Made by a program: the position numbers and the translations under genes. 64,000 bases of DNA from an uncultured Cohaesibacter sp. GTDB taxonomy: Bacteria; Pseudomonadota; Alphaproteobacteria; Rhizobiales; Cohaesibacteraceae. Below are positions 1 to 64,000 of this stretch, piece by piece (the stretch's first letter is position 1; the number at the start of each line of letters is the position of its first letter). The notes below the pieces were generated by a model. That model saw only the letters and a program-made list of their open reading frames with translations. It was not told the origin of the DNA and made no database searches. Location: contig NZ_OY781114.1 in NCBI RefSeq assembly GCF_963676485.1, positions 2,682,501 to 2,746,500 of the forward strand, read 5' to 3'.

Positions 1-1375
<1,375 letters not shown>

Positions 1376-1400
1376 CTCTCATTTGTCTATATTCATTCAA

Positions 1401-1460
1401 GACGTTCTTTGCCAAAGGCAAAAACGTCAACTAGCGTTAGGTGTATTGTTCGTAGAACAA
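1401..1460 (+). other. 23S-5S spacer with two hairpins
   Basis: The spacer between 23S and 5S contains two small inverted repeats. At 1401-1428, GACGTT...ACGTC encloses TTTGCC/GGCAAA. At 1446-1460, TTGTTC is followed by gta and GAACAA. Such spacer stems are usually rRNA processing structures for RNase III or RNase E; that role is inferred from position only. No tRNA lies in the spacer. Confidence 0.5.
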
Positions 1461-1500
1461 TCACCGACAGCTCAAACCAGCTTCTCTGTTTGTTATTCGC

Positions 1501-1620
1501 CGGCCCGGTGGTTATGGCGAGGACACCAAACCCGATCCCATCCCGAACTCGGCCGTTAATATCCTCTGCGCCAATGGTACTCCGTCTTAAGACGTGGGAG
1601 AGTAGGTCGCTGCCGGGCCT
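1501..1620 (+). rRNA. rrf: 5S ribosomal RNA
   Basis: The gene lies about 125 nt downstream of the 23S 3' end. The terminal helix is visible: GGCCCGG at 1502-1508 pairs with CCGGGCC at 1613-1619. The conserved internal stretch ccgatcccatcccgaactcgg typical of 5S helices II/III is present around 1532-1553. Ends are accurate to a few bases. Confidence 0.95.
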
Positions 1621-1642
1621 GCTAATAACAAACTTACTACTT

Positions 1643-1679
1643 AAAAACCCCTCGTGCCTTCTCGGCACGGGGGGTTTTT
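1643..1679 (+). terminator. Rho-independent terminator of the rRNA operon
   Basis: The stem AAAAACCCC(T)CGTGCC / GGCACGG GGGGTTTTT closes on a TTCTC loop and ends in a T run. It sits about 23 nt after the 5S gene. No tRNA lies between 5S and this terminator, so the operon ends with 5S, unlike many alphaproteobacterial rrn operons that end with tRNA-fMet. Confidence 0.9.
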
Positions 1680-1857
1680 GTTTGCCAAATATACGGAAAT
1701 ACAGGAATAAAGGGACGGGGAAGCCACTCCGTAATTCTCCTCGATAGGCTTTTTATAAAATATTATTCTCTAAAATTTGCGAATTCGACGCGAACTGCTA
1801 TGTGACGCGCGTAAACTATTTCAATGAAGATATTTTGGAAATATTTAGACATATAAA

Positions 1858-1907
1858 GGCCCAAAAGTGGGTCGCATCTATCGCACCAAATTCCCATCTT
1901 ATGGGCC
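1858..1907. repeat. Interrupted inverted repeat in the rrn-atoE intergenic region
   Basis: GGCCCA (1858-1863) pairs with TGGGCC (1902-1907), and TGGG (1868-1871) pairs with CCCA (1893-1896). The result is a two-segment hairpin with a small internal loop and a 21-nt apical loop. The rest of 1680-2174 is AT-rich and I see no gene there. No poly-T follows the hairpin, so it is not a standard terminator. Confidence 0.4.
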
Positions 1908-2174
1908 TTCCCTGCGCTAAAGTGACTTTCATAAGTCTTTGAATTATTTATCTTAAATTTTGTAGTTAGGATCTATGAAGCTTTCGTTTCACTATTTCTC
2001 TGACTATTAAGTGTATCACTATGCGATCATATTGCATTATCATGTGGGCATTCTAATTTCCTCCTCTTAGCGATCAAGGATCTAAAGTTTAAGATTTTCA
2101 GCATCTTACGGCTCCTAAGGGCACAGTCCTTACGAGTGCATCATAATGTGAATTATCTTAGAGGGAGGAACGTT

Positions 2175-3533
2175 ATGGAACACGCCAATGGCAGGGATCA
2201 AGGATCCTTTTTGTGGCGCTTTTCGAAAAAATTCAACTTCGCAGCTGACAAGCTGATCCCTGAATCTTTCGTGTTCGCTCTTATCCTGACCGCCATCGTA
2301 TTTGTGCTTGCCTTTTTTCTAACGGACTCCGGTCCGATGAAGATCGTTAATGCATGGTATGGCGGACTCTGGTCAATGATCTCATTTGCCTTTCAGATGA
2401 CGATCATGGTTGTCTTGACCAGTATGGCGGCAAAGTCGCCTCAGTTGGAAAGGGTGCTGTCGTCAATCGCCAGTACGCCGAAATCTGCAGCCAGCGCCTA
2501 TGTCATTCTGATTGTTTTTGCGACTGTCGCCAGTTGGATCAACTGGGCGTTCGGCACCATTCTGTCGCCCGTTCTGGCAATGTATCTGTCCAAGAATATC
2601 AAAAGGGTACATTTCCCGCTTATGATTGCGGCGGGCTATGCCTGCATGATCATGGTGCAACCGATTTGCCCGAGTATTTCAGCTGTGGCCTTGTTGGCTT
2701 CGCCTGATCACTTCATGATTGATCAGGTTGGCGTTATGCCCGTGAGTGAAACGGCGTTCAATCCGCTTGGTTTGATCATGGTTGCAATCCTGTTCATCGT
2801 TACTCTGCTTGTTACCATCAAAACCACTCCTCCGGAGGACGAGGTTGTATCCTTTGATGGAGAGATCAATCTACAGGTAGAAGCCGCTGAGGAGGCCAAT
2901 GGCACCTTTGCGGACAAGATGAATAACAGCCGGTTGGTTCTGGGCGTGTTCTCGCTGATCGGCATTATTTACTTCATCTATCACTTCATGACGGGCAATG
3001 GCCTTACGCTGAACTTCATCATCTTCATATTCCTTATTGCAGATCTTATTCTTTATAAGACGCCGAAGAAATTTGTCGATGCCGTCAAGCATAATATGGT
3101 TCTGGCTGCCAATGTGATGATCCAGTTTCCCTTCTATGGGGGCATCATGGGGGTCATGGCAAAAACCGGTTTGACCGGGGTTCTTGCCAACGGTCTCATT
3201 TTCCTTGCCAGCGAGCACACAATCTACTGGTTCTCCTATGTCTCTGCGTCCATCGTCAATCTGTTCGTGCCGTCGCAGGGTGGGCAATGGATCGTTCAGG
3301 GCCCGATTCTGGTGGAAGCTGCCAAGGCCTTTGACGCCCATATGCCGTCTATTGTAACGGCCTTCATGATGGGGGATGAGGCCACCAACCTTATTCAGCC
3401 TCTCTATATTATTCCCGCGTTGGCGCTGGTTGATATCGAGTTGAAGAAGGTATGGGGCTTTATGGCCTTTATTTGGTTTATCTGGTTCATTACCTCGACC
3501 ATAGGGCTTATCTTACTGCCGATGCTCCTATAA
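2175..3533 (+). CDS. atoE: Short-chain fatty acid transporter, AtoE family
   Basis: This 452-residue polytopic inner-membrane protein has about 10-12 hydrophobic segments. Its sequence pattern matches the AtoE / short-chain fatty acid transporter family: an N-terminal KFNFAADKLIPESFVFALILT, a WINWAFGTILSPVLA segment, and a C-terminal GDEATNLIQPLYIIPALAL. Family members import short-chain fatty acids such as acetoacetate or butyrate. I chose the ATG at 2175 because AGGGAGGAA lies 5 nt upstream; an in-frame ATG at 2136 lacks a ribosome site. It appears monocistronic, with a terminator right behind it and no ato catabolic genes beside it. The exact substrate cannot be read from the sequence. Confidence 0.85.
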   Translation: MEHANGRDQGSFLWRFSKKFNFAADKLIPESFVFALILTAIVFVLAFFLTDSGPMKIVNAWYGGLWSMISFAFQMTIMVVLTSMAAKSPQLERVLSSIASTPKSAASAYVILIVFATVASWINWAFGTILSPVLAMYLSKNIKRVHFPLMIAAGYACMIMVQPICPSISAVALLASPDHFMIDQVGVMPVSETAFNPLGLIMVAILFIVTLLVTIKTTPPEDEVVSFDGEINLQVEAAEEANGTFADKMNNSRLVLGVFSLIGIIYFIYHFMTGNGLTLNFIIFIFLIADLILYKTPKKFVDAVKHNMVLAANVMIQFPFYGGIMGVMAKTGLTGVLANGLIFLASEHTIYWFSYVSASIVNLFVPSQGGQWIVQGPILVEAAKAFDAHMPSIVTAFMMGDEATNLIQPLYIIPALALVDIELKKVWGFMAFIWFIWFITSTIGLILLPMLL

Positions 3534-3563
3534 AGAAGAAGGACTGTCGAAGTTTTTTTACGA

Positions 3564-3600
3564 GGGCTCTCGCATTGGTTGTGAGAGCCCTTTCTGTTTG
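3564..3600 (+). terminator. Terminator of atoE-like gene
   Basis: GGGCTCTC (3564-3571) and GAGAGCCC (3583-3590) form an 8-bp stem with an 11-nt loop, followed by TTTCTGTTT. Confidence 0.85.
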
Positions 3601-3639
3601 TGGCAGGTCCTCTGCGAATGATTCTTACAAGGGAGTCTT

Positions 3640-3741
3640 ATGCCGTTTTCCGCATCTGCATCGGCTTGTGCCTATGGAAGCGGTGAAGAACGGACTCAAT
3701 TTTTCGTGGATTTTGGAGTAGTATCGCCCCAAAGCGTATGA
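3640..3741 (+). CDS. Possible 33-codon small ORF
   Basis: An ATG at 3640 sits 4 nt behind GGGAG and opens a 33-codon frame (begins MPFSASASACAYG, ends VVSPQSV). It lies in the 323-bp gap before the secreted protein gene. It has no recognisable domain, signal peptide or membrane segment. The only support is the ribosome-binding site, so this may be chance or a short leader. Confidence 0.2.
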   Translation: MPFSASASACAYGSGEERTQFFVDFGVVSPQSV

Positions 3742-3856
3742 TTTTTTAAAGGAACCCAAACGGAGCATTGCGAAAATGTTAAAAGCAGAAGACACTTTCG
3801 AATGAGTTTTTGCTTTGCATGTTTGTTGATCGCTTCGTTGGGAAAAGGGAGAAGCT

Positions 3857-4639
3857 ATGACTTCGTATTTCGTAAAAAAAGCAGCCAAACTGGTTCGTGT
3901 TTGTGCAGCTGCATTGTTGGTTCCTGCGGTTTTCTCCGGTCCCGTTCTGGCGGCAAGTGATACGCCCTTTTTCACTGGTGTGTGGGAGCTGAAAGACGGC
4001 AAGACCGTTCGGCCGTTGGTCATGAGCGACTGGCTTATTTTTGATGGCAAATTGCCCAACACCTGGCTCTATATGACCAAGGGCTCTGTTCCGGGGCAGC
4101 AATATCGCTTTATTGCAAGAAATGTCGGCGTAAATGGCGTGTCAGTTGCACTGGTTGATGTGGCGCGGGTTGATGACACGCACATGACTTATCGTGTGAG
4201 CGTCAAGGGCGCAATCATTGAGCAGGGAGAGGCAACGCGCTTGAGCGTACCGAATGCCAATGATTCCTGTCTGGCCGTTGATACAGAGTTGAAGGACATG
4301 CTCGGCAACTGGGTCGTGGCGGCTGACAAGAAGAAGAGAGTCAAGCTCAGCGAAACAGAACTGAATTTTGATGGACAAAAGCAGGCTGTCGAGCTTCGTC
4401 CTATCCGTACGGGGCAGGTTGGTGTTGTTGTGAATGGCGCTCCCTATGCGCTCTTTACCGATGCCGGGGGCGATTATGCCGTTTTGCAGGTTCTTCCAAC
4501 CGGTACTGCGTCTTTCGTGGGTGGCCCGATCGGGCAGCATGTGAATTTTGCTCAGGAGATTGTCCTGCGCCGGACCAACGGACGCTGTGATGCAGCGATT
4601 GCCGGGCGTCTGAAGCTTCTTGGCAAGCCGCATAAATAG
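3857..4639 (+). CDS. Secreted/periplasmic protein of unknown function
   Basis: The 260-residue product starts with a clear Sec signal peptide (basic MTSYFVKKAAK, hydrophobic core, cleavage after PVLA at about residue 32). The mature part looks like two similar beta-rich modules of roughly 100 residues. Each starts with a GxW pair: FTGVWELKDGKTVRPLVMSD near residue 38 and MLGNWVVAADKKKRVKLSE near 150. Each module ends near a lone Cys, and only a few Cys are present overall. That lipocalin-like 'GxW' start is an observation, not a family assignment. GGGAGAAG lies just before the ATG at 3857. I do not recognise the family and the neighbours give no functional clue. Confidence 0.8.
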   Translation: MTSYFVKKAAKLVRVCAAALLVPAVFSGPVLAASDTPFFTGVWELKDGKTVRPLVMSDWLIFDGKLPNTWLYMTKGSVPGQQYRFIARNVGVNGVSVALVDVARVDDTHMTYRVSVKGAIIEQGEATRLSVPNANDSCLAVDTELKDMLGNWVVAADKKKRVKLSETELNFDGQKQAVELRPIRTGQVGVVVNGAPYALFTDAGGDYAVLQVLPTGTASFVGGPIGQHVNFAQEIVLRRTNGRCDAAIAGRLKLLGKPHK

Positions 4640-4662
4640 AATATTCCTCGCGTTTCTTGGAA

Positions 4663-4718
4663 AGCTGCACTGTCGATGGGGATGGGCCTTGTGCCAGTCA
4701 TGCATTCGACAGCTGCAG
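4663..4718. repeat. Imperfect stem-loop between the secreted protein gene and fghA
   Basis: AGCTGCACTGTCGA on the left and TCGACAGCTGCAGC on the right form an imperfect stem around a loop of about 25 nt. No T run follows. It may be a weak terminator or an mRNA processing structure in the 125-bp gap. Confidence 0.4.
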
Positions 4719-4764
4719 CATTTAGCATGTGCGCTTACACCTGCTTTGCAAAGGAAGATTCGTT

Positions 4765-5598
4765 ATGAAATTGATTTCAAAAGCCAAAGCATTTGGTGGC
4801 GAGCAGAGGCTCTATCGGCACCAATCCAAAGTCACGGGAACCGAGATGGAATTTTCGGTTTTCCTGCCACGAGAAGCATTGGAAGGCTTTGTTTGTCCGG
4901 CCCTCTTTTATCTTTCGGGCCTTACCTGCAGCTGGGAAGAGGTGGTTACGCAAGGGCTGCCGCAAATGCATGCGGCCAAGCACGGGCTTATTTTCGTTGC
5001 GCCGGACACCAGCCCGCGGGGCGAGAATGTTGCCGACGATGACGCCTATGACCTTGGCCAATCTGCCAGCTTCTATCTTGATGCGACTGAAGAGCCGTGG
5101 TCAGACCATTTCAAGATGGAAACCTATCTGACGTCCGAATTGCCCAAGCTTCTGGTCGGCGCATTGCCGGTGGATGAAGATGCTTTCGGCATAACCGGTC
5201 ATTCAATGGGCGGGCATGGAGCCTTGACGCTGGCGCTGCGTCATCCGACGCTGTTTCACTCGGTCTCTGCTCTGGCGCCGATTTCCAATCCGATGTCCTG
5301 CCTTTGGGGACGTAAGGCGTTCGAAGCCTATCTTGGCGATGAAGAAGCCAATTGGGATGACCATGATGCCTGTGCCCTTATTGCCAAACTGGGGTGGGAG
5401 GGACAAATCCTGATCGATCAGGGGCTCGCAGACGAGTATCTGGAAGATCAGCTCAAGCCCTGGGCTTTTGAAAAAGCCTGCCGATTGGCAAATGTCGATC
5501 TGACCATGCGGCTTCACGGTGGTTATGATCACTATTATCACTTCGTTGCCAGTTTCTTGGCCGATCATATCGAATGGCACGCCAAGCGCCTTGAGTGA
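4765..5598 (+). CDS. fghA: S-formylglutathione hydrolase
   Basis: This cytosolic esterase hydrolyses S-formylglutathione to formate and glutathione, the last step of glutathione-dependent formaldehyde detoxification. At 277 residues it matches the family (about 280). Family landmarks are LSGLTCSWEE near residue 50, PDTSPRG, the nucleophile elbow GHSMGG with Ser147, the DQGLAD aspartate and the C-terminal HGGYDHYYHF histidine of the alpha/beta-hydrolase triad. I chose ATG 4765 because AAGGAAG precedes it; an upstream in-frame ATG at 4729 has no ribosome site and would lengthen the protein beyond the family norm. The partner glutathione-dependent formaldehyde dehydrogenase (adhC/flhA) is not in the window. 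Confidence 0.95.
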   Translation: MKLISKAKAFGGEQRLYRHQSKVTGTEMEFSVFLPREALEGFVCPALFYLSGLTCSWEEVVTQGLPQMHAAKHGLIFVAPDTSPRGENVADDDAYDLGQSASFYLDATEEPWSDHFKMETYLTSELPKLLVGALPVDEDAFGITGHSMGGHGALTLALRHPTLFHSVSALAPISNPMSCLWGRKAFEAYLGDEEANWDDHDACALIAKLGWEGQILIDQGLADEYLEDQLKPWAFEKACRLANVDLTMRLHGGYDHYYHFVASFLADHIEWHAKRLE

Positions 5599-5835
5599 CA
5601 ATGTTTGGTGCGCCCACTCTGCTTGCAATCATGAGGCGATGTTGAGACAACCTGCCTGAGGGTAACTACGCAAATTTTGTGGGTTATCCTCAAGCGGGCG
5701 CAGATTCCTAACGGATTGCTCATTTTTTCTCCCCCTTGGAGATCAGAATCAGGCACATGTGATTCTCGATCCAAATATCCTGATTTCAACATGGACCAGC
5801 TGCCATCATGGGCTGGATCATCTGTGGCTGGTCGT

Positions 5836-5934
5836 CCGTATGCAGCAAGGCTTTTCTGGCCTTTGCCTATAGGGCATACGGGTAGAAAGAGCCGTTCATT
5901 TGTCGCAAGGCTATTTGAAAAGGCTCTAAGGGAG
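5836..5934 (+). promoter_or_regulatory. Candidate structured 5' leader of the nucleobase permease gene
   Basis: Two hairpins precede the permease start. CCGTATGC (5836-5843) pairs perfectly with GCATACGG (5874-5881), and its loop holds a smaller AAGGC/GCCTT hairpin. AGAGCC (5888-5893) pairs with GGCTCT (5922-5927). The second stem ends directly against the Shine-Dalgarno AAGGGAG (5928-5934). That layout, a multi-branched domain followed by a hairpin touching the ribosome site, is what a translational riboswitch or protein-bound leader looks like. It does not match the consensus of the purine or PRPP aptamers as I remember them. The whole gap 5599-5940 holds nothing else I can assign. Confidence 0.45.
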
Positions 5935-5940
5935 ATTATA

Positions 5941-7221
5941 ATGTCCGAAGAGTCTACTTCGGTTGGCAATCAGCCCCAAGAGGGTCTTGGTCGTCAAGTG
6001 CTGTTGGGTGCACAAATGCTGTTCGTGGCATTTGGGTCGTTGGTTCTGGTTCCAATCCTTACCGGTTTAAGCTCGTCCGTTGCCCTGTTCACAGCCGGTG
6101 CCGGAACGCTGGTTTTCCAAATTGTCACAAAGCGGTCTGTGCCGGTCTTTCTGGCTTCGTCCTTTGCTTTCATTGCGCCGATCATCTATGGCTCCGAGCA
6201 ATGGGGCATTCCCGCCACGATGTCGGGTCTGTTTGCCGCTGGCCTGGTGTATGTGGCTCTGTCTTTCCTTGTGCGCTGGAAGGGGCAGAGGATCATTGAC
6301 CGAGTTTTGCCGCCGATTGTGGTCGGTCCGGTCATCATGGTCATTGGCCTTTCTTTGGCTCCCATTGCGCTCAACATGGCGCAGGGCAAGACAAGTGACG
6401 GGGCTGTGCAATTGGTGCCGTTTGATCAGGCTGTGATCATTGCTTTGGTGTCTGTGGGCGTGACTGTGCTGGTAACCCTGCTTGGCAGAGGCATGTTCAA
6501 GTTGGTGCCGATCCTGTTTGGTATCGTATCTGGTTATGTGGTTAGTGTGCTGTTTGGCGTGGTGGACTTCTCCGCCATTTCTGCAGCTCCCATCGTGGCT
6601 ATGCCGCCATTCACTTTCCCTGAATTCAATATCGAAGCCATTCTGTTCATTCTGCCGGTTGCCATCGCTCCGGCTATTGAGCATATCGGGGATATTGCGG
6701 CGATTTCCGGTGTGGCCAAGAAGGATTTCTTCACCAAACCGGGTCTCAAGAACACGCTGCTTGGTGACGGGCTGGCCACCAGTTTGGCTGCTCTATTCGG
6801 CGGACCACCAAATACCACCTATTCAGAGGTGACCGGTGCGGTTGCTCTGACCAAGGCGTTCAATCCGGCCATCATGACATTTGCTGCCATCTGGGCCGTT
6901 ATTCTGTCCTTCTCCGGAACGCTTGGTGCTGTGTTGGCGACCATTCCGGTGCCCGTTATGGGGGGCATTGAAGTGATCTTGTTCGGGGCTATTGCCGTGG
7001 TCGGTGTGTCGACCCTTCTCAAGGTCGGTGACGAACTGACCGAAGCCCGCAACCTGATCATTGCTTCTGTGGTTCTGGTGATCGGCATTGGCGGGCTGGA
7101 AGTCGGCATCGGCGATTTTGCGATCAAGGGCATTGGCCTTTGCGCCATCGTCGCCATTCTGCTCAACCTGCTTCTGCCTCAACAGAGAGTGGAACAAGGC
7201 AAGGTTGAACCGGCCGAATAA
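5941..7221 (+). CDS. uraA: Uracil/xanthine permease, NCS2 family
   Basis: This 426-residue inner-membrane nucleobase:cation symporter fits the NCS2 (UraA/PbuX) family, with about 14 transmembrane segments. Family signatures are visible: VGPVIMVIGLSLAP in the middle, the substrate-binding EHIGDI motif, GGPPNTTYSE with the conserved NxT, and the NCS2 signature IPVPVMGGIEVILFG near residue 340. The ATG at 5941 follows AAGGGAG; the same frame stays open upstream to 5677 but without a ribosome site and with non-family sequence. Uracil is more likely than xanthine from the overall UraA-like length and motifs, but specificity is not certain. The gene stands alone with its own terminator and a hairpin-rich leader that suggests post-transcriptional control. 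Confidence 0.88.
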   Translation: MSEESTSVGNQPQEGLGRQVLLGAQMLFVAFGSLVLVPILTGLSSSVALFTAGAGTLVFQIVTKRSVPVFLASSFAFIAPIIYGSEQWGIPATMSGLFAAGLVYVALSFLVRWKGQRIIDRVLPPIVVGPVIMVIGLSLAPIALNMAQGKTSDGAVQLVPFDQAVIIALVSVGVTVLVTLLGRGMFKLVPILFGIVSGYVVSVLFGVVDFSAISAAPIVAMPPFTFPEFNIEAILFILPVAIAPAIEHIGDIAAISGVAKKDFFTKPGLKNTLLGDGLATSLAALFGGPPNTTYSEVTGAVALTKAFNPAIMTFAAIWAVILSFSGTLGAVLATIPVPVMGGIEVILFGAIAVVGVSTLLKVGDELTEARNLIIASVVLVIGIGGLEVGIGDFAIKGIGLCAIVAILLNLLLPQQRVEQGKVEPAE

Positions 7222-7255
7222 GTCTGGTTGTTCTATTTCGTCTTTTAAACAAGAA

Positions 7256-7284
7256 AGGTCGCATCGCAAGATGCGGCCTTTTTG
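7256..7284 (+). terminator. Terminator of the NCS2 permease gene
   Basis: AGGTCGCATC, a GCAA tetraloop and GATGCGGCCT form a 10-bp stem followed by TTTTTG. Confidence 0.9.
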
Positions 7285-7386
7285 TATGTTCCCAGTCCTC
7301 ATTACGCATTTGGGATGTGCCGTCCTACTTTTTGGCCCGCTTTCCCGTGACCCGTGCCTGAAGCTGGTTTTTATGCGAACGAGATA

Positions 7387-8565
7387 TCAGGGGCGGTTTT
7401 TGCTCAGGAAGTCACCCATGCGCTCAACAGCCTTGAGGATATTCTCAAGACTGTTGGCATAGGAAAGTCGGATATAGCCTTCACCATAGGTGCCAAAGTC
7501 TGACCCTCCGATGGTGGCAACGCCTGCTTCTTCGAGCAGCCTCGATGACAATTCTTTTGCCTTGAAGCCTGTTTCCGTCACATTGGGAAAAGCATAAAAG
7601 GCACCTTTCGGCATGACGCAGGAAACGTTGGGCAGTGCGTTGAGAGCAGCGACGACTGCTTTGCGGCGGGTATCGAACTCGGCCATCATGGCATGAGCTG
7701 CGTCCTGTGGCCCTGTTATGGCCGCGATGCCGGCAAACTGGGCCGCGGAGTTGACGCAGGAATAGGAATTGACCGCCAGCTTGCGGACGTGATCATAAAG
7801 GCTCTCGGGCCAGACCGAATAGCCAAGCCGCCACCCCGTCATGGCATAGGTCTTGGACCAGCCATTGAGCAGGATCAGCCTGTCTTCCAGTTCCGGATAA
7901 GCGGTGAGGCTCTGGTGCTCGAGACCATCAAAAGTCATGCGCGCATATATCTCGTCTGACATGATGGCCACATCCGGCCAATCGGCGAGGCCTTTGACCA
8001 GCTTGTCTATCTCGCTTTTCGGGGTGACCCCGCCAGTCGGATTTGAGGGGCTGTTGAGGATGATGAGGCGGGTATCCTTGGTGATCAGCGACAGCAATTC
8101 GTCAGCCGAGAAGGCAAAGCCATTTTCCTCGCGCAGCGGCACAGGGATGGGGCGGGCTCCGGTGAATTCGATCATCGAGCGATAAATGGGAAAGCCCGGA
8201 TCGGGATAGAGGATGTCAACGCTGGGTTTGCCAAACAGGGTAATGGCCATATACATGGTGACCTTGCCGCCGGGCATGATCATGATGCGGTCAGGAGAAA
8301 TATCCGCGCCATACTGCACCTTGAGATCTTCGGCCACGACTTCTCTGAGGCGAGGGATGCCCACTGCAGGCGTATAGCCATGCTCTCCTGCTTTCAACGC
8401 ATCAATGGCGGCCTCGACAATATGATCTGGTGTTTTGAAATCCGGTTGCCCGATGCCGAGATTGATGATGTCCTTGCCTTCGGCGGCCAACTGGTTGGCG
8501 CGCGCGAGTACGGCAAAGGCATTTTCATCACCAAGATTGAGGAAATTGTCGACTGGGTGGAGCAT
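7387..8565 (-). CDS. Class I/II aminotransferase (aspartate-aminotransferase-like)
   Basis: This 392-residue PLP-dependent enzyme has fold-type I aminotransferase landmarks. They include NLGIGQPDF near residue 35, SNPTGG at 174-179, the cofactor-pairing Asp in SDEIY (D204), the Schiff-base Lys238 in GWSKTYAMTGWRLG, and the C-terminal RLSYANS with the carboxylate-binding Arg. The profile is that of the subgroup-gamma AspC-like enzymes common in alphaproteobacteria. The amino donor (aspartate, alanine or aromatic) cannot be fixed from motifs. It is divergent from the creatininase-family gene at 8719, with a 153-bp shared promoter region. Confidence 0.9.
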   Translation of the reverse strand: MLHPVDNFLNLGDENAFAVLARANQLAAEGKDIINLGIGQPDFKTPDHIVEAAIDALKAGEHGYTPAVGIPRLREVVAEDLKVQYGADISPDRIMIMPGGKVTMYMAITLFGKPSVDILYPDPGFPIYRSMIEFTGARPIPVPLREENGFAFSADELLSLITKDTRLIILNSPSNPTGGVTPKSEIDKLVKGLADWPDVAIMSDEIYARMTFDGLEHQSLTAYPELEDRLILLNGWSKTYAMTGWRLGYSVWPESLYDHVRKLAVNSYSCVNSAAQFAGIAAITGPQDAAHAMMAEFDTRRKAVVAALNALPNVSCVMPKGAFYAFPNVTETGFKAKELSSRLLEEAGVATIGGSDFGTYGEGYIRLSYANSLENILKAVERMGDFLSKNRP

Positions 8566-8718
8566 TGGGTCTCTCTCTGAGGCTGAATTGCTTTATGGTT
8601 CGCAATAGGATAGGGGCTGGGCCAAGGCGCGTAAAGTCTGTTGAGATACTGGCCTTTGGGCAAACAAGCCGCTACCTTGGACAGAACCAAGCCGCGTTGA
8701 CTAAGAAGGGAGCCGACC

Positions 8719-9504
8719 ATGATAAAAGCTTTGTGGAGCGATATGGGGCGCGATGATTTCGCCAATCCTGCGCTGGCTGATGCCGTGGCCGTGTTTCCCA
8801 TTGCGGCAATCGAACAGCATGGACCGCATTTGCCCACCGGTACGGACACGATTTTAGCGGAAGGATATATCGAGGCAGTCCTTGCGCAAAAGCCAGATGA
8901 TCTGCCGATCATTTTCCTGCCTGTGCAGCCGGTCGGCTGGTCTGAGGAACATCTGGATGGTGCGGGCACGCTGACGTCGAGCTGGAAGCATTTGTTGCCA
9001 CTCTGGACCGACATCTGCCTTTCTGTGAAGCGGGCCGGTATCAACCGGATCATCATCATCAACAGCCATGGCGGCAATGTGCCCCTGATGGATATTCTCA
9101 TTCAGGATCTGCGCGTGCATCACGGCATGGTGGCTTCTGCCACCAATTGGTTGCGGCTGGGATATCCGGAAGGTCTGTTCGATCCCGAGGAGATCTCCTA
9201 TGGCATTCATGGTGGCGACGTGGAAACCTCAATGATGCTGGCCCTGCGGCCTGATCTGGTTCGCCTCGACAAGGCTGGCGTTTTTCCTTCGCGGCAGCAA
9301 AAAATGGCAGAAGGCAACGAGCATCTACGCTTTTACGGGCGCAAACAGTTGGGCTGGATGGCAACGGACCTCAATGAGGCTGGTGTGGTGGGGGATGCTG
9401 GTCAGGCGACCGCCGAGAAGGGCCGAGCGCTTATGGAGCATATCGCCAGCCAGTTTATCACCTATGCCAGAGAGGTTGTGAAAGTGGCGCCTTTCGGCTC
9501 TTGA
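8719..9504 (+). CDS. Creatininase family (creatinine amidohydrolase-like) metalloenzyme
   Basis: This 261-residue protein carries the creatininase-family metal-site motifs. EQHGPHLPTGTD is near residue 34, where Glu, His and Asp bind metal. NSHGGN is near residue 115, and HGGDVETS near residue 168 has the third His and Glu. Family members hydrolyse cyclic amides (creatinine, 3-dehydro amides) or act in cofactor and riboflavin-type pathways; the substrate here is unknown. AAGGGAG lies 8 nt before the ATG. Its stop codon (9502-9504) lies inside the copA promoter, so the two genes are tightly packed but separately controlled. Confidence 0.85.
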   Translation: MIKALWSDMGRDDFANPALADAVAVFPIAAIEQHGPHLPTGTDTILAEGYIEAVLAQKPDDLPIIFLPVQPVGWSEEHLDGAGTLTSSWKHLLPLWTDICLSVKRAGINRIIIINSHGGNVPLMDILIQDLRVHHGMVASATNWLRLGYPEGLFDPEEISYGIHGGDVETSMMLALRPDLVRLDKAGVFPSRQQKMAEGNEHLRFYGRKQLGWMATDLNEAGVVGDAGQATAEKGRALMEHIASQFITYAREVVKVAPFGS

Positions 9505-9531
9505 CCTTCCTGTCACTGGAACCCTTATATG
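9501..9531 (+). promoter_or_regulatory. CueR/HmrR-type copper-responsive promoter of copA
   Basis: The -35 TTGACC (9501-9506) and -10 TATATG (9526-9531) are separated by 19 bp, the over-long spacing typical of MerR-family promoters. Between them lies a dyad, CCTTCC-N7-GGAACC, close to the known CueR/HmrR operator CCTTCC-N7-GGAAGG. The gene behind it is a Cu(I) ATPase, the classical target. The regulator itself is not encoded in the window. Confidence 0.7.
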
Positions 9532-9575
9532 TATCTTGACTTTAATATTCCTGTTAAAAGCTGGTCTCGATATTC

Positions 9576-11819
9576 ATGTCTGATACGGTACTTTCTCCCC
9601 CGAGGGATGCAGCGCAAGGTGCGCCCGATACGCTTGTTTTTGATGTAAGCGGCATGCATTGTGCTGCTTGTTCTGCCCGCGTCGAACGGGTTCTGAATGC
9701 CAAGCCCGGCATCGAGGCGCATGTGAACCTGGCGCTGGAACGCGCTGATGTTTCCGTCAGTGGCGGGCAGAGCGCCGATGACATCAAGGCGATGATCGAG
9801 AAGACGGGCTTCGGGGCCAGCCTTCGCCAAGGCAGCCTTTCCGAGCGGCAGGCTCAGGCCGAAGAGGTGGATGAAGGGCGCGAGCGAGAGGAGCGCCACT
9901 CCTTCTATCTTTTCCTTTTTTCCGCCATTCTTACCCTGCCGCTCGTTGCGCCCATGATCGCCCATTGGGCTGGTGCTGCCTGGTATATGCCGCCATTCGT
10001 GCAGCTTGGGTTGGCTGGAGTGGTGCAGGTGGTGGTTGGTGCGCGCTTTTATCGAGGTGCGGCCAGTGCACTTTCCAGCGGCTCTGCCAATATGGATGTG
10101 CTGGTTGCCATGGGCACGAGCGCAGCGTTTCTCTTTTCGCTCTACCAGATCTTTGCCCTTGGAGAAAATGCGGTCGGACATCTCTATTTTGAAGCCTCAG
10201 CGGCTATTCTGACGCTGATCGTGTTTGGTAAATGGCTTGAGGGACGGGCACGGCGCAGCGCTGCCGATGCTTTGCGAGCGCTGATGGGCCTGCGCCCACG
10301 TGAGGCACGTCTGGTGTCTGGAGACGGCCACGGGGATCAGATGGTGCCGATTGAAGCGGTCAAGACGGGAGATCGCGTGCGGGTGTTGCCCGGTGAGGTG
10401 GTCCCCGTCGACGGGCAGATCGTTGAAGGGCGCAGTGAGTTTGACGAGGCCCTGTTGTCCGGGGAAAGCGAACCGGTGTTGCGCGAAGAGGGCGAGACCG
10501 TCATCTCCGGCGCGGTGAATGGTGCCGGTTCGGTGCTGCTGGATGTGGTTGCTCTTGGGGATGATACGGTTCTGGCGCGCATCATCCGTCTGGTGGATCA
10601 GGCCCAGACTGGCAAGGCCAAGATGCAGAATCTGGCCGACCGGATTTCGGCGGTGTTCGTTCCGATCGTGATCGGGCTTGCTTTGCTCACCTTCATTGTC
10701 TGGCTTGTCATGGGCGGGAGCTTTGAGGCGGCGGTTGTTGCCGCGGTGTCAGTGCTGGTTATCGCCTGTCCCTGTGCTCTGGGACTGGCAACGCCGACGG
10801 CGCTTGTTGCCGGAACGGGGGCTGCGGCCAAAAGCGGCGTGTTGATCCGCGATATCGATGTGCTCGAAGTGGCAGGCAAGGTGACCCATGTGGTGTTTGA
10901 CAAGACCGGAACCCTGACCCAAGGCAAGCCAAGTCTGGTGGGTATCAATATGCTTGGGGCGGACCATGATGAAGCCCGGCTTGTTGGCGCTGTTGCGGCT
11001 GTGCAATCGGGCAGTGAACACCCTTTGGCCAAGGCCTGCGTTGATGCAGCAAAGCAAAGGGGTGCTCGCATGCCCGACGCCAAAGGCGTGATGGCGCATG
11101 TGGGCGAGGGCGTCGAGGGAACAATTGACGGAAAAACCGTTCTGATCGGCACCCGGGCCTTTATGGAACGCAAGGGCGTTGATCTTGCCACCTCCGAAGA
11201 TGCTTTTGCTCAGATGGAGCAGGAAGGATTGTCTGTCTCTGCGGTTTCCGCAGATGGGGCGTTGGTTGCGTTGCTCGGTTTCCGCGATGAAGTGCGCGCT
11301 GAATCCAAGGCGGCGATTGAAGATTTGAGGGCTCGCGGTTTGAAAACGGTTCTGCTCTCCGGGGATGCGCCTGAAACGGTGCGTCGGGTGGGCGAGGCGC
11401 TTGGCCTTGATGATGTCAAAGGTGGGGTTACGCCCAAACAGAAGCTTGATTATCTGACGAACTTGCAACAGCAAGGGCATGTGGTCGCCATGGTTGGAGA
11501 TGGCCTCAATGATGCGCCAGCCCTCGCTCAGGCCGATGTGGGCATCGCCATGGGCTCTGGCACCGATGTTGCCATCGGTGCAGCTGCGATCACGTTGATG
11601 CGCGTGGATGTGGGGCTGGTTGGGGCTGCCTTTGAAATCGCCCGCCATACCTATCGCAAAATCTGGCAGAATCTGTTCTGGGCCTTTGTTTATAATATCA
11701 TTGGTATTCCGCTCGCCGCCTTTGGCCTGCTCAATCCGGCGATCGCGGGGGCTGCCATGGCTTTCAGCTCTGTGTCGGTCGTCTCCAACGCTTTGTTGCT
11801 GCGACGCTGGAAAGCGTGA
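9576..11819 (+). CDS. copA: Copper-translocating P1B-type ATPase
   Basis: This 747-residue protein is an inner-membrane Cu(I) exporter. One N-terminal heavy-metal domain carries GMHCAAC (Cys29, Cys32). The transmembrane metal site is CPC at 398-400. The catalytic phosphorylation site is DKTGTLTQG (Asp442), with SGES in the actuator domain, the P1B-specific SEHPLAKA motif in the nucleotide domain and GDGLNDAPAL in the P domain. YN in FVYNIIGIPLAA and the MxxSS in AMAFSSVSVVSN are the P1B-1 signature for Cu(I)/Ag(I). It is preceded by a CueR-type promoter and followed by a terminator, so it is monocistronic. No cueR/hmrR or copper chaperone gene is adjacent. Confidence 0.95.
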   Translation: MSDTVLSPPRDAAQGAPDTLVFDVSGMHCAACSARVERVLNAKPGIEAHVNLALERADVSVSGGQSADDIKAMIEKTGFGASLRQGSLSERQAQAEEVDEGREREERHSFYLFLFSAILTLPLVAPMIAHWAGAAWYMPPFVQLGLAGVVQVVVGARFYRGAASALSSGSANMDVLVAMGTSAAFLFSLYQIFALGENAVGHLYFEASAAILTLIVFGKWLEGRARRSAADALRALMGLRPREARLVSGDGHGDQMVPIEAVKTGDRVRVLPGEVVPVDGQIVEGRSEFDEALLSGESEPVLREEGETVISGAVNGAGSVLLDVVALGDDTVLARIIRLVDQAQTGKAKMQNLADRISAVFVPIVIGLALLTFIVWLVMGGSFEAAVVAAVSVLVIACPCALGLATPTALVAGTGAAAKSGVLIRDIDVLEVAGKVTHVVFDKTGTLTQGKPSLVGINMLGADHDEARLVGAVAAVQSGSEHPLAKACVDAAKQRGARMPDAKGVMAHVGEGVEGTIDGKTVLIGTRAFMERKGVDLATSEDAFAQMEQEGLSVSAVSADGALVALLGFRDEVRAESKAAIEDLRARGLKTVLLSGDAPETVRRVGEALGLDDVKGGVTPKQKLDYLTNLQQQGHVVAMVGDGLNDAPALAQADVGIAMGSGTDVAIGAAAITLMRVDVGLVGAAFEIARHTYRKIWQNLFWAFVYNIIGIPLAAFGLLNPAIAGAAMAFSSVSVVSNALLLRRWKA

Positions 11820-11847
11820 CGCCACGGACCACGGAATATGAAGCAGA

Positions 11848-11878
11848 GGAGCAGTCCTTATAGGGGCTGCTCCTTTTT
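11848..11878 (+). terminator. Terminator of copA
   Basis: GGAGCAGTCC (11848-11857) pairs with GGGCTGCTCC (11864-11873) and is followed by TTTTT. Confidence 0.9.
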
Positions 11879-11968
11879 GTGTGGGGCGGTTCTTGCTGCT
11901 GGGCCTGGCTGTCTCGTCGTGGTCGATTTGCCATCTTCCTGTCTTAGTCACGATTTACTAGGTTTGGT

Positions 11969-12007
11969 GCAGACCCAATTCTGCGGTTCAGATTCGCACT
12001 CTGGACC
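11969..12007 (+). promoter_or_regulatory. Tandem hairpins before the DUF1007-nicO operon
   Basis: Two adjacent stems sit 30-70 nt before the DUF1007 start: GCAGA (11969-11973) with TCTGC (11980-11984), then GGTTCAGA (11985-11992) with TCTGGACC (12000-12007, one G-U pair). They may be operator dyads or a structured leader; the sequence alone does not decide. Confidence 0.35.
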
Positions 12008-12038
12008 ACATAACTCGTGATTGCTGAGGATGTCTTAT

Positions 12039-12704
12039 ATGCCCTTTCGCTCCTGGCTTCTTGCCTCTGCCTTTCTGGTGTCATGCGGTCTTTCTTTTTC
12101 TGCGCAGGCGCATCCCCATGTCTGGGTTTCCGTGCAGAGCGAACTTGTGATGGATGGGCAGAAGATCAAGGCTATCAATCATACTTGGACCTTTGATGAA
12201 GCTTTCAGCGCTTTCGCAAGCCAAGGGTTGGATGAAGATGATGATGGCGTGCTCACGCGCGAAGAGCTGCAGCCTCTGGCGCAGGTCAATGTCGAGTCCC
12301 TCTCCGAATATGGCTATTTCTCCGATCTTTCTGAAAAAGGGGCGCCCGACACCGGGAAGTCTGCGTTCGGAGAGCCGCATAATTATTGGCTCTCAGTTTC
12401 CGGTGATCAGTTGGTGCTGCATTTCACCCTGCCGGTGGTTGCCGATATCGACACCCATAAGGAAGCGGTTCTGGATGTCTATGATCCGAGCTTCTTCGTT
12501 GATTTTGCTTTTGCCGACAAAAACCCTGCCAAGCTTGTGAATGCACCTTCCAATTGTCATGCACGCATCGAACGCCCCAAGGGGTTGGATGATGATGTGG
12601 CCAGCCAGCTGGCGGCGATCCCCGCAGACCAGAGAGATATTCCATCCGATTTGATGCAGTTTACGGTGGCCATGGCCAATCAGGTATTTTTGAAATGCGA
12701 TTAA
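12039..12704 (+). CDS. DUF1007 periplasmic protein of the Ni/Co export locus
   Basis: The product (221 residues from ATG 12039) has a signal peptide cleaved after SAQA, exposing HPHVWV, the usual mature start of DUF1007 proteins. An EF-hand-like acidic loop DEDDDGVLTREEL appears near residue 60. In proteobacteria this family is found next to NicO/RcnA-type transporters, where it is thought to act as a periplasmic metal-binding partner; that is context inference. GAGGA precedes ATG 12039 by 9 nt; TTG 12021 and ATG 12030 are alternative in-frame starts. The 3' end overlaps the next gene by 10 nt, so the two are translationally coupled. Confidence 0.8.
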   Translation: MPFRSWLLASAFLVSCGLSFSAQAHPHVWVSVQSELVMDGQKIKAINHTWTFDEAFSAFASQGLDEDDDGVLTREELQPLAQVNVESLSEYGYFSDLSEKGAPDTGKSAFGEPHNYWLSVSGDQLVLHFTLPVVADIDTHKEAVLDVYDPSFFVDFAFADKNPAKLVNAPSNCHARIERPKGLDDDVASQLAAIPADQRDIPSDLMQFTVAMANQVFLKCD

Positions 12705-13789
12705 GAGTGGGCCCGTTGAGGCCTTTTGCTGAAGCGCCGGTTGCTGGCACTGTTCTTGTGGTGCTGGGGCTGTTTGTCCTGTGGCTTTTTCTGCCGCAAG
12801 CGGCTCATGCTGCGCCATCTCCTTTCGGAGTGGCCTTACCCGATACGACAGGTCCAATGGCGACCAGTGGTTTATGGGCCGATATCCAGCGCTGGATTCT
12901 GGCGCGGCAGTCCGAATTCTACATGGCGCTCAAGGATGCTGTGAAGCTGGTGCGCACAAGTTGGCCTGCTCTGTTTCTCTTGCTCGGCCTGTCCATGGCT
13001 TATGGGCTTTTTCATGCGGCCGGACCGGGCCATGGCAAGGTGGTTCTGACAACCTATCTCTTTGCCAGCGGTGCTTCGGCGCGCAAGGGGGCTCTTCTGG
13101 CTCTGGTGGCTGCGATGGTGCAGGCCAGTGTGGCCGTTCTGCTGATCGGTGTTGCTGCTGTTGTGCTCAACCTCACCTCCATCGTGATTACCCAGACCGC
13201 GCAACTGCTGGAGCTGGCTTCCTACGCTATGTTTGTCATATTGGGAGCCTGGCTCATTCTACGCGCCATAAGGTCGATACGATATGAATGGGGGCGTTTG
13301 AAGGATAGCGAGCCTATCCGCGAAGGGGCAGGCCATGCTCATCACCATGTTCACGGTCATGAGCACAGTCACGACCATGAACATGAACATGAACACCATC
13401 ATCATGATGAGGCGTGTGGTTGCGGGCATAGCCATGCCGCATCTCTGGAATTGGTCGAACAGGCCAAAGGCGTGCGGGGCATGGCGCTGGCCGTTATTTC
13501 AATGGGGTTGCGGCCATGCTCTGGAGCTCTGATCGTTCTGGTCTTTGCTTTGTCACAGAAGGTTTTCTGGGCTGGTGTGCTTTCTGCCTACGCCATGGGC
13601 TTGGGCACGGGGCTAACTGTGGCTGCGCTGGCTCTGGTCGCTGTTTATGCAAGGTCCTTCTCGCAGGCCCTCGCCAACAGGGGGCTTTCAAACAAGGCAC
13701 TGAGTTGGTTCGGCGTGATCATTCTGTTTTGCGCCGGTGTGATCGTGTTGATGTTTGGCGGCATTCTGTTGTTGGCAAACCTGCTTTAG
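12695..13789 (+). CDS. NicO/RcnA-type nickel/cobalt transporter with His-rich loop
   Basis: This 364-residue inner-membrane protein belongs to the NicO (RcnA-like) family. Motifs are GLFHAAGPGHGKVV near residue 107, the first membrane signature, and SMGLRPCSGALIVLVFA near 268. Between them a cytoplasmic loop (about residues 210-250) carries nearly 20 histidines mixed with Asp/Glu and a CGCGHSH patch, typical of metal-sensing loops in Ni/Co exporters. The N terminus looks like a signal-anchor ending AAHAAPS. The start codon overlaps the upstream DUF1007 gene, and no strong ribosome site is seen, consistent with coupling. Export of Ni or Co is the usual role; uptake is less likely with this loop. 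Confidence 0.85.
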   Translation: MRLRVGPLRPFAEAPVAGTVLVVLGLFVLWLFLPQAAHAAPSPFGVALPDTTGPMATSGLWADIQRWILARQSEFYMALKDAVKLVRTSWPALFLLLGLSMAYGLFHAAGPGHGKVVLTTYLFASGASARKGALLALVAAMVQASVAVLLIGVAAVVLNLTSIVITQTAQLLELASYAMFVILGAWLILRAIRSIRYEWGRLKDSEPIREGAGHAHHHVHGHEHSHDHEHEHEHHHHDEACGCGHSHAASLELVEQAKGVRGMALAVISMGLRPCSGALIVLVFALSQKVFWAGVLSAYAMGLGTGLTVAALALVAVYARSFSQALANRGLSNKALSWFGVIILFCAGVIVLMFGGILLLANLL

Positions 13790-13829
13790 GAATTTGCTGC
13801 CTGCCGCTCGAATGTGGGCGAGATCTCGC

Positions 13830-14492
13830 TCAGGGCGTAAGGGTGCCCGGGACTGATTTATCGAGCAGCCCGAGTTCCATGGCCATATGGGTCAATCGCG
13901 CCGCATTGCCTCCGCCGAGCTTTTCTCTCATGCGCTGCCTATGGCTTTCAACGGTTCTGACGCCGATACCAAGATCGCTAGCAATCTCCTTGTTGGCCTT
14001 GCCCAGAGCAATGCCTCTGAGGACCTCGACCTCCCTCTCTGTCAGATTGAAGGGATTGGCGGGCTTTTCCTCTGCTGGCTTGCGGGCATCAAGGGCGATC
14101 GTCTTCGAGAAATAATAGCTTCCTTGTGAGATTTTCTTGATGGCTTTCACCATATCGGTGGCGCCGATATTCTTTAGAAGGAATCCCGAGGCGCCAGACT
14201 TGACGGCTGCGCGCACATATTCGGGGGTATCATGCATGGACAAAAAGAGGATGCGGCTTTCCGGCGAGACGATGCGGATTTTTTCGGCGGCTTCCAGGCC
14301 ATTGCAATTGGGCATGGAGATGTCGAGCAAAAGGATATCTGGCTGAAAGTCCTGTGCTTTTTCGATCGCCTGAAAACCGTCTTCGGCCTCAGCGACGATT
14401 TCGATCGTCTCTTCAAGCTCCAGGCGAGCACGTATGCCTTCTCTAACCAGAGCATGGTCATCTGCGATGACTATACGAGTTTTTTCTTTCAT
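13830..14492 (-). CDS. LuxR/NarL-family response regulator
   Basis: This 220-residue two-component response regulator has a receiver domain at about 1-120, with acidic pocket ADDHALVREG (D11, D12), phospho-acceptor Asp57 in LLLDISMP and a Lys at the end of beta-5 (FLLKN). A LuxR-type helix-turn-helix follows at about 150-210 (FNLTEREVEVLRGIALGKANKEIA). It sits on the same strand as, and downstream of, the broken sensor-kinase remnant at 14790-15173, and upstream of the TRAP operon on the opposite strand. The likely original job was a kinase-regulator pair controlling the TRAP transporter. With its kinase destroyed the regulator would now depend on another kinase or small-molecule phosphate. 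Confidence 0.9.
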   Translation of the reverse strand: MKEKTRIVIADDHALVREGIRARLELEETIEIVAEAEDGFQAIEKAQDFQPDILLLDISMPNCNGLEAAEKIRIVSPESRILFLSMHDTPEYVRAAVKSGASGFLLKNIGATDMVKAIKKISQGSYYFSKTIALDARKPAEEKPANPFNLTEREVEVLRGIALGKANKEIASDLGIGVRTVESHRQRMREKLGGGNAARLTHMAMELGLLDKSVPGTLTP

Positions 14493-14789
14493 TTTTCGAA
14501 CGCCGTTGGGAGAAGAATTGTTGATCGGTAGTGACTCCCATTCCGGATCCCACTCCTATGAAGATAAAGTCGAATTGCAACAATTGAAAGTACGCACTGA
14601 TCGGCTTTGTACTTTGTGGAGCATTTAAGGTATGGATCAGAAGCTTGTGGTATCTTGATTGCCGTTTTCAGTCCACCAATTCTCTTGTAAAATTAGACGT
14701 GTATATTTGTGAGTTACAACTGGATTTGGCGTGGTGCTTCGGCCAAGGCGAAGGTCTGTGATCATTGCGTGTGTATCTGAGATTTTGCT

Positions 14790-15173
14790 TCAAACAGATC
14801 GATGGCTGACTTGATTGATGTGGGAGCGATCATCGGTGAAGAAATAGCCGCTCTGTTCGAACTTGAGAGTGTGCAATACCCCTCTGTTGTCCTTTCCTGC
14901 TTCTGGGGGGCGTGCGGTTGTCTGCATATTTATGGTGGATGGCAATCAAGGCAGATGAGATGTGGTTTTCAGCTGCGCTTGACACAGTTCAAGCATCAGT
15001 CTTTCAATAAACTCAACTTCTTTGGTCGTGAGACAATTTGCCTCAGTCTGGATCCTCAATCTTGTCAGTCCTGACAGGAAAAGGATGGGCAAGATAGCAA
15101 TCAGCAAAATTTTGAGCCTAAATACTAATTTTCCGTTGGCATTCGGGCTGGTTTGTGGTTGTTTCTTGCTCAT
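14790..15173 (-). pseudogene. Remnant of a Cache-domain sensor histidine kinase (N-terminal part only)
   Basis: Reading leftward from ATG 15173, a 75-codon frame encodes a polar start, one membrane helix (VFRLKILLIAILPILFLSGL) and a helical EVEFIERLMLELCQAQLK segment. It then meets TGA at 14946-14948. The same frame continues beyond that stop for 51 codons and contains LHTLKFEQSGYFFTDD, the hallmark GYFF.D strand of extracytoplasmic Cache sensors, before a second TGA at 14790. Together this is the membrane-anchored N terminus of a Cache histidine kinase interrupted by a nonsense codon. The kinase domains (H box, HATPase) are absent: only about 300 nt separate it from the response regulator gene, and no kinase motif is visible there in any frame. 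Confidence 0.7.
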
Positions 15174-15319
15174 GTTTCGACTGCGGACTGTTGTCTTGCA
15201 TAGTGATACGGTATCTGACTTTCCGATGCTACCATCGCAGCTTTTTCGTTTTTACATATTCGAACAAAATTGGCTAAGGCAGTCTGAAAACTAGAAAACA
15301 GCTCAAGGAGGAATCCTTA

Positions 15320-16408
15320 ATGGATCGTCGTGATTTCTTGAAAAAAGCCAGCCTCGTGTCTGGCGGTGCGGCTGCAAGTACACTCGCAGCACCAGCTTAC
15401 GCTCAGGGTAAGCGTACATTGAAGATGGTAACCAGCTGGCCGAAAAACTTCCCCGGTCTTGGTACCGGTGCTCAGCGTCTGGCAGATAATATCACAGCCA
15501 TGACCGACGGTCGCCTGACCGTGAAAGTTTATAGTGCTGGTGAATTGGTGCCGGCTTTTGAAGCCTATGATGCCGTGATGACCGGTACTGCAGATCTGTA
15601 CCATGCATCCGAGTATAACTTCGTTGGCAAAAGCAAGTCTCTCGCCTTCTTTACCACCGTGCCAATGGGCATGACGGCAACCGAGTTTGACGCCTGGATT
15701 CACCATCAGGGTGGTCAGGAGCTTTGGGACGAACTGGCAGCCACATTCAATGTCAAATCCTTCCCCGCTGGCAACACGGGCGCGCAGATGGGCGGCTGGT
15801 TCAACAAGGAAATCAAGACCCTTGACGATATCAAGGGATTGAAGATGCGTATGCCGGGCATGGGGGGCGAAGTCCTTCGCCGTCTTGGAGCATCCGCTGT
15901 TTCTCTTCCGGGGGGCGAAATCTTCCAGGCTCTGCAGTCTGGCGCGATTGACGCAACTGAATTCGTCGGTCCCTGGAACGATCTGGCTCTGGGCTTCTAC
16001 AAGACCACCAAATTCTACTACTATCCTGGTTTCCATGAGCCAAGTGGCGGTATCTCCGTTGGTGTGAATCTGGATGTGTTCAACGACTTCTCGAAAGCCG
16101 ATCAGGCAATGCTGAGAACGGCCTGCATTGCTGAAAATAATCTGCTGTCTTCTGAGTATAATGCGCATAACGGCGCCGCACTGGAACAGCTGGTTAACAA
16201 GCATGGTGTTGTGCTGAAGAAGTTCCCGGATGACGTCTTCGATGCGATCGGCAAGGTTTGCGAAGAAGTGGTTGCCGAATTCGGTGCTCAGGATGAATTG
16301 TCCGGGCGTATTTATGAAAGCTATCTGGCGGCCCGCAAGAATGTTGGCGACTGGATGCGTATTACCGAACGTCCGTTTCTGGATGGTCGTGATCGCGTTC
16401 TTGGCTAA
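15320..16408 (+). CDS. dctP: TRAP transporter periplasmic binding protein, TakP/DctP type
   Basis: This 362-residue solute-binding subunit opens with a twin-arginine signal (MDRRDFLKKASLVSGGAAA, cleaved near AYA). The TRAP SBP fold is indicated by TSWPKNFPGLGTGAQRLAD, KMRMPGMGGEVLRRLG, FVGPWNDLALGFY and GFHEPSGGISVGVN. These resemble the TakP branch, which binds 2-oxo acids, and related lactate-binding proteins; that substrate is inferred. A strong AAGGAGG ribosome site precedes ATG 15320. It leads the P-Q-M operon. The intergenic hairpin at 16430-16453 probably helps keep this subunit at higher level than the membrane parts. Confidence 0.92.
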   Translation: MDRRDFLKKASLVSGGAAASTLAAPAYAQGKRTLKMVTSWPKNFPGLGTGAQRLADNITAMTDGRLTVKVYSAGELVPAFEAYDAVMTGTADLYHASEYNFVGKSKSLAFFTTVPMGMTATEFDAWIHHQGGQELWDELAATFNVKSFPAGNTGAQMGGWFNKEIKTLDDIKGLKMRMPGMGGEVLRRLGASAVSLPGGEIFQALQSGAIDATEFVGPWNDLALGFYKTTKFYYYPGFHEPSGGISVGVNLDVFNDFSKADQAMLRTACIAENNLLSSEYNAHNGAALEQLVNKHGVVLKKFPDDVFDAIGKVCEEVVAEFGAQDELSGRIYESYLAARKNVGDWMRITERPFLDGRDRVLG

Positions 16409-16429
16409 GGCTTCCGAAATGCTTGCCCA

Positions 16430-16453
16430 GCTCTCCCCAAAATTGGGGGGAGC
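16430..16453 (+). other. Intercistronic hairpin after dctP
   Basis: GCTCTCCCC (16430-16438) pairs with GGGGGGAGC (16445-16453), a 9-bp stem (one G-U) with a 6-nt loop. No long T run follows, so it is better read as an mRNA-stabilising or partial-termination hairpin setting the dctP:dctQM ratio. The remainder of the 246-bp gap shows no gene. Confidence 0.65.
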
Positions 16454-16654
16454 ATCTTTATGCCTGAAATTTGTTCTGGTTTATTTCAACATTTTCAGGA
16501 TCTCTCACATATGACCTTCACATCCGGGTTGATGCGCTTGGCCGGGTTGTGTATGCCAAACAACAAAAGTTCCGACCTTCCTTTTCAGCGAACAAAATGG
16601 GTTTGTTTGCTTTTGTCTTATTGTTTGTTTTCGGTCGTGGACAGGAGTTAAACG

Positions 16655-17191
16655 ATGCGTGCTCTGGCAGACCTGATTGATCGGGTCAATGTGGCGACCG
16701 GCAAAGGACTTGCCTGGTTCGCTCTTATCGTTGTTCTAATACAGTTCGTTGTCGTGTTGATGCGCTATGTTTTTGGCGTCGGCTCCATTTGGGCCCAAGA
16801 ACTGATTATATATGTTCACGCTTTCCTTTTCATGCAGGCTTCCGCCTTTACTCTTTCCAGAGACGGCCATGTGCGCGTGGATATCTTCTACCGCGAAGCG
16901 CATCCGCGCACGAAGGCCAAGATCAATATGTTCGGTTCAGTTGTGTTGCTCATTCCTGTCTGTGTTCTGCTGGTCTTTGTTTCATGGGATTATGTCTATA
17001 ACAGTTGGGCCATTCTGGAAGGCAGCGCCGAAACGTCCGGTATTCAGGCGCGTTTCCTTCTCAAGAGTGCCATCATCGTATTTGCCATTCAGATGGCCTT
17101 GCAGGGTTTTGTGATGTTTGTTCGATCCTGGTGTGCGCTTCAGGGCGATGAGGTTGAATTGCAGCGTTTGCAGCAGATGGGAGAAGGCTGA
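16655..17191 (+). CDS. dctQ: TRAP transporter small membrane subunit DctQ
   Basis: The 178-residue product has four hydrophobic helices and the family feature RYVFGVGSIWAQELIIY in the first half, followed by RDGHVRVDIFY. DctQ subunits join DctM to form the Na+-dependent TRAP permease. ACAGGAG lies 9 nt before ATG 16655. The TGA stop shares its A with the dctM start codon, so the two are coupled. Confidence 0.92.
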   Translation: MRALADLIDRVNVATGKGLAWFALIVVLIQFVVVLMRYVFGVGSIWAQELIIYVHAFLFMQASAFTLSRDGHVRVDIFYREAHPRTKAKINMFGSVVLLIPVCVLLVFVSWDYVYNSWAILEGSAETSGIQARFLLKSAIIVFAIQMALQGFVMFVRSWCALQGDEVELQRLQQMGEG

Positions 17192-18777
17192 TGGAAGCGA
17201 TTGCTCATTCTCTTGACCTGTTGATGTTTGCTGTTGCGTGCGTCGTTCTCATGCTCGGCTTTCCGGTGGCTTTCAGTCTTGCCGGTGTTGCTCTTGTTTT
17301 TGCCCTGATCGGCTGGGGCTTCGGTGCCTTTGAAATGTCGTTCCTGTCGGCTTTGCCGCAGCGCATTTTCGGCACCATGACCAACGAAACCCTCGTGGCC
17401 GTACCGCTCTTCGTCTTCATGGGTGTTGTCTTGGAGCGGTCCAAGGTTGCCGAAGAACTGCTTGACACGATGGGGCGTATGCTCGGCTCGGTCAATGGTG
17501 GCCTCGGGATTGCCGTGTCCATCGTGGGGGCGCTTTTGGCTGCTTCCACCGGTATCGTCGGCGCAACCGTGGTAACCATGGGGCTGTTGTCCCTGCCCAG
17601 CATGCTCAAGCGTGGTTATTCCGCTGAGCTGGCCTGTGGCTCGATTGCTGCCGCCGGTACGTTGGGGCAGATCATTCCGCCCTCCATCGTGCTGGTTATT
17701 CTGGGGGACCAACTCTCCAACGCCTATCAGAAGGCGCAGCTCGATATGGGGATTTTCTCGCCGGATCCGATTTCGGTGGGGGATCTCTTCGCGGGTGCCT
17801 TGATACCGGGGCTGATGCTGGTTGGATTCTATATCATCTATCAGATTGTCATTGCGACGGTGAAGCCGAGTGTTGCTCCTTCTATTCCGAAAGAAGAGCG
17901 CGAAAAGGTCACGGTATCGGAAGTCTTCCATGCTCTGCTGCCGCCGCTCATTCTGATCCTCGCTGTTCTTGGATCCATTTTGGGTGGTGTGGCCACGCCA
18001 ACCGAAGCGGCGGCTGTTGGTGCTGTCGGTGCCATTTTGCTGGCTGGCTATCGGCTGGATGAAAAGCACGGTAAGACCATCATAGCTGCAGCAGTTGGTC
18101 TTGTGGTGGCGCTGTTCCTTTCAGAATTCATGGATCTGCGCGTCGCGCGGGATCACATAGAGCCGATGGATCTGGCTGCGATCATTGTCGCGGCGATCTG
18201 TGTGCTGCTGCTGGGATTAGGCATTCTGACCGCATTGATCCGCACCTATAGAAACGGTGTTCTGAGAACCGTGATGGAAGGCACCACCGAGGTGACCACC
18301 ATGGTGTTCCTCATTCTGATCGGTGCTTCGCTTTTCTCTCTCGTGTTCCGCGGGCTTGGTGGCGAAGAGATGATTCAGGAAGCTCTGGCTGGTATGCCGG
18401 GTGGCGCCGTGGGCGCGATGATTGCGGTCATGCTGCTGATGTTCTTCCTTGGCTTCTTCCTCGATTTCCTCGAGATCGTGTTTGTGGTCGTGCCGATGGT
18501 TGCGCCGGTTCTGTTGCAGATGGAAATGCCGAATGGGGATACCATGAGCCCGATCTGGCTGGGTATCATGATGGCGGTCAACTTGCAGACCTCCTTCCTG
18601 ACGCCGCCGTTCGGATTTGCCCTGTTCTATCTGCGCGGTGTGGCACCCGCATCTGTGCGCACAGGCCAGATTTATCGCGGCATCATTCCATTCGTCTTCA
18701 TTCAGGCTTTTGCCCTGTTGATCCTGTGGTATTTCCCGGAACTGACGACATGGCTGCCTCATCTGATCTATCGGTGA
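17191..18777 (+). CDS. dctM: TRAP transporter large membrane subunit DctM
   Basis: The 528-residue permease has about 13-14 membrane segments. Family hallmarks are VPLFVFMGVVLERS, the repeat ATGIVGATVVTMGLLSLPSM, the middle PTEAAAVGAVGAI and the C-terminal NLQTSFLTPPFGFALFYLRG. It is longer than the usual ~430 residues because of an extra hydrophobic insertion after about residue 290, as in the larger DctM subgroup that pairs with TakP-like binding proteins. It starts in a 1-nt overlap with dctQ and ends before a bidirectional terminator. Confidence 0.92.
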   Translation: MEAIAHSLDLLMFAVACVVLMLGFPVAFSLAGVALVFALIGWGFGAFEMSFLSALPQRIFGTMTNETLVAVPLFVFMGVVLERSKVAEELLDTMGRMLGSVNGGLGIAVSIVGALLAASTGIVGATVVTMGLLSLPSMLKRGYSAELACGSIAAAGTLGQIIPPSIVLVILGDQLSNAYQKAQLDMGIFSPDPISVGDLFAGALIPGLMLVGFYIIYQIVIATVKPSVAPSIPKEEREKVTVSEVFHALLPPLILILAVLGSILGGVATPTEAAAVGAVGAILLAGYRLDEKHGKTIIAAAVGLVVALFLSEFMDLRVARDHIEPMDLAAIIVAAICVLLLGLGILTALIRTYRNGVLRTVMEGTTEVTTMVFLILIGASLFSLVFRGLGGEEMIQEALAGMPGGAVGAMIAVMLLMFFLGFFLDFLEIVFVVVPMVAPVLLQMEMPNGDTMSPIWLGIMMAVNLQTSFLTPPFGFALFYLRGVAPASVRTGQIYRGIIPFVFIQAFALLILWYFPELTTWLPHLIYR

Positions 18778-18809
18778 TCGGATTGAATGTCTGACCCTTA
18801 AATTGAAAA

Positions 18810-18839
18810 GGCCCGCCGGATGCTTTCGGCGGGCCTTTT
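18810..18839. terminator. Bidirectional terminator between dctM and arsH
   Basis: GGCCCGCCG pairs with CGGCGGGCC around an 8-nt loop. An A-run on the left and TTTTG on the right let it serve both convergent operons. Confidence 0.85.
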
Positions 18840-18882
18840 GCTTGAATGTCCGTTTCATAACTGTCTGTCGCGCAAGGCGATA

Positions 18883-19632
18883 TCAAATCTTCTTCATATT
18901 GACCCGGTCGATGAGTTGTTGGCCTGTTTCAACCCGCTCCGAATAGCGGTCAACCAGATAGTCGGAGCGCGCGCGGGTCATCCATGTGAATTTCATCAAT
19001 TCTTCGCACACATCAATGATGCGGTTGTAGAAGGGGGATGGTTTGATGCGATCATCCTCGCCGAATTCACTGAAGGCTTTGGCGACCGATGATTGGTTCG
19101 GGATGGTGATCATGCGCATCCAGCGGCCGAGAATCCGCATCTGGTTGACGGCATTGAAGCTCTGGGAGCCGCCTTCCACCTGCATCAGTGCAAGGGTTTT
19201 GCCTTGCGTCGGGCGCACGGCTCCAAGCGAGAGAGGAATCCAATCAATCTGCGCCTTCATGATGCCGGTCATGGCACCATGGCGTTCGGGCGAAACCCAG
19301 ACCATGCCTTCGGACCAGGCTGCAAGGTCGCGCAATTCCTGCACCTTGGGGTGACTGGCATCTGCATCGTCGGGAAGAGGCAGCCCTGCCGGATCAAACA
19401 GGCGACATTCCGCGCCCAGCGCTGTTAGCAATCTGGCCGATTCGCAGGCGACAAGACGCGAGAAGGAGCGTTTGCGCAAGGAGCCATAGAGCAGCAAAAT
19501 GCGCGGTGGGTGTCCATCATCATCCGGGCCTGCCAGATAGCTATGGTCAATGGCCTTTAGAAGCTCCGGGTCCGCAAGATGATCCTTGGCATCCAGGGCG
19601 ATGCCAAACGGTTTGTCTGTTTTGATATCCAT
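18883..19632 (-). CDS. arsH: ArsH, NADPH-dependent FMN reductase
   Basis: This 249-residue flavoprotein of the ArsH family has the FMN-phosphate loop [15 protein letters not shown] near residue 47 and the flavin-contacting [20 protein letters not shown] near 112. ArsH oxidises trivalent organoarsenicals and reduces quinones or azo dyes with NADPH. It is the last gene of arsR-arsC-arsH, starting 1 nt after the arsC stop. No arsenite efflux gene (arsB/acr3) or methylase lies in the cluster. Confidence 0.93.
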
Positions 19633-19633
19633 G

Positions 19634-20050
19634 TCAGCCCGCTTGATCTTTGTCCGAGGTTACCACTTCACCATCTTCCTTGGTGAAGCTGCCGATGTCC
19701 GTTGGGAGAAGCGCCATCACCTTTTCCGAAGGACGACACAGGTTGACCTCTTGATCGCTGATGACGATCGGTCGGTTGATCAGGATCGGATGCGCCATCA
19801 TGGCGTCGATCAACTGATCATCAGTAAGGTCTGGATTATCCAGCCCCAGATCATGATAGGGAGTGCCCTTTTTGCGCAAAAGCTCTCGGGCGGAGATTGG
19901 CATGGCCTCGATCAGCGCCACCAGTTCATCCCGTGTTGGTGGGGTCTTGAGATACTCGATAATGGTCGGCTCAATGCCTGCTTTGCGGATCATCTCAAGG
20001 GTATTGCGTGAGGTGCCGCAAGCGGGATTGTGATAAATTGTTATGTTCAT
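19634..20050 (-). CDS. arsC: Arsenate reductase, glutaredoxin-dependent (ArsC family)
   Basis: The product (138 residues from ATG 20050) begins [17 protein letters not shown], with the catalytic Cys in the [11 protein letters not shown] loop, and keeps the family ILINRPIV segment with the conserved Arg. It reduces arsenate to arsenite using glutathione and glutaredoxin. A GTG at 20080, overlapping the arsR stop as GTGA, would add ten residues; I prefer ATG 20050 because it gives the conserved N terminus, though neither start has a good ribosome site. Middle gene of arsRCH. Confidence 0.92.
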
Positions 20051-20076
20051 CAAAACGGTTCGCTCAATTGATTGGG

Positions 20077-20427
20077 TCACAATGGAATTGCTTTGCTGCC
20101 GGGGCTGCAGGTTGCTTCAATAATTGGTGCGCATTGTTCGGCATTACCACCGCAGCAGTCTTCCAGCAGGAAGCTGATGAGCCCTCCAATGCCGTCCATA
20201 TCCGCGAAATAGCGCACGGATCTCCCCTCGCGCTCGTTGCGGATCAGTCCCGCTCTGAGCAGGATGTTGAGGTTGGTCGACATGGTGTTCTGCTTGACGT
20301 CAAGCAGGTGCCCCATCTCTCCTGAGAGAAGGCCGTTTGCTCCTGCCTTGATCAGCAAGCGGAAAACATCTAGCCTTGTGGGTTGGCTTAGCGCCGAAAA
20401 TGCAAGTGTTGCGTCATCTGTATCCAT
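20077..20427 (-). CDS. arsR: ArsR-family arsenic-responsive repressor
   Basis: The 116-residue winged-helix repressor has the helix-turn-helix at about 35-65 (GEMGHLLDVKQNTMSTNLNILLRAGLI) and the wing REGRSVRYFAD. Cysteines are clustered at the C terminus (EDCCGG, EQC, ATC), a likely As(III) site placed differently from the ELCVCDL motif of E. coli ArsR. It begins the arsRCH operon. The start is close to the putative promoter and lacks a clear ribosome site, so the mRNA may be nearly leaderless. Confidence 0.9.
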   Translation of the reverse strand: MDTDDATLAFSALSQPTRLDVFRLLIKAGANGLLSGEMGHLLDVKQNTMSTNLNILLRAGLIRNEREGRSVRYFADMDGIGGLISFLLEDCCGGNAEQCAPIIEATCSPGSKAIPL

Positions 20428-20429
20428 AT

Positions 20430-20437
20430 TTCATGAA
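20430..20437. promoter_or_regulatory. Short palindrome TTCATGAA upstream of arsR
   Basis: A perfect 8-bp palindrome sits 3 bp before the arsR start codon within an AT-rich stretch (20428-20452). A self-regulatory ArsR operator is expected here, but the palindrome is short and could be chance. Confidence 0.3.
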
Positions 20438-20514
20438 TATTTGATATAATGAGGTTTGTCAAGCTGCCTCTGGCTCTGCATGAGGGTGGGAAGGGCGCTG
20501 GAAAAGCCAGAAGG

Positions 20515-21159
20515 CTAGATCAGGAGGGTGTCCCCATTCGCCCTGTTCTTGTTTCCATCGGAGCTTTGTGAAGCGGCTTGTCTTTGAAAAATCTCGTCGT
20601 AATCGTCAAGGATGTCATTTTCAAAGAAGTCATCCTGCTGGATGGCGTTGGATGAGGTGGCGATGGTGTTCAGCGAAACAGGATCGAGTTCTCGACTGGC
20701 AATGCGGGCGGCCTGTTCGGCCAGATTATCCTTTAAGGGTCTGACCATGGGGGCGCTGGCACCCAATTGATCGGGATTCATCACGGCGCGAATTCTGGCA
20801 TTTATCGCATTGGTCGAGAAGGGGCGAGAGATAATCCAGTGAGCGCCATGGGCAATGGCATGCGTGACCCGGCAGCGGGTCGGATTTTCCAGGATGATGA
20901 TCAGGTTTGTCGCATCTCCCAGATGGGTTTTGCTGATATCGGGGCGACCTCTGAGCAATTCGGAGCTCGAAGCTGTATCAAAATCCAGAAAGAGAAAATT
21001 GGGAAAGGTCCGTTTGGCTTCATCAAGACCGAATTCGAACTTGTCGAATTCCACAACACGACTGAAGCCTGACGTGCGCAAAATCGAGCGCAGCAGTTTA
21101 CGCTGAAACGTGTTGTTATCGACAATCACGGCGGAACCCTGTTGAACAGGCGCTGGCAT
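20515..21159 (-). CDS. Divergent receiver-domain (CheY-like) protein
   Basis: The product (214 residues from ATG 21159, preceded by GGGGA) has a receiver-like domain at about 8-130: VIVDNNTFQRKLLRSILRTSGF, the phospho-acceptor position Asp59 in FLFLDFDT, and ISRPFS at beta-5. Two pocket positions are altered: the usual DD pair reads DN, and the conserved Lys before Pro is Arg. The C-terminal ~80 residues are acidic and polar with no output domain. It is likely a signalling adaptor or weakly phosphorylated receiver. It is not part of the ars operon by spacing (88 bp). Confidence 0.75.
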   Translation of the reverse strand: MPAPVQQGSAVIVDNNTFQRKLLRSILRTSGFSRVVEFDKFEFGLDEAKRTFPNFLFLDFDTASSSELLRGRPDISKTHLGDATNLIIILENPTRCRVTHAIAHGAHWIISRPFSTNAINARIRAVMNPDQLGASAPMVRPLKDNLAEQAARIASRELDPVSLNTIATSSNAIQQDDFFENDILDDYDEIFQRQAASQSSDGNKNRANGDTLLI

Positions 21160-21529
21160 CAATCGTCCCCATTTTTTGGTTGTCCTGCAGACCCCCATCT
21201 ACAGTATAATCATAATTCACAAGGACGACTAAAAATCGGTAAATTATTCGTTATTTCATCATAATTGTTTCGGATGCCGGAATGCACAAATGGCTTTATT
21301 GTGGGCCAGAAGTGCTGGTCGCCGGTGTTTGGTAGGCTCTGGCGCTTATGGGGTCTGACTAGCCAAAGATGCCAGATCAAGGCTAAGGTGCAAATCAGTC
21401 GAGGTGTCTTTGCCTTTCAATCCGAGACCTCACCAGAATTGGCGAATGCGTGGCTTGTAATTCAGGCGTAAGATACAATCTTCATGATGGTCACATCTTT
21501 TGCCTTCCTCTCACATCGGAGATCGTCCA
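21160..21529. other. Divergent intergenic region, no gene found
   Basis: This 370-bp gap between the receiver gene and the SPFH gene is AT-rich near 21200-21270, as expected for back-to-back promoters. I see no RNA gene, terminator or convincing ORF in it. Confidence 0.5.
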
Positions 21530-22501
21530 GTGGATATTACGGGATTTGATATTTTTGTTATCGTCCTGGTGGTGCTGTTTATTCTCATCCTGCTTGCAGG
21601 GGTGAAGACCGTGCCTCAGGGGTATCATTTTACAATCGAGCGGTTTGGTGCCTACAAGCGGACGCTGAAGCCGGGGCTATCGCTGATCGTGCCGTTTATC
21701 GACCGGATCGGCGCGCGTATGAATATGATGGAGCAGGTGCTGGATGTGCCCAGTCAGGAAGTGATCACGCGGGATAATGCCAGCATCACATCTGATGGTG
21801 TGGCCTTCTATCAGGTGATGAATGCGCCTGATGCCGCCTATGAAGTCAATAATCTTGAACAGGCCCTGCTCAATCTGACCATGACCAACATCCGTACCGT
21901 GATGGGCTCGATGGATCTGGATGAATTGCTCTCCAATCGCGACGAGATCAACTCACGTCTGTTGCATGTTGTCGATGAAGCAGCTGCCCCTTGGGGCGTC
22001 AAGATTTCCCGTATCGAGATAAAGGATATCAATCCGCCGCGCGATCTCGTGGAAGCCATGGGCCGCCAGATGAAAGCCGAGCGCGAAAAGCGGGCGGCCA
22101 TTCTGGAAGCGGAAGGGGCCAGACAGTCGGCCATTCTGAGAGCTGAAGGGGAAAAGCAGGGCAAAATTCTGGAAGCAGAAGGGGAACGACAGTCCCAGTT
22201 TCTTGCTGCCGAAGCGCGTGAGCGTGTGGCCGAGGCAGACGCCAAGGCGACCGATGTTGTCAGTAAGGCCATTGCCGAAGGTGACATTCAGGCAATCAAC
22301 TATTTTGTTGCCAGTAAATATGTCGATACATTGGGCGAAGTGGTCAAGGCTCCGAACCAGAAGGTCGTCATGCTACCGATTGAAGCGACATCCATTCTCG
22401 GGGCGCTTGGTGGCATCGGCGAATTGAGCAAACAGGCGTTTGGCAAGGATGGTCCGTCAGCTATGCGGTCCGGGCGCGTGCCTTCAGTCAAGGAAGACTA
22501 G
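21530..22501 (+). CDS. qmcA: SPFH/band-7 membrane protein (QmcA/stomatin-like)
   Basis: The product (323 residues from GTG 21530) has one N-terminal membrane helix followed by [33 protein letters not shown], the classic stomatin/band-7 opening. An SPFH domain runs to about residue 180. A charged coiled coil then repeats EAEGxxQ(S/G) several times (about 185-225), and the C terminus contains the family [21 protein letters not shown] precedes the GTG; an upstream TTG at 21500 is less likely. It is paired with the NfeD gene just downstream, the standard partner in bacterial membrane-microdomain and quality-control loci. Confidence 0.92.
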
Positions 22502-22555
22502 CTTGATGACAGCATGTGGTGACCCTGAGGGGCTCTGCAAGTGAAGGATGGAACA

Positions 22556-23008
22556 ATGATTGCACATTGGATGATGGTGCTGGGGCCATGGTTCTGGGTT
22601 GTTTTGGGCGTGCTGCTGTTGGTGCTGGAAATTCTGGCTCCGGGGACCATGTTCCTCTGGTTCGGCGTAGCCGCGCTGATTGTTGGCGTGTTGTCGTTCA
22701 TTATTGATTTCGGATGGCAGAGCGCGCTCATCCTGTTTGCGGTCCTGTCTTTGGTGGCCGTCATTGTAGGGCGCTTCATTCTGAGTAAAACGGCCAAGAG
22801 CGGCACGGACAAGCCTTTGCTCAATGATCGGGCGCAGGCGCTGGTTGGCGATATCTATCAGCTGGAAGAGCCAATCGTGAATGGGCATGGTCGGGTAAAG
22901 GTGCGCGACAGCTATTGGCGGGTCTGCGGGCCTGATTGCCCGACGGGAAGCCGTGTCAAGGTGATCGGAGGTGAGGGCACAGAGCTTGAAGTGACCCTCG
23001 TCAGTTAA
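22556..23008 (+). CDS. NfeD-family membrane protein
   Basis: This 150-residue short NfeD protein has two or three N-terminal membrane helices (VLGPWFWVVLGVLLLVLEIL, then FLWFGVAALIVGVLSF) and a C-terminal OB-fold-like beta domain (about 85-150: GRVKVRDSYWRV, GSRVKVIGGEGTELEVTLV). NfeD partners with SPFH proteins. ATG 22556 follows AAGGA by 7 nt; GTG 22541 is an alternative. Ends before a strong bidirectional terminator. Confidence 0.9.
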   Translation: MIAHWMMVLGPWFWVVLGVLLLVLEILAPGTMFLWFGVAALIVGVLSFIIDFGWQSALILFAVLSLVAVIVGRFILSKTAKSGTDKPLLNDRAQALVGDIYQLEEPIVNGHGRVKVRDSYWRVCGPDCPTGSRVKVIGGEGTELEVTLVS

Positions 23009-23011
23009 AAG

Positions 23012-23046
23012 AAAGCCCCCGAAGTGTTTGTCTTCGGGGGCTTTTT
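23012..23046. terminator. Bidirectional terminator between nfeD and dmeF
   Basis: AAAGCCCCCGAAG and CTTCGGGGGCTTT form a perfect 13-bp stem with a 7-nt loop, with A and T flanks serving both convergent genes. Confidence 0.92.
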
Positions 23047-23069
23047 GTATGGTGCCTTGGCGCGCCGGA

Positions 23070-24110
23070 TCAGGCCCTGAGATCGTGCGGGTTCACCTCC
23101 AGGCAGGATTCCCCCTCACATTGATGAACTTCCACCGTGATATGGGCAAGCTCCGGGATGGTTGCCAGCATCTCTTTGTAATGTTCAACAGCTCTTGGAT
23201 AATGGGTGACCAGAGCCACGATCGCGGCATATTTGTTTGCGCCGACATACCAGACATGGAGATCGGCAATGCGATTATCCGCGCGGCTCTCAATCTCTGA
23301 TCTGATCCTGTCTGGCAGATCCGTCTTGCCGACGCGGTCCAGAAGGATGCCGCCGGTTTCCCTCACAAGCAGGAAAGACCAATGGCCAATGAGGGCAGCG
23401 CCCACCAACCCCATCAACGCGTCGGTCCATGTCCAGCCGAAAAGCTTGCCCATGAGCAGTGCGGCAATGGCCAGAACAGAGGTCAGCGCGTCTGCCAGCA
23501 CATGGAGATAGGCGCCCTTGAGGTTGCGGTCATGTGATTTGCCATGGTCATCGTCGTGATGATGCGCGTGGGCATCATGCGTATCATGCGCTTCATGGTG
23601 ATGATGGAGGTCATGATCATGCGCGTGACCATGACTGTGCCCCGCATGATGATTGTCCCCAAGCAACCAGACGCTTGCCACATTGACCAGCAAGCCGACG
23701 AAGGCAACAAGCATGGCTTCGTTGAAGGCAATGGCGCGCGGATTGATCATGTGATCTATGGATTCATAGGCCACAAACAAGGCCACGATGCCAAGCAGGA
23801 TGGCGTTTGTATAGCCGCCCAGAACCTCCACCTTGCCGACCCCGAAAGTGAATTCCCGATCCTTGGCGTGGTTTCTGGCGTAGCGATAGGCAAAGATCGT
23901 GAGGCCCAGAGCGCCAGCATGGGTGGCCATGTGCCAGCCATCTGCCAAAAGCGCCATGGAATTGAATAGAATGCCCGCTGAAATCTCGATCAGCATCATG
24001 ACGAAAGTCAGAAGAACGACATAGAACACGCGCTTTTCATTGGCCGCACTGGCTTCGGCGTCCAGAAAAATGTGATCATGCTTCCATTGGTTCAGGTGAT
24101 GAATATGCAT
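23070..24110 (-). CDS. dmeF: DmeF-type Co(II)/Ni(II) cation diffusion facilitator
   Basis: The product (346 residues from ATG 24110) is a CDF antiporter with six membrane helices. The N terminus MHIHHLNQWKHDHIFLD is characteristic of DmeF. The CDF zinc/cobalt site HxxxD-type motifs appear as LLADGWHMATHA in helix 2 and HVLADALTSVLA in helix 5. Between helices 4 and 5 lies a very His-rich loop (about residues 160-210, over 20 His). DmeF exports Co and Ni to the periplasm. The usual upstream RcnR-type regulator gene dmeR is missing here. The start is ATG 24110 rather than the TTG five codons earlier. Confidence 0.9.
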   Translation of the reverse strand: MHIHHLNQWKHDHIFLDAEASAANEKRVFYVVLLTFVMMLIEISAGILFNSMALLADGWHMATHAGALGLTIFAYRYARNHAKDREFTFGVGKVEVLGGYTNAILLGIVALFVAYESIDHMINPRAIAFNEAMLVAFVGLLVNVASVWLLGDNHHAGHSHGHAHDHDLHHHHEAHDTHDAHAHHHDDDHGKSHDRNLKGAYLHVLADALTSVLAIAALLMGKLFGWTWTDALMGLVGAALIGHWSFLLVRETGGILLDRVGKTDLPDRIRSEIESRADNRIADLHVWYVGANKYAAIVALVTHYPRAVEHYKEMLATIPELAHITVEVHQCEGESCLEVNPHDLRA

Positions 24111-24224
24111 GGGACCAGACTGCAAATGGTTATCAGTTTCAGATTATATCTGTATCTAATACTCAGGATAATTGCAAATCTGGTCAAACCCTCATGACTG
24201 GGTGCCTCTTATTAGTACCGTGTC

Positions 24225-25079
24225 CTACGGCTGGTGGGTCGGCGGCAGGGGAGGGGCTTCGCTCATCAGCAGGATTGAGATCCGACGGTTGGCCGCCAGA
24301 TAAGGATCGTTTGGGAAGAGAGGCTCGGAATCCGCCTTTCCGACAACGCTGAAGATCTGGTCTGCGGGAAGCCCGTGTTCCATCAGGATGGAGCGTACGG
24401 CATTGGCGCGGTCTGCCGAGAGTTCCCAGCCGGTATAGCCGGTATTGACCGGCACGTTGGATGCGGTCGTGTGGCCGGTGATCTTGATCCGGTTGGGCAT
24501 ATTCGCCAAAACGGGAGCCATCGACACGATCAGGCGACGGGTGAAGTCGTAGGGGAATTTCGACCCTTCGGCGAACATGGAGCGGCCATCCTGATCCACC
24601 AGCTGGATGTTCAGGCCATCTTCCTGCTCTTCGATGATGATATGCTTGGAAAGTTCCGAGATTTCCGGCAGTTCTTGCCATGCCTGTCGCAGCGAGGCTG
24701 CTGCGGTGGCGAACATGCGCGGCTTTTCGATTTCGGTTTTTTCGATATCATGGGTATTGGCTTCCGGCCCCTGCTTGGTGCGCTGGTCATGGCGCTCCTG
24801 GGCGTAGTCGGAGTCATTCTCCTGAGGAACAGCAGCCACTTCCTTGATATATTGGCGCACAGGCATGCCTTCGATCTCGATCATGCCGGCTTTGCGCATG
24901 ACAGGTTTGACGCCGAATGCATCTTTCATGGACCCGGCAACGACCTGCAGCTTTTCGTTATCCTGAATGGAAAAGGAGATGATAAGCACGAAAAAGCAGA
25001 CGAGCAGAGACATGAGGTCGGAGAAAGTCACCAACCAATCGGGAGCACCGCCGCCACCCTGTGGTTTTTTCTTTGCCAT
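24225..25079 (-). CDS. motB: MotB/PomB-like stator protein with OmpA domain
   Basis: This 284-residue protein has one transmembrane helix near the N terminus (PDWLVTFSDLMSLLVCFFVLIISFS), with the ion-binding Asp21 of the stator channel. A charged linker and a C-terminal OmpA-like peptidoglycan-binding domain (about 150-275) follow, including LSADRANAVRSILMEHGL and ANRRISI. The usual GHTD in the OmpA loop reads GHTTAS, a local difference. It is in an operon behind motA (55 bp). With MotA it would form the proton- or sodium-driven flagellar stator; the PDWxxTFSDLMxLLLxFF form resembles the PomB/MotS style. No other flagellar gene is in the window. Confidence 0.88.
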   Translation of the reverse strand: MAKKKPQGGGGAPDWLVTFSDLMSLLVCFFVLIISFSIQDNEKLQVVAGSMKDAFGVKPVMRKAGMIEIEGMPVRQYIKEVAAVPQENDSDYAQERHDQRTKQGPEANTHDIEKTEIEKPRMFATAAASLRQAWQELPEISELSKHIIIEEQEDGLNIQLVDQDGRSMFAEGSKFPYDFTRRLIVSMAPVLANMPNRIKITGHTTASNVPVNTGYTGWELSADRANAVRSILMEHGLPADQIFSVVGKADSEPLFPNDPYLAANRRISILLMSEAPPLPPTHQP

Positions 25080-25134
25080 CGCCTTACTCTTTTCTCGGTT
25101 CGCTTCGTTGTGCTGTCTTTACGGACAGGCCGCT

Positions 25135-25905
25135 CTAGGCGGCATCATCCAGAAGTTCGTTGCGTGCTTTTTCCGGCAGATAGGCCAGCAACATTTCGCG
25201 GATCAGGTTCGGGCTTTTATTTTCGCGAATCTGCATGACGCCATCAATGATCAGCGTCTGATTGAGATCTTCCCCATCAAGCTTGGCGTCGAGCTTGTCA
25301 GTGATAGGAATGCAGATGATGTTGGAAATCAGGGAGCCATAAAGCGTTGTCAAAAGCGCAATCGCCATGGCCGGGCCAATGGCGGAGGGGTCATCCATGG
25401 CGGCGAGCATCTGCACCAGACCAACAAGGGTGCCAATCATGCCAAAGGCCGGTGCGGCGTCGCCCAGCTGTTTGTAGAAGCGTTTGCCTTCCTGCAGGCG
25501 TTCGATATAGAGATCGCGCTCCCGCTCCATGCTTTCCCTTATGAAATTCGGCTCGTATCCGTCGGCGATGAATTGCACGCCTTTGGCCAGAACGGGATCG
25601 TCAACATCGATGCCTTCCAGACCAAGCGGGCCGCTTTTGCGGGCCACATCGGCAAGCTCGGTGATTTTTTCGATCATCTCGCGCGGATTGGCCGATTTGC
25701 CGCTGAAGGCAACCTTGCCGCCGGTAATGATGGCTCCGCCGATACCGCCCAGTGTAAAACGGATGAGAGTAGCAGCCAATCCGCCCCCAACCACGATGAG
25801 GATGGATGGAATGTCAATGAACTGCCCGAGTGTGCCGCCCAGAAGGATAGCGGTTACGACGACGCCTGCTGCCGCGACCATACCGATAAGCGTTGCAATA
25901 TCCAT
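25135..25905 (-). CDS. motA: MotA/PomA flagellar stator protein
   Basis: This 256-residue protein of the PomA/MotP type has four membrane helices, two at the N terminus (ATLIGMVAAAGVVVTAILLGG, IPSILIVVGGGLAATLI) and two around residues 150-200 (GDAAPAFGMIGTLVGLVQMLA, IAIALLTTLYGSLISNIICIPI). The cytoplasmic loop between them holds the charged rotor-contact region. Length and PAFGMIGTLVGLVQML match the PomA branch rather than the ~290-residue E. coli-type MotA. First gene of the motAB pair. Confidence 0.9.
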   Translation of the reverse strand: MDIATLIGMVAAAGVVVTAILLGGTLGQFIDIPSILIVVGGGLAATLIRFTLGGIGGAIITGGKVAFSGKSANPREMIEKITELADVARKSGPLGLEGIDVDDPVLAKGVQFIADGYEPNFIRESMERERDLYIERLQEGKRFYKQLGDAAPAFGMIGTLVGLVQMLAAMDDPSAIGPAMAIALLTTLYGSLISNIICIPITDKLDAKLDGEDLNQTLIIDGVMQIRENKSPNLIREMLLAYLPEKARNELLDDAA

Positions 25906-26128
25906 TGCTGTTTCCTGACTAAATTAAGGACCGAGGGTCCACTGCCATTTTCTTACTTGGCAGTCTATGGAAACAGCTCTAATGGTTTGCTAATGGAATT
26001 TTGAAAAACGCGAGATTTAAAAGTAATTTCTATTAAGGTTACCAAAGAGATAACGCGGTTGCAGAGGCTCCGGATTTCTCCATTTGCACAATGGTTTGGC
26101 CGGAGCGTTGCTGTGAAAAATCAAGGGA

Positions 26129-27118
26129 TTAAGCAACCCCTGCGCGCAAGAAATCGTGCATATGCACAAGGCCGACAGGAATATTTTCTTCAACCACGAA
26201 GATGGACATGATGGCGGCGCTGTTGAGCATTTCGATGGCTGTGGGCACCAGAATGTCCGGCGTCAGGGTTTTGGGGGCTTTGGTCATGACTTCGTGAGCC
26301 GGGCGCGTCAACAGATCATCGCTCAGGTTACGACGCAGGTCCCCATCCGTGACCATGCCTTGCAGATGCCCGTCGTCGTCCAGCACACCAACACAACCAA
26401 AGCCCTTTTGGGACATGATCAGAATGACTTCGCTCATGCGTGTGTCTGCGGCTATCAAAGGCAGTGCGTCGCCTGTATGCATGATATCGCGGACATATTG
26501 CAGGCTGGCGCCAAGGCTGCCGCCGGGATGGAAGATCTTGAAATCATGAGCCGTGAAGCCGTGACTTTCCAAAAGCGCTATGGAGAGCGTGTCGCCCAGA
26601 GCAAGCTGCAGGATACAGGAAGTGGTTGGCGCCAGACCATGCGGGCAGGCTTCTTTGACTTTGGGCAGGCAAAGATGGATATCGGATTGTTTGCCCAACG
26701 TGCTGTTCGCATTGGCGGACATGCCGATAAGTGGAACCTTGAAACGGCGCGTGTAAGAGATGATGCTTGCCAGCTCGGCTGTTTCCCCCGACCAGGACAT
26801 GGCCAGAACAACATCCATGTCGCGGATCATGCCCAGATCCCCGTGGCTCGCCTCACCAGGATGAACATAGAAGGATGGGGTGCCGGTAGAGGCCATCGTG
26901 GCGGAAATCTTGCGTGCGATATGGCCGCTTTTTCCCATGCCCGTTACGATGACGCGTCCTTTGGATGCCTGAATGGTGGAAATCGCTTCCTGGAAGGGCT
27001 CCTTCAGGGGGCCATTCAGAGCATCGCGCAGAGCGCTCAATCCTTCGATTTCATTGTTGATGGTATTGTGGGCCGATTTGACTGGAGAAATGCTCTTGAC
27101 TGGCGACTGGGTAAACAT
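26129..27118 (-). CDS. kdsD: D-arabinose 5-phosphate isomerase (KpsF/GutQ/KdsD)
   Basis: This 329-residue enzyme interconverts ribulose 5-phosphate and arabinose 5-phosphate, feeding KDO synthesis for lipopolysaccharide or capsule. An N-terminal SIS domain (about 40-175) has TGMGKSGHIARKISATMASTGTPSFYVHPGEASHGDLG and SWSGETAEL. Two C-terminal CBS domains (about 205-325) carry GCVGVLDDDGHLQGMVTDGDLRR. CAGGA precedes the ATG. It is divergent from the beta-barrel gene at 27408. Confidence 0.93.
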   Translation of the reverse strand: MFTQSPVKSISPVKSAHNTINNEIEGLSALRDALNGPLKEPFQEAISTIQASKGRVIVTGMGKSGHIARKISATMASTGTPSFYVHPGEASHGDLGMIRDMDVVLAMSWSGETAELASIISYTRRFKVPLIGMSANANSTLGKQSDIHLCLPKVKEACPHGLAPTTSCILQLALGDTLSIALLESHGFTAHDFKIFHPGGSLGASLQYVRDIMHTGDALPLIAADTRMSEVILIMSQKGFGCVGVLDDDGHLQGMVTDGDLRRNLSDDLLTRPAHEVMTKAPKTLTPDILVPTAIEMLNSAAIMSIFVVEENIPVGLVHMHDFLRAGVA

Positions 27119-27263
27119 GAATTGTCCTGATGGTTCAGCTGGGGATGGGTCGTGTTCTATACCATAGAGATGCTGAAGAAAAGGGAGTCTAAGGTTTGTG
27201 CGCGGTATCCTTTTTACCTGAATTGGGTGCTTTTAAGGCAGCTTTGTTGGCAAGGAGTTGTTA

Positions 27264-27296
27264 ACCAAATTTCTTTACCATCTAGAAAGGTTTGGT
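27264..27296. repeat. Inverted repeat in the kdsD / beta-barrel divergent promoter region
   Basis: ACCAAA (27264-27269) pairs with TTTGGT (27291-27296), and CTTT (27273-27276) with AAAG (27286-27289), giving a two-part dyad with an AT-rich centre. It could be an operator or a hairpin. The rest of the 290-bp gap shows nothing assignable. Confidence 0.35.
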
Positions 27297-27407
27297 ATCT
27301 CTTTTCCGGCGTTTGGCTGCTGCCTGAAAAGATTGTGAAAAGCATGTAGCTGTGGCTTCGGTGGCAGGTCCAGTAACTTCGGCACAAATATGGCAGGGCA
27401 CTCAGGC

Positions 27408-28757
27408 ATGCGGCAACTTCTCATCTCCGGCTTGTTGGTTTCAGCCTGTCTGCCCTTGTCTCCGGCAGTTGGGCAAAGCCTGTCGGATTCTGTCTCCAGC
27501 GCAGCGCTGCGCACGAGCTATGATGGCGATGGTGCCGCGCTCGGTGAGGGCGATGCGATATTGTCCCCTCAGGGCGGGACAGACACCACCGATGTGCCTG
27601 AACCCGCACAGCGTGCCAGCCGGCCTGTTTCCAGAGAGCAAGGGCGGACGGGGCCTACCAGCCAAGCCGTGGGCCCCTATGACCCTCTAGGGATACGTGT
27701 GGGGCAATTCCTGTTCTATCCATCCCTCACGCTGATGGGGGAACTGACAGACAATGTCGATAGCGCCACCGTCGGACAAGAGGGGCGGATGGTGAAGCCC
27801 AAGTTCGAACTCAGGGTGGAATCCGACTGGATCCGGCATTCGCTCTCGCTTTCGGGCAGTGCAGGGATGACCGCCTATGACACGCCGAAGCGGAAACCGG
27901 AAAGCGATCAGGCTCTGAGCGCGGCGCTTGAGCTGGAACTTGCCAATGAAACATTGCTGACATTGGACGGTGCATTTACGCGCCGGCAGGAAGACAGCAG
28001 TGTGGAACTGACCGCCACCGGACAATCGGCAACCTATGAAACAAATTTTTCCGCCGGTGCGACCCTCGATAAGCGCCTTGGACAACTGGACCTGCAATTG
28101 CGTGGATCGGCAGGCGCTATGCGCTATGAGGGCGAAACCAGTCGCGATTATGACACCTATCGTCTGGGAGCGCGGGTAGGTGTGCCTGTTACCGATCAGG
28201 TAACGCCATTTATCGATGCGGAAATTTCACGGCGCCAGTATAGTGTCTCGAACAATCGGCAGAACGGGAACAGCCTGCGCGGAGCCATTGGCATCGAGGT
28301 TGTTAATCGGGAGAAATTGTCAGGGGAAATCTCGGCAGGGCTTGTCGCATGGGAGCCTGACGCAGCAGGTCAGGCCGGTGATACGTCCGTGTTTGCTGAT
28401 GCCAGTCTGGTTTGGTCGCCCAATGGGCTATGGACCATTCGGGGTGGGTTGGAAACCGAGCTAACCTCGACGGCGACAGCAGCGCGCAGTGTCGCTACCC
28501 ACAGGGTAAGCGCGTCTGCTGAATATGCGGTCTTGCGCAATCTCACATTTACCGCCAGTGGCGACATTGGTCGCGAAACCTATAATGGGTTGAGCCGACG
28601 CGATTGGGTGTTCGATGCAACGTTCAATGCGACCTATTCCTTCAATCGCAATCTTCAGCTCATCGCCAGCGTTGAGCGCTCCCAGCGCGAAAGCAACTGG
28701 GTGGGGGAAGATACTGCGACCAGCACCGTTCGTGTTGGTCTCAAGATTCAACGCTGA
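27408..28757 (+). CDS. Outer-membrane beta-barrel protein
   Basis: The product (449 residues from ATG 27408) has a Sec signal peptide (MRQLLISGLLVSACLPLSPAVGQ), a low-complexity stretch to about residue 95, then FLFYPSLTLMGELTDNV. This N-terminal barrel pattern is seen in putative beta-barrel porin-2-type proteins of rhizobial exopolysaccharide loci. About 12-14 amphipathic strands follow, ending in STVRVGLKIQR, whose final strand is atypical for a BAM signal because it ends in Arg rather than Phe. An ATG at 27390 would add six residues; neither start has a clear ribosome site. Convergent with the DUF882 gene (25 bp apart). Confidence 0.75.
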   Translation: MRQLLISGLLVSACLPLSPAVGQSLSDSVSSAALRTSYDGDGAALGEGDAILSPQGGTDTTDVPEPAQRASRPVSREQGRTGPTSQAVGPYDPLGIRVGQFLFYPSLTLMGELTDNVDSATVGQEGRMVKPKFELRVESDWIRHSLSLSGSAGMTAYDTPKRKPESDQALSAALELELANETLLTLDGAFTRRQEDSSVELTATGQSATYETNFSAGATLDKRLGQLDLQLRGSAGAMRYEGETSRDYDTYRLGARVGVPVTDQVTPFIDAEISRRQYSVSNNRQNGNSLRGAIGIEVVNREKLSGEISAGLVAWEPDAAGQAGDTSVFADASLVWSPNGLWTIRGGLETELTSTATAARSVATHRVSASAEYAVLRNLTFTASGDIGRETYNGLSRRDWVFDATFNATYSFNRNLQLIASVERSQRESNWVGEDTATSTVRVGLKIQR

Positions 28758-28782
28758 TAGGGCGCTCTTTTCTCTCTTCTGA

Positions 28783-30753
28783 TCAGTTAAATCGACGCAC
28801 TGCAAGGCGGGCTATGGCTGGGCCTTCAAAATGCATGCCGTCAAGGCTGTGGGCCAATTGTGGCGCAAAGCCCTGATTGATCATGCTATGGGGTTTGTAG
28901 ACCAGAGCACGCAGATTGTTCGGCGTCGGACGCGACAGACGGGCAAAGGTCGCCGTGCTGGCGCGCTGCTTCAAATGGGCAAAATGCGCCATTCCAGACG
29001 GTCCATAGGCAAAGGTCAGGCGCGAGAGCTGATCCGCTTCATCATCTGATGGATTGGCGTTGGAGCGGGCCGTCTGAGCCCTTGGTTCCGCCGACTGGCT
29101 GGCACCAAGAGTGCTTGCAAGGCTCGCCTGCTGCTGTCCAACCACCCGAGCCGCACCGGATTTACGTGCGTTTTCACTCGGACTGTCAGAGGGAAGGGTG
29201 GCCAGAAATGTATTGCCTGCAGACGCATAGGCAAAGCGGTTCGGCGTTGTGTCTTCCTGACTGCCGACCATTTGAGCGAGCATCTCTCTGGAATTTTTCG
29301 GCTGGGTCTGTGGCAAAGCTGCAACTTGCGTCTCGTCAGCTTGTGGCCGAGGTGCTGCCGGTGTGCGAGCCTTGGGCAGAGAGGCCATTTGCACAGGGGC
29401 ATTTGTGACCTGTTCCGGTTCGGCCGGTGTGACAGCTGCCGGTTCCGTGGCCGATGGCTTATCGGCGCTACCGTCTGCACCCTGTTGTTTATCCAAAGGA
29501 GTATTCGTCTCTGCGCTGGCAAGCTGGTAGCGGGCGCCGACAAGGGCCTCGGGTCTGGTGCGCGGCAGGGACGCAAACTGGATTGGCGCAATGACCGGGA
29601 CCTGATCGCCGTCTGCCATTGTGTCGCTCGTGGTTGCTTCTGCGTTGGTCTCTGAGGAAGCCTCGGTGTCTGCTGGCGCTGCTTCGGCCAAGCTAATGGT
29701 CGTGCTTTGAACAAGACGCACTCTTGGCAGCGTGGACAGGTTTTGCGGTAGGAGCAGGGCCTGTGCGGCTGGGGATTCTTCAAGCAATTCGTCGGCCACC
29801 GCTTCCGGATCGGAATTGGTCAAAGATTCGTCGTTGGAGAATTGCGGCTTGGGCGGCTCCTTGGGCGTTTGCCGCAGGAGGGCCTGCAACAGGCCGCCTT
29901 TGCTTTCCTCTTCCTTGCGGGTTAGCGATGCAACTTGCGTGCGTGTCAGGTTTTTCTTCGGGGCTGCTGGCGCAGCGGAGGCATATTGGGTGAAACGCCG
30001 GACCGAGCGGGTCGAGCGGGCCATCTCCGCCTTGCGTTTGGCGACCTGAGCCTTGGCCTGTTTATAGCCAGAGAAGGGCTTGCCATCGGTTGGCACATGC
30101 ACGGTTACCCCATTGGGGAAAACCTTGGCCAATTGCTTACGCGTCATGCGCGGCCAATGGCGCACATTTCCGGTGTCGATATGAATGAAACGGGAGCCGG
30201 GATAATAGCCAACGCCGCCAGCCTGCATTTGCAAGCCAACCCGCCGGATGGTCGCAAGAGGCACACCGGGCAGATAAAAGTCCATGGCCTGCCCCATGGT
30301 GTGGCGACTGTTCTTGGCCACGCCCCTACTGCGTGATCGGAGCATGTTGTTGGTTGCTGGCGACCGGTAGCCGGAAAAGACGGTGATTGGCTGTTTGGCA
30401 CCGGTTTTCTTGTAGACCTCCCAGATCAGGTCAAACAGGGCCGGGTCCATTTCGGTCTTTTCATTGCGGCGCCAGTCGCGGAGGAACTGGTTCAGCTTGC
30501 GCAGGCCATCGGCATCGAACTTGCCGTTGCGCTTATAGGTAATGGTGGCCGTTTCCTTGGTGTGGGCGTTGCTCAGTCTTAAGCTGCGTGAAGAGGCGTT
30601 GGCATGGGATACCATCATCTGCATGAGCAGAAAAAGAAGCACAAAAAGGCCTGCCAGCGCAGGGCCTGAAAGGAATCGGAACGGACTCTTGGCTGAATTG
30701 CTGGCCTCGGCTGCAGGCCTGCTTCCGGTCAGGATTGATGTTTGTCTGGCCAC
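28783..30753 (-). CDS. DUF882 (YcbK-like, M15-type) cell-wall protein with long low-complexity tail
   Basis: This 656-residue protein starts with a membrane anchor or signal (about 30-50), then a DUF882/peptidase M15 domain at about 55-215. The domain includes SGYRSPATNNMLR, the metal ligands in SRHTMGQAMDFYLPG, and HIDTGNVRHW. This family is thought to cut or bind peptidoglycan. The remaining ~430 residues are rich in Ala, Gln, Pro, Thr and Glu with repeated short QVA-x-LP-x-x-QP or P-x-QMASLPKAR patches and no domain. The start is GTG 30753, preceded by TTGGAT; the nearest in-frame ATG lies inside the membrane segment. The adjacent L,D-transpeptidase gene suggests a shared envelope role. 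Confidence 0.85.
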   Translation of the reverse strand: MARQTSILTGSRPAAEASNSAKSPFRFLSGPALAGLFVLLFLLMQMMVSHANASSRSLRLSNAHTKETATITYKRNGKFDADGLRKLNQFLRDWRRNEKTEMDPALFDLIWEVYKKTGAKQPITVFSGYRSPATNNMLRSRSRGVAKNSRHTMGQAMDFYLPGVPLATIRRVGLQMQAGGVGYYPGSRFIHIDTGNVRHWPRMTRKQLAKVFPNGVTVHVPTDGKPFSGYKQAKAQVAKRKAEMARSTRSVRRFTQYASAAPAAPKKNLTRTQVASLTRKEEESKGGLLQALLRQTPKEPPKPQFSNDESLTNSDPEAVADELLEESPAAQALLLPQNLSTLPRVRLVQSTTISLAEAAPADTEASSETNAEATTSDTMADGDQVPVIAPIQFASLPRTRPEALVGARYQLASAETNTPLDKQQGADGSADKPSATEPAAVTPAEPEQVTNAPVQMASLPKARTPAAPRPQADETQVAALPQTQPKNSREMLAQMVGSQEDTTPNRFAYASAGNTFLATLPSDSPSENARKSGAARVVGQQQASLASTLGASQSAEPRAQTARSNANPSDDEADQLSRLTFAYGPSGMAHFAHLKQRASTATFARLSRPTPNNLRALVYKPHSMINQGFAPQLAHSLDGMHFEGPAIARLAVRRFN

Positions 30754-31113
30754 TGGACATCCAATATCTGGTCAACAGGAAGGAGCGTCATTGGGCTATC
30801 AATGCACCTTACGGCACTTTCCATATCAAAATGCGCTCTTCCCGCCAGAGCTGCGTTTCATCCGCTGCCCTGAAAAGTGAACGCTTCTTGTTTCTGCCAA
30901 CACCGAAACAGGTTTAACAGAAAATCGGTTTAACTTCGACAATATTATGCTTAGCAATTGGTAAATGAAACCGAAATGGAAGCGAATATTGATGTGAAAT
31001 TCCGATGTCTGAGTGATGTTTTTGCCAGTATGTTATTGAAATGCGGCAAAACAAAGCAAAGGCGCACTTGAAAGCGCGCCTTGCTGTTCATGATTAACAA
31101 AGGCTTAAAAAGC
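30754..31113 (-). other. Intergenic region with GGTTTAAC direct repeats
   Basis: The gap between the L,D-transpeptidase and DUF882 genes holds the terminator at 31053-31084 and, nearer the DUF882 promoter, two exact copies of GGTTTAAC at 30911-30918 and 30927-30934, a 16-bp period. Direct repeats at 1.5 helical turns can be response-regulator sites; this is a suggestion only. No gene is seen. Confidence 0.35.
31053..31084 (-). terminator. Terminator of the L,D-transpeptidase gene
   Basis: Read on the minus strand, GCAAGGCGC and GCGCCTTTGC form a stem with one bulge, followed by TTTGTTTTG. Confidence 0.7.
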
Positions 31114-32865
31114 TCAAAGGCCCAATGCGTCTTTGACTTTCTTGTTGTGGCCATAAATGTCCGAACGCAGCTGCAGGGTTCCCTCGTGGGACATCCAGGT
31201 GGTGAAATAGGCCAGATGCACGGGGATCTTCTTGGTGAGATTAACGCGTCGCTCCTTGGACCCCAGCATCGCCTTGATGCGGGAGGCATCCCAATGGGAT
31301 GTTTGCGACAGGATTACATCGGCAAATTCAAACGGTTTGTTGACACGCACGCAGCCGTGGCTGAAGGCGCGATAGTCGCGATTGAACAAGCTTCTGGATG
31401 GCGTGTCATGAAGATAAACTGCATGCTGGTTGGGGAACATAAATTTGATATTTCCCAAGGCATTGCGTGTGCCCGGCGTCTGGCGCAGACGCACCATGTC
31501 AGCTTCTACGCGATCCCAGTCCAGCTTGGAAGGATCGATGACCTGCGTGCGACCCTTGATGCTTGCCAATACCTGATAATTCTTGCTGGAGAAAAAGGCT
31601 GCCGGGTTTGCCTTGATCTTGGGAAGCAGTTCCTTGGATGCAATCGAGCGCGGCACGTTCCAGTATGGATTGACAACCACATATTCCATTTCATCAGAGA
31701 AGACCGGTGTCTTGTGGGCTTTCTTGCCAACCACAACGCGGGTTTCATGAATGGTTTTCCCATTCTTGACCACTTCGAGGCTGTAGGTGGGGATGTTCAC
31801 CATGACATGGAAATCGCCAAGATCTCGCGGCAGCCAGCGCCAACGTTCCATATTGGCAACGATGTCGGCAATGAGATCCTTGCGATTGTTGTTCAAGACG
31901 CTGAGGGTTGCATTGCCCACGATACCGTCTGCGATGAGGCCGTTGTCCGACTGATATTGCTTGACGGCCTTGGCCAGCTCCTTGCTGTAGAGTGTGCGTG
32001 ATGTTTCGTCTTCAACCGCGGCAAGGCCCAGCTTGTGGCGCAGAAGAGGAACGCGTTCGTCACGCATACCGATCCGAAGGCTCTTGCCTGCGGCAATGGG
32101 CGGGGTGTCATCTTTGCTGCCCATCGCTCTGAGGCGATTATATTCCGCGCGCAGAGCAAGGAACCCCTTATGCTGAGGGTTATAGCTGCGCATTTTTGCC
32201 ACAGGATCATCCGCTTTGACAATCTGGTTCAGGGCATCAATGGAGTCGGGATAATGCGGTTTGATCGTCACTTCTTTTTTGGAAAAGATGCGCGGATCAA
32301 CGCGGCCCGCATAGGCTTGGCGCGTGTAGCGCGTCAGAGCCAGCGAAAGGGCGATATCAGCCTGTGCGAGAGCATCGGCGCTGGACCCTCTTTTGCGGGA
32401 GGTTGCCAGAGAGGGTGTTTTGTAATCGGATGGATTAAGGCCATCGCGATCAGCGCGGGCCAGATTAAAAATCAGCTTGCGGGCCTTGGGTGTCCATTCG
32501 CCATTGTCAAACCAAGCAGGGGTGAAGGCGCGCTCCTTGTAGAAAGCGACAAGGGCGGCATTGTCTCTCTTGGTCAGAAAATCAGGAGCCTTAGGCATGG
32601 CGTCGACGGCAACGGATATGGCGTCTGCAAGATCCTGATCGGCCTGCTGATCAATCGCACCAAGAATGACGCGATGCATATTTCTGATGATGGTGTTGAT
32701 TCGGGCTTGGCTATCGATCTCGGCGGCAAGCGGATCTGCGGGTTGCTCGCCAAACAGAACCACTGGCTGCGCCGTGGTTTGATTGGGTGTCGGCGTTGCC
32801 AAGGCAGCGCTCGTCGGGCAAATGGCGAATGCCAGAAGGGCTGCAAGAGTCGGTTTCATCATCAT
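31114..32865 (-). CDS. Murein L,D-transpeptidase, YcbB/LdtD type
   Basis: This 583-residue periplasmic enzyme makes 3-3 cross-links in peptidoglycan or attaches lipoproteins. It has a signal peptide (cleaved near ALA, residue 23), an N-terminal scaffold domain with AFTPAWFDNGEWTPKARKL, a peptidoglycan-binding domain near 275-330 (LRIGMRDERVPLLRHKLG, AVKQYQSDNGLIADGIVGNATLSVLN), then a YkuD catalytic domain. That domain carries the active-site motif HDTPSRSLFNRDYRAFSHGCVRV, with the nucleophile Cys in SHGCVRV. Length and domain order match the YcbB/LdtD group. It lies between the DUF882 gene and an NtrC-type regulator on the same strand. Confidence 0.93.
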   Translation of the reverse strand: MMMKPTLAALLAFAICPTSAALATPTPNQTTAQPVVLFGEQPADPLAAEIDSQARINTIIRNMHRVILGAIDQQADQDLADAISVAVDAMPKAPDFLTKRDNAALVAFYKERAFTPAWFDNGEWTPKARKLIFNLARADRDGLNPSDYKTPSLATSRKRGSSADALAQADIALSLALTRYTRQAYAGRVDPRIFSKKEVTIKPHYPDSIDALNQIVKADDPVAKMRSYNPQHKGFLALRAEYNRLRAMGSKDDTPPIAAGKSLRIGMRDERVPLLRHKLGLAAVEDETSRTLYSKELAKAVKQYQSDNGLIADGIVGNATLSVLNNNRKDLIADIVANMERWRWLPRDLGDFHVMVNIPTYSLEVVKNGKTIHETRVVVGKKAHKTPVFSDEMEYVVVNPYWNVPRSIASKELLPKIKANPAAFFSSKNYQVLASIKGRTQVIDPSKLDWDRVEADMVRLRQTPGTRNALGNIKFMFPNQHAVYLHDTPSRSLFNRDYRAFSHGCVRVNKPFEFADVILSQTSHWDASRIKAMLGSKERRVNLTKKIPVHLAYFTTWMSHEGTLQLRSDIYGHNKKVKDALGL

Positions 32866-33007
32866 TATCCCGCACGTAAGTGAATCAAGCTAAGCAACGT
32901 TATTGAGTCCAATATACGTTCGATGCAATCATTTTCTCATCACATTTGCGACATGAACATGATCGCGTTGGCGGGTGTAGCCTTCCTGCAACGATCCTGA
33001 TGCACCG

Positions 33008-34627
33008 TCAGGATGCAGTTGAATCGTCGTGAGGCTGATCCAGCCCATATTCTTTCAGCTTGCGATAAAGCGTTGAGCGGCCAATAGACAGACGGCGGGC
33101 AACATCGGACATGCGATAGTCGTGATGTTCGAGCGCGCGCTTTATGATTTCAGCTTCCAGATCGGCAAGAGGGCGGATGTTGCCCTGCTCATCGAGCAGC
33201 CTGAGAAAGCCCCAAGGGTCTTGCTGTTGGGCCGAAGAGGCCGAAGAGGGGGCGTTTTGAAAGGCCCCCTGTGCTGTCGGATCAGCTGGCCGGGGCACGG
33301 TGTTGTCATGGCGGCTAAGTTCGGGCTGAAAGACTTCCGGGGCTTGCATGGAAGAAGGCGAGACGGGCTCGGATTGCTCCGAATGGGCAAGCTCGGAAGG
33401 ATGGGGAGAACGGGCCTTGACGACGGACGCGCTAAAGGCGCTGACCTGACTGGCAATCTGCGGGAATTCATCCACAGTCAGCTGATCGCTGTCACACAGA
33501 ACAACAGCACGGAAGACGGTGTTTTCAAGCTGGCGAATATTGCCGGGCCAATCGTAGCTCTGCAACAGGGAGAGCGCATCGGATGTGACATGGGTCAGAT
33601 TTTTGCGACCCTCCTCGGCGGCAAAGCGCGCAAGGAAATTGCGGGTGAGGGCCGGGATGTCATCCTTGCGGTCGCGCAGGGGAGGCACCCGAATAGGAAA
33701 GACATTGAGGCGATAGTAAAGGTCTTCGCGGAATTTGCCATCCTTGACCAACTGGATCAGATCTTTGTTCGTGGCCGAGATTAGCCGGAAGTCCACCTTC
33801 ACGGGCTTGGCGGCGCCAACCGGATCGATCTCACCTTCCTGCAGGGCACGCAAAAGCTTGACCTGCGTATCGAGGGGCAATTCCCCCACTTCGTCCAGAA
33901 ATAGCGTGCCACCGTTGGCTTCAACGAATTTGCCGATATGCTTGTCGTTGGCACCGGTGAAGGCCCCTTTTTCATGACCGAAAAGGATGCTTTCGACCAG
34001 ATTGTCGGGGATAGCGCCGCAGTTGACCGTTACGAAGGGTTTGCTGGAGCGGTCGGAGGCATGCTGGATTGCCTTGGCAATCAGTTCCTTGCCGACGCCG
34101 GATTCCCCTTCGATGAGAATGGGGATATGGGACTTCGCCGCCCGTTGGCCCAGATTGATGACGCGCTCCATCGTATCGCTGGAGGCGATGATGCTTTTGA
34201 AGCTTAGGTTGCCATCGCGCTTGGAGCGGATACGCGTGATTTCATCTTCAAGAGCATTGACCTTCAAGGCATTGCGCATGGCGACTTGCAGACGCTCGGG
34301 GGCCACCGGCTTGATGACAAAATCAAAGGCACCGGCGCGCATGGCGTTCACCGCAGTGTCAATTCCTGCATGGGCAGTCTGCACGATGATCGGAGCCTTG
34401 ATGTCGGTCTTTTGCAAGGCCTGAAGTACTCCCATGCCGTCCAGATTTGGCATGACAAGATCAAGGATGATCAGATCGAAATAGGTGGAGGGATTGTCTT
34501 TCAGAATGGAAAGAGCCTGTTCGCCATTTTCAGCGCAAGCGGTTTCGAAACCGCTCTTCTCGACCACAGCTTCGAGCAGGCGTCTTTGCACCGGGTCATC
34601 GTCAACAATCAGGATGCGTTCGTTCAT
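33008..34627 (-). CDS. NtrC-family sigma-54-dependent response regulator
   Basis: This 539-residue regulator has a receiver domain (1-120; DDDP pocket, phospho-acceptor Asp56 in LIILDLVMP) and an AAA+ domain at about 145-385. The AAA+ domain has Walker A GESGVGKE, the sigma-54 contact loop GAFTGA intact, Walker B GGTLFLDEVGEL and sensor FRLISATNKDL. A Fis-type helix-turn-helix closes the protein at about 490-530 (DVARRLSIGRSTLYRKLKEYG). A long low-complexity linker (about 405-470) separates AAA+ and DNA-binding parts. No cognate kinase gene is adjacent. Targets are unknown; its neighbours are cell-wall genes. Confidence 0.93.
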   Translation of the reverse strand: MNERILIVDDDPVQRRLLEAVVEKSGFETACAENGEQALSILKDNPSTYFDLIILDLVMPNLDGMGVLQALQKTDIKAPIIVQTAHAGIDTAVNAMRAGAFDFVIKPVAPERLQVAMRNALKVNALEDEITRIRSKRDGNLSFKSIIASSDTMERVINLGQRAAKSHIPILIEGESGVGKELIAKAIQHASDRSSKPFVTVNCGAIPDNLVESILFGHEKGAFTGANDKHIGKFVEANGGTLFLDEVGELPLDTQVKLLRALQEGEIDPVGAAKPVKVDFRLISATNKDLIQLVKDGKFREDLYYRLNVFPIRVPPLRDRKDDIPALTRNFLARFAAEEGRKNLTHVTSDALSLLQSYDWPGNIRQLENTVFRAVVLCDSDQLTVDEFPQIASQVSAFSASVVKARSPHPSELAHSEQSEPVSPSSMQAPEVFQPELSRHDNTVPRPADPTAQGAFQNAPSSASSAQQQDPWGFLRLLDEQGNIRPLADLEAEIIKRALEHHDYRMSDVARRLSIGRSTLYRKLKEYGLDQPHDDSTAS

Positions 34628-35006
34628 CTTGTCCTCGATGGTTGATTTCTATCTGATCGCCTCTGCTCTTTTGGGGTGCGGCAATGGCTGGCCCCCAACC
34701 GCTTGCTTCGTGCGGTGGCGATTCTCACATCATGGATGGGATTTGTTTCATTTTGAACCAAGATGAGCGCAATCAGTTAATTGTGCGTTAATGCGAAGTC
34801 GGTGGCTAAGATATGATCATATTTGATTAATTGGCTCGCTTGGCCATTATTCGGGCGTGAATGCCCGTTATAGGCCTTAATCCTGATTTCTTACGATTTA
34901 GATATTTGACCTTGAGGCAGGAATTCCTATCTTAGACAGGTCGGTTCTTCGACAACCGGAGTTTAGTCCGGTTTCAGACATTTTCACTTCATTGCTGGAT
35001 GCCCTT
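34628..35006. other. Divergent promoter region with a TTAA-N7-TTAA box
   Basis: The 379-bp gap between the NtrC-type regulator and pepF contains TTAA (34777-34780)-N7-TTAA (34788-34791), the spacing of a full CtrA recognition box. The region is AT-rich, so chance occurrence is possible. No gene, terminator or RNA is evident. Confidence 0.35.
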
Positions 35007-36875
35007 ATGATCACTGAACGCTTATTTCGATCTTCGCTCGACGCCGCCCTCTCCCCTTCCGATGCTGCCGCTGCAGATAAAACAGGTGAAACCCTGCCGG
35101 AATGGTCTCTGGATGATCTCTACAAGGGGCTCGACGATCCGGCGGTCGAGGAAGACTACAAGCTTGCGCAAAGCGAAGCTGAAGCGTTTGCCGCTGACTA
35201 TCAGGGCAAGCTGGCAGAGGGGCTTGCCAAGGGTGGTGAGCAGTTGGCCGAAGCGCTCAAGCGCTACGAAGCGATGCAGGAACGCATGGGCAGGCTGATC
35301 TCTTATGCCGGCTTGATGTATAACGGCAATACGACCGATCCGAAGATTGCCAAATTCTACGGGGATGCGCAGGAACGCCTGACAACGATCTCCACCTTGC
35401 TGCTCTTCTTCGAGCTGGAGCTTAACCGTGTAGAAGATGCTGTCCTGGACAAGGCTATTGCCTCCAATGAAGCTCTGGCACACTACAAACCGTGGCTTGA
35501 TGACCTGCGTAAGGAAAAGCCGTACCAGCTGTCTGATGAGCTGGAAAAGCTATTTTATGAAAAGTCCGTCACCGGTGGCATGGCCTGGAACCGGCTTTTC
35601 AACGAAACCATGGCAGGCTTGCGCTTTACCGTTGAAACTGACGGTGAGAGCAAGGAACTGGCCATTGAGCAGACATTGAACCTGATGTCTGATAGCGATG
35701 AGGTCAAGCGTAAGGCCTCAGCTGAAGCGCTGGCCGTAACCTTCAAGAAGAATATTTCCACCTTTGCGCTGATCACCAACACGCTTTCCAAGGACAAGGC
35801 GATTTCCGATAGCTGGCGCGGTTTTGAAGATGTCGCTGACAGCCGTCATCTGGCAAACCGTGTTGAGCGTGAGGTGGTGGATGCACTGGTGGCCGCTGTA
35901 CAGGATGCCTATCCGCGTCTTTCCCACCGCTATTATGCGCTGAAGGCCAAATGGTTCGGCAAGGATGTGCTGGATCATTGGGACCGCAACGCGCCTCTGC
36001 CGAAGGTGCCAATGCGCAGCATCAAATGGCCGGAAGCCAAGACCATTGTTCAGGAAGCCTATGCAGGCTTTGCGCCTGAGATGGCAGAGATCTCCGAGCA
36101 GTTCTTCGAAAAGGGCTGGATTGATGCGGCCATTCGCGATGGCAAATCGCCGGGGGCCTTTGCCCACCCGACCATACCGAGTGTTCACCCCTATGTGCTG
36201 CTCAACTATATGGGCAAGCCACGCGATGTGATGACCCTTGCCCATGAACTGGGCCACGGTGTGCATCAGGTTCTGGCAGGCAAGCAGGGGGCCTTGATGG
36301 CACCAACGCCGCTGACATTGGCTGAAACGGCCAGCGTGTTTGGCGAAATGCTGACCTTCCGCTCATTGCTGGCCAAGACAAAAACGCCAGAAGAGCGCCG
36401 CTCCATGCTCGCCAGCAAGGTTGAGGATATGCTCAACACGGTGGTACGCCAGATTGCCTTCTATCTTTATGAGCGCAAGCTGCATATTGCTCGCAAGGAA
36501 GGAGAATTAACCTCCGATGAGATCTGCGACATCTGGATGAGCGTACAAGCAGACAGTTTGGGGCCGTCCATTCGGCTGGGTGAAGGCTATGAGACCTATT
36601 GGGCTTATATTCCGCATTTCATCCATTCCCCATTCTATGTGTATGCCTATGCGTTCGGCGATTGTCTGGTGAACTCGCTTTATTCTGTCTATCAGGACAG
36701 CAACGAGGGCTTTGTCGATAAATATTTCGAGATGCTCAAAGCGGGTGGCACCAAGCATCATTCCGAATTGCTGGCGCCGTTCGGCCTGGATGCCCGGAAC
36801 CCGGATTTCTGGTCCAAGGGCTTGGCTGTTGTTGAAGGCCTGATCGACGAACTGGAAGCGCTGGAAAACGCATAA
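35007..36875 (+). CDS. pepF: M3-family oligoendopeptidase F
   Basis: This 622-residue (from ATG 35007) cytosolic zinc metallopeptidase degrades short peptides. The zinc-binding motif is HELGH within TLAHELGHGVHQ near residue 412, with the third ligand Glu in LAETASVFGEMLTF downstream and the substrate His/Tyr region YVYAYAFGDCLVNSLY near the C terminus, all typical of PepF. TTG 34992 opens the same frame five codons earlier; ATG 35007 has a GGAT 8 nt upstream and is preferred. Followed 36 bp later by the AarF-type kinase gene, so the two are probably co-transcribed. Confidence 0.93.
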   Translation: MITERLFRSSLDAALSPSDAAAADKTGETLPEWSLDDLYKGLDDPAVEEDYKLAQSEAEAFAADYQGKLAEGLAKGGEQLAEALKRYEAMQERMGRLISYAGLMYNGNTTDPKIAKFYGDAQERLTTISTLLLFFELELNRVEDAVLDKAIASNEALAHYKPWLDDLRKEKPYQLSDELEKLFYEKSVTGGMAWNRLFNETMAGLRFTVETDGESKELAIEQTLNLMSDSDEVKRKASAEALAVTFKKNISTFALITNTLSKDKAISDSWRGFEDVADSRHLANRVEREVVDALVAAVQDAYPRLSHRYYALKAKWFGKDVLDHWDRNAPLPKVPMRSIKWPEAKTIVQEAYAGFAPEMAEISEQFFEKGWIDAAIRDGKSPGAFAHPTIPSVHPYVLLNYMGKPRDVMTLAHELGHGVHQVLAGKQGALMAPTPLTLAETASVFGEMLTFRSLLAKTKTPEERRSMLASKVEDMLNTVVRQIAFYLYERKLHIARKEGELTSDEICDIWMSVQADSLGPSIRLGEGYETYWAYIPHFIHSPFYVYAYAFGDCLVNSLYSVYQDSNEGFVDKYFEMLKAGGTKHHSELLAPFGLDARNPDFWSKGLAVVEGLIDELEALENA

Positions 36876-36911
36876 GGGACGCCGGGGCCGGAGTTGGAGT
36901 GCTTGTAACAA

Positions 36912-38330
36912 ATGGTTGATGACACCCTCTTTGACCCGAATGAAGATGACACTTCTTACGACGATCAGAATCGCTTTGGTCGCCGTTTGAAGCGCTATGC
37001 GCGCGTGAATGCCGGAATGGGGGGCTTTGTGGCGCGTGCTGCAGGGTCTCGCCTGTTCGGTGGCAGCTCCAGTGATATCGAGCGCGAGGCAGCCGATCTG
37101 GCTCGTGTGCTGGGGTCTCTCAAGGGGCCCTTGATGAAGGTGGCGCAAATGATTGCCACTGTGCCAGATGTGGTCCCTCCTGAATATGCCGCCGAGCTGG
37201 CGCAGCTTCAGTCTGATGCCCCGCCGATGGGGTGGGCCTTTACCAAGCGGCGGATGCGATCCGAGCTTGGGGCGGGCTGGCGCGCGCAATTTGCCGAATT
37301 TGATCATGAGCCATCTGCCGCAGCGTCTCTGGGGCAGGTGCACAAGGCCCTGCATTCAGACGGAACGGTGCTGGCCTGCAAGCTGCAATATCCGGATATG
37401 GAAAGCGCAGTGGAGGCTGACCTCAAGCAGCTCAATATGGTGTTTGCCCTGCATCGCTCCATGCAGTCTGCCGTGGATACGCGAGAGATGGGAGAGGAAA
37501 TCTCGGAGCGCGTGCGCGAAGAGCTCGATTATGTGCGCGAAGCCTGGCATATGAGCCTTTATGCCGAGATTTTCAAAGATGAAGACAGCATCCGCGTTCC
37601 CAAGCTCTATGCAGATCTCTCCACTCCGCGACTTCTGAGCATGAGTTGGCTTAACGGGCGCAAGCTGCTTGATTACAAACAGCATAGCCAGGAAGTGCGG
37701 AACTTCATCACCGAGAGGCTTTTTCATGCCTGGTGGTATCCCTTTGCCCATTATGGTGTGATCCATGGGGATCCGCATCTGGGCAATTATTCCGCTTTTG
37801 AGGAAGATGGTGTGGTTGGAGGGCTCAATCTGTTTGATTATGGCTGCGTCCGTATCTTCACGCCCCGCTTCGTTAAGGGGGTGGTCGATCTGTATCACGG
37901 GCTTGAAAAGGATGATCGGGATCAGATCGTGAATGCTTACGAGTGCTGGGGCTTTTCCAATCTCAGTGACGAGCTGATCGACGCACTTAACCTATGGGCC
38001 CGCTTTATTTATGGCCCGATGCTGGACAATCGGGTGCGCTCGATTGCCGATGGAGTCAGCCCGGCTGAATATGGCCGCAAGCAAGCCTTCAAGGTGCATC
38101 AGGAGTTCAGACGTCTGGGGCCGATCACGGTGCCGCGCGAATTTGTCTTCATGGACAGGGCAGCCATTGGGCTTGGTGGAGTATTCCTGCATCTGGGCGC
38201 AGAGCTTAATTTCTATCAGCTGTTCAACGAGCAGATCGAGGATTTTAGCCCCGAGCGGGTCAGCAATGCGCGTCGCCTGTTGCCAGCTTCTCCCAGCAAT
38301 CTCGATCCCTCTTTCGGGCCGGCGGGCTGA
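36912..38330 (+). CDS. ABC1/UbiB (AarF) family atypical kinase
   Basis: This 472-residue protein kinase-like fold is of the ABC1/UbiB family. Hallmarks are the KxGQ-like stretch LKGPLMKVAQMIATVPDVVPPEYAAELAQLQSDAPP (about 58-95), the Ala-rich loop PSAAASLGQVHKA, the catalytic-loop HGDPHLGNY near residue 285 and the metal-binding FDYGCVR near 312. The motif KVAQM replaces the canonical KxGQ Gly, and LFDYG replaces DFG-like, both seen in the bacterial AarF/Coq8-like subgroup. Family members support ubiquinone synthesis; this paralog lacks C-terminal membrane helices, so that role is uncertain. Confidence 0.88.
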   Translation: MVDDTLFDPNEDDTSYDDQNRFGRRLKRYARVNAGMGGFVARAAGSRLFGGSSSDIEREAADLARVLGSLKGPLMKVAQMIATVPDVVPPEYAAELAQLQSDAPPMGWAFTKRRMRSELGAGWRAQFAEFDHEPSAAASLGQVHKALHSDGTVLACKLQYPDMESAVEADLKQLNMVFALHRSMQSAVDTREMGEEISERVREELDYVREAWHMSLYAEIFKDEDSIRVPKLYADLSTPRLLSMSWLNGRKLLDYKQHSQEVRNFITERLFHAWWYPFAHYGVIHGDPHLGNYSAFEEDGVVGGLNLFDYGCVRIFTPRFVKGVVDLYHGLEKDDRDQIVNAYECWGFSNLSDELIDALNLWARFIYGPMLDNRVRSIADGVSPAEYGRKQAFKVHQEFRRLGPITVPREFVFMDRAAIGLGGVFLHLGAELNFYQLFNEQIEDFSPERVSNARRLLPASPSNLDPSFGPAG

Positions 38331-38360
38331 CCTAGCGTAAATCTTGCCTGACGATGGAAA

Positions 38361-38405
38361 TATCAAAGACAACGGGGCGTCCTAGAGCCTGTATTGTCTT
38401 TGATA
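38361..38405. repeat. Perfect 12-bp inverted repeat downstream of the AarF gene
   Basis: TATCAAAGACAA (38361-38372) and TTGTCTTTGATA (38394-38405) are exact reverse complements with a 21-nt centre. No T run follows, and the arms are not GC-rich, so it is not a typical terminator. It sits about 80 bp before the start of the tiny oxidase-subunit gene and may be an operator for it. Confidence 0.5.
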
Positions 38406-38484
38406 CCCCCTTCGATAGGGTGGCTTTTCACGGAATTGCGGGTGTGCTATTTTGTCGCAAGTAGCAATTTGAGGAGGATACAGA

Positions 38485-38619
38485 ATGAGCGAAAACACCC
38501 AGCAGGTGATGGATTATCCCGAGCATTATCGCACGTATGACCGATTTCTTGGATTGATCAAGTATGGTGTTATTCTCAGCATCGGGGTTGTCGTGCTGAT
38601 GGCGATTACGCTTCTGTAG
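38485..38619 (+). CDS. aa3-type cytochrome c oxidase subunit IV
   Basis: This 44-residue inner-membrane peptide begins MSENTQQVMDYPEHYRTYDRF and ends with one helix (LIKYGVILSIGVVVLMAITLL). The DYPEHYRTY-F-helix layout is the bacterial aa3 oxidase subunit IV family, an accessory single-helix subunit of the proton-pumping oxidase in alphaproteobacteria. A strong GAGGAGG lies 8 nt before ATG 38485. As in many alphaproteobacteria it is encoded away from the ctaCDGE operon. It is short enough to be missed by length-filtered gene callers. Confidence 0.88.
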   Translation: MSENTQQVMDYPEHYRTYDRFLGLIKYGVILSIGVVVLMAITLL

Positions 38620-38760
38620 CCCAAAGAGGCGATGCTTTACCGAAATAGTCAGGCAGGGAAAGTTGCGGTGCGGCTGCTCAATGGCAGGCGCACTTTTCTA
38701 TGTCAGCCTGTTGGTCTGACTGGCTGATGTGCAGATGCTTTTCTGGCTTTCGCAAAAGCT

Positions 38761-39600
38761 TTATTTCTTTGCGAATCGCAGCTTGCGTGTCCGGTTCATG
38801 CCGTTGATTGCGGGGGAGTAGTTCGGGTTTATGACCTTGGCGCGTGAATAGGAATCATACGCCTTCTCATAATTGCCCGCTTTCTCAAGAGCGATGCCCT
38901 GATTGGTCCAGGCACGATAGTTGTCCCTGTCCATTCTGACAGCGTTGGAGAAGTCGCCAAGAGCGCCACGCATGTCCCCTTGTGCGAGGTAGCTGACGCC
39001 GCGCGAGTTGAAGGCATCCGGATTGGATGCATCAAGGCTGAGCGCAAAGGTGAAATCTTCAATGGCTTGCGCATGGTTGCGCTGCTGTTGGTAGATCAGA
39101 CCTCTGTGGTAATAGGCGCGCGGATCGCGCGTCTTGGCGATGATGGCCTGATTATAGTCAGCTATGGCGCGGCTCAGCTGATTTTCAACCCGGAAGATGT
39201 CGCCACGTCCGATTAGAGCAATGTCGTAAGTCGGATCAAGCGCGATGGCCTGATTGTAATCAGCCATGGCGGCCTGCATATTGCCCATCTTCTTGTGAAT
39301 CAGAGCCCGGTTTGCATAGGCCTGATGGAAGTTCGGGTTCAGCTGAATGGCGCGGGTATAGTCTTGCAGGGCAAGGTTATATTGTCCGGAACGCCCATAA
39401 GCCGTGCCGCGAATATTGTAGGCATTCGGGTCGTTGGGGTTTCCGGCAATCACTCTGTCGAGTGATTCAATATTATCTGCGGCGCCTGCATTGCGATCAA
39501 AATCCACGCCATTTCCCATGCCTGTGGTTTGGCATGCTGCCAGCGTGACACAAAGGCTCGTAACGGCAAGGAACGATTTGATATGTTGCTTGCTAAGCAT
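38761..39600 (-). CDS. Tetratricopeptide-repeat lipoprotein (NlpI-like)
   Basis: This 279-residue envelope protein starts with a lipoprotein signal ending in the lipobox LAAC (Cys at about 23). About six TPR units of 34 residues follow from residue 57 (AYNIRGTAYGRSGQYNLALQDYTRAIQLNPN, AYANRALIHKKMGNMQAAMADYNQAIALDP, and so on). TPR lipoproteins act as adaptors for peptidoglycan or secretion complexes; the partner here is unknown. The neighbours do not help. Confidence 0.88.
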   Translation of the reverse strand: MLSKQHIKSFLAVTSLCVTLAACQTTGMGNGVDFDRNAGAADNIESLDRVIAGNPNDPNAYNIRGTAYGRSGQYNLALQDYTRAIQLNPNFHQAYANRALIHKKMGNMQAAMADYNQAIALDPTYDIALIGRGDIFRVENQLSRAIADYNQAIIAKTRDPRAYYHRGLIYQQQRNHAQAIEDFTFALSLDASNPDAFNSRGVSYLAQGDMRGALGDFSNAVRMDRDNYRAWTNQGIALEKAGNYEKAYDSYSRAKVINPNYSPAINGMNRTRKLRFAKK

Positions 39601-39976
39601 TATGAGACCTCGTTCGGTTTTCGCAAATCAGAAGCTTCTAAAATCCGGTCCGAAATTTGCAGCCCAGTCTGTCCAAATTAGGGCAGATTTCACCGAAATT
39701 TGTTTCTTCTACAAAAATCAGTACGAAATACCTGCAAGGGTATGGGGCCGGAATGGCATTGCTTTCTCATCAAGCCTTGCTCATGTCAGCTAGTCAAGCC
39801 AATAAAACGAGATCAGGCCCCGTCGGGGACCTGATTTCGATTCATCGAACCTGCGCGCTTGTATGAAAATACAAGACAGGTTGAGACAGCTCTGCAGACG
39901 TTCCAAAGTTTGGGACGCCAAATCCGATGAAGACTTGGTCTATCGCATTGCGCAGAGAGGCCTCCGCGCAAGGATA
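39601..39976 (-). other. Intergenic region between rpsU and the TPR gene
   Basis: The region contains a hairpin terminator at 39812-39838 and the promoter zone of the TPR gene near 39601-39780. I looked for a tRNA or small RNA and found none. The + strand frame across 39863-40318 is a shadow of rpsU. Confidence 0.5.
39812..39838 (-). terminator. Probable terminator of the purEK-rpsU unit
   Basis: On the minus strand ATCAGGTCCCC and GGGGCCTGAT form a stem around GAC, followed by CTCGTTTTATT. It lies about 140 nt after rpsU. Confidence 0.6.
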
Positions 39977-40204
39977 TTAGTGACCACGGCCTTTGGACGG
40001 AAGCAGACCTTCGCGCTGAAGGCGCTTGCGAGCCAGCTTGCGTGCACGACGCACGGCTTCAGCCTTTTCGCGGGCCTTCTTCTCGGAAGGTTTTTCATAG
40101 AAATTCCGCATTTTCATTTCGCGGAATACGCCTTCACGCTGGAGTTTCTTTTTCAGCGCCTTCAAGGCTTGATCAACATTGTTATCGCGGACGAGTACCT
40201 GCAC
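39977..40204 (-). CDS. rpsU: 30S ribosomal protein S21
   Basis: This is the 75-residue small basic ribosomal protein: [23 protein letters not shown], then [34 protein letters not shown]. The C-terminal extension is common in alphaproteobacteria. The start is GTG 40204, preceded by TTAGGGATTG. It follows purE and purK, an arrangement seen in other Hyphomicrobiales. Confidence 0.96.
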
Positions 40205-40360
40205 GCGTCAATCCCTAAGTTCGTGATGTGTGGATTTTCTAAAAAAAATCGGTCACCGCCTTGGCAGCGCCCGAACTTTGATCGGCGTTCTACCAGACCG
40301 ATGGGGGCTTGTCCATAGGAAGTGGTCTGTTTTGAGGAAAAAACACCGAAAAGTCGCAGA

Positions 40361-41443
40361 TCAGCTGCTCTTGATTGGTTTGATATGGTTGGTATGTCCC
40401 ATTTTTCGACCGTCTCTAGTTTCTGCCTTGCCATAGGAGTGGAAAGAGGTTGCCGGGTTGGTGAGCAACTCTTCGCGCCGCTCAATGTCATCGCCGATCA
40501 GATTCGTCATGACAACATCGCTGTGACGTTTGGTGTCGCCAAGAGGCCAGCCCGCAACAGCGCGGATATGCTGTTCAAACTGGGAAACCAGACAGGCACT
40601 TTCGGTCCAGTGGCCGGAATTATGCACCCGTGGTGCCATTTCGTTGGCGATAAGGCGCCGCTCGAATGTCTCCGGCAAGAGGAAGAGCTCCACAGCCAAG
40701 ACACCGATATAGTCAAGGGCTTCGGCAACCTTTTCGCCGATCTTGCGCGCTTCTGCAGCAACGCCATCGCTTATGTCAGCGGGAACGGTCGTGGTTTCCA
40801 GAATCTGGTTTTTATGCACATTCTCGGCAATATCGTAGGAAACCACCTGTCCCTTTTCATTGCGCGCCGCAATGACAGAAATTTCGCGCTCGAATGGCAC
40901 GAAGGATTCCAGAATCGCCGGTTGCGCCCCGATGGCGTCAAAAGCCCCCTCGACATCCTCAATCTTTTTGAGAAAAATCTGCCCCTTGCCATCATAGCCA
41001 AAGCGGCGGGTTTTCAGTATCGCGGGCAGTCCCATCGCCTCGACCGCCTCGCGCAGGCTCTCCTGCGAGCTTATATCGCGAAAGTTGGCCGTCTTGACGT
41101 CGATGGATTTGAAGAAATTCTTTTCTGTCAGACGGTCCTGAGATGTCTTGAGGACGGTTTCGTCTGGTAGAACCGGCAGACGTTTTTTGAGAAATGCGAC
41201 CGTCGAAGCGGGTATATTCTCGAATTCATAGGTCACGCGTTGCACTGACTGCGCGAAGGCTTCCAGCGCTTCTTCATCTTCATAGTCTGCACAGGTGTGA
41301 TAGGCCGTGACGTCAAAGGCAGGGCTGTCTGCGTCCGGGCAATAGATGTGGGTCTTGAGCCCGAGCTGACTGGCTGCCAGCGCCATCATACGGCCCAGTT
41401 GACCGCCGCCGAGGATGCCAATTGTATCGCCAGGATTAAGCAT
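40361..41443 (-). CDS. purK: 5-(carboxyamino)imidazole ribonucleotide synthase
   Basis: This 360-residue ATP-grasp enzyme converts AIR, bicarbonate and ATP to N5-CAIR in purine synthesis. Landmarks are the N-terminal GILGGGQLGRMMALAASQLG, VTYEFENIP, the ATP-grasp PAILKTRRFGYDGKGQ near residue 150, and NEMAPRVHNSGHWTESACLVSQFEQHIRAVAGWPLG near 265. It is 27 bp downstream of purE and certainly co-transcribed with it. Confidence 0.96.
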   Translation of the reverse strand: MLNPGDTIGILGGGQLGRMMALAASQLGLKTHIYCPDADSPAFDVTAYHTCADYEDEEALEAFAQSVQRVTYEFENIPASTVAFLKKRLPVLPDETVLKTSQDRLTEKNFFKSIDVKTANFRDISSQESLREAVEAMGLPAILKTRRFGYDGKGQIFLKKIEDVEGAFDAIGAQPAILESFVPFEREISVIAARNEKGQVVSYDIAENVHKNQILETTTVPADISDGVAAEARKIGEKVAEALDYIGVLAVELFLLPETFERRLIANEMAPRVHNSGHWTESACLVSQFEQHIRAVAGWPLGDTKRHSDVVMTNLIGDDIERREELLTNPATSFHSYGKAETRDGRKMGHTNHIKPIKSS

Positions 41444-41470
41444 GTCGTTTGTGCCCTTTCGTTGAACGGT

Positions 41471-41971
41471 TTAAGCCTCTTCGTCGACCGGAGCGAGCGC
41501 GATGGAATCAGATTGCGCCTTACGCCATGCATCGAGCCGGGTTGCCAGATCATCGTCATGAGTGGCCAGAATCGCCACTGCCATGAGCCCCGCATTGACC
41601 GCGCCTGCGCGCCCTATGGCCAACGTGCCCACAGGAATGCCCGCAGGCATCTGTACGATGGAGAGAAGGGAATCCTGTCCACTGAGGGCGCGTGACTGCA
41701 CAGGAACGCCAAGAACGGGCAATGAGGTCATGGCTGCTGTCATGCCTGGCAAGTGCGCAGCACCACCGGCGCCAGCAATGATGACTTTGAAGCCGTCTGC
41801 TCTGGCTGCCTTGGCAAAGTCTGCCATGCGATCGGGCGTTCTGTGGGCGGAAATGATTTTCGCCTCATAGCCGACCCCCAGAGTGTCGAGAATGTCTGCG
41901 GCGTTTTTCATCGTTGGCCAATCGGATTGGCTTCCCATGATGATTGCTACCGGGCAGTCAGAATGTGCCAT
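41471..41971 (-). CDS. purE: 5-(carboxyamino)imidazole ribonucleotide mutase
   Basis: The product (166 residues from ATG 41971) is the class I PurE that rearranges N5-CAIR to CAIR. Motifs are [15 protein letters not shown] at the N terminus, [10 protein letters not shown] with the catalytic His, and [34 protein letters not shown] lies upstream of ATG 41971; an earlier in-frame ATG at 42013 would add 14 non-conserved residues. First gene of purEK. Confidence 0.96.
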
Positions 41972-42237
41972 GAACAAGGGTCTCCGGAACGTATGCTGTC
42001 TAGACTGTAACACCTAAAGGGCAGGGTGGGTTCCCAGAATGTGCCAAGTCATGATCAATGTCATTTAGGACGTTTGTCTATTCCGGAACCGGAGCGCCTC
42101 TCTTGGATTGACCCTCGGGTGCGGAAGTCGCGCAGTATAGCCAAGTTCATATCGTGTACAAGGCGAAATATGTGTACAAAATTGCGTGAAATGCTGCTGA
42201 TTGGGGAGCGTTCTGGTCGCGCTGGGGGCGAGTGTTT

Positions 42238-42444
42238 TCAAGCGATGATATCTGGAAAAAGTTCGTTCTCCAGACGCTCGATTTCATCCTTCAAAAGGAG
42301 TTTTTTCTTTTTCATGCGCTGTATCGGCAAAGCGTTTCCACCAGGGCGGGATTCAAGGGCCTGAATGGCCAGATCAAGGTCGCTATGCTCTGTTCTCAGA
42401 TGCGTAAGTTTGGTGCGAATTTGAGCTTCTTTTTCTGGTGTCAT
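42238..42444 (-). CDS. YdcH/DUF465 family protein, copy 1
   Basis: The 68-residue product has the DUF465 layout: a helical hairpin with RTKLTHLRTEHSDLDLAIQALE, a short turn, then IQRMKKKKLLLKDEIERLE. Members are tiny cytoplasmic coiled coils of unknown function, common in alphaproteobacteria. It is divergent from a second copy at 42647. Confidence 0.88.
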   Translation of the reverse strand: MTPEKEAQIRTKLTHLRTEHSDLDLAIQALESRPGGNALPIQRMKKKKLLLKDEIERLENELFPDIIA

Positions 42445-42646
42445 CGTTTCGTGCCGAGTTGATAATATTCAATTATTTCAATAAATTAAATGATGTAACA
42501 ATGCAAGCGAGACGATATGCTACATCGAAAGATGAAATCAAAGGTAAAAATTTATTTTGGCCTATCTGTTTAAAAAATTGTGAGTCGACAGTATGTAATA
42601 TGTATGACACAATTAAAGTGTCTCAACCGAACCTATGGAGGTGTTC

Positions 42647-42817
42647 ATGTCGTTAGATTCTCGTATCCAAGAATTGCAGCGTAAGCATGATGAATTGGAT
42701 AAGGAAATTGAGGAAGCCATCGCCCACCCTTCTGCCGATGACCTTGAGATTGCGGAGATGAAACGACGAAAATTGAGTATGAAAGATGAGATCGCGCAGC
42801 TTAGGACTGCTAGCTGA
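42647..42817 (+). CDS. YdcH/DUF465 family protein, copy 2
   Basis: The 56-residue product (ATG 42647, GGAG 6 nt upstream) reads SLDSRIQELQRKHDELDKEIEEAIAHPSADDLEIAEMKRRKLSMKDEIAQL in overview: the same two-helix coiled coil with the (K/R)(K/R)KLxxKDEI ending. It has its own terminator. The pair lies back to back with a 202-bp AT-rich gap that shows no other feature. Confidence 0.88.
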   Translation: MSLDSRIQELQRKHDELDKEIEEAIAHPSADDLEIAEMKRRKLSMKDEIAQLRTAS

Positions 42818-42842
42818 CTCTGATATTCATCTTGATTGACTA

Positions 42843-42870
42843 AGCCGCGGACTGCACCCGCGGCTTTTTG
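42843..42870 (+). terminator. Terminator of YdcH copy 2
   Basis: AAGCCGCGG and CCGCGGCTT form a 9-bp stem with loop actgcac, followed by TTTTTG. Confidence 0.9.
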
Positions 42871-43006
42871 CTGTCTGGATTACCGGATACTTTGCTGCCT
42901 GTCGGCTGAGCTTTAATGTGTTAAGAAAAGGTAAAAATGATCATCCTGCCCGAGGTGGGAATACATCGGGCAGAGGCGTGTTGCTTGGCCTTATTATCTT
43001 GTCACA

Positions 43007-44641
43007 TCACAGACTTCTCGCTTTTTTGCGCAAGATATATTTCTTGATTTTGCCGGTTGGCGTCTTGGGCAAGTCTCCGAAAATGATGCGTTCGGGCACC
43101 TTGTAATGAGCCAGATGGTCGCGGCACCAGGTGATGAGATTGTCTTCGCTCGCGTCATGGCCTTCGGTCAATTCGACAAAGGCGCAGGGACGCTCTCCCC
43201 ATTTCTCATCAGCCATGGCAACGACCGCAGCCGCTTCTACTGCGGGATGCTTATAGAGTGCATCCTCAACCTCCGTTGAAGAAATATTTTCGCCGCCTGA
43301 AATGATGATTTCCTTCGATCTGTCTCGTAATTCCAGATAGCCGTCGGGATGCACGACAGCCAGATCCCCCGAATGGAACCAGCCGTCATAAAAGGCTTGG
43401 TGGGTGGCGCCTTCATTCCTCAGATAGCCCTTCATCAGCGTATTGCCCCGGAACATCACCTCGCCGGGTGTTTCGCCATCGGCCGGTACGGGCTGCATGG
43501 TGTGGGGCAGCATGACCGAGAGACCTTCAAGGGCTGGGTATCGTATGCCCTGACGCTTCATTTTGGCCGCCTGTTCTTCGGTGGGTAAGCTGTCCCAACT
43601 TTCATTCCATTCATTGATCACGGAGGGGCCGTAGGTTTCCGTCAGGCCATAGACATGGGTAAGCCGGAAGCCGAGTGCCTGCATGCCCTTCATTACCTCT
43701 TCAGGCGGCGGAGCGGCGGAGGTAATGAAATGGACCTCCTGCTCCAGCGGCCGCTTCTCCACTTCCTTGGCGGCCAGAAGAATGGACATGACGATGGGGG
43801 CTCCACACAGATGTGTTACCTGTTCGGTTTCTATCGCCTCGAAAATCTGTGCTGCGCGCACCTGCCTTAGACAGATATGCGTGCCGCCGACCAATGAAAG
43901 CGTCCATGGAAAGGACCAGCCATTGCAGTGGAACATGGGCAGGGTCCACAAATAGACCGGATGCTTGCCCAGTTCTGCGGTGATCAGATTGGAGTAGCCC
44001 ATCAGATAGGCCCCCCGATGATGATAGACCACGCCCTTGGGGTCACCCGCAGTGCCTGAGGTATAGTTGAGGGCGATGGCGTCCCATTCATCCTCCACGC
44101 CCGGCCAGATGAAATCCGGATTGCCTTCAGCAAGCAGATTTTCGTAGCTCAGCTCCCCGATGAAGGGAGCCTCTTCGTCAAATTCCGGATCCTGATATTG
44201 CACGATAATCGGATCGATGTCGGCCAGATCTATGGCTGCACGCATGACGGCTGCAAATTCGCTGTCGACGATGATGACCTTTGATGCTGCATGTTCGAGC
44301 TGGAAGGCGATCAGAGAGGCATCAAGGCGGGTGTTGATCGTATGCAGCACAGCACCGATCATAGGCACACCATAGTGCGCTTCGAGCATGGGGGGGACGT
44401 TGGGCAGCATGACCGAGACCACATCACCCTGCGCGATGCCCCGTGCGCTGAGGGCCGCTGCCAACTGGCGGCAACGTCTGAAGAAATCCTTGTAGCCCGT
44501 GCGCTGTGCTCCGTGAACCCATGCCGTGTGCTCAGGGTAGATCGTTGCGGCTCGCTCCAGAAATGAAACCGGAGAAAGCGGCACATAGTTGGCTGGATTC
44601 TGATCAAGATGTGTTGAAAAGCGTGTGCCAGTCATGCCCAT
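43007..44641 (-). CDS. Acyl-CoA synthetase (AMP-forming), DmdB/medium-chain type
   Basis: This 544-residue ANL-superfamily ligase has the P-loop-like YTSGTAGDPKGVVYHHRGAYLM near residue 180, YGLTETYGPSVIN near 330, the hinge GWFHSGDLAVVHPDGYLELRDRSKEIIISGGENISS near 425, and C-terminal catalytic Lys in PKTPTGKIKKYILR. The overall pattern resembles the group including 3-methylmercaptopropionyl-CoA ligase (DmdB) and medium-chain fatty-acyl ligases; substrate is not certain. A strong GAGGAGGAAT precedes the ATG. Nothing else of the dimethylsulfoniopropionate pathway is in the window. Confidence 0.88.
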   Translation of the reverse strand: MGMTGTRFSTHLDQNPANYVPLSPVSFLERAATIYPEHTAWVHGAQRTGYKDFFRRCRQLAAALSARGIAQGDVVSVMLPNVPPMLEAHYGVPMIGAVLHTINTRLDASLIAFQLEHAASKVIIVDSEFAAVMRAAIDLADIDPIIVQYQDPEFDEEAPFIGELSYENLLAEGNPDFIWPGVEDEWDAIALNYTSGTAGDPKGVVYHHRGAYLMGYSNLITAELGKHPVYLWTLPMFHCNGWSFPWTLSLVGGTHICLRQVRAAQIFEAIETEQVTHLCGAPIVMSILLAAKEVEKRPLEQEVHFITSAAPPPEEVMKGMQALGFRLTHVYGLTETYGPSVINEWNESWDSLPTEEQAAKMKRQGIRYPALEGLSVMLPHTMQPVPADGETPGEVMFRGNTLMKGYLRNEGATHQAFYDGWFHSGDLAVVHPDGYLELRDRSKEIIISGGENISSTEVEDALYKHPAVEAAAVVAMADEKWGERPCAFVELTEGHDASEDNLITWCRDHLAHYKVPERIIFGDLPKTPTGKIKKYILRKKARSL

Positions 44642-44781
44642 ATTCCTCCTCTTGATGGTTTCTTATGCTTTTTTCCTACTCACCATCAAAACTGAGGAAC
44701 GGGTTTGATACAATTGGCCATTCGGCTCCTTTTGGGCCGGTTTTTGATCTTGAGGGCAGGGCAAAGGCCATCGCAGGGCAC

Positions 44782-44807
44782 AAAAGGCCTGCTGGTGCAG
44801 GCCCTTT
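44782..44807 (-). terminator. Terminator of the TauE/SafE gene
   Basis: On the minus strand GGGCCTGC and GCAGGCCTTTTG form a stem around ACCA, with the T run directly behind. Confidence 0.8.
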
Positions 44808-44844
44808 GGTCATCGGGCTTTGAATTTTTTCTCTCGCCTGCGCT

Positions 44845-45600
44845 TTAGAGCAGTTGGGAGAAGCTGTCAAAGCAGAGCTTGATCGCAATCAGGAACATGG
44901 CCGCATAGGAAATGCGATAGAAGCCCTCCTGGCTGATCCGTTTGACCAGAAAAATGCCAAGTATCGTTCCGACCGGAGCGAAAGGAACCAGAACAAGCGT
45001 GGTCCAGAGATTCTGCGTCGAAAATTGGCCTAGGGCGAAGTAGGGGATCAGCTTGACGGTGTTCATTGTGGTGAAGAAATATACCGAAGTTGCAGCAAAG
45101 ACCAAAGGCTTCATGCCCAGTGGCAGGGTGTGGATCTGGTAAGGAGGGCCGCCGGCATGGGCGATGAAGCTCGTAAGACCCGTTACGCTGCCCCAGACGG
45201 CAGCAGAGATGGGGCCGCGCGTGGCGATGGTTTTTTTGCGCAGCGTGCGCCAGGCATAGTCGGCAACGAAGGCCAGGGCCGTCAGACCGACCATGAATTT
45301 GATGACATGCTCATCCAGATAGCCCGCCATGAACCAGCCAAGGGCAATGCCGCACAAGGCAAAGGGCAACATGCTTTTGAGAACGCTCCAGTTTGCATTG
45401 CCCCGATAGGCTAGCAAACCGACAAAATCCATGCAGATAAGAATGGGCAGAAGGATGGCCGCAGCCTGAACCGGGGAGATGACCAAAGAAAGAATGGGCA
45501 CGCCGAGCATGGCTACGGGAGTGCAGAAACCGCCCTTGGCAACACCCACCAGAATGATGGCCGGAATTGCAGCGATATAAAATGAGAGGTCTGTAATCAT
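44845..45600 (-). CDS. TauE/SafE family sulfite/organosulfonate exporter
   Basis: The 251-residue product has eight predicted membrane helices and the TauE/SafE opening GVAKGGFCTPVAMLGVPILSLVISP, with a second related repeat AHAGGPPYQIHTLPLGMKPLVFAATSVYFFTTMN. Family members export sulfite, sulfoacetate or other anions from the cytoplasm. Which anion is not readable. It is divergent from the propionyl-CoA synthetase gene. Confidence 0.88.
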   Translation of the reverse strand: MITDLSFYIAAIPAIILVGVAKGGFCTPVAMLGVPILSLVISPVQAAAILLPILICMDFVGLLAYRGNANWSVLKSMLPFALCGIALGWFMAGYLDEHVIKFMVGLTALAFVADYAWRTLRKKTIATRGPISAAVWGSVTGLTSFIAHAGGPPYQIHTLPLGMKPLVFAATSVYFFTTMNTVKLIPYFALGQFSTQNLWTTLVLVPFAPVGTILGIFLVKRISQEGFYRISYAAMFLIAIKLCFDSFSQLL

Positions 45601-45761
45601 GATGATTCTTGGTTTGCTATGTGATGCAACTGTATCGTTCTAACGTGAATACATCAAAAAGTCGAATGAAATTAAAGACTAAACCCTTCTTTCGCCGAAT
45701 AGACCATTTTCGAAGGCGCAGGTATTCATAAGCGAAGTGGATTAACCGCCGGGAGGGGCGA

Positions 45762-47660
45762 ATGGCAGCTTACAAGGAAGTCTATGAGGGATGGAAGCAG
45801 AATCCGGAAGAATTCTGGGCGAATGCAGCCAAAAAAATCAGCTGGTACAAACCGGCTGACAAGATATTTGACGCAAATGAGGGGACCTACGGGCGCTGGT
45901 TCGCCGGTGCTGAATGCAACACCTGCTATAATGCGGTGGATCGTCATGTGAATGAAGGACATGGCCAGAGGGATGCGATCATTTATGATAGCCCCATTAC
46001 CGGCCACAAGGAGACCTACACCTATAACGATCTGAAAATGCAGACCCAGGCGTTGGCCGCGGTGTTGCTGGATAGTGGCGTGGAGAAGGGCGATCGGGTG
46101 ATCATCTATATGCCGATGATCCCTCAGGCCGTTATTGCTATGCTTGCCTGTGCGCGCATCGGTGCTGTGCATTCGGTGGTCTTTGGCGGGTTTGCCGCCA
46201 ATGAGTTGGCGACGCGCCTTAATGATGCCAAGCCGAAGGCGATCATCTCTGCTTCGTGCGGTGTCGAACCGAACCGTATCGTTGCCTATAAGCCATTGCT
46301 GGACGAGGCCATCGAATTGGCCACACACAAGCCCGAGAAATGCATTGTCTTCCAGCGCAAGGAACTGGTGTGCGATCTCATGGAAGGGCGTGATATCAAC
46401 TATCATGCCGCTATCGTTGAAGAAATCGAGCGCCATCGTGTGGTTGACTGTGTGCCGGTGTTGGCGACGGATCCGCTTTATATCCTTTATACTTCCGGCA
46501 CCACCGGCCAACCCAAGGGCGTTGTGCGCGATAATGGCGGGCATATGGTCGCCTTGCAGTGGAGCATGGAATATCTCTATGACATCAAGCCTGGGGAGGT
46601 CTTCTGGGCGGCATCCGATGTGGGCTGGGTGGTTGGCCATTCCTACATCGTCTATGCTCCGCTCATCTATGGGGCAACCACGGTGGTGTTTGAAGGCAAG
46701 CCGGTGGGAACGCCAGATGCTGGTACATTCTGGCGAGTGATCAACGAGCATAATGTGGTGGCCCTGTTCACCGCGCCAACTGCTTTCCGCGCCATCAAGA
46801 AGGAAGATCCGAACGGGGAGTTCATCAAGAAATATGATCTCTCGATGTTGCGCACTCTGTTCCTTGCGGGCGAACGGGCTGACCCTGATACGGTGCAATG
46901 GGCCGAGGATATGCTCAAAGTGCCCGTGATCGACCATTGGTGGCAGACCGAAACCGGCTGGGCGATTGCTGCCAATCCGGTGGGAATTGAGCTGATGCCG
47001 ATTATTCATGGCTCTCCGACCGTTGCCATGCCGGGCTATGATGTGCAGATCGTTGGCGCTGACGGGCATCCTGTGCCTGCCAACGAGATGGGCAATATCG
47101 TCATCAAGCTGCCGCTGGCGCCGGGTAACCTGCCGGGCTTATGGCATAATGACGCGCGCTTCAGATCCAGTTACCTGGATGAATTCCCCGGCTATTATCA
47201 GACCGGCGATGCAGGCTATATGGATGAGAATGGCTATCTCTATATCATGTCGCGCACCGATGACATCATCAATGTGGCAGGCCATCGCCTCTCGACAGGG
47301 GCCATGGAAGAGGTTCTGTCGGCTCATCCTGATGTGGCGGAGTGTGCTGTCATCGGCATTGCAGACAAGCTCAAGGGGCAGTTGCCTGCGGGCTTCGTTG
47401 TCTTGAAATCCGGTGTGGATCGTACGCCGATGGATATCGAGAAAGAACTCATCAAGCTGGTGCGCGAGAAGATCGGGCCGGTGGCAGCTTTCAAGATCGC
47501 CGTGACGGTGGATCGCTTGCCGAAAACCCGCTCTGGCAAGATCTTGCGTGGCACAATGCGCGCCATCGCCGACCATGAGGAATATAAGATGCCGGCAACC
47601 ATTGATGATCCGACCATCCTTAGCGAAATCGAAGATGCCCTGCGCGAGCACGGGATCTGA
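45762..47660 (+). CDS. prpE: Propionyl-CoA synthetase
   Basis: This 632-residue AMP-forming ligase of the acetyl/propionyl-CoA synthetase group has an N-terminal YKEVYEGWKQNPEEFWANAAKKISWYKPADKIFD, typical of PrpE, then ILYTSGTTGQPKGVVRDNGG near 245, the DVGWVVGHSYIVYAPL stretch, WWQTETGW near 392, and the C-terminal acylation-site Lys in PKTRSGKILRGTMR. It activates propionate (or acetate/acrylate) to CoA thioester. GGGAGGGG precedes the ATG. Monocistronic with a strong terminator; methylcitrate genes are not nearby. Confidence 0.92.
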   Translation: MAAYKEVYEGWKQNPEEFWANAAKKISWYKPADKIFDANEGTYGRWFAGAECNTCYNAVDRHVNEGHGQRDAIIYDSPITGHKETYTYNDLKMQTQALAAVLLDSGVEKGDRVIIYMPMIPQAVIAMLACARIGAVHSVVFGGFAANELATRLNDAKPKAIISASCGVEPNRIVAYKPLLDEAIELATHKPEKCIVFQRKELVCDLMEGRDINYHAAIVEEIERHRVVDCVPVLATDPLYILYTSGTTGQPKGVVRDNGGHMVALQWSMEYLYDIKPGEVFWAASDVGWVVGHSYIVYAPLIYGATTVVFEGKPVGTPDAGTFWRVINEHNVVALFTAPTAFRAIKKEDPNGEFIKKYDLSMLRTLFLAGERADPDTVQWAEDMLKVPVIDHWWQTETGWAIAANPVGIELMPIIHGSPTVAMPGYDVQIVGADGHPVPANEMGNIVIKLPLAPGNLPGLWHNDARFRSSYLDEFPGYYQTGDAGYMDENGYLYIMSRTDDIINVAGHRLSTGAMEEVLSAHPDVAECAVIGIADKLKGQLPAGFVVLKSGVDRTPMDIEKELIKLVREKIGPVAAFKIAVTVDRLPKTRSGKILRGTMRAIADHEEYKMPATIDDPTILSEIEDALREHGI

Positions 47661-47689
47661 TCGTTCTAGTCGAGAAAATCAAAGACACA

Positions 47690-47721
47690 AAAAAGGCCGG
47701 GTTTGTAACCCGGCCTTTTTG
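47690..47721. terminator. Bidirectional terminator between prpE and trcR
   Basis: AAAAAGGCCGGGTT and AACCCGGCCTTTTT form a perfect 14-bp stem with a 3-nt loop, serving both convergent genes. Confidence 0.93.
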
Positions 47722-47777
47722 AATTTTGCTCCTAGTCAGAAGCCGTCTTGCTCAAGAGTAGCACTGTCGTGTTGCTC

Positions 47778-48491
47778 TTATTCTTCGTCATCATCCTTGG
47801 ATGAGGGCTGGAATTTGGCAAAGACCGAGGCTGCATCCGGGATGCTTTCTTCGTCATCAGCAGGCTTCTGGGTGGGCTTGAAGTTGCCGAACGGATCAGC
47901 GGCAGGCGCCAGAGATTCTTCTGGTGACAACAGGGTCGGATCCTGCTGATATTCCTGCTGGGCAGGGGCATCGGCGGCAGACTTCTTCACTTCCAGATCA
48001 AGATCAAGCTGTTTACAAATGCCCAGAGTAACCGGGTCCATCGGCGTCAGCTGGCCGGAATTCCAATGGGTCCGGTTGCGGATGGCCTCAATGGTTGGCT
48101 TGGTGGTGCCGACAAGACGCACGATCTGCTGATCTTTCAGCTCTGGATGGTTGCGCACCAGCCAGAGAATGGCATTCGGTCGGTCCTGACGCTTGGATAC
48201 AGGCGTGTAGCGTGGGCCCCGGCGTTTGGGCTCGGGCACGGTTACCTTTGGCGGAGCCAGCTTTAGCCGATATCTTGACTCATTCTGAGCTCTCTCGATT
48301 TCTTCGCGGGTCAGCTGACCCGTCATGATGGGGTCCATGCCCTTGATACCCTGGGCGGCCTCTCCATCTGCTATCGCTTTCACTTCCAGTGGATGCAATT
48401 TGCAGAAAGCAGCAATCTGATCGAAAGACAACGCCGTGTTATCGACCAGCCAAACTGCGGTTGCCTTCGGCATCAATGGTGCATTCGACAT
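47778..48491 (-). CDS. trcR: Cell-cycle transcriptional regulator TrcR (DUF1013)
   Basis: The 237-residue protein has the DUF1013 pattern: MPKATAVWLVDNTALSFDQIAAFCKLHPLEVKAIADGE at the N terminus, a central RRGPRYTPVSKRQDRPNAILWLVRNHPELKDQQIVRLVGTTKPTIEAIRNRTHWN with helix-turn-helix character, and an acidic disordered tail ending in DDDEE. TrcR is an alphaproteobacterial DNA-binding regulator linked to cell-cycle transcription. GAGGATG precedes the ATG. With rcdA it is one of two cell-cycle genes within 5 kb. Confidence 0.92.
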   Translation of the reverse strand: MSNAPLMPKATAVWLVDNTALSFDQIAAFCKLHPLEVKAIADGEAAQGIKGMDPIMTGQLTREEIERAQNESRYRLKLAPPKVTVPEPKRRGPRYTPVSKRQDRPNAILWLVRNHPELKDQQIVRLVGTTKPTIEAIRNRTHWNSGQLTPMDPVTLGICKQLDLDLEVKKSAADAPAQQEYQQDPTLLSPEESLAPAADPFGNFKPTQKPADDEESIPDAASVFAKFQPSSKDDDEE

Positions 48492-48602
48492 GGTACATCC
48501 TCATTGTAGCTTGACCGGGAATATCCTTCCAGATCAGCCTCTCAAGATTCGTTAAAATTGACAGGGAATAAAACAAGTATACTTACATTGAGACCAATGC
48601 GC

Positions 48603-48641
48603 AAACAAGAAAACGTCCCTAAGGGAGGCTTAGGGACGTTT
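48603..48641 (-). terminator. Terminator of the TadG-like gene
   Basis: On the minus strand AAACGTCCCTAAG and CTTAGGGACGTTT form a 13-bp stem with a 5-nt loop, followed by TCTTGTTTG. It lies about 30 nt after the stop. Confidence 0.85.
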
Positions 48642-48670
48642 GGGTTGGTTTTTACCCTCATTTCTCTTCG

Positions 48671-50326
48671 CTATTCAACGAGTCGGAGGTTACTCAACTC
48701 GGATGCGATATTCTGGAACACGGTGGTTAACTCGGTGGCATTGTTCACGCTTTTGTACCATTCATCCTTGCTGGCGCAGCTTTTGAGCATGTTCGCTGTC
48801 GAGATTGAGGGAGAGCCGAAGTAGATTGTGAAGATCTTTATCTTCCGGTTCTTGTCTGCAATGGCGTCCTTGGCTGCCTGGCAGGCTTCGGTGGTGCGTT
48901 TGTCCATTTCCGCCACAATTGAGGAGGAGCCGGAAATGCGACGGTCCTTAGACCAGCCATAGGCGTGATATCTGTTGGTGTAATATGTATTGTTGCCGTC
49001 CGTCATGATGATTAGCGCCTTGATATTGTCCTTGTCATCATAACCTCGGCCTTGGGTGTAAGGCGCTTGAGGCGATAGTAGGCGCAATCCCCAAATGGTG
49101 CCCATATGGATGTTGGTTGCCCCATTGGCGCGCATGGTGGAGATTTGGCGCTTAATGGCATCCGTGTCATGGGTCAACGGCATGATCCGCGGCATGTCGC
49201 ACGCATAGTTGGGGCTATAGTAAGTACCGTAATAGTAGGGCTTCTTGATCATCTGCTTGAAATAATAGCCAAAGGCCTTTCTCTCAGCATAAGTCTGGTT
49301 CCAGGCGAAGTCCTCGCGCGGCAAATAGGATACATCATTGTTCCAATCGTATTTGGTGCCGTTGCTTTTCTCATTTTTGTCCGGATAGAAGAAGGGAACA
49401 AAGTAGCTATCCGGCTCATTCTGGTTCGGTGTTGTGTCTTTGATATCGAGCGGGTGGGGGCGCGCTTCCACACAACCTTCCCATTTGAGCGGTTGACGTG
49501 TGTAGGGATCTTTGAGAGTAGCGAACAGTGCCAAGCGGTTGGATTCTTCGGGATGGTTGTAGCTATTGATCGAAGAGACACCCTTCTGATCGATCCATTG
49601 GACTTCGTTCCAACCCTTGCCATCAAGGCCATCTGTGAGGCGCACCAACTGGGTAAAGGGAACCAACCCGAAGCTCAGGGATTCTTCATCCTGTTTTTTC
49701 TTGTCAAGAATATTGATCAGGTCGGTGGAGGCGTCTCTCAGGGCGGCAATTCGGGTCTTGGAGCCTGCGTAGCTGCCCATGGAACCCGAGTTGTCCAGCA
49801 CCATGACAACTTCGAGGGTCTTGTTGCCTGCAACCGATTTCGACGTAATCGAGAAATCGATAGTGTCTATGTGAGCGAATTTCATCAGGGTCATTTCTGT
49901 TGAGCCTGATGCCCACACCTGCAGGGAGGTGGATTTGGAGGAGGATGGTGTTTGGATGTCGACCTTGTCGATGGTGATATGGCTATCTTTGGGACCGTTG
50001 GCGGCAATATAAGCCGAGATTAAGTCGGTGATTTGGCTATCACTCATCGGGCCGCCAATTTGCTTGACGGCAGCAAGGGTGGCTGCGTCCAGAGCATCTT
50101 GAGCTTCAGAGCGAGCCAAAGCGGCGCGCGCATAATCAATGGCAGCGCCAAGCATCATCATGATGGGGAGAAGAGCCAAGACGAAAATGATGGCAATCGC
50201 ACCACTCTGATCGCGCCTGAAAGAGCGCTTTGCGGCTTCCTCCTTGTCCCGTCTGCTTGATGAAGAGGTGGCAGTAAACTGCGAGCCGAGATGGCAGCGA
50301 GAAATGATGCGCGCAAAAATATGCAT
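48671..50326 (-). CDS. TadG-like von Willebrand factor A domain protein
   Basis: This 551-residue protein has an N-terminal TadE/G-like membrane segment (FRRDQSGAIAIIFVLALLPIMMMLGAAIDYARA, about 35-70) that also resembles a prepilin-type signal. The rest is largely extracytoplasmic. A vWA domain begins near residue 170 (LEVVMVLDNSGSMG, the DxSxS metal-ion-dependent adhesion site). It continues with a large Tyr/Asn/Asp-rich insert (about 280-380) and closes with ALIIMTDGNNTYYT and FTIYFG. TadG proteins accompany Flp-pilus assembly loci, but no other tad gene is in the window, so this is an orphan. A terminator follows it. Confidence 0.85.
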   Translation of the reverse strand: MHIFARIISRCHLGSQFTATSSSSRRDKEEAAKRSFRRDQSGAIAIIFVLALLPIMMMLGAAIDYARAALARSEAQDALDAATLAAVKQIGGPMSDSQITDLISAYIAANGPKDSHITIDKVDIQTPSSSKSTSLQVWASGSTEMTLMKFAHIDTIDFSITSKSVAGNKTLEVVMVLDNSGSMGSYAGSKTRIAALRDASTDLINILDKKKQDEESLSFGLVPFTQLVRLTDGLDGKGWNEVQWIDQKGVSSINSYNHPEESNRLALFATLKDPYTRQPLKWEGCVEARPHPLDIKDTTPNQNEPDSYFVPFFYPDKNEKSNGTKYDWNNDVSYLPREDFAWNQTYAERKAFGYYFKQMIKKPYYYGTYYSPNYACDMPRIMPLTHDTDAIKRQISTMRANGATNIHMGTIWGLRLLSPQAPYTQGRGYDDKDNIKALIIMTDGNNTYYTNRYHAYGWSKDRRISGSSSIVAEMDKRTTEACQAAKDAIADKNRKIKIFTIYFGSPSISTANMLKSCASKDEWYKSVNNATELTTVFQNIASELSNLRLVE

Positions 50327-50471
50327 GGCCTATCCTGTATGGGCACTCCCCCGAATGCCCTTTGGAAAAATCGCTTCTTACTAAACCGGACAGGACTTAC
50401 CAATTTATTGCAAATTGATCGCAATGGCTGGCGCGGTGACGTCTTCCTTTATTTAACGTGAATAAAAGCTT

Positions 50472-50511
50472 AAAAAGAGAGCCCTCACCACGACATGATG
50501 GTGATGAGGGC
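50472..50511 (-). terminator. Terminator of the quinone oxidoreductase gene
   Basis: On the minus strand GCCCTCATCACC and GGTGAGGGC form an imperfect stem, followed by TCTCTTTTTAAG. Confidence 0.75.
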
Positions 50512-50544
50512 ATGATCTCTGGGTGGAAAACGAGGAGCGGCCCG

Positions 50545-51540
50545 TTACAATTCCAGCATGATCTTGCCGATATGGCTTGAGCTTTCCATCAATTCGTGCG
50601 CCTTGGCGGCCTCTTCGAAGGGGAAGCGTTTGTAGATCTGCGGTTTGACCAGACCACATGAGAGCAATTGCCAGACCTCCATGCGCAGGTCTTTGGCGAT
50701 CTCTGCCTTGACGGCATCAGAGCGTGCCCGAAGGGTCGATCCGGTGTGGATGAGGCGCTTCATCATCAGGCGGCGGAAGTCTGCTTCGACGACCCCGCCA
50801 TTGAGGAATGCGATCTGGACGATGCGTCCTTCTTCTGCCGCGATGACATAGTTCTTGGAGATATAATCACCGCCGACCATGTCTAGAATGACATTCACAC
50901 CCTTGCGGTTGGTCCAGTTTTTGATCTCGGAGACGAAATCCTGCGTCTTGTAGTTGATTGCGAGATCGGCGCCCAGATCGAGGCAGGCCTGACATTTCTC
51001 TTCGCTGCCAGCTGTCACGGCAACCTTGGCACCAAAGGCCTTGCCAAGCTGAACAGCGGTAAGGCCGATGCCTGACGAGCCGCCATGCACCAGCAGGGTC
51101 TCTTCTGCGCGCAGCTTGCCGCGCTGGAAGACATTGTGCCAGACGGTGAAAATATTCTCGGGCATGCTGGCCGCTTCCGTGAAGCTCCAGCCCTTGGGGA
51201 TTTCCAGAGCACTGCCTGTGTGGGCGAGGCAATATTCCGCATAGCCCCCGCCGGAGACCAGTGCGGTGGCTGTATCGCCCACTTTCCAGTCCTTGACATT
51301 GGCGCCTACTTTCACGATTTCCCCTGCGACCTCCAGTCCCAGAATGTCTGAGGCACCCGGAGGTGGCGGATAGTTGCCCGCCCTCTGGATGCAGTCTGGA
51401 CGGTTCACACCGGCAGCCTTGACCTTGATCAGTATTTGGTCGTCTGCTGGGGTGGGGACGGGGCGGGTGATGACTTGGAGTTTTTCAGGTCCTCCCGGCT
51501 CAGAGGCGATGATGGCTTTCATTTCCGTTGCGTCCTGCAT
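50545..51540 (-). CDS. NAD(P)H quinone oxidoreductase, PIG3/zinc-less MDR family
   Basis: The product (331 residues from ATG 51540, with AGGA 6 nt upstream) is a medium-chain dehydrogenase/reductase without zinc ligands. Landmarks are VKAAGVNRPDCIQRAGNYPPPPGASDILGLEVAGEI near residue 40, the Rossmann motif LLVHGGSSGIGLTAVQLGKAFGAKVAVTAGS near 140, and GSTLRARSDAVKAEI near 270, which mark the PIG3 (TP53I3-like) quinone oxidoreductase group. It reduces quinones using NADPH. Two ATGs further upstream are possible but not better supported. Confidence 0.92.
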   Translation of the reverse strand: MQDATEMKAIIASEPGGPEKLQVITRPVPTPADDQILIKVKAAGVNRPDCIQRAGNYPPPPGASDILGLEVAGEIVKVGANVKDWKVGDTATALVSGGGYAEYCLAHTGSALEIPKGWSFTEAASMPENIFTVWHNVFQRGKLRAEETLLVHGGSSGIGLTAVQLGKAFGAKVAVTAGSEEKCQACLDLGADLAINYKTQDFVSEIKNWTNRKGVNVILDMVGGDYISKNYVIAAEEGRIVQIAFLNGGVVEADFRRLMMKRLIHTGSTLRARSDAVKAEIAKDLRMEVWQLLSCGLVKPQIYKRFPFEEAAKAHELMESSSHIGKIMLEL

Positions 51541-51787
51541 GATCATTCCTGACTGACTGGAGTTTTGTGACATTGTGTCATTTCTAGCGGATATTCTTTA
51601 TCTAGGAAATGCACTCAATGGCTTAAAGGCATTGAGCTTGAGGGCTGGTCTAATGGAGAGGGTGGATGTAGTATTCGTAGTATATATTTTTATTCGTATT
51701 TTATTTTATAATAATATTTGGATGAAATTTTGTCTGGTTGTGATTAAATTGTTTTTCTATTTAATTTATTAAAGGAAAAAAGTTTGG

Positions 51788-51811
51788 TTAACTAAAAATT
51801 AAGCATTATAT
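51788..51811 (+). promoter_or_regulatory. Candidate promoter with CtrA-type TTAA-N7-TTAA box
   Basis: TTAA (51788-51791), ctaaaaa, TTAA (51799-51802) has the exact spacing of a CtrA recognition site. It overlaps a possible -35 TTGGTT (51784-51789), with a -10 TTATAT at 51806-51811 (16-bp spacer), as in CtrA-activated promoters. Transcription would start near 51819. The whole area is AT-rich, so this is a prediction. Confidence 0.45.
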
Positions 51812-51818
51812 GCGTAAA

Positions 51819-51917
51819 TAATATTGTCCATCATTTATGGATTTCGAGTGGCTCCTGTCACTCTGTTTGACGCCTCCCTGTTAACTCCTGAGAGCCGCTC
51901 TTGCGGCTCTTTTTTTC
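51819..51917 (+). ncRNA. Candidate trans-acting small RNA with anti-Shine-Dalgarno motifs
   Basis: This transcript of about 100 nt is predicted in an 834-bp gap with no ORF of quality. It ends in a strong intrinsic terminator (AGAGCCGC 51891-51898 / GCGGCTCT 51903-51910, then seven T) that has no upstream gene on this strand to terminate. Upstream of the terminator are hairpin 1, TCCAT/ATGGA (51827-51841), and hairpin 2, GAGTG/CACTC (51846-51863), whose loop contains CTCCT. Single-stranded CCTCCC (51873-51878) and CTCCT (51885-51889) follow. Three anti-SD stretches, one looped, plus a U-tailed terminator is the design of Hfq-dependent sRNAs such as the alphaproteobacterial ar14 family; homology to that family is not claimed. 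Confidence 0.6.
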
Positions 51918-52374
51918 GCTGACTAGGTTTTATCAACCGGTATTCAGGTAATACATGACGCGTCGCTCTCCTCGCTTTCCAGGCTTTGGCAATTATGCAT
52001 TAGTAAATTTTTAACCATATGAATTAGCTGTTATTTTCTTACCGTCGGCTTTTGCTGAGATCGTGTAGAATCACGACTGTCTCATAATGGAGCTGCCTGT
52101 GTCTTGTTTTGGTGATTGCCTTGCGTGACCGGTCGGGTGGCATGCTTTGATGCAATCGGCGGGAATCGTTGGCTCCACGAGATCGTTTCTGTTAAAGTCA
52201 GCATGTTACCTGACCAAATTGGCTTGTTTTGTGCGGTCTGGGCATCTGTCAAGATTGCATTATGTCGATGGCATGGTTTGTGCTTGTTATTCTGCGAAAT
52301 GACAATTTGGTGTAATGTCTGTTTGAATTTGACACATCGGACATGGTAGGCAAGACCAGGCATTTGGAGGTCAC
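51918..52374 (+). other. Upstream region of rcdA, no gene found
   Basis: This gap has a half-site-like TTAACCAT near 52012 (CtrA sites often read TTAACCAT), a GANTC methylation motif near 52070 within TCGTG/CACGA, and TTGACA at 52329-52334. None forms a complete promoter I can defend. No ORF is convincing. Confidence 0.35.
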
Positions 52375-52923
52375 ATGAACGACAAGCGTAAGCAAACGAA
52401 TATTTCTGCTCCGGTTTCCTTTGGGGCAAAGCTTGCAGATTCCGATAGTTTTAAAACCCTGTTTCGGGATGGTATGGCGCTGGTGGAAGAAGCTGCCGAC
52501 TATCTGGACGGGGAAGGGCGCGCCGAGGCAAAGAGTTTGCCGCGGGTTGCTTCTCTTGCCTATGCTACCGAATCCATGCGGCTCACAACGCGCCTGATGC
52601 AGATGGCATCATGGTTGCTTCTGCAGCGGGCTGTAAATGAAGGCGAAATGTCGCTGGAGCAAGCCGGTCAGGAAAAGAACAAGGTGCGCCTGCATGGGCT
52701 TTCTTCTTCCAAGGATAGCCCGGGATGGGATGAACTGCCGCCGCGTCTGCGTGATCTGATCGAACAATCCATGCATATGCAGAAGCGCATCCGTCATCTG
52801 GATGAGGTTATCTATTCCAAACGCAATGCTGAAGAAACGAGAGAAGAAACCGTGCAGGCCAATCCTGTCGGTGACCAGATCGGCATGATCGCGAATGCCT
52901 TCGCAGCAAGAGCCGCCGAATAG
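52375..52923 (+). CDS. rcdA: RcdA, adaptor for CtrA degradation (DUF1465)
   Basis: This 182-residue helical protein matches the RcdA/DUF1465 family: FGAKLADSDSFKTLFRDGMALVEEAADYLDGEGRAEAKSLPR, then LAYATESMRLTTRLMQMASWLLLQRAVNEGEMS, and LPPRLRDLIEQSMHMQKRIRHLDEVIY, with a disordered tail. In Caulobacter RcdA works with CpdR and PopA to deliver CtrA and other substrates to ClpXP. GGAGG lies 5 nt before the ATG; a perfect terminator follows. It is 0.45 kb downstream of the candidate small RNA. Confidence 0.93.
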   Translation: MNDKRKQTNISAPVSFGAKLADSDSFKTLFRDGMALVEEAADYLDGEGRAEAKSLPRVASLAYATESMRLTTRLMQMASWLLLQRAVNEGEMSLEQAGQEKNKVRLHGLSSSKDSPGWDELPPRLRDLIEQSMHMQKRIRHLDEVIYSKRNAEETREETVQANPVGDQIGMIANAFAARAAE

Positions 52924-52950
52924 GCGTTCCATAGAAATTGATGAAAAGCC

Positions 52951-52980
52951 AAAAGGGGTGTCAGATTGACACCCCTTTTG
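52951..52980 (+). terminator. Terminator of rcdA
   Basis: AAAAGGGGTGTCA and TGACACCCCTTTT form a perfect 13-bp stem with a GAT loop. Confidence 0.93.
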
Positions 52981-53069
52981 TTTTGAAGCGAGACAGTGCT
53001 CCCTTTTGGTTTTTCAAAGACCCGTACATGGGGAAGAACTGCCTCATGAGAAACGTGGGCTCATAACGC

Positions 53070-53106
53070 AAAAAGAAAACCCGATGTCGGACGACATCGG
53101 GTTTTC
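53070..53106 (-). terminator. Terminator of rpmE
   Basis: On the minus strand GAAAACCCGATGTC and GACATCGGGTTTTC form a 14-bp stem with a 4-nt loop and a TTTTT tail. It lies about 30 nt after the rpmE stop. Confidence 0.9.
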
Positions 53107-53134
53107 AAATGCACAACAAATGCGGCTAGGGGGC

Positions 53135-53359
53135 TTAGGCGCCCAGGAAGCCTGCGAATTTGTCTTTGAAGCGGGAAACGCGGCCACCACGGTCCAGCAG
53201 CTGGTTGCTAGAGCCAGTCCAAGCCGGATGAGAGGTTGGATCAATGTCCAGGTTCAGGGTATCCCCTTCGGAACCATAAGTGGAGCGGGTCATGAATTCG
53301 GTGCCATCGGTCATGACAACTTTGATCGTGTGGTATTCAGGATGGATATCTTTTTTCAT
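53135..53359 (-). CDS. rpmE: 50S ribosomal protein L31
   Basis: The 74-residue product begins [22 protein letters not shown] and has the family [16 protein letters not shown] and [12 protein letters not shown]. It lacks the four zinc cysteines (C- type): where Cys would be there is Met/Ser. AAGGA precedes ATG 53359; the frame open to 53467 upstream is not translated as L31. Monocistronic. Confidence 0.96.
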
Positions 53360-53692
53360 CGTCAGGACGTCCTTAGGGTCAACCGGCCTGCAACAGGATC
53401 GCATCCTTTTGCCTGCGGCCAATCTGAATTGAGGTTCGGAATATGCCTGGCTGAAAACGGCCACCATATTCTAAGCTTCCGGTATGACACGGCCACATGG
53501 GCTTAGCGATCAAGCGGAACCAAAAAGCTAGGCTGCGGGCGGGCTAGCCACACAGCCATCAAAATAATTTGCGTTCGTATACCGCAGTGCGTTGAGTTAT
53601 ACAAGCCTGTTCCCTACTTTGAGGGTGAAAAAAGCTTATTCGTTACTCGATTTCCAGCATCTTGCATGCATTTCTTTTACTGGAGCGCCTTT

Positions 53693-55492
53693 ATGACCGA
53701 GACCAATTCCTCCTCCAGGGTCCGATTCCAGCCCTTGCGGCGTTTAGCCCCCTTTGCCTGGTCCTATCGAGGGCTCGTCTTGGCCGCTCTTGCCTCACTT
53801 GTTGTTGCGTCTTTGGCTACATTGTCTTTGCCGATTCTTGTGCGTGGATTCGTCGATCAGGGCATATCCGAGAATAACATCGCTGATGTGAACCGCTATA
53901 CCGGGTTGCTTGTTCTGGCGGTGATGGTGCTCGCGCTTATGTCTGCCAGTCGCTACTATTTCGTGATCATTCTGGGGGAGCGCGTGGTCAATGATCTGCG
54001 CGCGGCTGTTTTTGCCAAGCTGACGTTGCTCTCGCCGGAATTCTATGATCGGGTGCGCAGCGGCGAGATCGTTTCGCGTCTGACAGCGGATGCCACCCAG
54101 ATTCGCTCCGCGGTAGGGGCGTCGGCGTCGTTGGCGCTACGGAATTTTTTGTTGTTTGCCGGGGCGGCGGTTATGATGGTGGTGACCAGCCCGCGTATGT
54201 CGCTGCTGGTGCTGGGGGCGATTCCCTTCATCGTTATTCCGTTGGTGTTGCTGGGGCGCTGGGTGCGCAGGCGGCAGCGTTTTGCGCAGGATCGTTTGGC
54301 CGATAGTTCGGCCTTTGCCACGGAAGCCATCGGGGCCATGCGGATCTTGCAGTCCTTCACGCAGGAAGAGCGGGCCAAATCCACTTTCAGCAGCAATATT
54401 GAGGCCGCTTTTGGAGCCGCGCGGGCATCAGTCAGGGCACGAGCAGTGCTGACGGCTTTTGCCTTTTTCGTCATCTTCACCTCGATCGTGGCCGTTCTCT
54501 GGTATGCGGCGCATGATGTGACGGCTGGTCGGCTTTCTGCCGGTGCGCTTAGCCAATTTGTCATCTATTCCACCATGGCCGCCGCCGGTCTTGGCGGTAT
54601 GAGCGAGGTATGGGGGGAGATTTCGCAAGCCTCCGGGTCTGCCGAGCGCCTGTTTGAATTGCTCGATGAGCCGGTGCTGGTGAAAAATGCCAAAGAAGTG
54701 AGCCATCTGGCCAAGGCGTCAAACCTGTCGGTGGCCTTCGAAGGGGTGAATTTCCACTATCCTTCATCGGATAAGCGTCCCGTGCTTTCGGCGCTTTCCT
54801 TTGCCATTGCAGGCGGGGAAACTGTGGCCATTGTCGGGCCTTCCGGTGCTGGCAAGACGACGATCTTCCAGCTCCTGATGCGCTTTTATGACGCTGAAAA
54901 GGGGCGTATTCTGCTTGGCGGACAACCCATCGGACAGCTTGATCTTGCTGCCTTGCGCAGTGCGATCGCTTTGGTGCCGCAGGAGCCGGTCATTTTTGCC
55001 ATGTCGATTGCCGACAATATTGCCATGGGGCGGGAAGGGGCGCAACGCGAGGCCATTATCGAGGCTGCCCGTGCTGCCCATGCACACGACTTCATCGCGC
55101 AATTGCCCGATGGTTACGACACTATGGTCGGAGAGCGTGGAGTGACGCTTTCAGGTGGCCAGAGACAGCGCTTGGCCATTGCGCGTGCGATCCTCAAGGA
55201 CGCGCCGATCTTGCTGCTGGATGAGGCCACCAGCGCGCTGGACGCAGAAAGCGAGCGCTATGTGCAGTTGGCTCTTGCGGACCTCATGAAGGGGCGCACG
55301 ACAATTGTCATTGCCCACCGTTTGGCGACGGTGAAGAAGGCTGATCGCATTCTGGTGCTTGAAGGGGGCGCGCTGGTGGAACAGGGCACACATGATAGCC
55401 TTGTCGCTGGTGGCGGGCTCTATGCGCGTCTGGCGCAGCTTCAATTTGGCATGGATGAGCTGGATATGGATATAGAATTAGATGCCCCATGA
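53693..55492 (+). CDS. MsbA-type ABC exporter (membrane and ATPase fused)
   Basis: This 599-residue half-transporter (from ATG 53693, GGAG 8 nt upstream) has six N-terminal membrane helices (about 25-310) with coupling segments ATEAIGAMRILQSFTQEE, then an ATPase domain. The ATPase has Walker A GPSGAGKTT near 385, Q-loop LVPQEPVIF, signature LSGGQRQRLAIARA, Walker B ILLLDEATSALD and H-loop IVIAHRLATV. It functions as a homodimer. Lipid-A/lipid export (MsbA) is one possibility; multidrug or polysaccharide export are others. The stop codon overlaps a palindrome at 55481-55501. Confidence 0.9.
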   Translation: MTETNSSSRVRFQPLRRLAPFAWSYRGLVLAALASLVVASLATLSLPILVRGFVDQGISENNIADVNRYTGLLVLAVMVLALMSASRYYFVIILGERVVNDLRAAVFAKLTLLSPEFYDRVRSGEIVSRLTADATQIRSAVGASASLALRNFLLFAGAAVMMVVTSPRMSLLVLGAIPFIVIPLVLLGRWVRRRQRFAQDRLADSSAFATEAIGAMRILQSFTQEERAKSTFSSNIEAAFGAARASVRARAVLTAFAFFVIFTSIVAVLWYAAHDVTAGRLSAGALSQFVIYSTMAAAGLGGMSEVWGEISQASGSAERLFELLDEPVLVKNAKEVSHLAKASNLSVAFEGVNFHYPSSDKRPVLSALSFAIAGGETVAIVGPSGAGKTTIFQLLMRFYDAEKGRILLGGQPIGQLDLAALRSAIALVPQEPVIFAMSIADNIAMGREGAQREAIIEAARAAHAHDFIAQLPDGYDTMVGERGVTLSGGQRQRLAIARAILKDAPILLLDEATSALDAESERYVQLALADLMKGRTTIVIAHRLATVKKADRILVLEGGALVEQGTHDSLVAGGGLYARLAQLQFGMDELDMDIELDAP

Positions 55493-55501
55493 TGGGGCAT
55501 C
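55481..55501. repeat. Palindrome across the ABC exporter stop codon
   Basis: GATGCCCCA-tga-TGGGGCATC is a perfect 9-bp inverted repeat whose loop is the TGA stop (55490-55492). It separates the convergent ABC exporter and MotB-like genes. There is no T run, so termination by it alone is doubtful. Confidence 0.6.
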
Positions 55502-55509
55502 AATATCCG

Positions 55510-56538
55510 TTAGCGTTGGGTCAGCTTGAATTCGATGCGCCGGTTCTTGCGCAGGGCTTCTTCCGATTCGCCTTTTTCGAGGGGTTGGAACTCGCCAAAG
55601 CCTGCTGCCACGAGACGCTCAGGCGGTACACCCTTTGAAATCAGATATTTGACAACCGAGATGGCACGAGCCGATGACAGCTCCCAGTTGGAGGGGAAGC
55701 GGGCGCTGTTGATCGGGCGGTCGTCAGTATGGCCGTCGACGCGCAATACCCAGTCGATCTCTTCAGGAATATCCTGGATCAGCTCCAGGAGGGCTTCGGC
55801 TACATGGTCGAGCTCCTGTTCGCCCTCGGTCTTTATGTTGGCTTCTCCGGAGGAAAAGAGCACTTCTGACTGGAAGACGAAGCGGTCGCCGACAACGCGG
55901 ATGTCTGAACGCTGGGAGAGAATTTCGCGCAAGCGTCCGAAGAAATCCGAACGGTAACGCGAAAGCTCCTGCACGCGCTGGGCCAGCGCAATATTGAGCC
56001 GTTTGCCGAGGCTGGCAATCTTGGTCTGGCTTTCCCTGTCGCGGCTCTCCGAAGCTTCCAGAGCGTCTTCCAGAGCGGCAATCTGACGACGTAGGGCCGA
56101 GATCTGTTGGTTGAGCAGCTCCACCTGCGCCATGGCCCGCTGGGAAATGGCCTTTTCGCTTTCCAGTTGGTTGGTCAAAGTGGCGATCTGCCCGCCTGCG
56201 CTGTCCTGATCGCCCTTTTGGGCTTCTAGCTGCATGGCGAAGCGGTCTCTTGCAGCTTCAGCGCTGGAAAGGCTCGCCTGCATTGTGGCCAGAGAGCTTT
56301 CCATGTCCTGACCGTTGGCGCGTTCCAGTGCGAGCAATTCGGTGAGCTCGGCAATCTGGCTGTTCAGTTTATTGAGCGCGGTGTCTTTGCCGGAGATTTC
56401 CTGACTGAGGAAGAATTGGGCTACCATGAATACGGTGAGCAGAAAGATGAGCACGAGCAACAAGGTCGCCATGGCATCGACAAAGCCGGGCCAATAGTCG
56501 GCTCTTTGTTCACTGCGACGATTACGGGACAGGCCCAT
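55510..56538 (-). CDS. MotB-like envelope protein with coiled coil and OmpA domain
   Basis: This 342-residue protein has an N-terminal stator-type helix (YWPGFVDAMATLLLVLIFLLTVFMVAQFFLS) with a buried Asp21. A coiled coil spans about residues 50-190 (ISGKDTALNKLNSQIAELTELLALER...). A C-terminal OmpA domain (about 215-340) has the intact GHTDDRPI and RRIEFKL. The long coiled coil, absent in the flagellar MotB at 24225, and its pairing with the MotA/ExbB-like gene behind it suggest a non-flagellar ion-driven complex, like TolQR/ExbBD. The two genes are conserved in Hyphomicrobiales, role unknown. Confidence 0.82.
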   Translation of the reverse strand: MGLSRNRRSEQRADYWPGFVDAMATLLLVLIFLLTVFMVAQFFLSQEISGKDTALNKLNSQIAELTELLALERANGQDMESSLATMQASLSSAEAARDRFAMQLEAQKGDQDSAGGQIATLTNQLESEKAISQRAMAQVELLNQQISALRRQIAALEDALEASESRDRESQTKIASLGKRLNIALAQRVQELSRYRSDFFGRLREILSQRSDIRVVGDRFVFQSEVLFSSGEANIKTEGEQELDHVAEALLELIQDIPEEIDWVLRVDGHTDDRPINSARFPSNWELSSARAISVVKYLISKGVPPERLVAAGFGEFQPLEKGESEEALRKNRRIEFKLTQR

Positions 56539-56600
56539 CTTACTTCCTCACACATCAATCATGGGCTCTTTGCTTCGTTTGGCGAAGAGACCCCTATTGC

Positions 56601-57638
56601 CTAGTTTTGTCTGTTGGAGCTGGCTTTCGACAGAACATCATTGAGCTTGACCAACACATTCTTGACTTCTTCCTGCTGGCTTGCCTGCTGGTCCGCCCAT
56701 TCGCGCATCAGCTGCTGCTCGGAGCGCAAATGCTGGACAAGGCCCTGAATGCCTTCTGCAAGGTTGGCCATGGCTGATGTCGCGTTGCGCCCACTGCCGG
56801 TTTTGGCGTCCACCCCGACCTGATCAATCTTGCGGGAGAGCTGTTCTAGCACCGCAACGAGCTGTTCATTGTCGCCATTGCCAATAGCTTCGCCGTAATT
56901 GTTGTCGAGATCTTCAAAGTTGATGTCGGTAACGGTGGAGAGCCAGTCTTCAAGGTTGGTGAAGAAACGGGTCTGGGCCTGACTGGCCTGCAGATCAAGG
57001 AAGCCCAGCACCAGTGAGCCGGAAAGACCGAAAAGGGAGGATGAAAAGGCGGTTCCCATGCCCTGCAACGGTGCTTCAAGTCCCTGTTTGAGATCCTCGA
57101 AAATAACCCCGACATCGCTGGAAGCAACCGAAAGGGAGCTGATCACGTCGCCCACGGAGCTTACCGTTTGCAACAGGCCCCAGAAGGTGCCCAGAAGGCC
57201 GAGAAACACCAGAAGGCCAGTGAAATAGCGCGACATGTCTCGGGCTTCATCAAGGCGCATGCCGACCGATTCCAGAATTGAACGCATGGTCGAGGTGTTG
57301 ATTGCCATGCGGCCGACGCGGTCGCCCAGCAGAGTGGCCATGGGAGCCAAAAGAATGGGGGGCCGGTCCACTTCCAACCCAGGATCGCCAAGGCGGAAAT
57401 TGTTGACCCATTTGACTTCGCGGAACAGGCGCACGACCTGACGCAGGGAGAGAAAAATACCGACGGCCAGAACGAAGAAGATCATCGCGTTCAGAAGCGG
57501 GTTGCTCCAGAAAGCTTGGAGGATCTGGCGGTATAGGATGATGGGAACAAAGGCTGCTGCGCCAATGAAGATGAGCATGCGCCACAAGTAGCGTTGTGGG
57601 CTTGAAAGCTTGTAAGGATCGAGTTCGCTAGACATCAT
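56601..57638 (-). CDS. MotA/ExbB-like proton-channel protein
   Basis: This 345-residue membrane protein has two N-terminal helices (MLIFIGAAAFVPIILY, LLNAMIFFVLAVGIFLSLRQVV), then a pair around residues 140-225. That pair includes GLLVFLGLLGTFWGLLQTVSSVGDVI and APLQGMGTAFSSSLFGLSGSLVLGFLDL, the MotA/TolQ/ExbB signature. The cytoplasmic C terminus (about 230-345) is long and charged. It partners with the MotB-like protein downstream, 62 bp away. Not a flagellar MotA by length or organisation. Confidence 0.85.
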   Translation of the reverse strand: MMSSELDPYKLSSPQRYLWRMLIFIGAAAFVPIILYRQILQAFWSNPLLNAMIFFVLAVGIFLSLRQVVRLFREVKWVNNFRLGDPGLEVDRPPILLAPMATLLGDRVGRMAINTSTMRSILESVGMRLDEARDMSRYFTGLLVFLGLLGTFWGLLQTVSSVGDVISSLSVASSDVGVIFEDLKQGLEAPLQGMGTAFSSSLFGLSGSLVLGFLDLQASQAQTRFFTNLEDWLSTVTDINFEDLDNNYGEAIGNGDNEQLVAVLEQLSRKIDQVGVDAKTGSGRNATSAMANLAEGIQGLVQHLRSEQQLMREWADQQASQQEEVKNVLVKLNDVLSKASSNRQN

Positions 57639-57787
57639 CCGATTTCCGGTTACGCGAAAAGCTGGTCAAGAGCTTGACGTAGGGTTAACGCCAAGCTCAA
57701 GAACTTTGCCCAATTTCGTCCAATAGTAAAAGGGGTCTTGTGGACTATACACGCAATCGGAGGCAGAAAGATGACGCCAGCAGGGCG

Positions 57788-58279
57788 TTATGCGTGATCC
57801 TGAATCTTTTCGGCTCCGCTTGTTAAGGGAACTGCGGCAACAGAATGGGCGGAATGCTCGAAGATCCGTGCCTTCTGAATCTGCTGGGCGAGCATGATTC
57901 CCGCGATCAGCGCAAGCACGAAAACGAAGCTCGTCAGATGGCCCAGCCCAAGCGCGGGTAGGGATGCCCCCGGGCAAAAGCCGCCGATGCCCCAGCCGAT
58001 GCCGAATATGGATGAGCCGATCACCAGCTTGCGGTCGATCTTGCGATTGGTCGGGACATTGAAGGTCGGTGTAAAGACAGGCTTGCGCATTTTGCGGAAG
58101 ATGAGGGCATAGCCCGGAACGGCTATGGTGAGAGCGCCCGCCATGACAAAGGCCAGACTGGGGTCGAAGCTGCCTGCCAGATCAAAGAAATTGAGCACTT
58201 TGGCCGGGTTTGCCATGCCCGAAGTGATGATGCCAAGGCCAAAGATGGCCCCGATCAAACCGGCTACCAGATAACGCAT
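57788..58279 (-). CDS. YeeE/YedE half-transporter, second half
   Basis: This 163-residue protein has about four or five helices with the YeeE/YedE Cys motif GGFCPGASLPALG near residue 100 and ITSGMANPAKVLNFFD near 18. It is the C-terminal-type half of a split thiosulfate/sulfur transporter. Only 11 bp separate it from the first half upstream; AAGGA precedes the ATG. A cysteine in each half likely passes sulfur or thiosulfate across the inner membrane. Confidence 0.88.
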   Translation of the reverse strand: MRYLVAGLIGAIFGLGIITSGMANPAKVLNFFDLAGSFDPSLAFVMAGALTIAVPGYALIFRKMRKPVFTPTFNVPTNRKIDRKLVIGSSIFGIGWGIGGFCPGASLPALGLGHLTSFVFVLALIAGIMLAQQIQKARIFEHSAHSVAAVPLTSGAEKIQDHA

Positions 58280-58290
58280 GGGGATGTCCT

Positions 58291-58707
58291 TTAAAAAATA
58301 TGGCGGGTGAGGAAGACCGTCAGGAAAGCAAAGCTCATGAACATGACCACGGCCACGGCTGAGCGGCGCGAAAAGCGCGCAAGGCCGCAGACACCATGGC
58401 CGGACGTACAGCCGGACCCGAAGGTCACTCCAAGGCCGGTGATGATGCCGCCAATGATCAGGGCTTCAAAGGAAACTGGCATTTGATAGGTGATCTTGTC
58501 GATGGTCGCTTCATATAGCAGCGGAGCCAGAATGGCCCCTGCCAGAAAGCTTGCTTTCCAGCGCATGTCGCTACCAAGAGGCGGCAGGATACCGGCCAGA
58601 ATGCCCGTCATGCCCGCGATACGGCCCCATGAGAGCATCAGGAGCACAGCAGCAAGCCCAATCAGTGTGCCGCCTGCAAAGGAAACCAGAGGGGTAAATT
58701 CAGTCAC
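58291..58707 (-). CDS. YeeE/YedE half-transporter, first half
   Basis: The 138-residue product (GTG start at 58707, preceded by TGGAG) has the N-terminal-half motif LIGLAAVLLMLSWGRIAGMTGILAG and the Cys motif VTFGSGCTSGHGVCGLARFSRRS. With the downstream gene it forms the split YeeE/YedE pair, as in the sulfur-related loci controlled by ArsR-type repressors. The operator-like palindrome sits about 70-90 bp upstream. No persulfide dioxygenase or regulator gene is adjacent. Confidence 0.88.
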   Translation of the reverse strand: MTEFTPLVSFAGGTLIGLAAVLLMLSWGRIAGMTGILAGILPPLGSDMRWKASFLAGAILAPLLYEATIDKITYQMPVSFEALIIGGIITGLGVTFGSGCTSGHGVCGLARFSRRSAVAVVMFMSFAFLTVFLTRHIF

Positions 58708-58763
58708 TTGTTAAACTCCACGAAGGGAAGGGATGCGAAACACATGGGCACCACCATAGTACT

Positions 58764-58797
58764 ATTATACTTTCTTATATTCGACTTAAGTCAAATA
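58764..58797 (-). promoter_or_regulatory. Promoter and palindromic operator upstream of yedE pair
   Basis: TATTCGACTTAAGTCAAATA (58778-58797) is a 20-bp palindrome with 18 matching positions. Read on the minus strand it contains a -35 TTGACT (58789-58794) with -10 TATAAT (58764-58769), spacer 19 bp. A palindrome covering the -35 is the standard arrangement for repression, consistent with a BigR/SqrR-like sulfur-responsive ArsR repressor; that identity is inferred. Confidence 0.5.
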
Positions 58798-58993
58798 TGC
58801 GAGGGCTTCTGCGATTAATCGGTGGATTTCGAATATATGTATATTGAGGCTCGCTTTGGTGGCATATCTTTCTCCTAGCAGGCCTGTGAAGGAGACACTT
58901 TTCTCAGTCTGGTGGCTGGGAGTGCGTGTGGAAGAGTGCGTAAACTCGGACCTTTAGCAAGCCGCTACGATGCCTGCCCTGCCGACACCGCAC

Positions 58994-59027
58994 AAAAAAA
59001 GAGATCGCCGTTGAGACGATCTCTTTT
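58994..59027. terminator. Terminator downstream of suhB
   Basis: AAAGAGATCG (58998-59007) pairs with CGATCTCTTT (59017-59026). The minus strand runs into TTTTTTTG, and the plus strand into TTGCTTTTC. It mainly serves suhB (minus). Confidence 0.85.
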
Positions 59028-59064
59028 GCTTTTCATGATTATTTTGAAATGAGACTTGAAGGAG

Positions 59065-59850
59065 TTACTTCTTCAGGGTCTTTTCAAGGCGCGTCCGGAT
59101 CAGCTCGTTGCCAGCGATCACAGATCCGTCTTCGAGCATTTTATCGCCGCCATTGATGTCCGTTACAAAGCCACCAGCTTCGCGCACCATGATGATGCCC
59201 GCTGCGATGTCCCATGCGTTGAGGGCTTCTTCCCAATATCCATCAAAGCGACCTCCAGCCACATAGGCCAGATCAAGGGAGGCAGCGCCGAGACGGCGGA
59301 TGCCGGAAACGTCAGCCATGACCTTCTCCAGCTGCTCCAGATAAGGCTTGTGCTTGCCACGGCCCAGATGTGGAACGCCGGTGCCGATGACGCTATCATG
59401 GAAATCGTCACGAGCTGCAACGCGCATGCGGCGGTCATTGTAGAAAGCCCCACGACCGCGTTCTGCGGTGTAGAGATCATCAGTGGCCGGATTGTAAATG
59501 ACGCCAGCGATGATGCGCCCTTCATGTTCCAGTGCGATGGAAATCGCGAAAAGGGGAATACCGTGCAGGAAGTTTGTGGTGCCATCAAGCGGATCGATGA
59601 TCCAGCGATGGCTCTTGTCGATGCCTTCTTCCTCGCCGCTTTCCTCTCTGAGGAAGCCGAAATTCGGGCGGGCTTTTCTCAGCTCTTCGGTCAGGATTTT
59701 TTCAGATTGCAGGTCGGCGTTTGAAACGAAATCACCCGGGCCCTTGCGGGAGACCTGAAGATTTTCCAATTCGCCGAAATCTCGAGCCAGTCGACGGCCG
59801 GCCTTGAGGGCGGCTTGAACCATAACGTTGAGAAGAGCAGAGCGTGCCAT
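59065..59850 (-). CDS. suhB: Inositol-1-monophosphatase family protein (SuhB)
   Basis: This 261-residue Mg2+/Li+-sensitive sugar-phosphatase has motif A DPLDGTTNFLHG near residue 84 (catalytic Asp pair), LREESG near 67, and motif B AWDIAAGIIMVREAGG near 212. It hydrolyses inositol 1-phosphate and related sugar phosphates. It lies alone between terminators for efp and suhB. Confidence 0.93.
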   Translation of the reverse strand: MARSALLNVMVQAALKAGRRLARDFGELENLQVSRKGPGDFVSNADLQSEKILTEELRKARPNFGFLREESGEEEGIDKSHRWIIDPLDGTTNFLHGIPLFAISIALEHEGRIIAGVIYNPATDDLYTAERGRGAFYNDRRMRVAARDDFHDSVIGTGVPHLGRGKHKPYLEQLEKVMADVSGIRRLGAASLDLAYVAGGRFDGYWEEALNAWDIAAGIIMVREAGGFVTDINGGDKMLEDGSVIAGNELIRTRLEKTLKK

Positions 59851-59934
59851 TGTCTTTAAGTTCCCAGATAAGCGGCTGGTGCATATCCCTCAACGCAAGG
59901 ACGGAAGGCGAAGCGGGCATGACCATGTAAAACA

Positions 59935-59971
59935 ACAAGGCGCGTCGACGATTTTACTCAAGCGACGCGCC
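59935..59971 (-). terminator. Terminator of efp
   Basis: GGCGCGTCG (59939-59947) and CGACGCGCC (59963-59971) form a 9-bp stem; on the minus strand TTGTTGTTTT follows. Confidence 0.8.
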
Positions 59972-60021
59972 GTAAGGATGTCAAAGGCCAGCCAGAGGTG
60001 GCCCCTCTTTGAAACGAGCGT

Positions 60022-60585
60022 TTAGTCCGCGCGCTTCACATATTGAATTTCGTTGGTGTCCACGACGATCTTTTCACCGGTGGTAACGAACGGAGGAACC
60101 ATGCAGCGGACGCCATTTTCAAGCATTGCTGGCTTGTAGGACGAAGACTGGGTCTGGCCCTTGATGGTCGGCTCGGTTTCTGTCACTTCCAGCGTTACCT
60201 GATCGGGCAGGTCAATGCCGATCGGCTTTTCTTCATACAGTTCCACAACAACAGGCATGCCGTCCTGCAGGAATGCGGCACGTTCGCCGACAAAATCCTT
60301 GTTCAGTTCAAGCTGCTCGTAGGAAACAGTATCCATGAATACCAGATTGTCACCTTCTTCATAGAGGAACGTGAAATCTTTCTGCTCAAGACGCACGCGC
60401 TCAACGGTTTCACTGGCGCGGAAGCGCTCGTTGAGTTTGCGGCCGTCGAGAAGGTTTTTCAGCTCAACCTGAGCAAATGCGCCGCCTTTACCCGGCTTGA
60501 CTGCATTCACTTTCACTGCGACCCAGATCGTGTTCTGATGTTCGATTACGTTGCCAGGACGGATTTCGTTGCCATTGATCTTCAT
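60022..60585 (-). CDS. efp: Elongation factor P
   Basis: The 187-residue three-domain factor relieves ribosome stalling at polyproline. The tip loop VKPGKGGAF carries Lys33, equivalent to the E. coli lysine modified by EpmA. The rest ([46 protein letters not shown]) is typical. The modification enzymes are not in the window. Confidence 0.96.
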
Positions 60586-60656
60586 AACAAACCATCTTGC
60601 TGACAGGACGCGAGACGAGAACGGCTGCAGCGATCCTGTAAAATTGCCATAGGATG

Positions 60657-60698
60657 AAAAGGCCCCGTACGGATCAAACCAAGAATGATCTTCGGGGC
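60657..60698 (-). terminator. Terminator or attenuator between the Sel1-repeat gene and efp
   Basis: GCCCCG (60662-60667) pairs with CGGGGC (60693-60698), and GATCA/TGATC pairs inside. On the minus strand CTTTTCATCC follows. It separates the Sel1 gene (upstream) from efp. Confidence 0.6.
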
Positions 60699-60829
60699 AG
60701 GTGGCCCTGTAGGACCATATTCAGGGTGTATTTGCAAGGCTTTTGCCAGAGTTTCCGGCGAAAAACCACCTAAAGTGTCTCAATCTTGGCAAATCTGCCC
60801 CATTATTTGGTGCCCGAGCCAATAATTGA

Positions 60830-61960
60830 CTACCACAAGGTATGCGCCTTGAGAGCATTTATTGCCAGCTGCTTTTCCTTGTCGGGCAGCTCCTGGAAAA
60901 ACTTCTCGAGCCAATCGTCGCTTTTGCCTGCGCGCTTGGATAGAAGATAATATTTGGCTGCATCAATCGGGTCAGCGGGCTGGCCATAACCGCGCGCTAG
61001 GATGCGGGCGAGCCGGTTCTGCGCAAGAATGCTGCCCGCATCTGCGGCCTGCTTGAGCCAAGCACGCGCTGCAGAAAAATCTTGCCGCACGCCTTTGCCG
61101 TGGAACAGCATCAGACCAAATTCCAGCTGGGCATCCACAAAACCGCCCTGTGCAGCGCGCTGCATCCAGTAGGCTGCCTGATCAAGATTGGGGGCGGGGA
61201 AGAAGTCCGACTGATAAAGATTGGCAAGAGTATATTGGGCGGCTGCCACGCCTTGCTGGGCTGACTTGGTCAGCAGGTCCATGGCTTTTGTCATATCCCT
61301 TTCAACCAGTTGTCCCCGTAGATAGAGTAGACCGAGATTGAACTGGGCATTCTTCTGGCCTTGTGCGGCTGCCTTCTGGAAATAGTCGAGCGCCTTGTCG
61401 AGATTCTTTTCTACGCCCTGGCCTTGGGCGTAAAGCATACCGATGTTGAACTGGGCTTCCCTGTCGCCTTTGTCAGCAGCAATCTCAAACCAGTTCGCGG
61501 CTTCTTTCAGATCCTGCTCAACGCCATTTCCCTTCAGATACAGCTCTCCAAGCAGGGTTTGGGCGTGCACATCATCCATGCCAGCCAGTTTGGTCGCCAA
61601 GGCAAAAGCCGTGAGGTAAAAGCCGCGCTGATAGGCTGAGTAGGCCGATGTTTTTTTCAAAACGAAGCGGGGCACGTCAAACGGGTTGCTGGGATCTGTT
61701 ATCGAGGCCGAGCCGTCAAACTGGTAGAGACCTTGGGCGCCTTGAGGCGGCATGTCTGTTGGTTTGTCCAGTTTCTCGACGGTGCTTGCCGTCTTGCTTG
61801 TCTCTGTCGATGAGGTGGCGGCCCAGACGGGAACAGCGCAGAGTGTTATGGCTGATGCAAGCGATGCAATCAGGCTCTTGCGCAACAGAGCGCGGACAGG
61901 CAATCGGCTTGCGCAGGGCGCAGCATTCTGTTTGGGAAGCATGACTATGTAATCTGACAT
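60830..61960 (-). CDS. Sel1-repeat periplasmic protein
   Basis: This 376-residue protein has an N-terminal signal or anchor (about 25-48, ending VPVWA) and about six Sel1-like repeats of 36 residues from residue 115 to 345. These include AQTLLGELYLKGNGVEQDLKEAANWFEIAADKG, AQFNIGMLYAQGQGVEKNLDKALDYFQKAAAQG and LEFGLMLFHGKGVRQDFSAARAWLKQAADAG. In rhizobia the related ExoR protein represses the ExoS-ChvI system; whether this is ExoR is not decided by repeats alone and its length is greater. The start (61960 or 61942) lacks a clear ribosome site. Confidence 0.85.
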   Translation of the reverse strand: MSDYIVMLPKQNAAPCASRLPVRALLRKSLIASLASAITLCAVPVWAATSSTETSKTASTVEKLDKPTDMPPQGAQGLYQFDGSASITDPSNPFDVPRFVLKKTSAYSAYQRGFYLTAFALATKLAGMDDVHAQTLLGELYLKGNGVEQDLKEAANWFEIAADKGDREAQFNIGMLYAQGQGVEKNLDKALDYFQKAAAQGQKNAQFNLGLLYLRGQLVERDMTKAMDLLTKSAQQGVAAAQYTLANLYQSDFFPAPNLDQAAYWMQRAAQGGFVDAQLEFGLMLFHGKGVRQDFSAARAWLKQAADAGSILAQNRLARILARGYGQPADPIDAAKYYLLSKRAGKSDDWLEKFFQELPDKEKQLAINALKAHTLW

Positions 61961-62057
61961 CGTTTGCTATGGGCATCACAGGCCCGGTCGGCTTTTGTTT
62001 GGCAACCAAATTCGGCCATTCTGTGTCGCTCTCTGCTTTATGGCAGGGGAAGCTGGT

Positions 62058-62696
62058 CTAGGAATCTTCCTTGGTGCCTTCTGCCAGAAGGGCACAGGCC
62101 TCGCTTACTGCAATTTGCGGACCGGCTTCATGATCCCAGATGGCCTCGCGCAGGGCGATGAACTCAATGCCCATGGATGACACTTTTGTGCATTCGGAGA
62201 GATCCTTACCGGCGATAATCACGGCAGGCACTTCAAACAGGGAGGACCACCAGTCAGCCATATCGAGCGATTTCTCATGGATGATGTCCATGGTGGGGGC
62301 GTCCAGACGACCGAACATGATGTAATCGATGCCGCTTTCACCGATCTCCATGGCTGTGTGTCGCTTGTTGCCACCTTCTGCTCCGAGCATGAAGCGATTG
62401 GCATAGTCTTCGGCGCCATTTCGGATATCGGTGATATCGCCATCAATATGCAGCCCGTCACATTTGGTGCGACCGGCAATGCGGGAATCTCCGCGCAAGA
62501 CCACGGCGATGTCTTTCTTTTGGGCCATTGGTGCGATGGTCTGGGTGATTTTCTGCAGCTCGTTGTCATTGCTCGTTTCGCAATCGATCAACAAGGCTGC
62601 GATATCGCCTCCATCGATCGCGGCTTGCAATTGGGCCGGGAATGTTTCCAGATCAATGTGCCGCGGGGTGACGAGATAAATCTGGGTGGGCTCCAT
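62058..62696 (-). CDS. Thiamine-phosphate-synthase-like protein
   Basis: The 212-residue TIM-barrel protein has partial ThiE-like features: QIYLVTPR at the start, VVLRGDSRIAGRTKCDGLHIDGD near residue 82, and IDYIMFGRLDA near 135. The pyrophosphate-binding motifs of true ThiE are only partly kept, so it may be a paralog with altered role. AGGTCA lies upstream of the ATG. It sits between the Sel1-repeat gene and pgk, a neighbourhood seen in other Hyphomicrobiales. Confidence 0.7.
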   Translation of the reverse strand: MEPTQIYLVTPRHIDLETFPAQLQAAIDGGDIAALLIDCETSNDNELQKITQTIAPMAQKKDIAVVLRGDSRIAGRTKCDGLHIDGDITDIRNGAEDYANRFMLGAEGGNKRHTAMEIGESGIDYIMFGRLDAPTMDIIHEKSLDMADWWSSLFEVPAVIIAGKDLSECTKVSSMGIEFIALREAIWDHEAGPQIAVSEACALLAEGTKEDS

Positions 62697-62790
62697 GATG
62701 TGACCTATCGATGGTTGGACGGTTGGTTCTGTTCGCTCTCATATCTCGCAAAAGCGGGCTAGTTGCAAGGGTGGGAGACGGTTGGGAAAT

Positions 62791-62820
62791 AAAAAATGCG
62801 CCAATCAGCCGATTGGCGCA
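62791..62820 (-). terminator. Terminator of pgk
   Basis: TGCGCCAATC (62797-62806) and GATTGGCGCA (62811-62820) form a 10-bp stem; on the minus strand TTTTTT follows. Confidence 0.9.
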
Positions 62821-62859
62821 CCTTTCTGTTCAATCAAAACGGGGCAAAGGCCCCATCAA

Positions 62860-64000
62860 TCAGGCTTTGAGAACTTCAACACCCGGAAGAGCCTTGCCTT
62901 CCATCCATTCAAGGAATGCACCGCCAGCGGTGGAGATGTAGGAGAAGTCGTCATAAACGCCCGCATGGTTGAGAGCGGAAACCGTGTCGCCACCACCGGC
63001 AACAGACGTTAGCCTGCCCGCTTTGGTTTCTTCTGCGGCGGCCTTTGCGGCTGCAACGGTTGCTGTGTCGAACGGTTCGATTTCGAACGCGCCGAGCGGG
63101 CCATTCCAGACAACGGTGTTGGCTTTCTTGATCCATGCTACAACAGCTTCGACGGATTTTGGTCCAACGTCGAGCATCATGCCGTCAGCGGGAATGCTGT
63201 CCACGTCGAGCACTTCGTGCGGTGCGTTGGCTGCAAATTCCTTGGCGACCAGAGCGTCTACCGGCAGGATGATTTCGCAGCCGGCTTTGTCAGCAGCAAC
63301 GAGAATGCGTTTTGCTGTTTCGGCCAGATCATGTTCACAAAGGGACTTGCCAACATCTTTGCCCTGAGCTGCCAGGAAGGTGTTTGCCATACCGCCACCG
63401 ATGACCAGACCGTCAACTCTGGTGACGAGATTTTCAAGCAGGTCGATCTTGGTGGATACCTTGGCGCCGCCGACAACAGCCAGAACCGGACGGTTCGGCG
63501 TGCCCAGAGCAGAATCAAGGGCTTCGAGTTCCTGCTGCATGGTGCGACCGGCAACCGCTGGCATATGGTGGCACAGGCCTTCGGTGGAAACATGCGCGCG
63601 GTGGGAAACAGAGAATGCGTCTGCTACCAGCAGGTCGCCATTGGCACCCAGCTGTGCGGCAAATTCAGGATCGTTCTTTTCTTCACCCTTGTAGTAGCGG
63701 GTGTTTTCCAGAACGAGAACGTCGCCATTGGCCATGTTGTCGATGGCAGCCTTGGCCACATCACCGATGCAGTCTTCAGCAAAGCCAACGGGCATCTTGA
63801 GCGCTTTGGAGAGAGCCGGAACAACCTGCTTGAGGCTCATTTCCGGAACCTTTTCACCCTTTGGACGACCGAAATGGGCGAGAATGATGACCTTGCCGCC
63901 TTTTTCGGAGATTTCGGAAAGAGTCGGGACGACGCGATCGATACGGGTGGTATCGGTTACTTCGCCATCTTTCATCGGGACGTTCAGGTCAACACGAACG
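62860..64000 (-). CDS. pgk: Phosphoglycerate kinase, 5' end outside the window
   Basis: This glycolytic enzyme transfers phosphate between 1,3-bisphosphoglycerate and ADP. The reading frame is still open at 64000 (the last codons read [11 protein letters not shown]), so the first ~15-20 residues lie outside. Family motifs are [14 protein letters not shown] near the N terminus, [30 protein letters not shown], the hinge [32 protein letters not shown], and the C-terminal nucleotide site [12 protein letters not shown] strong terminator follows. Confidence 0.95.

Follow-up and report, generated by a model that had tools for sequence, protein, structure and literature searches.

The small RNA family RF02356 (BjrC1505) is entered in Rfam as “Alphaproteobacterial sRNA”, and the name BjrC1505 also figures in a list for Herbaspirillum in the accessible part of one source. 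Among rhizobial RNAs, Sm84/SmelC671 of Sinorhizobium meliloti is placed by the accessible text of the papers concerned at 2986421-2986520 (+) (PMC2873474, PMC7143759), was detected as a transcript in S. meliloti (PMC2573895, PMC2873474) and lies between SMc03988> and SMc03989> behind a putative sigma-70 promoter, with sizes of ~110 and ~80 nt that we take as the predicted and the seen one (PMC2573895). The SmelC671 family, with ReC71 as a relative, is described there as having a single-stranded CUCCCUGU motif, wide occurrence and extensive microsynteny (PMC3927594). In their accessible parts, the papers on Sm84/SmelC671/ReC71 (PMC2573895, PMC2873474, PMC3927594, PMC7143759) mention neither CtrA nor rcdA for the RNA. 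More generally, we found in the openly licensed literature no function for the family, catalogued 2008-2011, and no link of BjrC1505/RF02356 or of Sm84/SmelC671 to CtrA or rcdA.

CtrA is a master regulator of the cell cycle that can act as activator or repressor, and RcdA is an adaptor for its proteolysis. In S. meliloti, according to the accessible part of a report that does not mention the RNA there, CtrA was bound upstream of rcdA and the rcdA mRNA was unaffected (PMC4433202); a CtrA motif upstream of S. meliloti rcdA is also given in the accessible text of PMC3616915. Here we analyse a small RNA gene found upstream of rcdA in a 64,000-nt stretch of Cohaesibacter DNA (hereafter the window), which we read, with a probability of roughly 0.6, as an independent RF02356 sRNA gene that would be activated by CtrA and would act in trans by blocking ribosome-binding sites.

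A single-copy gene of family RF02356

An Rfam search placed an RF02356 match at 51781-51916 on the + strand (92.7 bits against a cut-off of 50, E 2.1e-16, model positions 1-140), a region that takes in the promoter as well as the RNA (Table 1). The match is single-copy in this genome, and no other sRNA family scored above its cut-off in the window. The locus is a structure-conserved sRNA gene of an already catalogued family, with which it shares the full-length match above the cut-off, the core and the terminator. A preliminary description, made from the letters of the window, had proposed a small RNA here, which this score, the covariation and the wide conservation reported below bear out. 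It had also pointed to the suhB/ar14 family (RF00519), an identity that we reject because the score stayed under the cut-off (23.9 against 41 bits, at laxer settings). Like the window RNA, MmgR (suhB, RF00519) and AbcR carry an anti-Shine-Dalgarno stretch, which in suhB is a CCUCCCU shortly before the terminator. Identity with EcpR1 (SmelC291) or GspR (SmelC775), rhizobial sRNAs acting on cell-cycle mRNAs, was likewise rejected, as these RNAs map to other loci according to the accessible text on them, which also gives EcpR1 a different loop motif (PMC4414408, PMC5928217). CcnA of Caulobacter crescentus, described in the accessible part of its report as a 182-nt RNA at the replication origin, differs in this from the window RNA (PMC8959179).

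By contrast, Sinorhizobium Sm84/SmelC671 and Rhizobium ReC71, both known as transcripts, are very probably of one kind with the window RNA, an assignment made from shared features. As far as the accessible sources describe them, these are chromosomal RNAs of ~100 nt, present in one copy, with CUCCCUGU between variable hairpins and the terminator; the same arrangement is found in the window (51874-51881) and at the Rhizobiaceae loci. Sm84 is described in its accessible source as lying on the + strand between two + strand genes, and the Rhizobium loci appear alike, the order there seeming to be a + strand upstream frame, the RNA and rcdA (a - strand frame is open too).

The 5' end had been put near 51819; judged by eye from relatives, it lies at ~51826. 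The U-tailed terminator claimed at 51891-51917 was found one position earlier, and the remark that it has no plausible + strand gene to terminate agrees with the list of open reading frames, in which the + strand offers a 65-aa frame starting with GTG (51575-51772) and otherwise frames that are shorter or lie farther off. A small protein was rejected as the product: the 15-codon frame with ATG at 51837 and TAA at 51882-51884 does not seem to be kept among relatives, because their hairpin lengths, judged by eye, differ by single bases.

Table 1. Features of the RNA locus and its neighbours, in window coordinates.
Feature	Position	Strand	Remarks
Divergent gene, presumably quinone-oxidoreductase-like	50545..51573	-	Frequent upstream neighbour
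CtrA box TTAACTAAAAATTAA (TTAA-N7-TTAA)	51788..51802	+	About -38 to -24 of the start judged by eye
-10-like GTAAAT	51814..51819	+	Where relatives have TATTAC/TTTACT; by eye
Small RNA, ~91 nt	51826..51916	+	Start judged from relatives; end = T run
5' hairpin TCCAT-CATTT-ATGGA	51827..51841	+	88.0% of cells paired; 3/5 pairs changed on both sides
Second hairpin, CTCCTGT loop	51846..51863	+	100% of cells paired; 4/6 pairs double-changed; loop not universal
Core TTGACGCCTCCCTGTT, weak third hairpin	51867..51882	+	Includes near-universal CTCCCTGT (51874-51881)
Intrinsic terminator	51890..51916	+	Stem-loop with T tail
Possible second CtrA box TTAG-N7-TTAA	52000..52014	+	One mismatch; before rcdA
rcdA (DUF1465)	52375..52923	+	PF07323 match at genome positions 2734929-2735402

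Conserved fold and pyrimidine core

For the 99-nt strand 51819-51917 the folding energy is -34 kcal/mol (z -6.13), and none of 200 shuffles folds as well. Hairpins do precede the terminator, as the preliminary description had it, although three of them and not two. A covariance check, which it had proposed, backs these hairpins by compensatory change: in 39 relatives set on a four-helix structure, 95.9% of cells are paired (slid control structures pair 39-48%), and in 12 pairs both partners have changed, compared with 3.2 in shuffles (none of 500 as high), counts that are no probability because the shuffles ignore relatedness. The 39 rows were hand-picked as better alignable, 18 of them coming from the pattern search, and the structure was written from one relative (L033), minus a displaced base pair in the 5' hairpin. 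From 72 diverse rows RNAalifold recovered the terminator only, which we think is caused by misalignment of the hairpins by MAFFT. Compensatory changes maintain hairpins one and two as well as the terminator; the third hairpin, which surrounds the core, is conserved chiefly in its sequence.

All three anti-Shine-Dalgarno stretches previously pointed out are present in the window, namely CTCCT in a loop at 51852-51856, CCTCCC at 51873-51878 and CTCCT at 51885-51889, but only CUCCCUGU is near-universal. Many Phyllobacteriaceae carry GGAG in the first loop, which in Sneathiella reads ATCTCAT, and CTTG takes the place of the linker CTCCT in many relatives, so that both CTCCT motifs are lineage-specific. 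CCTCCC, thought to be unpaired in a free linker, instead sits in the loop of the weak third hairpin (97.0% of cells paired in the 39 relatives).

The 72 diverse rows, 39 of which came from the pattern search and have the core by selection, share the invariant letters GA.GCCTC.CTGT, and the 16-nt core is found within two mismatches in 57 of the 58 loci retrieved with RF02356. CUCCCUGU is maintained from Rhizobium to Sneathiella and is all that remains of the core in Rhizobium and its kin. PF07323 was detected in 109 of 111 Rhizobiaceae genomes, and the best 30 rcdA loci from these 109, fetched via rcdA alone, carry the core motif in 29 cases as CTCCCTGT, the thirtieth reading CTACCTGT. The core is complementary to AGGGAG-type ribosome-binding sites and more constant than a plain anti-Shine-Dalgarno sequence would need to be. 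At one locus (L283, ~1027-1160) it has diverged to GTTGCCTCCCATGAGACTT, with similar hairpins and terminator.

A CtrA box at the RNA promoter

A CtrA box over the -35 element is the position from which CtrA activates promoters. The TTAA-N7-TTAA box reported over the -35 is there, its placement relative to the -35 following from the start judged by eye. In a single sequence it is weak evidence, since shuffling this AT-rich stretch 1000 times produced an exact copy in 30 cases, so that the relatives decide. We sought the box at -135 to -50 of the core in 165 loci, that is, the 176 fetched minus one without a core within two mismatches, six with short upstream DNA and four duplicates. Of these, 104 have an exact copy and 163 one with at most one mismatch (1.4% and 14.2% in dinucleotide shuffles), loci that are not independent since they bear 75 genus labels, with 15 from the family code of the window and 36 from Phyllobacteriaceae; all 52 family labels include at least one locus with the box within one mismatch. 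Control spacings of 4-6 and 8-11 gave 0-7 exact boxes in the same 165 loci, and the commonest letters are GTTAAC-N6-TTAAGC. Because RF02356 itself covers the promoter (its Rfam consensus, UUUA-N7-UUAA, is one letter off the CtrA box), the fair test is provided by the 109 loci retrieved only through core and terminator; 72 of these have an exact box and 108 one within one mismatch. Another 65 loci, scored later out of 70, have 39 exact boxes, 20 with one mismatch, five with two and one with three; four of the five with two are alike and, at a guess, Methylobacterium-like. In the 29 motif-bearing loci among the best 30 of Rhizobiaceae the box is exact in 21, one letter off in six and two letters off in two, against 0.4% exact in mononucleotide shuffles.

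The departures, with two or more mismatches in 2/165, 6/65 and 2/29 loci, count against a CtrA promoter, as does the sigma-70 promoter listed for sm84 in the accessible text of PMC2573895. Nevertheless, the CtrA link of the RNA promoter, already suspected in the preliminary description, is strongly supported at the sequence level, given that the putative site is kept within one mismatch nearly throughout and stays with the RNA where rcdA is not adjacent (see below).

Proposed action on ribosome-binding sites

In the reading that we prefer, CtrA~P would bind TTAA-N7-TTAA over the -35 and switch the RNA gene on, and the RNA would be made when CtrA is active. The ~91-nt transcript would consist of two structural hairpins, CUCCCUGU shown in a weak loop and its own terminator, and CUCCCUGU would pair in trans with a group of mRNAs at their ribosome-binding sites, blocking their translation. 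CtrA binding and activation, action in trans and translational repression are the most likely interpretation; control of translation on a global scale is put forward as a hypothesis. The core mimics the anti-Shine-Dalgarno sequence of the ribosome and a weak loop would expose it, so that it is most naturally read as blocking ribosome-binding sites, the mode also proposed for AbcR and MmgR, whose anti-Shine-Dalgarno motifs are thought to pair with their targets (accessible text of the review PMC7143759).

ACAGGGAG occurs 4-10 nt before ATG at 19 sites in the genome of the window against 3 for the control, and 4-9 nt before ATG at 105 sites in five relatives against 15. In the six genomes, 77 frames of at least 60 aa follow ACAGGGAG (one site counted twice), several of them coding by eye for transport proteins; we recognised by eye no cell-cycle regulator among the 77. 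No conserved target emerged from the six genomes either, the similarities consisting of three weak protein pairs between genomes, and we draw no claim about targets from these counts. This last result would suit a titration mechanism, in which the core has no mRNA seed and binds a protein or RNA instead (Hfq, another RNA-binding protein, the 30S subunit or another sRNA), and so would a 16-nt core that exceeds in length and constancy what anti-Shine-Dalgarno pairing needs. We nonetheless regard titration as unlikely, as Rhizobium and its kin keep of the core only CUCCCUGU, which fits pairing with AGGGAG, and the comparable motifs of AbcR and MmgR are thought, in the same review, to pair with targets.

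Linkage to rcdA and independence from it

In the window, 458 nt separate the RNA terminator from rcdA. The preliminary description had named rcdA as a neighbour, and this neighbourhood is general: of the 153 loci whose downstream DNA extends for 900 nt or more (duplicates kept), 135 have rcdA in the same orientation within the next 1 kb, and among further loci 61 of 69 have it downstream in the same orientation (three or four cores misplaced). Such a position just before rcdA would suit a terminated 5' leader, an attenuator or leader-derived RNA with read-through setting rcdA expression, and gaps between RNA and rcdA of 37-60 nt in a few relatives point the same way. We consider this quite unlikely, because the RNA has its own terminator and, in the window, a long gap before rcdA, because some genomes have two or three RNA matches, and because rcdA often seems to have a promoter box of its own. 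A second exact CtrA box stands between terminator and rcdA in all 29 motif-bearing loci among the best 30 of Rhizobiaceae (0.3% in mononucleotide shuffles). Elsewhere, of 129 gaps that span 60 nt or more, 41 hold an exact box before rcdA and 65 one within one mismatch, against 0.2% and 5.1% in mononucleotide shuffles of these gaps; the other 64, with no own box within one mismatch, would fit a leader. The second box of the window is weak on its own, 124 of 500 shuffles of the 458-nt gap reaching the same match.

The RNA gene is in fact independent of rcdA. In the 18 loci without rcdA within 1 kb (tblastn with the RcdA of the window), the box before the RNA is kept in every case (nine exact, nine with one mismatch), and a PF07323 search located rcdA 41-46 kb from the RNA in three loci (L007, L008 and L009). 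As the box stays where rcdA is not within 1 kb, it belongs to the RNA.

The upstream side holds, in 74 of the 143 loci with at least 1500 nt of upstream DNA, the oxidoreductase gene, and this, together with the capacity of CtrA to activate and to repress, would allow that CtrA represses the RNA or that the box serves the divergent gene, a very improbable reading given that the box precedes the RNA in nearly all loci and the gene is upstream in about half. Parts of the order TrcR - oxidoreductase - RNA - rcdA - rpmE - ABC transporter, seen in the window at 47778-55492, recur in L059-L176 and span many families, some outside Hyphomicrobiales (e.g. Sneathiella). Past rcdA, the window shows two terminator-like stems on the - strand (52950-52980 and 53075-53106), with rcdA upstream of both.

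The CtrA-box promoter and the linkage to rcdA are the new part of this analysis and look solid as sequence facts. The conserved box and the usual position before rcdA would provide the family with a probable regulator and tie it to the cell cycle, and the RNA promoter may bear on the binding of CtrA upstream of S. meliloti rcdA without a response of the rcdA mRNA. More tentatively, and with more doubt than conviction, CtrA might drive both rcdA, whose product helps destroy CtrA, and the RNA, which would silence translation of CtrA-phase mRNAs, as an ancient off-switch that acts at two levels in Hyphomicrobiales and several other alphaproteobacterial lineages and a counterpart of CcnA outside Caulobacter. 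The S. meliloti CtrA peak upstream of rcdA would then be at least partly that of the RNA promoter, a source that we infer, because rcdA of Rhizobiaceae has its own box too.

Distribution among Alphaproteobacteria

In a class-wide sample of 385 genomes RF02356 matched 40 (17 above the cut-off); it further matched 56 of 61 relatives (52 above it) and 82 of 149 genomes of one family (code f2; 72 above it); the 14 control genomes, Caulobacter vibrioides among them, were without a match. Our own RNA model R1, built without the CtrA box, matched 37 of the 385 class genomes and 243 of 297 genomes of the order, in 105 of 122 genera. The genome counts of both models are lower bounds, Rhizobium-type copies being poorly caught: that of G426 scores 40.2 bits with RF02356, below the cut-off, and has no R1 match, and a query cut from it found copies in 59 of 60 genomes of the same genus code, a code that includes two genomes identifiable as Rhizobium from their plasmids. 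The Rfam model might therefore be widened for this type. Rhizobium-type copies (L286 at 1005-1151, L334-L353) keep the box, the 5' hairpin, CUCCCUGU and the terminator, and differ in the middle.

In the class sample, rcdA (PF07323) is present in 140 of 385 genomes and in 35 of the 37 with an R1 match, some weak ones of which may be chance (the exceptions are G001 and G086). At 17 rcdA loci without an R1 match, read out of 30 fetched, the best core candidate has 5-7 mismatches in all 17, and three of them have a box within one mismatch; one such locus (L261) seems by eye to hold a diverged RNA copy with box and terminator. Two or three RNA matches occur in several genomes (G378, G210 on C10 and C15, G001, G420 and G427), and in G378 (C6:79514-79860) two matches lie in tandem ~60 nt apart with rcdA downstream. 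The window itself begins with the end of an rRNA operon (23S and 5S, 1-1618).
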